A stretch of 14,005 nt of DNA from Burkholderiales bacterium (GTDB lineage Bacteria > Pseudomonadota > Gammaproteobacteria > Burkholderiales > Burkholderiaceae_D), in assembly GCA_016197345.1 (NCBI GenBank), contig JACPVY010000097.1:1-14005 (forward strand). Direction: 5' to 3'. Each line of letters begins with the position of its first letter. The first letter of the stretch is position 1. A model generated the notes under the pieces. The model was not told the origin of the DNA, searched no databases, and saw nothing but the letters and a program-made list of their open reading frames with translations. Both the position numbers and the translations under genes were made by a program. Below are positions 1 to 14,005 of the stretch, one piece after another.

Positions 1-486
1 GAAGAAACCGTGATTCAGCACATTTCACAAAAAAAGACCTTTGAGCTGGGAAATTTCCTCACTCCTGCAATCAGTATCAGTGAAGAAAAATGGAATCAAG
101 CGTTCGAACTCGCTGTTGCTAGCGAGTTGCCGAAAGTGATGTTTGACCGTCATCTCATGCTAGCCACAGAAAAAGTCCGCTTCACAATCGAATACCTGCC
201 GCGCCTGCAACCAGAAAAAGACGTCGCAACTTCCGCCCACTATTCGCTGTGGGAAGGCCCTGTGGTGGTGAAAGCCCATTTCCGCGGCAAAAGCCAAGCT
301 CTGCTACAAATCGGCACCTTGGATGGTGGCCCGTTTAATGTGCAAGTCGATCTACATGATGGCTTACCCGCGATTCAAATCACCTCCTCGCCGCATTACA
401 ACAATGGCTTCAAATATTTTTGGAGCTGGGATGACGAGAAAAAACGCTTTCTACGCCTAGGCTCGGTACAGGAGCAAGGGTGCTAA
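1..486 (+). CDS. 3' part of an unrecognised protein gene (open at left edge)
   Basis: The reading frame is open from base 1 to a TAA at 484-486 and gives about 161 residues. A GTG at position 10 could be a start, but nothing upstream can be inspected, so I treat the gene as 5'-partial. The visible protein is soluble, with no membrane segment or signal peptide. Its C-terminal half looks rich in beta strands (alternating hydrophobic residues in stretches such as GPVVVKAHF and ALLQIGTL) and has many aromatics (FKYFWSWDDE). I recognise no family or catalytic motif. It ends 94 bases before the MoxR gene on the same strand and could be an upstream member of the same ternary-system locus or an unrelated gene. 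A possible promoter in the gap favours separate transcription of the downstream operon. Coding status is likely from length and composition; the function is unknown. Confidence 0.6.
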   Translation, partial: EETVIQHISQKKTFELGNFLTPAISISEEKWNQAFELAVASELPKVMFDRHLMLATEKVRFTIEYLPRLQPEKDVATSAHYSLWEGPVVVKAHFRGKSQALLQIGTLDGGPFNVQVDLHDGLPAIQITSSPHYNNGFKYFWSWDDEKKRFLRLGSVQEQGC

Positions 487-519
487 CTGCTATGGCCCGA
501 ATGGCAAATAGATTTACCT

Positions 520-548
520 GATATTTCCCATAGAAAAGAATTTATAAT
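520..548 (+). promoter_or_regulatory. Possible sigma70 promoter for the MoxR operon
   Basis: A perfect -10 hexamer TATAAT lies at 543-548, 32 bases before the MoxR start codon. With a 17-base spacer the -35 would be GATATT at 520-525, which is a poor match, so the promoter may be weak or need an activator. A start of transcription near 555 would leave a leader of only about 25 bases, and no clear Shine-Dalgarno sequence is visible before the ATG at 581. Confidence 0.4.
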
Positions 549-580
549 CTGGACTCCACCACCTGCCCGTCTTTCTTGCT

Positions 581-1738
581 ATGAGCCAAGCCAGCCCCGC
601 CACTCCTCATGCCACCGATCGCTTGCGCGATGCGGTGCGTGAAGCCACCGAAGGCTTGATCGAACGCGATCACCTCGCCGAATTAATGCTACTGGCCACC
701 GTTGCGCGCGAGCATGTGTTGGTGATAGGCCCACCCGGCACGGGCAAAAGCGCGGTGGTGCGGCGCATGGCGCAAAGCTTAGGCGGCAATTATTTTGAAT
801 ACTTGCTTGGTCGCTTTACCGAACCCGCCGAAATTTTTGGCGCCGTCAATCTGAATAAATTACGCGAAGGCTTAGTGGAAACCGATACCGCTGGCATGTT
901 GCCGGAAGCCGATATCGCCTTTTTGGATGAAGTCTTTCTCGGTTCGACCGCCATCCTCAATACCCTGCTTGGCTTACTGAATGAACGGCAATTTCGACGG
1001 GGACACACCCACATCCAATGCCCGCTACGGCTCTGCGTGGCCGCCGCCAATGGCTTGCCAGAGGATGAAGGTCTCGCCGCCTTTGCCGATCGTTTCTTGC
1101 TGCATGTCTTTGTTGATGCCGTGCCAGATGCGAAGTTGGAAGACTTATTAGCGGGCGGCTGGCAAGTCGGGCAACACAAAATCTCGCCACGCGCGGAATT
1201 GAATTTGCTGGACGCCATCAACCGCTTGCTGCCCACCATCGACGTGACCGAGGTGCGTCCCGAATTAGCGCTAGCGATACGGCAATTGCGCCAAGCAAAT
1301 ATCCAGCTATCGGATCGACGTATCGTTAAGGCGCAGCAGTTAGTTGCCGCTGCGGCTGCGTTAGCCGGGCGCAACGTGGCGACGCGCGCCGATTTATGGC
1401 CACTGCTCTACGTGATCCCAACGGCGAACGGGCAGCTAAGTGCGCGCGAAACGCTTAGAGATGTGCTGGCGGAAGCGCGTCATCCACTATTGCATAGCGT
1501 GGTCGAAGAAGCGGCGCAACACCCACTGGCGCGCGTAGCACGCTTGCATAGCACGGCGCAACAACTGCTAACGCAACTAGTCGCCGTCGAAAACACTAGC
1601 GCCGATAAGCAACAAACCATACGCAGCAAAATAGAAAGCCTGCTGCGCGAAATTGACGCCAATTTTGAAAGCAGCGATTTGCCTGAGCAATTAGCCGAAC
1701 AACGTAGCGCGCTAATCCAAGCGGCTGGCTTGGCATAA
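581..1738 (+). CDS. MoxR-family AAA+ ATPase of a MoxR-vWA-beta-propeller system
   Basis: This is a 385-residue AAA+ ATPase of the MoxR/RavA branch. Visible motifs are Walker A GPPGTGKS (residues 50-57), Walker B IAFLDE (112-117), the helix-2 insert region ILNTLLGLLNERQF (125-138), sensor 1 at AAAN (Asn157) and the arginine finger in ADRF (Arg171). The C-terminal part (about 190-385) is helical and forms the lid plus an extra helical tail; the stretch at 290-370 could form a coiled coil. MoxR ATPases use ATP hydrolysis to remodel or activate partners, typically von Willebrand A proteins. Here the partner is probably the vWA-like protein encoded two genes downstream. It is the first gene of a tight operon (16 bases to the next ORF). 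The ATG at 581 is chosen because it gives the normal family N-terminus, although no good ribosome-binding site is seen. The family call is secure; the biological role is inferred. Confidence 0.92.
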   Translation: MSQASPATPHATDRLRDAVREATEGLIERDHLAELMLLATVAREHVLVIGPPGTGKSAVVRRMAQSLGGNYFEYLLGRFTEPAEIFGAVNLNKLREGLVETDTAGMLPEADIAFLDEVFLGSTAILNTLLGLLNERQFRRGHTHIQCPLRLCVAAANGLPEDEGLAAFADRFLLHVFVDAVPDAKLEDLLAGGWQVGQHKISPRAELNLLDAINRLLPTIDVTEVRPELALAIRQLRQANIQLSDRRIVKAQQLVAAAAALAGRNVATRADLWPLLYVIPTANGQLSARETLRDVLAEARHPLLHSVVEEAAQHPLARVARLHSTAQQLLTQLVAVENTSADKQQTIRSKIESLLREIDANFESSDLPEQLAEQRSALIQAAGLA

Positions 1739-1754
1739 GCGAGTTAGGCGCACG

Positions 1755-2207
1755 ATGACTCTCTCTGCCAGCCACAGCTTCGCTTGGACGCCGCGTTGGC
1801 AAGCGCGCGACGAGGCATTGACCGCCGCCGGCATGTTGGCGCAAGGGGCCAAGGCTCACGCCTTATTGGCACGCTTGCAGCAGCTCGCTAGCGCTGGCAA
1901 TAGCCTGACGCAATTTCGCGTCTTGTTATGGCGGGACATGTTGCTCTTACTGGGGGCGGCAGATCAATTGCCGTGGCTTGATGGCGCCCGCTATTGCGCG
2001 CCCTGTCCGCAAGCGCCTGCGCTATGGCTACCGACCCATCTCGTGCCAGATATGGCTGGCGATCTGCTACAAACTGCGCTACTCGCCCGCGCGGGCACCA
2101 GCCCGCTCTTGCTATGGCACGATCCACTGCAAATTCTACCGCTCAGCAGCGCACGCCAATTGCACACTGAGATGCTACCGTGGCTTGCCAGCCAACTCGC
2201 GCCATGA
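1755..2207 (+). CDS. Small accessory protein of the MoxR-vWA-beta-propeller operon
   Basis: A 150-residue protein lies between the ATPase and vWA genes, 16 bases after the former and overlapping the latter by ATGA (2204-2207), so translational coupling is likely. It is rich in Leu, Ala and Trp, has a helical first half (about 10-70) and then a motif-like stretch, YCAPCPQAPALWLPTHLVPD (about 84-103), with a Cys-Ala-Pro-Cys pair. A second hydrophobic segment with SPLLLWHDP follows. There is no signal peptide or clear membrane helix. It resembles my recollection of the short domains (bpX series) that accompany MoxR and vWA genes in these ternary systems, possibly the bpX5 type, but I cannot confirm the subtype. 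It probably binds the ATPase or the vWA protein as an adaptor; that is inference. The start ATG at 1755 is preceded by only a weak GTTAGGCG. Confidence 0.8.
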   Translation: MTLSASHSFAWTPRWQARDEALTAAGMLAQGAKAHALLARLQQLASAGNSLTQFRVLLWRDMLLLLGAADQLPWLDGARYCAPCPQAPALWLPTHLVPDMAGDLLQTALLARAGTSPLLLWHDPLQILPLSSARQLHTEMLPWLASQLAP

Positions 2208-4084
2208 GTTCAACAGAAGCGCAGCTCGCGCTCCCTCCCGCACTCCAGCCTTGGCGCGCTTGGCTGGATTTATTCCACCCCGAGGTGGTTGCTGGCATTG
2301 GCCCTATGCTATTGCAACTCGAATCGGCAATCGGGCCTATGAAAAATAGCCTCGCACGCGATAGCCAGCCGCAAGGTGTCGGCAATATTGTGCGCCGTGG
2401 TCGCTACGAGCGGCTGCTACTGACAGAATGGGCCTATCTCGACGCCGTGCCAGACGAATTTCTACGTCGCGCCGCCAGTCAAGAATTACTCTTTTCTGGC
2501 CCCGAAAAAGAAAAAACATCCGGTGCGGGCTTGACGGTGGCGCTATTTGATTGCGGCCCGCGGCAATTAGGCGAACCACGCTTAGCGCAGCTAGCCTTAT
2601 TTATTCTGTTGACTCGCCGCGCACAAGAAAACCGCAGCCAATTCCTGTGGGGCATGCTGCATGAAGCGGGTGAATTACATGAGGATTCATCGCTAAACGG
2701 CTTGCAAGCCTTGATCAAAGGCCGCAGCTTGCGCTATAGCGAAGCGACCGACATCGCGGCGTGGGAACAGAAATTACAAGAATTTGGGACACAACTGCGC
2801 GATTGCTGGCAAATCGGTGGCGCTGCCGACAGTTGCGAAAGCGTGAAACAAGCGAATTGCCGCGTCATGATACGCCTGCCTCTCTCGGCAGATAAATTAC
2901 ATCTGAGCTTCCAGAGAAAACATGCGTTGCGCGAAATGGAGCTTGCCTTACCTAGCGTACAAACAAGTGTGCGAGTTTTTCGTGACCCTTTTTGCAATCC
3001 TGTTCGTAATCCATTAGCAAAACCTAAGACACAAACTAGCACCAGTTCGCCACCACAAATTAAAGCATGCAGAGAAATCCTCTTTTCTAGCGATGGCAAG
3101 AGTTTTGCAATTCGCGATGTTGAGGGCATCTACCATCGCCTATGCATTGCAAAACGACATCGAAGACAAAAACTGGCATTCGCGCCACATAAAAATTTAA
3201 CGCATGCATTAGCGTTAGCGGCGCTAAAAACCAACATCGCGCAGATCAAATTTGAAAGTGGCATGCTGGAATTTTCTGGTTTTGCAGGTCGGCTATTTCG
3301 CGACAAAATCTCGCTCGCCATCCCGCCCGAGGCGCATTTAACCGACGACAAAGATGCGCGCGTTTTACCCCTGTTTTGGCAAACAGCTTACTCTGGCTAC
3401 AGCGCGCTTGAACGCGTGTTTGTACTGGATCATTCCCAGCAATTGCTGATGTGGGAAGCCGACCAACGTGGTGAAGATGCCGAAATCAAATTCTCATTCA
3501 AAGTCGCTGACACTGACATCATCGCCGCCATGATGTTTGATCAGCACTTGATCACTGTCAAAAATTCGAAGCAGGGCATCACACTAGGTGTCATTGCGTA
3601 TTATGGCAATCGCTATCAAACCTTGACAAACACACGTGAACTTATTTGCATGCAGTATTTATTTGGCATGCCGCCCCATCCCTTGAGTAAGGCACATCCG
3701 GCCATGTTTGCGGCGCAAATTTCGCAGCATGAATGGGTAGTTGGCCATGGCCGCCAATTACAGCGTATGCAAGTAGCGAAGCAATGCGTCGTCTTGGGGG
3801 TGACGAATAGCGAGAGTTTTCATCCCGGGATTGCGGAATTGCATGGCAAACCCGTGCAGTGCGGCTTACTGCTGTGGAATAAAGCGAAACACAAAATTCA
3901 ATTTCAACTCAACGCTACATTGATTGATATCTTGCATTTTCCGTATGGTCTAGATCAAGTGGCCTATCATCGCGGCCAACAACGGCTGATCGTCTATAGC
4001 GAAATCAATCAATCGTTAGAAATGTATAAAATCGACAAGGACAAGCCTGTGTTCAAGCTAGGGATAAGCGAACATGAGCAATGA
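2204..4084 (+). CDS. vWA-like plus probable beta-propeller protein of the ternary system
   Basis: A 626-residue protein starting at the ATG that overlaps the previous stop as ATGA. An in-frame GTG at 2180 would add 8 residues but fits less well. The N-terminal 100 residues are helical, with the stretch GRYERLLLTEWAYLDAVPDE (66-85). Residues about 105-250 resemble a von Willebrand A fold with a central hydrophobic strand, VALFDCGPRQLG (112-123). The DxSxS metal-binding (MIDAS) motif is replaced by Asp116-Cys-Gly-Pro, so classical metal-dependent ligand binding is doubtful. A Pro/Ser/Thr-rich linker (about 258-292) leads to roughly 330 residues of repeated beta-strand pattern with aromatic and Asp/Gly turns, consistent with a beta-propeller. 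Such vWA proteins are the usual clients or partners of MoxR ATPases. The protein is predicted cytoplasmic. The 11-base overlap with the next gene supports one operon and a shared complex. Confidence 0.85.
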   Translation: MSSTEAQLALPPALQPWRAWLDLFHPEVVAGIGPMLLQLESAIGPMKNSLARDSQPQGVGNIVRRGRYERLLLTEWAYLDAVPDEFLRRAASQELLFSGPEKEKTSGAGLTVALFDCGPRQLGEPRLAQLALFILLTRRAQENRSQFLWGMLHEAGELHEDSSLNGLQALIKGRSLRYSEATDIAAWEQKLQEFGTQLRDCWQIGGAADSCESVKQANCRVMIRLPLSADKLHLSFQRKHALREMELALPSVQTSVRVFRDPFCNPVRNPLAKPKTQTSTSSPPQIKACREILFSSDGKSFAIRDVEGIYHRLCIAKRHRRQKLAFAPHKNLTHALALAALKTNIAQIKFESGMLEFSGFAGRLFRDKISLAIPPEAHLTDDKDARVLPLFWQTAYSGYSALERVFVLDHSQQLLMWEADQRGEDAEIKFSFKVADTDIIAAMMFDQHLITVKNSKQGITLGVIAYYGNRYQTLTNTRELICMQYLFGMPPHPLSKAHPAMFAAQISQHEWVVGHGRQLQRMQVAKQCVVLGVTNSESFHPGIAELHGKPVQCGLLLWNKAKHKIQFQLNATLIDILHFPYGLDQVAYHRGQQRLIVYSEINQSLEMYKIDKDKPVFKLGISEHEQ

Positions 4085-6974
4085 GATTCGCCGCCCACTC
4101 TATACGGGGACACAACAAGTCCGTGCGCTATGGTTTGATCCGTCTCTGATTGGCGCGCAAGAAGCGCGTCGGCGTGTGCTGCAACATTGGTGCCTAGGTG
4201 CCTCGCTATATGAGGTATTAGACGGTTATCTGTTGCAATGGCCTAGCGCGCGCAACCTACATTGTGCGACGCTAGATGGCCTTGCCCTATGCGAAATTCA
4301 GGTTGAAGGCAAAACCCTGTTGAGTAGCGCGCCTTTGCATGCGGCGGAGTTGCATGAGGTCGCGCGAGGAAGCGTTTGCCTCGTTTTCGGTGCGCAACTG
4401 TGCATCAACCAGCTCGTGGCAAAAATTGATCCTAGCATCTGGCTTGATCTACGCCAAATATCGCTGCATGAGCCTGTCCCCTTCCCTGTCACCCCAACCC
4501 GCATGCAAGATGTGCCAGCGGCGCGTTCGGTACGCGAAATTTTTGGCGTCGGTGACTTCATTTCAGCTGAGCAAGCAGCAAAAAATGCGGACAAAGCCGC
4601 CGCGAACAAACGACAGGCTGACACACTGATGCCGAATGTTCAGACCATCTCGCATGGCCAAGCGTCAAAAACAAAGCAAAATGCGACAAATGGGCGCTAT
4701 GACATCATGGATGTCGCGGCGAGGATGAGCGAAGCAAAAGATAGCCGCTCGTTCGGAGCAGGTGGCGGGCGCGCGCGCCAATCTCAGGCAGAAGAAAAGC
4801 CATCGCTACGCCAAGCATTGCAAAAAACCTTGGGATTTTTTGGCATCGGGCGCAAGAAAGCCCCTGATACAGCGCCACCTAGCACCGGAATAGGGACAGA
4901 TCATTTTAACCAGAAGCAAGCGTCATCGAAAACGGCACAGATTCCCAAAGATAAGATTTCCTATGCCGCGCCACAAGACTCTGGTTGGCAGCAAAAAATC
5001 AGCCAGTGGATGAACAAAGCCACTGGCGCAACACCGCTAGGGTCTTTGTTAGAAGAGCGGCAAGCGCAATATATGCGCAAAATTCAAGCGATGTTTGAAA
5101 ATGGGGACATAGCATCAGCCTTGCTGCATGCAGTCCCACTCAGCGATGGGCGTCACTCACCCGTATCGTCACGAAGCTTTGGTCTGCCGGGTGTGCGGGC
5201 CAATTTAACGATTAGTGCTGGCGGTAGCGCTGGCCATAAATCGGCTATCTATACCAGACATGATGTGAATGAGTATTGGCGTAAGATTTATCGCAACGCC
5301 TATGAACGTGAGGTGCAAGCGGGTAATCTCGACCGCGCCGTATTCATCCTCGCCGAATTACTGCGCTGTGGCGAAGAAGCGGTCGATCTTTTGGAAAAAC
5401 ATCAACGTTTTCAGCAAGCGGCAGAATTGGCCGAGGTGTTGGAATTAAAGGCAGAGCTAGCGATTCGCTTATGGTGTTTGCATGGCGATTTTGCCCGCGC
5501 GGCACTGCTCGCCTTAGTACACGGTCGGTTTGCCGAAGCAGTGGAATTGATGGAGCGCAAAAACCATGCACAAGCCTTAGACTTACGTCGCTTATGGGCG
5601 CAACATTTGGCCGCGAGTGGCGATTTGCTGTTGGCGGTGAATGCCATCTGGCCGCTAGAAGCGGAGCGCGAGCAAGCGCTGCAATGGCTATTACTCGCTG
5701 AGCAAAGTGGTGGTTTGATGACTGCTTTGGCGCTGCTGCGCAGGCTGCAATTGCAACCAGAAAGCCTAGCGCAATCTGAAGCAGCCTTACAAAGCATTGC
5801 GTGGCGACAAGATGAAATTGGGCAGCAACAACGCGCCCGCATCGTGCAAGAAATGCTTCCCTTCTTCCAACACAATGCGGCCACCAAAAATTGGACTGCC
5901 GCCTTGTTACCGGCATTAATCGCCGACCGCATTGCTGGGCATAACAGCTTATCGAATAAAGATTTGGATCAATTACTGCATGCTGCGGGTAATCATGTGC
6001 TGCGCGAAGACTTGCCCAAGTTCAAGCTTGACAGCGAGCGAAAAGCGAGCAGCGCGGAATTTACATTTACCTGCGAAGAAATGGGTTTGCTCCACATTTA
6101 TGATGCCTGCCGTTTGCCAGATCACGAATATTTATTAGCGCTAGGCGAAGCTGGGGTGATCAAGGTCAACCGTCATGGCAAGCGCCTAGCGCATTACCCC
6201 TTGCCCGCGCACGAACTGGTGCCCGCCCGCAATGGCATGAGCGCACTAGGGCTTGCCTTACGCGATAGCTGCGTGCATGTCGGCAAAATTGATCTGTTGC
6301 GTGGCAAGGTGAGCGACTGGCAAACGCTAGCATGCCAATTTTGGGCAAAAGATTTCGATGGCCAGATTTGGGATGTGGTGCTGAATAATCAATTGTTGTC
6401 ACTCAACACCCACGAAGCGCAATTGACGACGGTGTGGAAGGTGGCGGATTTGCCCGGTCGCATTCTCGAATTCAACACTGACAGCAGCTATTTGAGCTTC
6501 ACGCTAGACGACGATATCAGTCATCACTTTTGGCGCTATACATTACCAGAGCGGCGCTTGCTCAATCGCGATGCAGTGCCGGAACCCACCGTGAAGGTTT
6601 GGCTGCGCAAGATGTCAGCGCATCGTGTCAAGCCTGTCGATTTTATGCTACGTAAGTCCGATGACAACACGACGCTGCAAATTGATCTGGGAATTCGTTA
6701 CCATCAAATCGATATCGAACTGGGCGCCATCATCGCCGCGCCGACAATACACTTCACCGACCAGACACTCTGCGTTGTGAGCCGCACGCAAGAATCTCAT
6801 CGATGCCAATTATTCGATATGAGTGTGTCGAAAATTTGCAGCTTATCGATTACCGACGCCGAATACACGCGAACCCGCATGCAGGATGGCCGCCTACTCG
6901 TTTTTGATCGCAATGGCCGGCTGCTAGATTTCGATATCGCGGAGCGCTCGCTCCATCACCTCTGCTTGAATTAA
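4074..6974 (+). CDS. Large bpX6-like, helical-repeat and beta-propeller protein of the ternary system
   Basis: A 966-residue protein. Its ATG overlaps the end of the preceding gene by 11 bases and is preceded by the purine-rich AGGGATAAG. Residues 1-140 form a compact domain beginning RRPLYTGTQQVRALWFDP, which I recognise as resembling the N-terminal bpX6-type domain of MoxR-vWA-beta-propeller systems. Residues about 155-330 are a low-complexity Ala/Lys/Gln/Ser linker, probably disordered. Residues about 335-625 are strongly helical with a repeated pattern (NLDRAVFILAELL, GDFARAALLALVHGRF, AEAVELMERK), suggesting TPR/HEAT-like repeats. Residues about 655-966 return to beta-rich sequence with Asp/Gly turns, consistent with a WD-like propeller. 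No signal peptide or membrane helix is seen. It is the last gene of the operon and stops just before a strong terminator. It probably serves as scaffold or substrate recogniser. Domain identities are by eye. Confidence 0.85.
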   Translation: MSNEIRRPLYTGTQQVRALWFDPSLIGAQEARRRVLQHWCLGASLYEVLDGYLLQWPSARNLHCATLDGLALCEIQVEGKTLLSSAPLHAAELHEVARGSVCLVFGAQLCINQLVAKIDPSIWLDLRQISLHEPVPFPVTPTRMQDVPAARSVREIFGVGDFISAEQAAKNADKAAANKRQADTLMPNVQTISHGQASKTKQNATNGRYDIMDVAARMSEAKDSRSFGAGGGRARQSQAEEKPSLRQALQKTLGFFGIGRKKAPDTAPPSTGIGTDHFNQKQASSKTAQIPKDKISYAAPQDSGWQQKISQWMNKATGATPLGSLLEERQAQYMRKIQAMFENGDIASALLHAVPLSDGRHSPVSSRSFGLPGVRANLTISAGGSAGHKSAIYTRHDVNEYWRKIYRNAYEREVQAGNLDRAVFILAELLRCGEEAVDLLEKHQRFQQAAELAEVLELKAELAIRLWCLHGDFARAALLALVHGRFAEAVELMERKNHAQALDLRRLWAQHLAASGDLLLAVNAIWPLEAEREQALQWLLLAEQSGGLMTALALLRRLQLQPESLAQSEAALQSIAWRQDEIGQQQRARIVQEMLPFFQHNAATKNWTAALLPALIADRIAGHNSLSNKDLDQLLHAAGNHVLREDLPKFKLDSERKASSAEFTFTCEEMGLLHIYDACRLPDHEYLLALGEAGVIKVNRHGKRLAHYPLPAHELVPARNGMSALGLALRDSCVHVGKIDLLRGKVSDWQTLACQFWAKDFDGQIWDVVLNNQLLSLNTHEAQLTTVWKVADLPGRILEFNTDSSYLSFTLDDDISHHFWRYTLPERRLLNRDAVPEPTVKVWLRKMSAHRVKPVDFMLRKSDDNTTLQIDLGIRYHQIDIELGAIIAAPTIHFTDQTLCVVSRTQESHRCQLFDMSVSKICSLSITDAEYTRTRMQDGRLLVFDRNGRLLDFDIAERSLHHLCLN

Positions 6975-7001
6975 GGTGACGCGCAGATTGTTTGGACGAA
7001 A

Positions 7002-7029
7002 AAAAACCCGGCATAACAACCGGGTTTTT
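7002..7029. terminator. Bidirectional Rho-independent terminator between convergent genes
   Basis: A perfect inverted repeat has arms AAAAACCCGG (7002-7011) and CCGGGTTTTT (7020-7029) and an 8-base loop. The A/T ends mean that transcripts from either strand form a GC stem followed by a U tract. It lies 27 bases after the stop of the 966-residue gene (+) and 15 bases past the stop of the cytochrome gene (-), so it terminates both. Confidence 0.92.
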
Positions 7030-7044
7030 CTTGGTTAGCCTGAA

Positions 7045-7971
7045 TTACTTGGCAGCGGCAGCCATGTAATCAACTGCTGCTTTGACTTCGTCGTCAGATG
7101 CAGTCGAACCACCTTTAGCAGGCATCATGCCAGCTTTGCCTTGGAAGCCTTTCAAAGCATGTTCGTACAATGCTGGTTTGCCAGCCTTGATGCGATCAGC
7201 CCAAGCTGCTTTGTCGCCAAATTTTGGCGCACCAGCGACGCCTGCAGCGTGGCAAGCTTGGCAGGTTGCGTCATAGATTTTCTTACCATCTACAGCAGCC
7301 GCTTTTGCTGGCTCAGCAGCGGCGCTGGCACTAGCCGATGCAGCAGCAGGAGCGCTAGCGGCTGGTGCACTAGCAGCGGCGGCTGGGGCAGAGGCTTCTG
7401 CCGATGCGGAAGCTGCTGCAGCAGCGGCTGGCGCAGCTTTCACTTCAGGTTCTTTGAATTTCGCGCCAGATTGATTCGCCATGAAGACCACGGCACGCGC
7501 TACTTCAACATCGTCCAGATCAGCATTACCACCTTTTGCTGGCATGGCGCGCAAACCTTCGATGGCATGCTTGAGCACGGTGTCATAGCCTTGTGCAATA
7601 CGTGCCGACCATGCAGCCGCATCACCCACTTTTGGCGAACCAGCAGCGCCAGTCGCATGGCAAGCTTGGCAAGTTGCTTTATAAACTGCTTCGCCAGATT
7701 GCAGAACTTTCGGGCCATTCACGTCTTTAAACGTAAAACCTTGATCAGCAACAGGCTTGATACGATCCGTCAGCGCGTTCACGGCGGCGGCTTCGGCAGC
7801 GGTATTGCCTTTTTCCACCTCGGTGCCTGCACCAACTAATTTTTCAGATGTCACATATTGCACTAGCAATATGATAATGATGATGGGAACTACGAATGCA
7901 GCAATCACCGCAACGATGAGTTGTTTTGGCGTTTTAATGGCTGTTTCGTGCTCGTTGTGTGCGTCGCTCAT
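7045..7971 (-). CDS. Membrane-anchored tandem dihaem cytochrome c (c5-type)
   Basis: A 308-residue c-type cytochrome. A short cytoplasmic N-terminus precedes one uncleaved membrane helix (about 18-40, with PIIIIILLVQYV), placing the rest in the periplasm. Two class I haem domains follow, each with CQACH: Cys101/Cys104/His105 and Cys237/Cys240/His241. Each has a following MPAKGG that supplies the axial methionine (Met143 in the first domain, Met282 or Met283 in the second). A 48-residue Ala/Ser/Pro/Glu linker (about 179-226) joins the domains. Cytochromes of this type pass electrons between quinol or bc1 complexes and terminal oxidases. The ATG at 7971 is chosen over an in-frame upstream ATG at 8052 because it has GAGGAAA directly upstream and the extra 27 residues look non-native. 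The gene stands alone, with its own promoter and a shared terminator. The family is certain; the exact electron partners are not visible. Confidence 0.93.
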   Translation of the reverse strand: MSDAHNEHETAIKTPKQLIVAVIAAFVVPIIIIILLVQYVTSEKLVGAGTEVEKGNTAAEAAAVNALTDRIKPVADQGFTFKDVNGPKVLQSGEAVYKATCQACHATGAAGSPKVGDAAAWSARIAQGYDTVLKHAIEGLRAMPAKGGNADLDDVEVARAVVFMANQSGAKFKEPEVKAAPAAAAAASASAEASAPAAAASAPAASAPAAASASASAAAEPAKAAAVDGKKIYDATCQACHAAGVAGAPKFGDKAAWADRIKAGKPALYEHALKGFQGKAGMMPAKGGSTASDDEVKAAVDYMAAAAK

Positions 7972-7973
7972 GG

Positions 7974-7980
7974 TTTCCTC
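7974..7980 (-). promoter_or_regulatory. Ribosome-binding site fixing the cytochrome start
   Basis: On the - strand GAGGAAA ends two bases before the ATG at 7971-7969. This supports the start MSDAHNEH over the longer alternative beginning at 8052. Confidence 0.8.
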
Positions 7981-8059
7981 TGTACAGTTTCGAAGCCGGT
8001 GGGCTGGCCGAGCGCTGCTACTACCCTCATTTTTCGCGCATGCCTTCGCCAAACCCGCG

Positions 8060-8088
8060 ATTATAGACGGAAAGCCCCCTCTTTGGAA
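8060..8088 (-). promoter_or_regulatory. Likely sigma70 promoter of the cytochrome gene
   Basis: On the - strand a perfect TATAAT occupies 8065-8060. With a 17-base spacer the -35 is TTCCAA (8088-8083), a weak match. Transcription would start near 8053, giving a leader of about 80 bases before the chosen ATG. This also argues against the start at 8052, which would sit essentially at the transcription start. Confidence 0.6.
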
Positions 8089-8182
8089 TCGAAAATTCTG
8101 TACTTTCCATGGACGGGACGCCGAAATCCTTGTATCCTTCGTGCTTCTTTGATTTTTCCGGCAATTTTCAGGGAATTTCAGT

Positions 8183-8258
8183 GCGGCTGTAGCTCAGTGG
8201 ATAGAGTATTGGCCTCCGAAGCCAAGGGTCGTGGGTTCGATCCCCGCCAGCCGCACCA
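8183..8258 (+). tRNA. tRNA-Arg, anticodon CCG, CCA encoded
   Basis: A complete cloverleaf can be folded by eye. The acceptor arms are GCGGCTG (8183-8189) and CAGCCGC (8248-8254), with discriminator A at 8255 and encoded CCA at 8256-8258. The D arm contains AGCTCAGT-GGAT. The anticodon stem TTGGC/GCCAA (8209-8213 with 8221-8225) encloses the loop CTCCGAA, with anticodon CCG at 8216-8218. The T arm is GTGGG-TTCGATC-CCCGC (8231-8247). It decodes CGG arginine codons. It stands alone, divergent from the cytochrome gene. tRNA-Arg genes are common integration targets, but I see no integrase or duplicated 3' end in this window. Confidence 0.97.
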
Positions 8259-8677
8259 ATGATGTTCTATTAATTTCATCAGCATCATCCCCCCGTTAAG
8301 AAACTGCCCCGAAAGGTGTTGTTGCTTTTCGCATTGAGCAATGGTGGGCAACTTGTCCCCTACCTTTTTTGCAAAACCTCATGAGAAGCGCTAGCTTTTT
8401 CGCCTTGCGCAAATGATTCAAACTCAACCCCAGATTAAATTTGATTCAGCGCTAAGCAAATTAAAGCTATGCAAATAAAGGCATACAAACATGCTATGCC
8501 ACAACGCCAAAAGCCAGCACGAGGCTGGCAATGGGCAAAAAAACTTTACTAATGTGCAGAGGCCGCGCGTGCACTTCACTACGATCAGCGAAGCAAACTT
8601 GGCAAATGCGGCGAGGGCGTGGTCACGCTATTAAATAGCTAGCGAGACATCCTCTGCTGTGCTGAGCACATCGCGGC
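8259..8677. other. Intergenic region without a recognisable gene
   Basis: About 420 bases lie between the tRNA and the XRE-type gene. I find no convincing coding frame. Visible structure consists of a small hairpin (listed separately), two direct copies of GCTATGC (8466-8472 and 8493-8499) with an inverted GCATA between them, and a near-palindrome TGTGCT-G-AGCACA (8658-8670) just past the regulator's stop. A small RNA or a decayed gene cannot be excluded. Confidence 0.5.
8513..8529 (-). terminator. Possible weak terminator hairpin downstream of the XRE-type gene
   Basis: GCCAGC (8513-8518) pairs with GCTGGC (8524-8529) across a 5-base loop. Read on the - strand the stem is followed by TTTT, so it could end a transcript of the regulator about 150 bases past its stop. 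The stem is short and the U tract minimal. Confidence 0.35.
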
Positions 8678-9085
8678 TTAGCGTTGATGGTTCAAACGAA
8701 CCAACATGCGAATGAATTCGCGCGCGATTTGACGATGTTGATCATCCAAACGTTGCAAGTCAGCTACCAATTTCACGTCAGCAGATTCAAAACGTGCTGC
8801 TGGTGCTTGACCACCTTCACTACCTGCGGCGCCGATTTCGCTGCCACCAAAACGCAGCCATTCAGCAGGAACACCCAGCCAATTAGCCAAGGTGCGCAGT
8901 TTTTCCTGAGTAGGAATCGCTTCGCCTACGATCCATTTACGTGCTGCATGCACGGTAATTGGACGGCCTTCAAAGCGGATATTAAATTCCCGTGCCAATC
9001 TGGTCGGGCTATCTGGAGAGTAGTGGGCGTTCTTCAGGGCCTGTTGCAAGCGCTCGCTGAAGCTTTCCCGTTCGGTCAAGCACAT
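8678..9085 (-). CDS. Small XRE-type helix-turn-helix DNA-binding protein
   Basis: A 135-residue protein. Residues about 27-72 look like a helix-turn-helix of the Cro/C1 (XRE) class: PTRLAREFN followed by a turn, ITVHAARKWIVGEAIPTQE as the recognition region, then LRTLANWLGVPAEWLRFG. A Gly/Ala/Ser-rich linker (81-97) leads to a C-terminal helix (about 103-133) that may dimerise. There is no peptidase or sensor domain. The role is presumably repressor or activator of unknown targets. The ATG at 9085 gives a sensible N-terminus, but no strong ribosome-binding site is visible. The 281-base upstream gap contains a 14-bp palindrome, AAAATC-CC-GATTTT (9249-9262), that might be a regulatory site. It appears monocistronic. 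The fold call is firm; the regulon is unknown. Confidence 0.85.
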   Translation of the reverse strand: MCLTERESFSERLQQALKNAHYSPDSPTRLAREFNIRFEGRPITVHAARKWIVGEAIPTQEKLRTLANWLGVPAEWLRFGGSEIGAAGSEGGQAPAARFESADVKLVADLQRLDDQHRQIAREFIRMLVRLNHQR

Positions 9086-9366
9086 TTTTGCAAATATTAC
9101 CGGCGTAGCGTTTGCCGCTGTTGTTTCCAGTCCATTCAGTGACTATCTACGCCTTCCCAGAGAAGATGCCTAAACTGCAAAGCATCGCTGTATACGAATA
9201 CAAGTACGAGAAGTTAGTTCCGGTTGATTTTTATGCCTCGAGATTTATAAAATCCCGATTTTAACAAAGTTGCAGCGCGACAACGAAAAAATAATTGCGG
9301 AAAAACCAAGATAATTGCCATGAAGTGTGAAGCTGATGTCAAGACACCACAAAAACAAAGTTATTG

Positions 9367-10080
9367 CTAATTCTGTTGTGTCCTAAACCTTATTATAAGG
9401 TCAGTCCCCATTTCTCGTCTAATCTTCTGCTGATTCCATAACATATGCAAATGTGCCAATGCCTCACCAATGGCAAAATTGAATTGATGCACATCTAATT
9501 CACGTCGAAACATTTGAGGGACAACATCGGCAGCGGTTTGTCCCGTGACACACATCTGCTCCACCTCTGCTAAACGCTGTGCATGATGTTCACGCAATTG
9601 CGCAATCCGCGCATGCAAGCCAATAAATGGTTTGCCATGAGACGGTAAAACCAAAGTATCTTCGGGCAAATTGTCAAAATAATGCAGCGAATCGAGATAT
9701 AACTGTAATGGATTAGCTTCTGGCTCTAACGCAAATACCGAAATATTAGTCGATATACGGGGTAATACCATATCCCCTGAAATAAGCATTTTCAAAGCTT
9801 CACAATATAGCGCGACATGTTCTGGCGAGTGTCCAAAACCGCAGATAGTGCGCCAAACATATTGCTGCCAAGCTTGGCGTGTGAGGTCACGATCGATGCC
9901 GCAATCAACCGCTACCCAAGCATCGCCATCGCGCAATAGCCATAAATTGATGTGATTGAGCGCAAATGGTAAAGGCATGCGCAACCAAGCGACGGCCTCG
10001 TTGAGCATGAAGACCTCGCCTGTCGCTGGCAAAGTTTCGCCCAACGGATAATGTAATTGTGCTTCACCTTGTAGATTCAT
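9367..10080 (-). CDS. Metallo-beta-lactamase-fold hydrolase with internal in-frame deletion
   Basis: A 237-residue protein from the metallo-hydrolase family often found beside liuR/liuA in Burkholderiales. The N-terminal strands (NHINLWLLRDG, VAVDCG at 56-61) and the C-terminal part are intact: GFGHSPEH with His84, SGD with Asp103, LPSHG with His148, and a helical C-terminal domain. The segment that should hold HxHxDH is absent: residue 74 in WQQYV is followed at once by WRTICGFGH. From my knowledge of the family (about 340 residues), roughly 100 residues are missing, with the junction near 9850-9860. Four metal ligands are therefore lost and the protein is probably inactive, although the frame is open. 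The start at 10080 is preferred over 10089 because GAGGAA (10095-10090) is 9 bases upstream of it and abuts the earlier ATG. The gene is divergent from liuR and shares its operator region. Confidence 0.8.
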   Translation of the reverse strand: MNLQGEAQLHYPLGETLPATGEVFMLNEAVAWLRMPLPFALNHINLWLLRDGDAWVAVDCGIDRDLTRQAWQQYVWRTICGFGHSPEHVALYCEALKMLISGDMVLPRISTNISVFALEPEANPLQLYLDSLHYFDNLPEDTLVLPSHGKPFIGLHARIAQLREHHAQRLAEVEQMCVTGQTAADVVPQMFRRELDVHQFNFAIGEALAHLHMLWNQQKIRREMGTDLIIRFRTQQN

Positions 10081-10089
10081 AGTTCCCAT

Positions 10090-10095
10090 TTCCTC
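10090..10095 (-). promoter_or_regulatory. Ribosome-binding site deciding the metallo-hydrolase start
   Basis: GAGGAA on the - strand lies 9 bases before the ATG at 10080 but directly touches the in-frame ATG at 10089, so the downstream ATG is the better start. Confidence 0.55.
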
Positions 10096-10106
10096 ACGCT
10101 CGGCCT

Positions 10107-10137
10107 ACAATGCGATTGACGTTGACGTAAACGTCAA
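10107..10137 (-). promoter_or_regulatory. Possible promoter of the metallo-hydrolase gene
   Basis: On the - strand TTGACG (10137-10132) is followed after 19 bases by CATTGT (10112-10107), a weak -10. The 19-base spacing is typical of promoters controlled by MerR-family proteins, and the palindromic operator covers the -35 and the spacer. The leader would be very short. Confidence 0.35.
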
Positions 10138-10138
10138 T
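10115..10138. promoter_or_regulatory. LiuR operator in the divergent liuR/metallo-hydrolase promoter region
   Basis: A 24-bp palindrome has outer halves ATTGACGTT and AACGTCAAT and mismatches only at one symmetric pair of inner positions. The core TTGACGTT-N6-AACGTCAA (10116-10137) recurs before liuA with 20 of 22 bases identical. MerR-type LiuR proteins bind dyads of this kind upstream of leucine/isovalerate catabolism genes. The position implies autoregulation and control of both divergent genes. Confidence 0.85.
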
Positions 10139-10143
10139 ATACG
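10116..10143 (+). promoter_or_regulatory. Possible liuR promoter
   Basis: TTGACG (10116-10121) and TATACG (10138-10143) are separated by 16 bases, with the operator filling the interval. Occupancy by LiuR would cover the -35 and the spacer, consistent with autorepression. The liuR leader would be about 90 bases. Confidence 0.4.
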
Positions 10144-10238
10144 CCCGATTTACTGCTTACGCTCAATTGCAAGCCAACTGCAACGTAACAGCAACTTAAC
10201 TGCACTTATCAGATATTATCTTCAACCAGCCAATTCAT

Positions 10239-10670
10239 ATGCCAACTTACACCATTAGCGAACTTGCACGTGAATTTGACATTACCGCCAGAGCCATTCG
10301 TTTTTACGAAGATCAGGGCTTGATCAGCCCTAGCCGTGAAGGCAGTGGCGGGCGCAATCGGGTGTATAGCGCGCGCGAACGCACGCGCTTGAAGCTGACG
10401 CTACGCGGCAAACGCTTGGGGTTGACTCTCGCCGAAATCAAAAGTTTGGTGGATATGTATGAATCACCGAAGGATACCGAAGCGCAAATGCGTAGTTTTC
10501 TGGAGGTGCTGGTACGCCATCGTGAGAAAATGATGCAGCAACAAGCCGATATTGAAACGGCGTTGCGTGAAATTGCCGTACACGAGGAAAAATGCCGCCG
10601 GATGTTGGCAGGGTGCATAGAAACAGAAGCCGAAACCGCGCCACTGGCCAAGCCGACGACAACGAAGTAG
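10239..10670 (+). CDS. liuR: MerR-family regulator of leucine/isovalerate degradation
   Basis: A 143-residue MerR-family regulator. The winged helix-turn-helix occupies residues about 4-72, with YTISELAREFDITARAIRFY (4-23) as the helix-turn-helix, EDQGLISPSR (24-33) as the first wing and GRNRVYS (38-44) as the second. A long dimerisation helix follows (about 76-121, HREKMMQQQADIETALREIA). The C-terminus is short and polar and holds two cysteines (KCRRMLAGC) that need not bind metal. LiuR proteins control branched-chain amino acid catabolism and probably sense a pathway CoA intermediate; the effector is not visible here. The identification rests on its position directly before liuA, the divergent metallo-hydrolase, and two matching palindromes at 10115 and 10699. 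It is separated from liuA by 152 bases that contain a second operator and promoter. Confidence 0.9.
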   Translation: MPTYTISELAREFDITARAIRFYEDQGLISPSREGSGGRNRVYSARERTRLKLTLRGKRLGLTLAEIKSLVDMYESPKDTEAQMRSFLEVLVRHREKMMQQQADIETALREIAVHEEKCRRMLAGCIETEAETAPLAKPTTTK

Positions 10671-10698
10671 CAGACGCTATAGCCGCATCCCAACGGAG

Positions 10699-10720
10699 TT
10701 GACGTTTACGTTAACGTCAA
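10699..10720. promoter_or_regulatory. LiuR operator upstream of liuA
   Basis: A 22-bp palindrome TTGACGTT-N6-AACGTCAA, 20 of 22 bases identical to the core of the operator at 10116-10137. It overlaps the probable -35 of the liuA promoter, so binding would hinder or reshape polymerase access. Confidence 0.87.
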
Positions 10721-10733
10721 TTGCTTGTATCAT
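10705..10733 (+). promoter_or_regulatory. Likely liuA promoter
   Basis: TTTACG (10705-10710) and TATCAT (10728-10733) are 17 bases apart and match the sigma70 hexamers at 4/6 and 5/6 positions. The -35 lies inside the LiuR palindrome. The resulting leader is about 80 bases. Confidence 0.5.
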
Positions 10734-10813
10734 GCGCAAAACGAATGAAGCCGTACGCATTTTGTCGGTTGCCACGCCACTCTGTCGCCACCTTATTGCC
10801 ACCCAATTTTTGC

Positions 10814-10820
10814 GAGGAAA
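10814..10820 (+). promoter_or_regulatory. Ribosome-binding site fixing the liuA start
   Basis: GAGGAAA lies two bases before the ATG at 10823. The reading frame is open further upstream to a TTG at 10721, but that would extend the protein by 34 non-conserved residues and place the start next to the operator. Confidence 0.85.
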
Positions 10821-10822
10821 AT

Positions 10823-12007
10823 ATGTTGCATCTCCCAGGTTTAAGTTTTGATCATGGCGAAGATATCGCCGCGCTACGTGAAGCAGTTCAGCAATTTGCC
10901 CAAGCAGAAATTGCGCCGCGCGCAGCGGAAATTGACCGCACTGACCAATTCCCTATGGATTTGTGGCGCAAATTTGGTGACTTAGGCGTACTCGGTATCA
11001 CCGTCGATGAAGAATACGGCGGCGCGCAAATGGGCTACTTGGCCCACATCGTCGCCATGGAAGAAATCTCGCGCGCTTCCGCTTCCGTCGGTCTCTCTTA
11101 TGGCGCGCATTCCAATCTGTGCGTGAATCAAATCAAGCGCAATGGCACGCACGAACAAAAACTCAAATACTTACCTAAGCTCATTTCCGGTGAATACATC
11201 GGCGCCTTAGCGATGTCGGAACCCAATGCGGGTTCCGACGTGGTTAGCATGAAATTGCGCGCCGACTGGAAAGGGGATCGCTGGGTCTTAAACGGCAGCA
11301 AAATGTGGATCACCAACGGCCCTGACGCCGACGTGATGGTGGTCTATGCCAAAAATGATTTGGAAGCTGGCCCACGCGGCATGACCGCATTCTTGATCGA
11401 AAAAGGCTACAAGGGCTTTAGCGTCGCGCAAAAACTCGACAAACTCGGCATGCGCGGCTCGCACACCGGTGAACTGGTATTTGAAGATTGCGAAGTACCC
11501 GCTGAAAACGTGCTCGGCGGCTTGGGTAAAGGCGTGAATGTCTTGATGTCTGGCCTCGATTTCGAACGCGCCGTGCTCTCCGGCGGCCCGCTAGGCATCA
11601 TGCAAGCCTGCATGGATACCGTGATTCCCTACATCCACGACCGCAAACAATTCGGCCAGCCGATTGGCCAATTCCAATTAATGCAAGGCAAAATCGCTGA
11701 CATGTATTCAACCATGATGGCGTGCAAAGCCTATGTTTATGCGTTAGGCCAAGCCTGCGACCGCGCGAAAACCCCAGAAGCGATACGCCTACTGCGCAAA
11801 GATGCGGCAAGTGCCATATTATATGCAGCGGAAAAAGCGACTTGGATGGCGGGCGAAACGATACAAACCCTAGGCGGCAACGGCTACATCAACGAATACC
11901 CAGCAGGCCGTCTGTGGCGCGACGCTAAGCTATATGAAATCGGCGCCGGCACCAGCGAAATCCGCCGCATGTTGATTGGTCGTGAATTGTTTGATGAAAC
12001 GAAATAA
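10823..12007 (+). CDS. liuA: Isovaleryl-CoA dehydrogenase
   Basis: A 394-residue flavoprotein of the acyl-CoA dehydrogenase family, the normal length for isovaleryl-CoA dehydrogenases. It oxidises isovaleryl-CoA to 3-methylcrotonyl-CoA in leucine breakdown, passing electrons to electron-transfer flavoprotein in the cytoplasm. The N-terminal helical domain (1-120) carries the typical [10 protein letters not shown] (91-100). The middle beta domain has the FAD/substrate signature [11 protein letters not shown] (130-140) and MWITNG (161-166). The C-terminal helical domain has the family-specific catalytic base Glu248 in [23 protein letters not shown] (273-285), and the FAD-contact region [13 protein letters not shown] with the terminal GTSEIRR (376-382). 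No key residue is missing. It is controlled by the LiuR palindrome just upstream. The usual partner genes (methylcrotonyl-CoA carboxylase and the following enzymes) do not follow within this window. Confidence 0.96.
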
Positions 12008-12032
12008 GGGCAAATAGCGATATTGTTCATAT

Positions 12033-12047
12033 GAGGCTGTCGCGAAA
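12033..12047 (+). repeat. Left terminal inverted repeat of the MITE-like element
   Basis: GAGGCTGTCGCGAAA, paired with 12285-12299 at 13 of 15 positions. It starts 25 bases after the liuA stop codon. Confidence 0.7.
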
Positions 12048-12055
12048 TGGTAAAA

Positions 12056-12115
12056 CGGCCGCTAGGTTTGTCCCCTCTCCCCTCGCGGGAGAGGGCTAGG
12101 GAGAGGGGGCGGTTG
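12056..12115 (+). repeat. Left inner inverted arm, GGGAGAGGG-type repeat
   Basis: This arm runs from CGGCCGC to GGCGGTTG and is largely complementary to 12201-12256. It contains its own perfect local hairpin, CCCTCTCCC (12073-12081) with GGGAGAGGG (12087-12095) around a 5-base loop. Similar C/G-rich repeats are common between genes in proteobacterial genomes. Confidence 0.75.
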
Positions 12116-12200
12116 CAACCGCACAGCATATTTTTGGCATTAAAAGCAATAATAAATTCTTTAAATTGCATTTTCAACTCTGAATTGTGCTGTTTATGCT

Positions 12201-12256
12201 CAACCGCCCCCTCTCTCCCTGCCTCTCTCCCACGAGGGGCGAGAGGAGTTTGGCCG
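12201..12256 (-). repeat. Right inner inverted arm, GGGAGAGGG-type repeat
   Basis: Read on the - strand this arm runs from CGGCCAAAC to GGCGGTTG and matches the left arm at most positions, with a few substitutions and small indels. The two arms could form a stem of roughly 55 base pairs in RNA or extruded DNA. Confidence 0.75.
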
Positions 12257-12284
12257 CTTGTCGCATGATTTTGCGCCAAACACG

Positions 12285-12299
12285 TTTTGCGAAAGCCTC
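12285..12299 (-). repeat. Right terminal inverted repeat of the MITE-like element
   Basis: TTTTGCGAAAGCCTC on the + strand, the inverted partner of 12033-12047. It ends 77 bases before the aceK start codon, so the aceK promoter must lie in or very near the element; I see no convincing hexamer pair between the two. Confidence 0.7.
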
Positions 12300-12366
12300 A
12301 TATCGCCGGGTAGTCTGTGCATGACAGTCGCAATATCAAAACGTGAGCGGTAATCATTGTTTGATC

Positions 12367-12373
12367 AGGAGAG
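12367..12373 (+). promoter_or_regulatory. aceK ribosome-binding site
   Basis: AGGAGAG lies three bases before the ATG at 12377. It is a strong Shine-Dalgarno sequence that fixes the start. Confidence 0.88.
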
Positions 12374-12376
12374 ATA

Positions 12377-14005
12377 ATGACCCAAGTTGCCTTCCCCAAA
12401 CTGCTACGCTCACAAATTGCGTTTGATATCGCGCGCACGATTTTGGATGGTTTTGATAAGCATTACCGCTTATTTCGCCAAACCAGCAAAGACGCTAAGC
12501 AATATTTCGAGACGGGCAGATGGCAAGAAGCGCAAAAGGCAGCGCGCGAGCGGATTGGTTTTTACGCTAAGCGCGTACAAGAATGCGTACAAGTGCTAGA
12601 AGATGAATACGACTCTTCCGAGCTAACCGATGAAGTGTGGAAAGAATTAAAACTGCACTACATCGGTATGCTGACCGATCACAAACAACCCGAGCTAGCG
12701 GAAACCTTTTTCAATTCCGTGTGCTGCAAAATCCTACACCGCACTTATTTCCACAACGATTTCATCTTCGTCCGCCCAGCGATTTCGACTGAATACATCG
12801 AAAACGAAGACCCGACGCCGACTTTCCGCGTCTATTACCCCAGCAAAGATGGCTTACGCGCGACGCTCAAGCGCATCGTCACCAATTACCAGCTTGATCG
12901 TGAATTTGAAGACTTAGAACGCGATGTCGGCTATGTCGCTGCGCGTATGGTCGAGCTATTTGGCGGCAACCGCGTCGAGCCAAATAACCAAATTCAAGTC
13001 CTCACCAGCCTGTTTTACCGTAACAAGGGCGCCTACATCGTTGGCAAGGGTGTCAATGGCAATAGCGAATACCCATTCGTGGTGCCGATTTTGCACAATA
13101 AAGAAGGCAAGCTGTATCTCGATACTGTGCTGTTTGAGCGCGAACATATCACCGTCTTGTTTTCCTTCACCCGCGCTTATTTCATGGTGGAGATGGAAGT
13201 GCCATCGGCCTATGTGCAATTCTTGCGTAGCCTGATGCCCAACAAACCGCGTAGCGAGATTTACACCATTCTCGGCTTGCAAAAGCAGGGCAAGACGCTG
13301 TTTTATCGCGATTACCTGCACCATTTGCGCCACTCTTCCGATAATTTCGAAATCGCGCCCGGTATCAAGGGGTTAGTGATGGTGGTGTTTGCTCTGCCCT
13401 CCTTCCCCTATGTCTTTAAAGTCATCAAAGACGTCATTCCACCGCCAAAAGAAACCACGCGCGAGCAAATCAAAGAAAAATATCAACTGGTGAAGAACCA
13501 TGATCGGGTGGGCCGCATGGCCGATACGCTGGAATATTCCGATGTCGCCTTTCCGCGAGCGCGCTTTTCTGAAAGTCTACTGGCGGAAATGAAGCAATTC
13601 GCGCCGTCGCTAGTGGAAGAAGAACACGACACGATTGTGATACGCCATTTGTATATCGAGCGGCGCATGATTCCGCTCAATATCTGGCTGGGTGACGCTG
13701 CTAATGCTGGCAATGAAGAACAAGTCGAACATGGCGTGCGCGAATACGGCAATGCGATTCGGGAACTGGTAGCGGCGAATATCTTCCCCGGCGATATGCT
13801 GTACAAAAACTTTGGTGTCACGCGCCATAATCGCGTGGTTTTTTACGATTATGACGAAATCGAATACATTACCGATTGCAATTTCCGCATCATTCCACCA
13901 GCGCGCAATGAAGAAGATGAGATGTCTTCCGAACCGTGGTATGCAGTACATAAGAACGATGTTTTTCCCGAAACCTTTGGCACGTTTTTGCTCGGTAGCG
14001 GCAAT
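12377..14005 (+). CDS. aceK: Isocitrate dehydrogenase kinase/phosphatase (3' end beyond window)
   Basis: The frame is open from ATG 12377 to the right edge: 543 codons of a protein normally near 580-610 residues. AceK phosphorylates and dephosphorylates isocitrate dehydrogenase, directing carbon between the TCA cycle and the glyoxylate bypass. The protein begins [20 protein letters not shown]. Its N-terminal half is the regulatory region. The kinase core is recognisable by the ATP-site segment [15 protein letters not shown], with the ATP-contacting Lys at residue 348. Further on come the conserved NIWLGDA and the catalytic/metal region [28 protein letters not shown]. All expected motifs up to the edge are present and no frameshift is seen. 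It lies downstream of liuA, separated by the MITE-like element. Leucine breakdown yields acetyl-CoA, the substrate of the glyoxylate bypass, so co-location is sensible, though a shared transcript is unproven. Confidence 0.96.

Follow-up and report, generated by a model that had tools for sequence, protein, structure and literature searches.

MoxR-vWA-beta-propeller 'ternary' systems are known from comparative genomics (Kaur et al. 2020, PMC7159879), where the passages on the beta-propeller branch call it enigmatic, as it has no conventional effector. The same passages describe traits common to this branch and the FtsH ternary systems, namely divergent vWA domains, propeller fusions and a GXXXTAKS P-loop, the last being often present in both groups. 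In the literature on this class, whose members are suspected to act in self-defence or stress, we found no experiment and no tested activity, in agreement with the original prediction that no molecular activity had been shown. Two further relatives are on record. The RGP_32 entry of Pseudomonas syringae clade 2b-a (PMC9677677, 2022) lists ravA, bpX5, '6ND4' and bpX6 as clade-specific, the third taking its name from PDB 6ND4, which Foldseek had matched to it; in that entry the genes are only listed and no system is recognised. For RavA of E. coli, a vWA partner and an action on phospholipids of the inner membrane are described (PMC9489729). The system class and the four-gene listing in P. syringae are thus already known, and the present analysis adds the four-gene core, a putative link of its third protein to an inactive vWA family, two evolutionary speeds within the unit and a sporadic spread outside defence islands.

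Operon structure and class assignment

The window is a stretch of 14,005 nucleotides from a Burkholderiales bacterium (contig JACPVY010000097.1, assembly GCA_016197345.1), and the whole operon occupies positions 581-6974 with the following features:

581..1738, forward strand: gene 1, MoxR-clade AAA+ ATPase, 385 aa; RavA-like AAA+ module plus about 100 further residues
1755..2207, forward strand: gene 2, bpX5 protein, 150 aa
2204..4084, forward strand: gene 3, 626 aa counted from the ATG in the ATGA overlap; ivWA-like N-terminal region (profile similarity) plus beta-propeller
4074..6974, forward strand: gene 4, 966 aa; bpX6, linker, alpha-solenoid and beta-propeller
7002..7029, forward strand: intrinsic terminator stem, common to the operon and a convergent cytochrome gene

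The four genes are packed as tightly as originally predicted, with a 16-base gap followed by the ATGA overlap and an 11-base overlap. The strong terminator proposed at the operon end was confirmed by folding: the segment 6992-7036 has a stem of 10 pairs at 7002-7029, with -17.5 kcal/mol and z -4.3. Of 200 shuffles 0 folded as well, and the stem lies just past the stop of the cytochrome gene at 7045. It is absent from the output of a simple terminator scan; the stem's A/T pairs probably leave too little of the T tract free.

By profile (bpMoxR, bpX5 and bpX6) and by structure prediction with fold search (two propellers), the operon is a ternary system of the bpX5/bpX6 type in the sense of Kaur et al. 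(2020). This is the class proposed from the sequence, and none of the three known parts fell into an unrelated family. Subsystem 4 of that paper likewise has an ATPase, a protein ending in a propeller, and a third protein in which a bpX domain at the N-terminus is joined to helical repeats and a propeller, again with no conventional effector. Here, however, the core comprises four genes and protein 3 lacks a Pfam family; the propellers are full-size (27 and 29 predicted strands), whereas the paper's account of its vWA protein gives about four blades. The window also has a canonical P-loop and no membrane segment, while the class description includes a membrane segment, though not as a strict rule. 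The P. syringae genes are the same four in the same order, but Pseudomonas relatives carry a membrane segment in protein 4. With the FtsH systems (subsystem 3, ivWA PF19997) the operon shares the N-terminal profile similarity of protein 3 to ivWA; it differs in having no FtsH component and no ubiquitin-like or caspase genes. RavA-ViaA pairs a MoxR ATPase with a vWA-type partner, as this operon may do, but protein 3 has no detectable CoxE/VWA profile similarity and two extra proteins are present here.

The ATPase and bpX5

Protein 1 matches Pfam bpMoxR with 293 bits (cut-off 27), as well as AAA_5 and AAA_lid_8, and carries the Walker A motif GPPGTGKS and the Walker B motif FLDEVF. Its closest solved structures are those of RavA (E 7e-41); the alignment covers only RavA residues 10-280 of 498-500, so that this protein of 385 aa does not correspond to full-length RavA with its C-terminal region. 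Among 80 aligned rows the P-loop reads GPPGTAKS in 73, GPPGTGKS in 5 (including the window under two labels, WIN and L006) and GEPGTAKS in 1, with 1 unread. The window thus departs from the usual GXXXTAKS, which is not decisive for a motif only 'often' found in the class. The bpMoxR cut-off alone is weakly selective: in the order, 228 of 300 genomes pass it, as do 12 of 14 controls. Scores above 290 bits were obtained in only four of the 300 genomes sampled (the window and three others at 295-306), the next best being 227, and these four are the ones with bpX6 over its cut-off among 399 genomes of the order.

Protein 2 is Pfam bpX5 (124 bits, cut-off 27). It had been predicted as a small accessory protein; small it is, but as its gene adjoins genes 1, 3 and 4 in 76 of 80 loci it belongs to the core of the unit rather than being an accessory.

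Protein 3

Protein 3 has no Pfam family even at E 1, and no NCBIfam or PADLOC family. Its AlphaFold2 model (mean pLDDT 87) divides as follows:

2204..2998, forward strand: gene 3 residues 1-265, helical segment followed by a conserved motif (residues 58-97) and a Rossmann-like half sheet
3056..4063, forward strand: gene 3 residues 285-620, beta-propeller, 27 predicted strands (about seven blades)

In residue counts over 84 homologues, strand 1 of the half sheet ends in an aspartate (D116), while the MIDAS serine is missing (G118). Residues 43-99, a segment that precedes strand 1, match ivWA by hhalign at P 79-82%, by which the N-terminal segment appears related to the inactive vWA of FtsH ternary systems; the vWA fold itself is putative. 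Residues 105-265 alone gave no profile match, and none of the sequence comparisons reached the Rossmann-like part itself. Pfam ivWA was matched by 1 of 56 protein 3 homologues, at E 0.066 only, and in 398 Pseudomonadota genomes it gave 2 weak matches with none over the cut-off. Of the 'degenerate vWA plus propeller' in the original prediction, the propeller is confirmed by structure prediction and fold search, and the vWA is putative, with the ivWA similarity of a segment ahead of the fold in its favour. If this holds, a family so far without a name is linked to the inactive vWA of the FtsH systems.

The fold search with the model was filled by propellers, PDB 6ND4 being at rank 23. A PDB sequence search with the protein 3 profile found weak WD40 matches only (best E 0.01), and a search for more distant relatives added a single new protein. 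Ordinary vWA profiles were also tried: protein 3 matched none of 32 CoxE or 24 VWA_2 sequences, which match each other at P 97%, but ivWA likewise misses both, so that this miss says little.

Protein 4

Protein 4 matches Pfam bpX6 with 125 bits (cut-off 27) over residues 5-160, and its AlphaFold2 model (mean pLDDT 77) shows a solenoid and a propeller, in keeping with the predicted bpX6-like/helical/propeller architecture of this 966-residue protein:

4074..4553, forward strand: gene 4 residues 1-160, bpX6 domain, with a confident model for about 11-125
4554..4982, forward strand: gene 4 residues 161-303, low-confidence linker, pLDDT under 50 for 184-303
4983..6008, forward strand: gene 4 residues 304-645, alpha-solenoid by AlphaFold2 model
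6051..6971, forward strand: gene 4 residues 660-966, beta-propeller, 29 predicted strands (about seven blades)

A simple hydropathy test gave no membrane segment in the window protein (best 19-residue mean 1.52); a hydrophobic linker helix is found in 30 of 75 aligned relatives. A PDB sequence search with the protein 4 profile returned nothing meaningful (best E 0.15). Pairwise profile comparison of bpX5, bpX6 and the other domains found no similarity, the best pair being the two propellers (P 11%).

Linkage, distribution and genomic neighbourhood

Eighty relatives were found in public genomes with the gene 3 family. In 76 of them all four genes occur in the same order, far more than expected by chance, and the other four (L020, L031, L049, L060) are cut by contig ends; order was judged by gene ends, since in 5 of the 76 loci the mechanically assigned ORF starts are placed too far upstream and suggest a different one. 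The conserved core is four genes, and the bpX5/bpX6 type is thus a fixed unit that ranges from Pseudomonadota to Myxococcota, Acidobacteriota, Armatimonadota and Melainabacteria. Its occurrence is sporadic: of 148 relatives, 2 score above the bpX5 cut-off, and of 399 genomes in the order, 4 do so for bpX6, the window's own genome being counted each time. A single bpX5 copy was present in each of 31 genomes (31/31), and the tree of the system mostly follows phyla. Phages gave no match and plasmids one partial match only.

A conserved fifth gene was sought by clustering 949 flanking ORFs of 79 loci, and no gene at a constant place was found. The largest cluster draws on 24 loci; of its 36 members, the 12 inspected by eye are two-component kinases and regulators at scattered positions; smaller clusters are genus-level. 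With no such flanking gene and no CoxE match for protein 3, there is no sign of an ordinary CoxE-type maturation locus.

A defence-island setting was also considered and rejected. The five nearest ORFs per locus in 28 relatives (134 proteins; 2 ORFs for L018, with four long ORFs and loci L017 and L064 left out) matched 31 PADLOC families at E 1e-10. Among the 25 of these listed, nearly all are hit by a single protein, and about 17 model the same type of kinase (PD-T4-6). For comparison, 134 ORFs taken from arbitrary parts of those 28 genomes matched 8 families. Counted as system names the difference is about 8 versus 3, and by protein probably at most 10 versus about six, so there is no clear enrichment, and the system lies, one copy per genome, outside defence islands. 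The flanking Pfam families are those of ordinary metabolism and regulation, e.g. LysR regulators and transporters, and no transposase or integrase is among the 25 listed of 114 such families. Within the operon, proteins 2-4 match no PADLOC-DB 2.0.0 model at E 1 and protein 1 has weak ATPase matches only (best 25 bits); as predicted, no toxin, nuclease or protease and no catalytic effector domain was seen among the parts.

Evolutionary rates and covariation

Propellers tend to evolve fast in general. Between loci, the propeller of protein 3 shows lower similarity than the N-terminal domain of the same protein in 2413 of 2415 pairs; the protein 4 propeller is likewise the more similar one in 2292 of 2346. 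For one site shared in Pseudomonas, dN/dS values are 0.03-0.04 for the ATPase, 0.01-0.06 for four flanking genes and 0.14-0.22 for genes 2-4. Constraint on the ATPase equals that on the genes around it, and the protein 3 propeller is the fastest folded part. All values are far below 1, which points to purifying selection, with diversifying selection not evident. If this two-speed pattern reflects function, the protein 3 propeller would be the part to swap and the ATPase the part to break.

After removal of overall divergence, covariation between the two propellers is the highest of 14 domain pairs (rank r 0.52 over 32 non-overlapping pairs; p 0.0014 by permutation). With the ATPase alone as control, the protein 3 propeller covaries at 0.71 with its own N-terminal domain versus 0.74 with the protein 4 propeller. 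Two strains at one site have protein 4 propellers that are 98% identical and protein 3 propellers that are 74% identical, which argues against tight coupling.

Massilia carries tandem gene 3 copies beside one bpX5 gene. These arrays were rejected as proof of diversification: array L079 is without contrast (42.5 versus 39.0%), and where N-terminal domains share 74-76% and propellers 33-36%, the latter lie at the low end of, yet within, the range seen for single-copy pairs matched in N-terminal identity (mean 46, 5th percentile 34.5, minimum 26; the window and one Janthinobacterium locus counted twice).

Possible function

We lean, at roughly even chances, towards a RavA-like motor that remodels a recognition scaffold in surveillance or conflict. 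Ring formation, docking, recognition and remodelling are all steps that we infer: the ATPase ring would dock on protein 3 at its putative inactive vWA, bpX5 possibly serving as an adaptor between them, and the scaffold would consist of the fast-evolving propeller of protein 3 and, from protein 4, both propeller and solenoid. Target binding would then lead to remodelling by ATP hydrolysis, in some lineages perhaps at the membrane through the hydrophobic helix of the protein 4 linker, and the target would be contained or inactivated, or the envelope changed. The surveillance or conflict role is weakened by the lack of a PADLOC excess in the flanks, the single copy per genome, the absence of phage matches, the single partial plasmid match and the phylum-like tree, all unusual features for a mobile defence system.

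The single copy per genome and the tree, with the purifying selection throughout and the ordinary neighbours, would suit a non-immune chaperone akin to RavA-ViaA, one that serves in stress or assembly by remodelling some respiratory, envelope or other complex, its fast propellers tracking lineage-specific clients. RavA is the closest solved relative, and the action of RavA-ViaA on inner-membrane phospholipids (as described in PMC9489729) has a possible counterpart in the hydrophobic linker of the 30 protein 4 relatives. However, an assembly factor should follow its client, yet no client gene is conserved beside the operon and the spread of bpX5 and bpX6 is very patchy; in P. syringae the genes are reported as part of a genome-plasticity region (PMC9677677), and the RavA match ends at residue 280. 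We regard this explanation as a real but less likely possibility.

The motor-and-scaffold reading also differs from one of cell suicide or containment, in which the bpX6 end of protein 4, freed by the motor, would be a non-enzymatic effector at the membrane. The proposal of Kaur et al., in their account of the third component, that its N-terminal variable region with a membrane segment is the effector (PMC7159879) agrees with this, as does the hydrophobic segment that 30 of 75 relatives have in the linker after bpX6. It is nevertheless unlikely: bpX6 is not the most variable part here, its mean identity of 56% exceeding the 47 and 40% of the propellers (518 pairs, ATPase identity at least 75%), and the window protein lacks the segment. 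That the locus is a relic or non-functional, as its sporadic spread and its canonical P-loop in place of the usual GPPGTAKS might suggest, is very improbable, for all four frames are intact, the Walker motifs are kept and the ATPase is strongly constrained in relatives.

Operon organization and family assignments

The operon and its downstream features are listed below, by coordinates and strand.

Features of the operon and its downstream flank
581-1738, + strand: gene 1, bpMoxR
1755-2207, + strand: gene 2, bpX5
2204-4084, + strand: gene 3, in no family of Pfam, NCBIfam or PADLOC
4074-6974, + strand: gene 4, bpX6
7002-7029, downstream of genes 1-4: terminator stem, -17.5 kcal/mol, z -4.3
7045-8052, - strand: two-haem cytochrome c gene (Pfam), convergent to the operon
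8183-8258, + strand: tRNA-Arg(CCG)

These coordinates confirm the intergenic spacings of the original prediction, and the stem at 7002-7029 bears out its strong terminator. Pfam searches assigned gene 1 to bpMoxR (293 bits), gene 2 to bpX5 (124 bits) and gene 4 to bpX6 (125 bits). Gene 3 matched no family in the three collections searched, none of its 84 homologues carries a precomputed Pfam domain, and scanning 56 homologues singly gave nothing beyond stray weak matches. By itself bpMoxR is a loose label, because its cut-off is passed by 228 of 300 genomes of the order. Only 4 of the 300 score at least 295 bits (the next score is 227), and the same four are those in which bpX6 passes its cut-off among 399.

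As had been stated beforehand, the class is known from comparative genomics: Kaur et al. 2020 (PMC7159879) describe it, term it enigmatic and report divergent vWA domains, the names bpX5 and bpX6 being absent from its main text. Of 80 aligned ATPase rows, 74 carry the GXXXTAKS P-loop that the paper notes for the class; the window's ATPase does not. In PMC9677677, ravA, bpX5, '6ND4' and bpX6 are listed as clade-specific genes in one plasticity region. PMC8195603 and PMC10907252 treat other ternary systems. No experiment on the beta-propeller MoxR-vWA class was found in the openly licensed literature, which agrees with the earlier statement that no molecular activity had been shown.

The N-terminal domain of protein 3

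Profile similarity leaves the degenerate vWA described for protein 3 a putative one. With hhalign, the N-terminal domain of protein 3 (residues 1-265) matched ivWA, the inactive vWA domain of FtsH ternary systems (nine sequences, contributed by 9 of the 28 genomes that were searched), at a probability of 79% (E 1.7e-5), and residues 1-105 at 82% (E 1.1e-5, residues 43-99 aligned). The positive control, CoxE against VWA_2, gave 97%, and the negative controls against ivWA (bpX5, bpX6, the gene 3 propeller and the ATPase C-terminus) all gave at most 0.2%. The N-terminal region matched neither CoxE nor VWA_2, which speaks against a vWA, but ivWA itself misses both (0.5 and 2.6%). At the end of strand 1, D116 is found in 83/84 homologues; G118, where the MIDAS serine would be, is found in 84/84, and position 175 is T or S in 80/84. 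These three would be the MIDAS positions on our reading of the topology. The region thus appears ivWA-like with a degenerate metal site, and its vWA fold is putative; however, residues 105-265 alone gave 0.2% against ivWA, which counts against a vWA.

Distribution and descent

Genome contigs were scanned for the gene 3 family with one pattern, so that the 80 loci obtained (the best 80 of 88 confirmed) are not a census. In 76 of these loci all four genes keep their order, and the remaining 4 are contig ends. The only operon breaks seen are in seven Myxococcota loci (L048, L054, L056, L058, L061, L067, L075), where 1.7-4.9 kb of other genes lie between genes 1 and 2 and genes 2-4 are contiguous. 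A recurrent fifth gene at a fixed position was not found in the flanks of relatives.

Presence of the system is patchy: bpX5 is above cut-off in 2 of 148 relatives and bpX6 in 4 of 399 genomes of the order, own genome included in both. Each of the 31 carrier genomes searched holds exactly one bpX5. Protein 3 had no match in phage records and one in plasmid records, over 22% of its length. The protein 4 tree (74 rows) closely tracks phyla, with 6 changes for 5 groups (minimum 4, shuffled mean 25), and the window groups with Undibacterium (98*) inside Oxalobacteraceae. A hydrophobic linker segment (mean of at least 2.0 over 19 residues) occurs in 30 of 75 aligned protein 4 sequences, almost all from Pseudomonas and Oxalobacteraceae; no linker segment in the window's protein 4 reaches this value.

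Locus L068 (BNCN01000005.1) is titled Comamonas sp. KCTC 72670. Its bpX6 protein is nested in Myxococcus with full support and its flanking genes are 75-87% identical to Myxococcus loci L062/L063; two of these genes also lie equally far from the operon. Because protein and flanks both place with Myxococcus, the record looks mislabelled.

Evolutionary speeds within the operon

Across 70 loci (2415 pairs), the protein 3 propeller (residues 285-620) has lower identity than the N-terminal domain of the same protein and than the solenoid in 2413 pairs each, than bpX6 in 2400, and than the protein 4 propeller in 2292 of 2346. Only the disordered linker rivals or exceeds its variability (mean 34 vs 40% in pairs with ATPases at least 75% identical). 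In 16 locus pairs that share a genomic site and four or more flanking genes, ATPase identity equals or exceeds that of the flanks in 16/16. The protein 3 propeller falls below the flanks in 13/16 and is as identical as they are, or more so, in L032/L082, L044/L053 and L062/L063.

For one site shared by three Pseudomonas strains, dN/dS was 0.030-0.039 for gene 1 and 0.010-0.064 for four flanking genes; gene 2 gave 0.171-0.201, gene 3 0.136-0.204 and gene 4 0.183-0.222. All values are below 1, and the pattern is one of relaxed or diversifying evolution. Since dS too is elevated for gene 3, and for gene 4 in 2/3 strain pairs, import of divergent alleles is suggested. Pseudomonas loci L026 and L050 share 98% identity in the protein 4 propeller, 75% in bpX6 and 74% in the protein 3 propeller (flanks median 96%), a mosaic that suggests recombination within the operon.

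Gene 3 also occurs in arrays: next to a single bpX5 gene, Massilia rubra (L018) carries five copies, of which one is 389 aa long. There are two copies each in M. frigida (L016) and M. mucilaginosa (L079), and one M. genomosp. 1 contig encodes three related proteins. Some array copies are 66-76% identical in the N-terminal domain vs 33-36% in the propeller, a contrast not found between the L079 copies.

Covariation and proposed mechanism

Covariation was analyzed in 32 non-overlapping locus pairs for 14 domain pairs, holding the mean of the other six domains constant. The propellers of proteins 3 and 4 covary best (rank r 0.52, permutation p 0.0014), followed by the protein 3 N-terminal domain with bpX6 (0.42, p 0.007) and the ATPase C-terminus with bpX5 (0.40, p 0.013). 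With control for the ATPase only, the propeller margin is almost gone (0.74 vs 0.71 for the two halves of protein 3); in 518 related, non-independent pairs the comparison is 0.73 vs 0.36. Kaur et al. (PMC7159879) guessed that the two propellers meet, and the propeller covariation agrees with that.

Parts, gene linkage, evolutionary speeds and covariation are observations; beyond them, we infer that protein 3 would carry a RavA-like ring at its ivWA-like end, that the two propellers would unite as a recognition scaffold, and that ATP would power remodelling. RavA-ViaA, the E. coli MoxR-vWA pair, is shown at the membrane in PMC9489729. A stress or assembly machine fits almost as well, favoured by single copy, ordinary neighbourhood and descent by phylum; we lean towards a role in surveillance or conflict.

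Flanking sequence

The window is one entire contig of 14,005 bases, from a genome that is 68% complete in 675 contigs. Positions 1-486 (+) hold the 3' part of a reading frame cut by the contig start, which matched no Pfam family. At 9367-10089 (-) lies a metallo-beta-lactamase-fold gene whose Lactamase_B match spans only profile positions 127-196 of 196; because the domain lacks its N-terminal part, the gene may be broken or internally shortened. Eleven relatives were fetched for the cytochrome/tRNA region, each with about 1.5 kb of flank. Similarity to the window begins at 7040-7062, on the cytochrome side, and stops short of the operon in 10 of the 11; in 7 of those 10 it extends across the tRNA-Arg gene. 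The cytochrome c gene and tRNA-Arg(CCG) form a conserved block in most fetched relatives, its edge adjoining the operon terminator.
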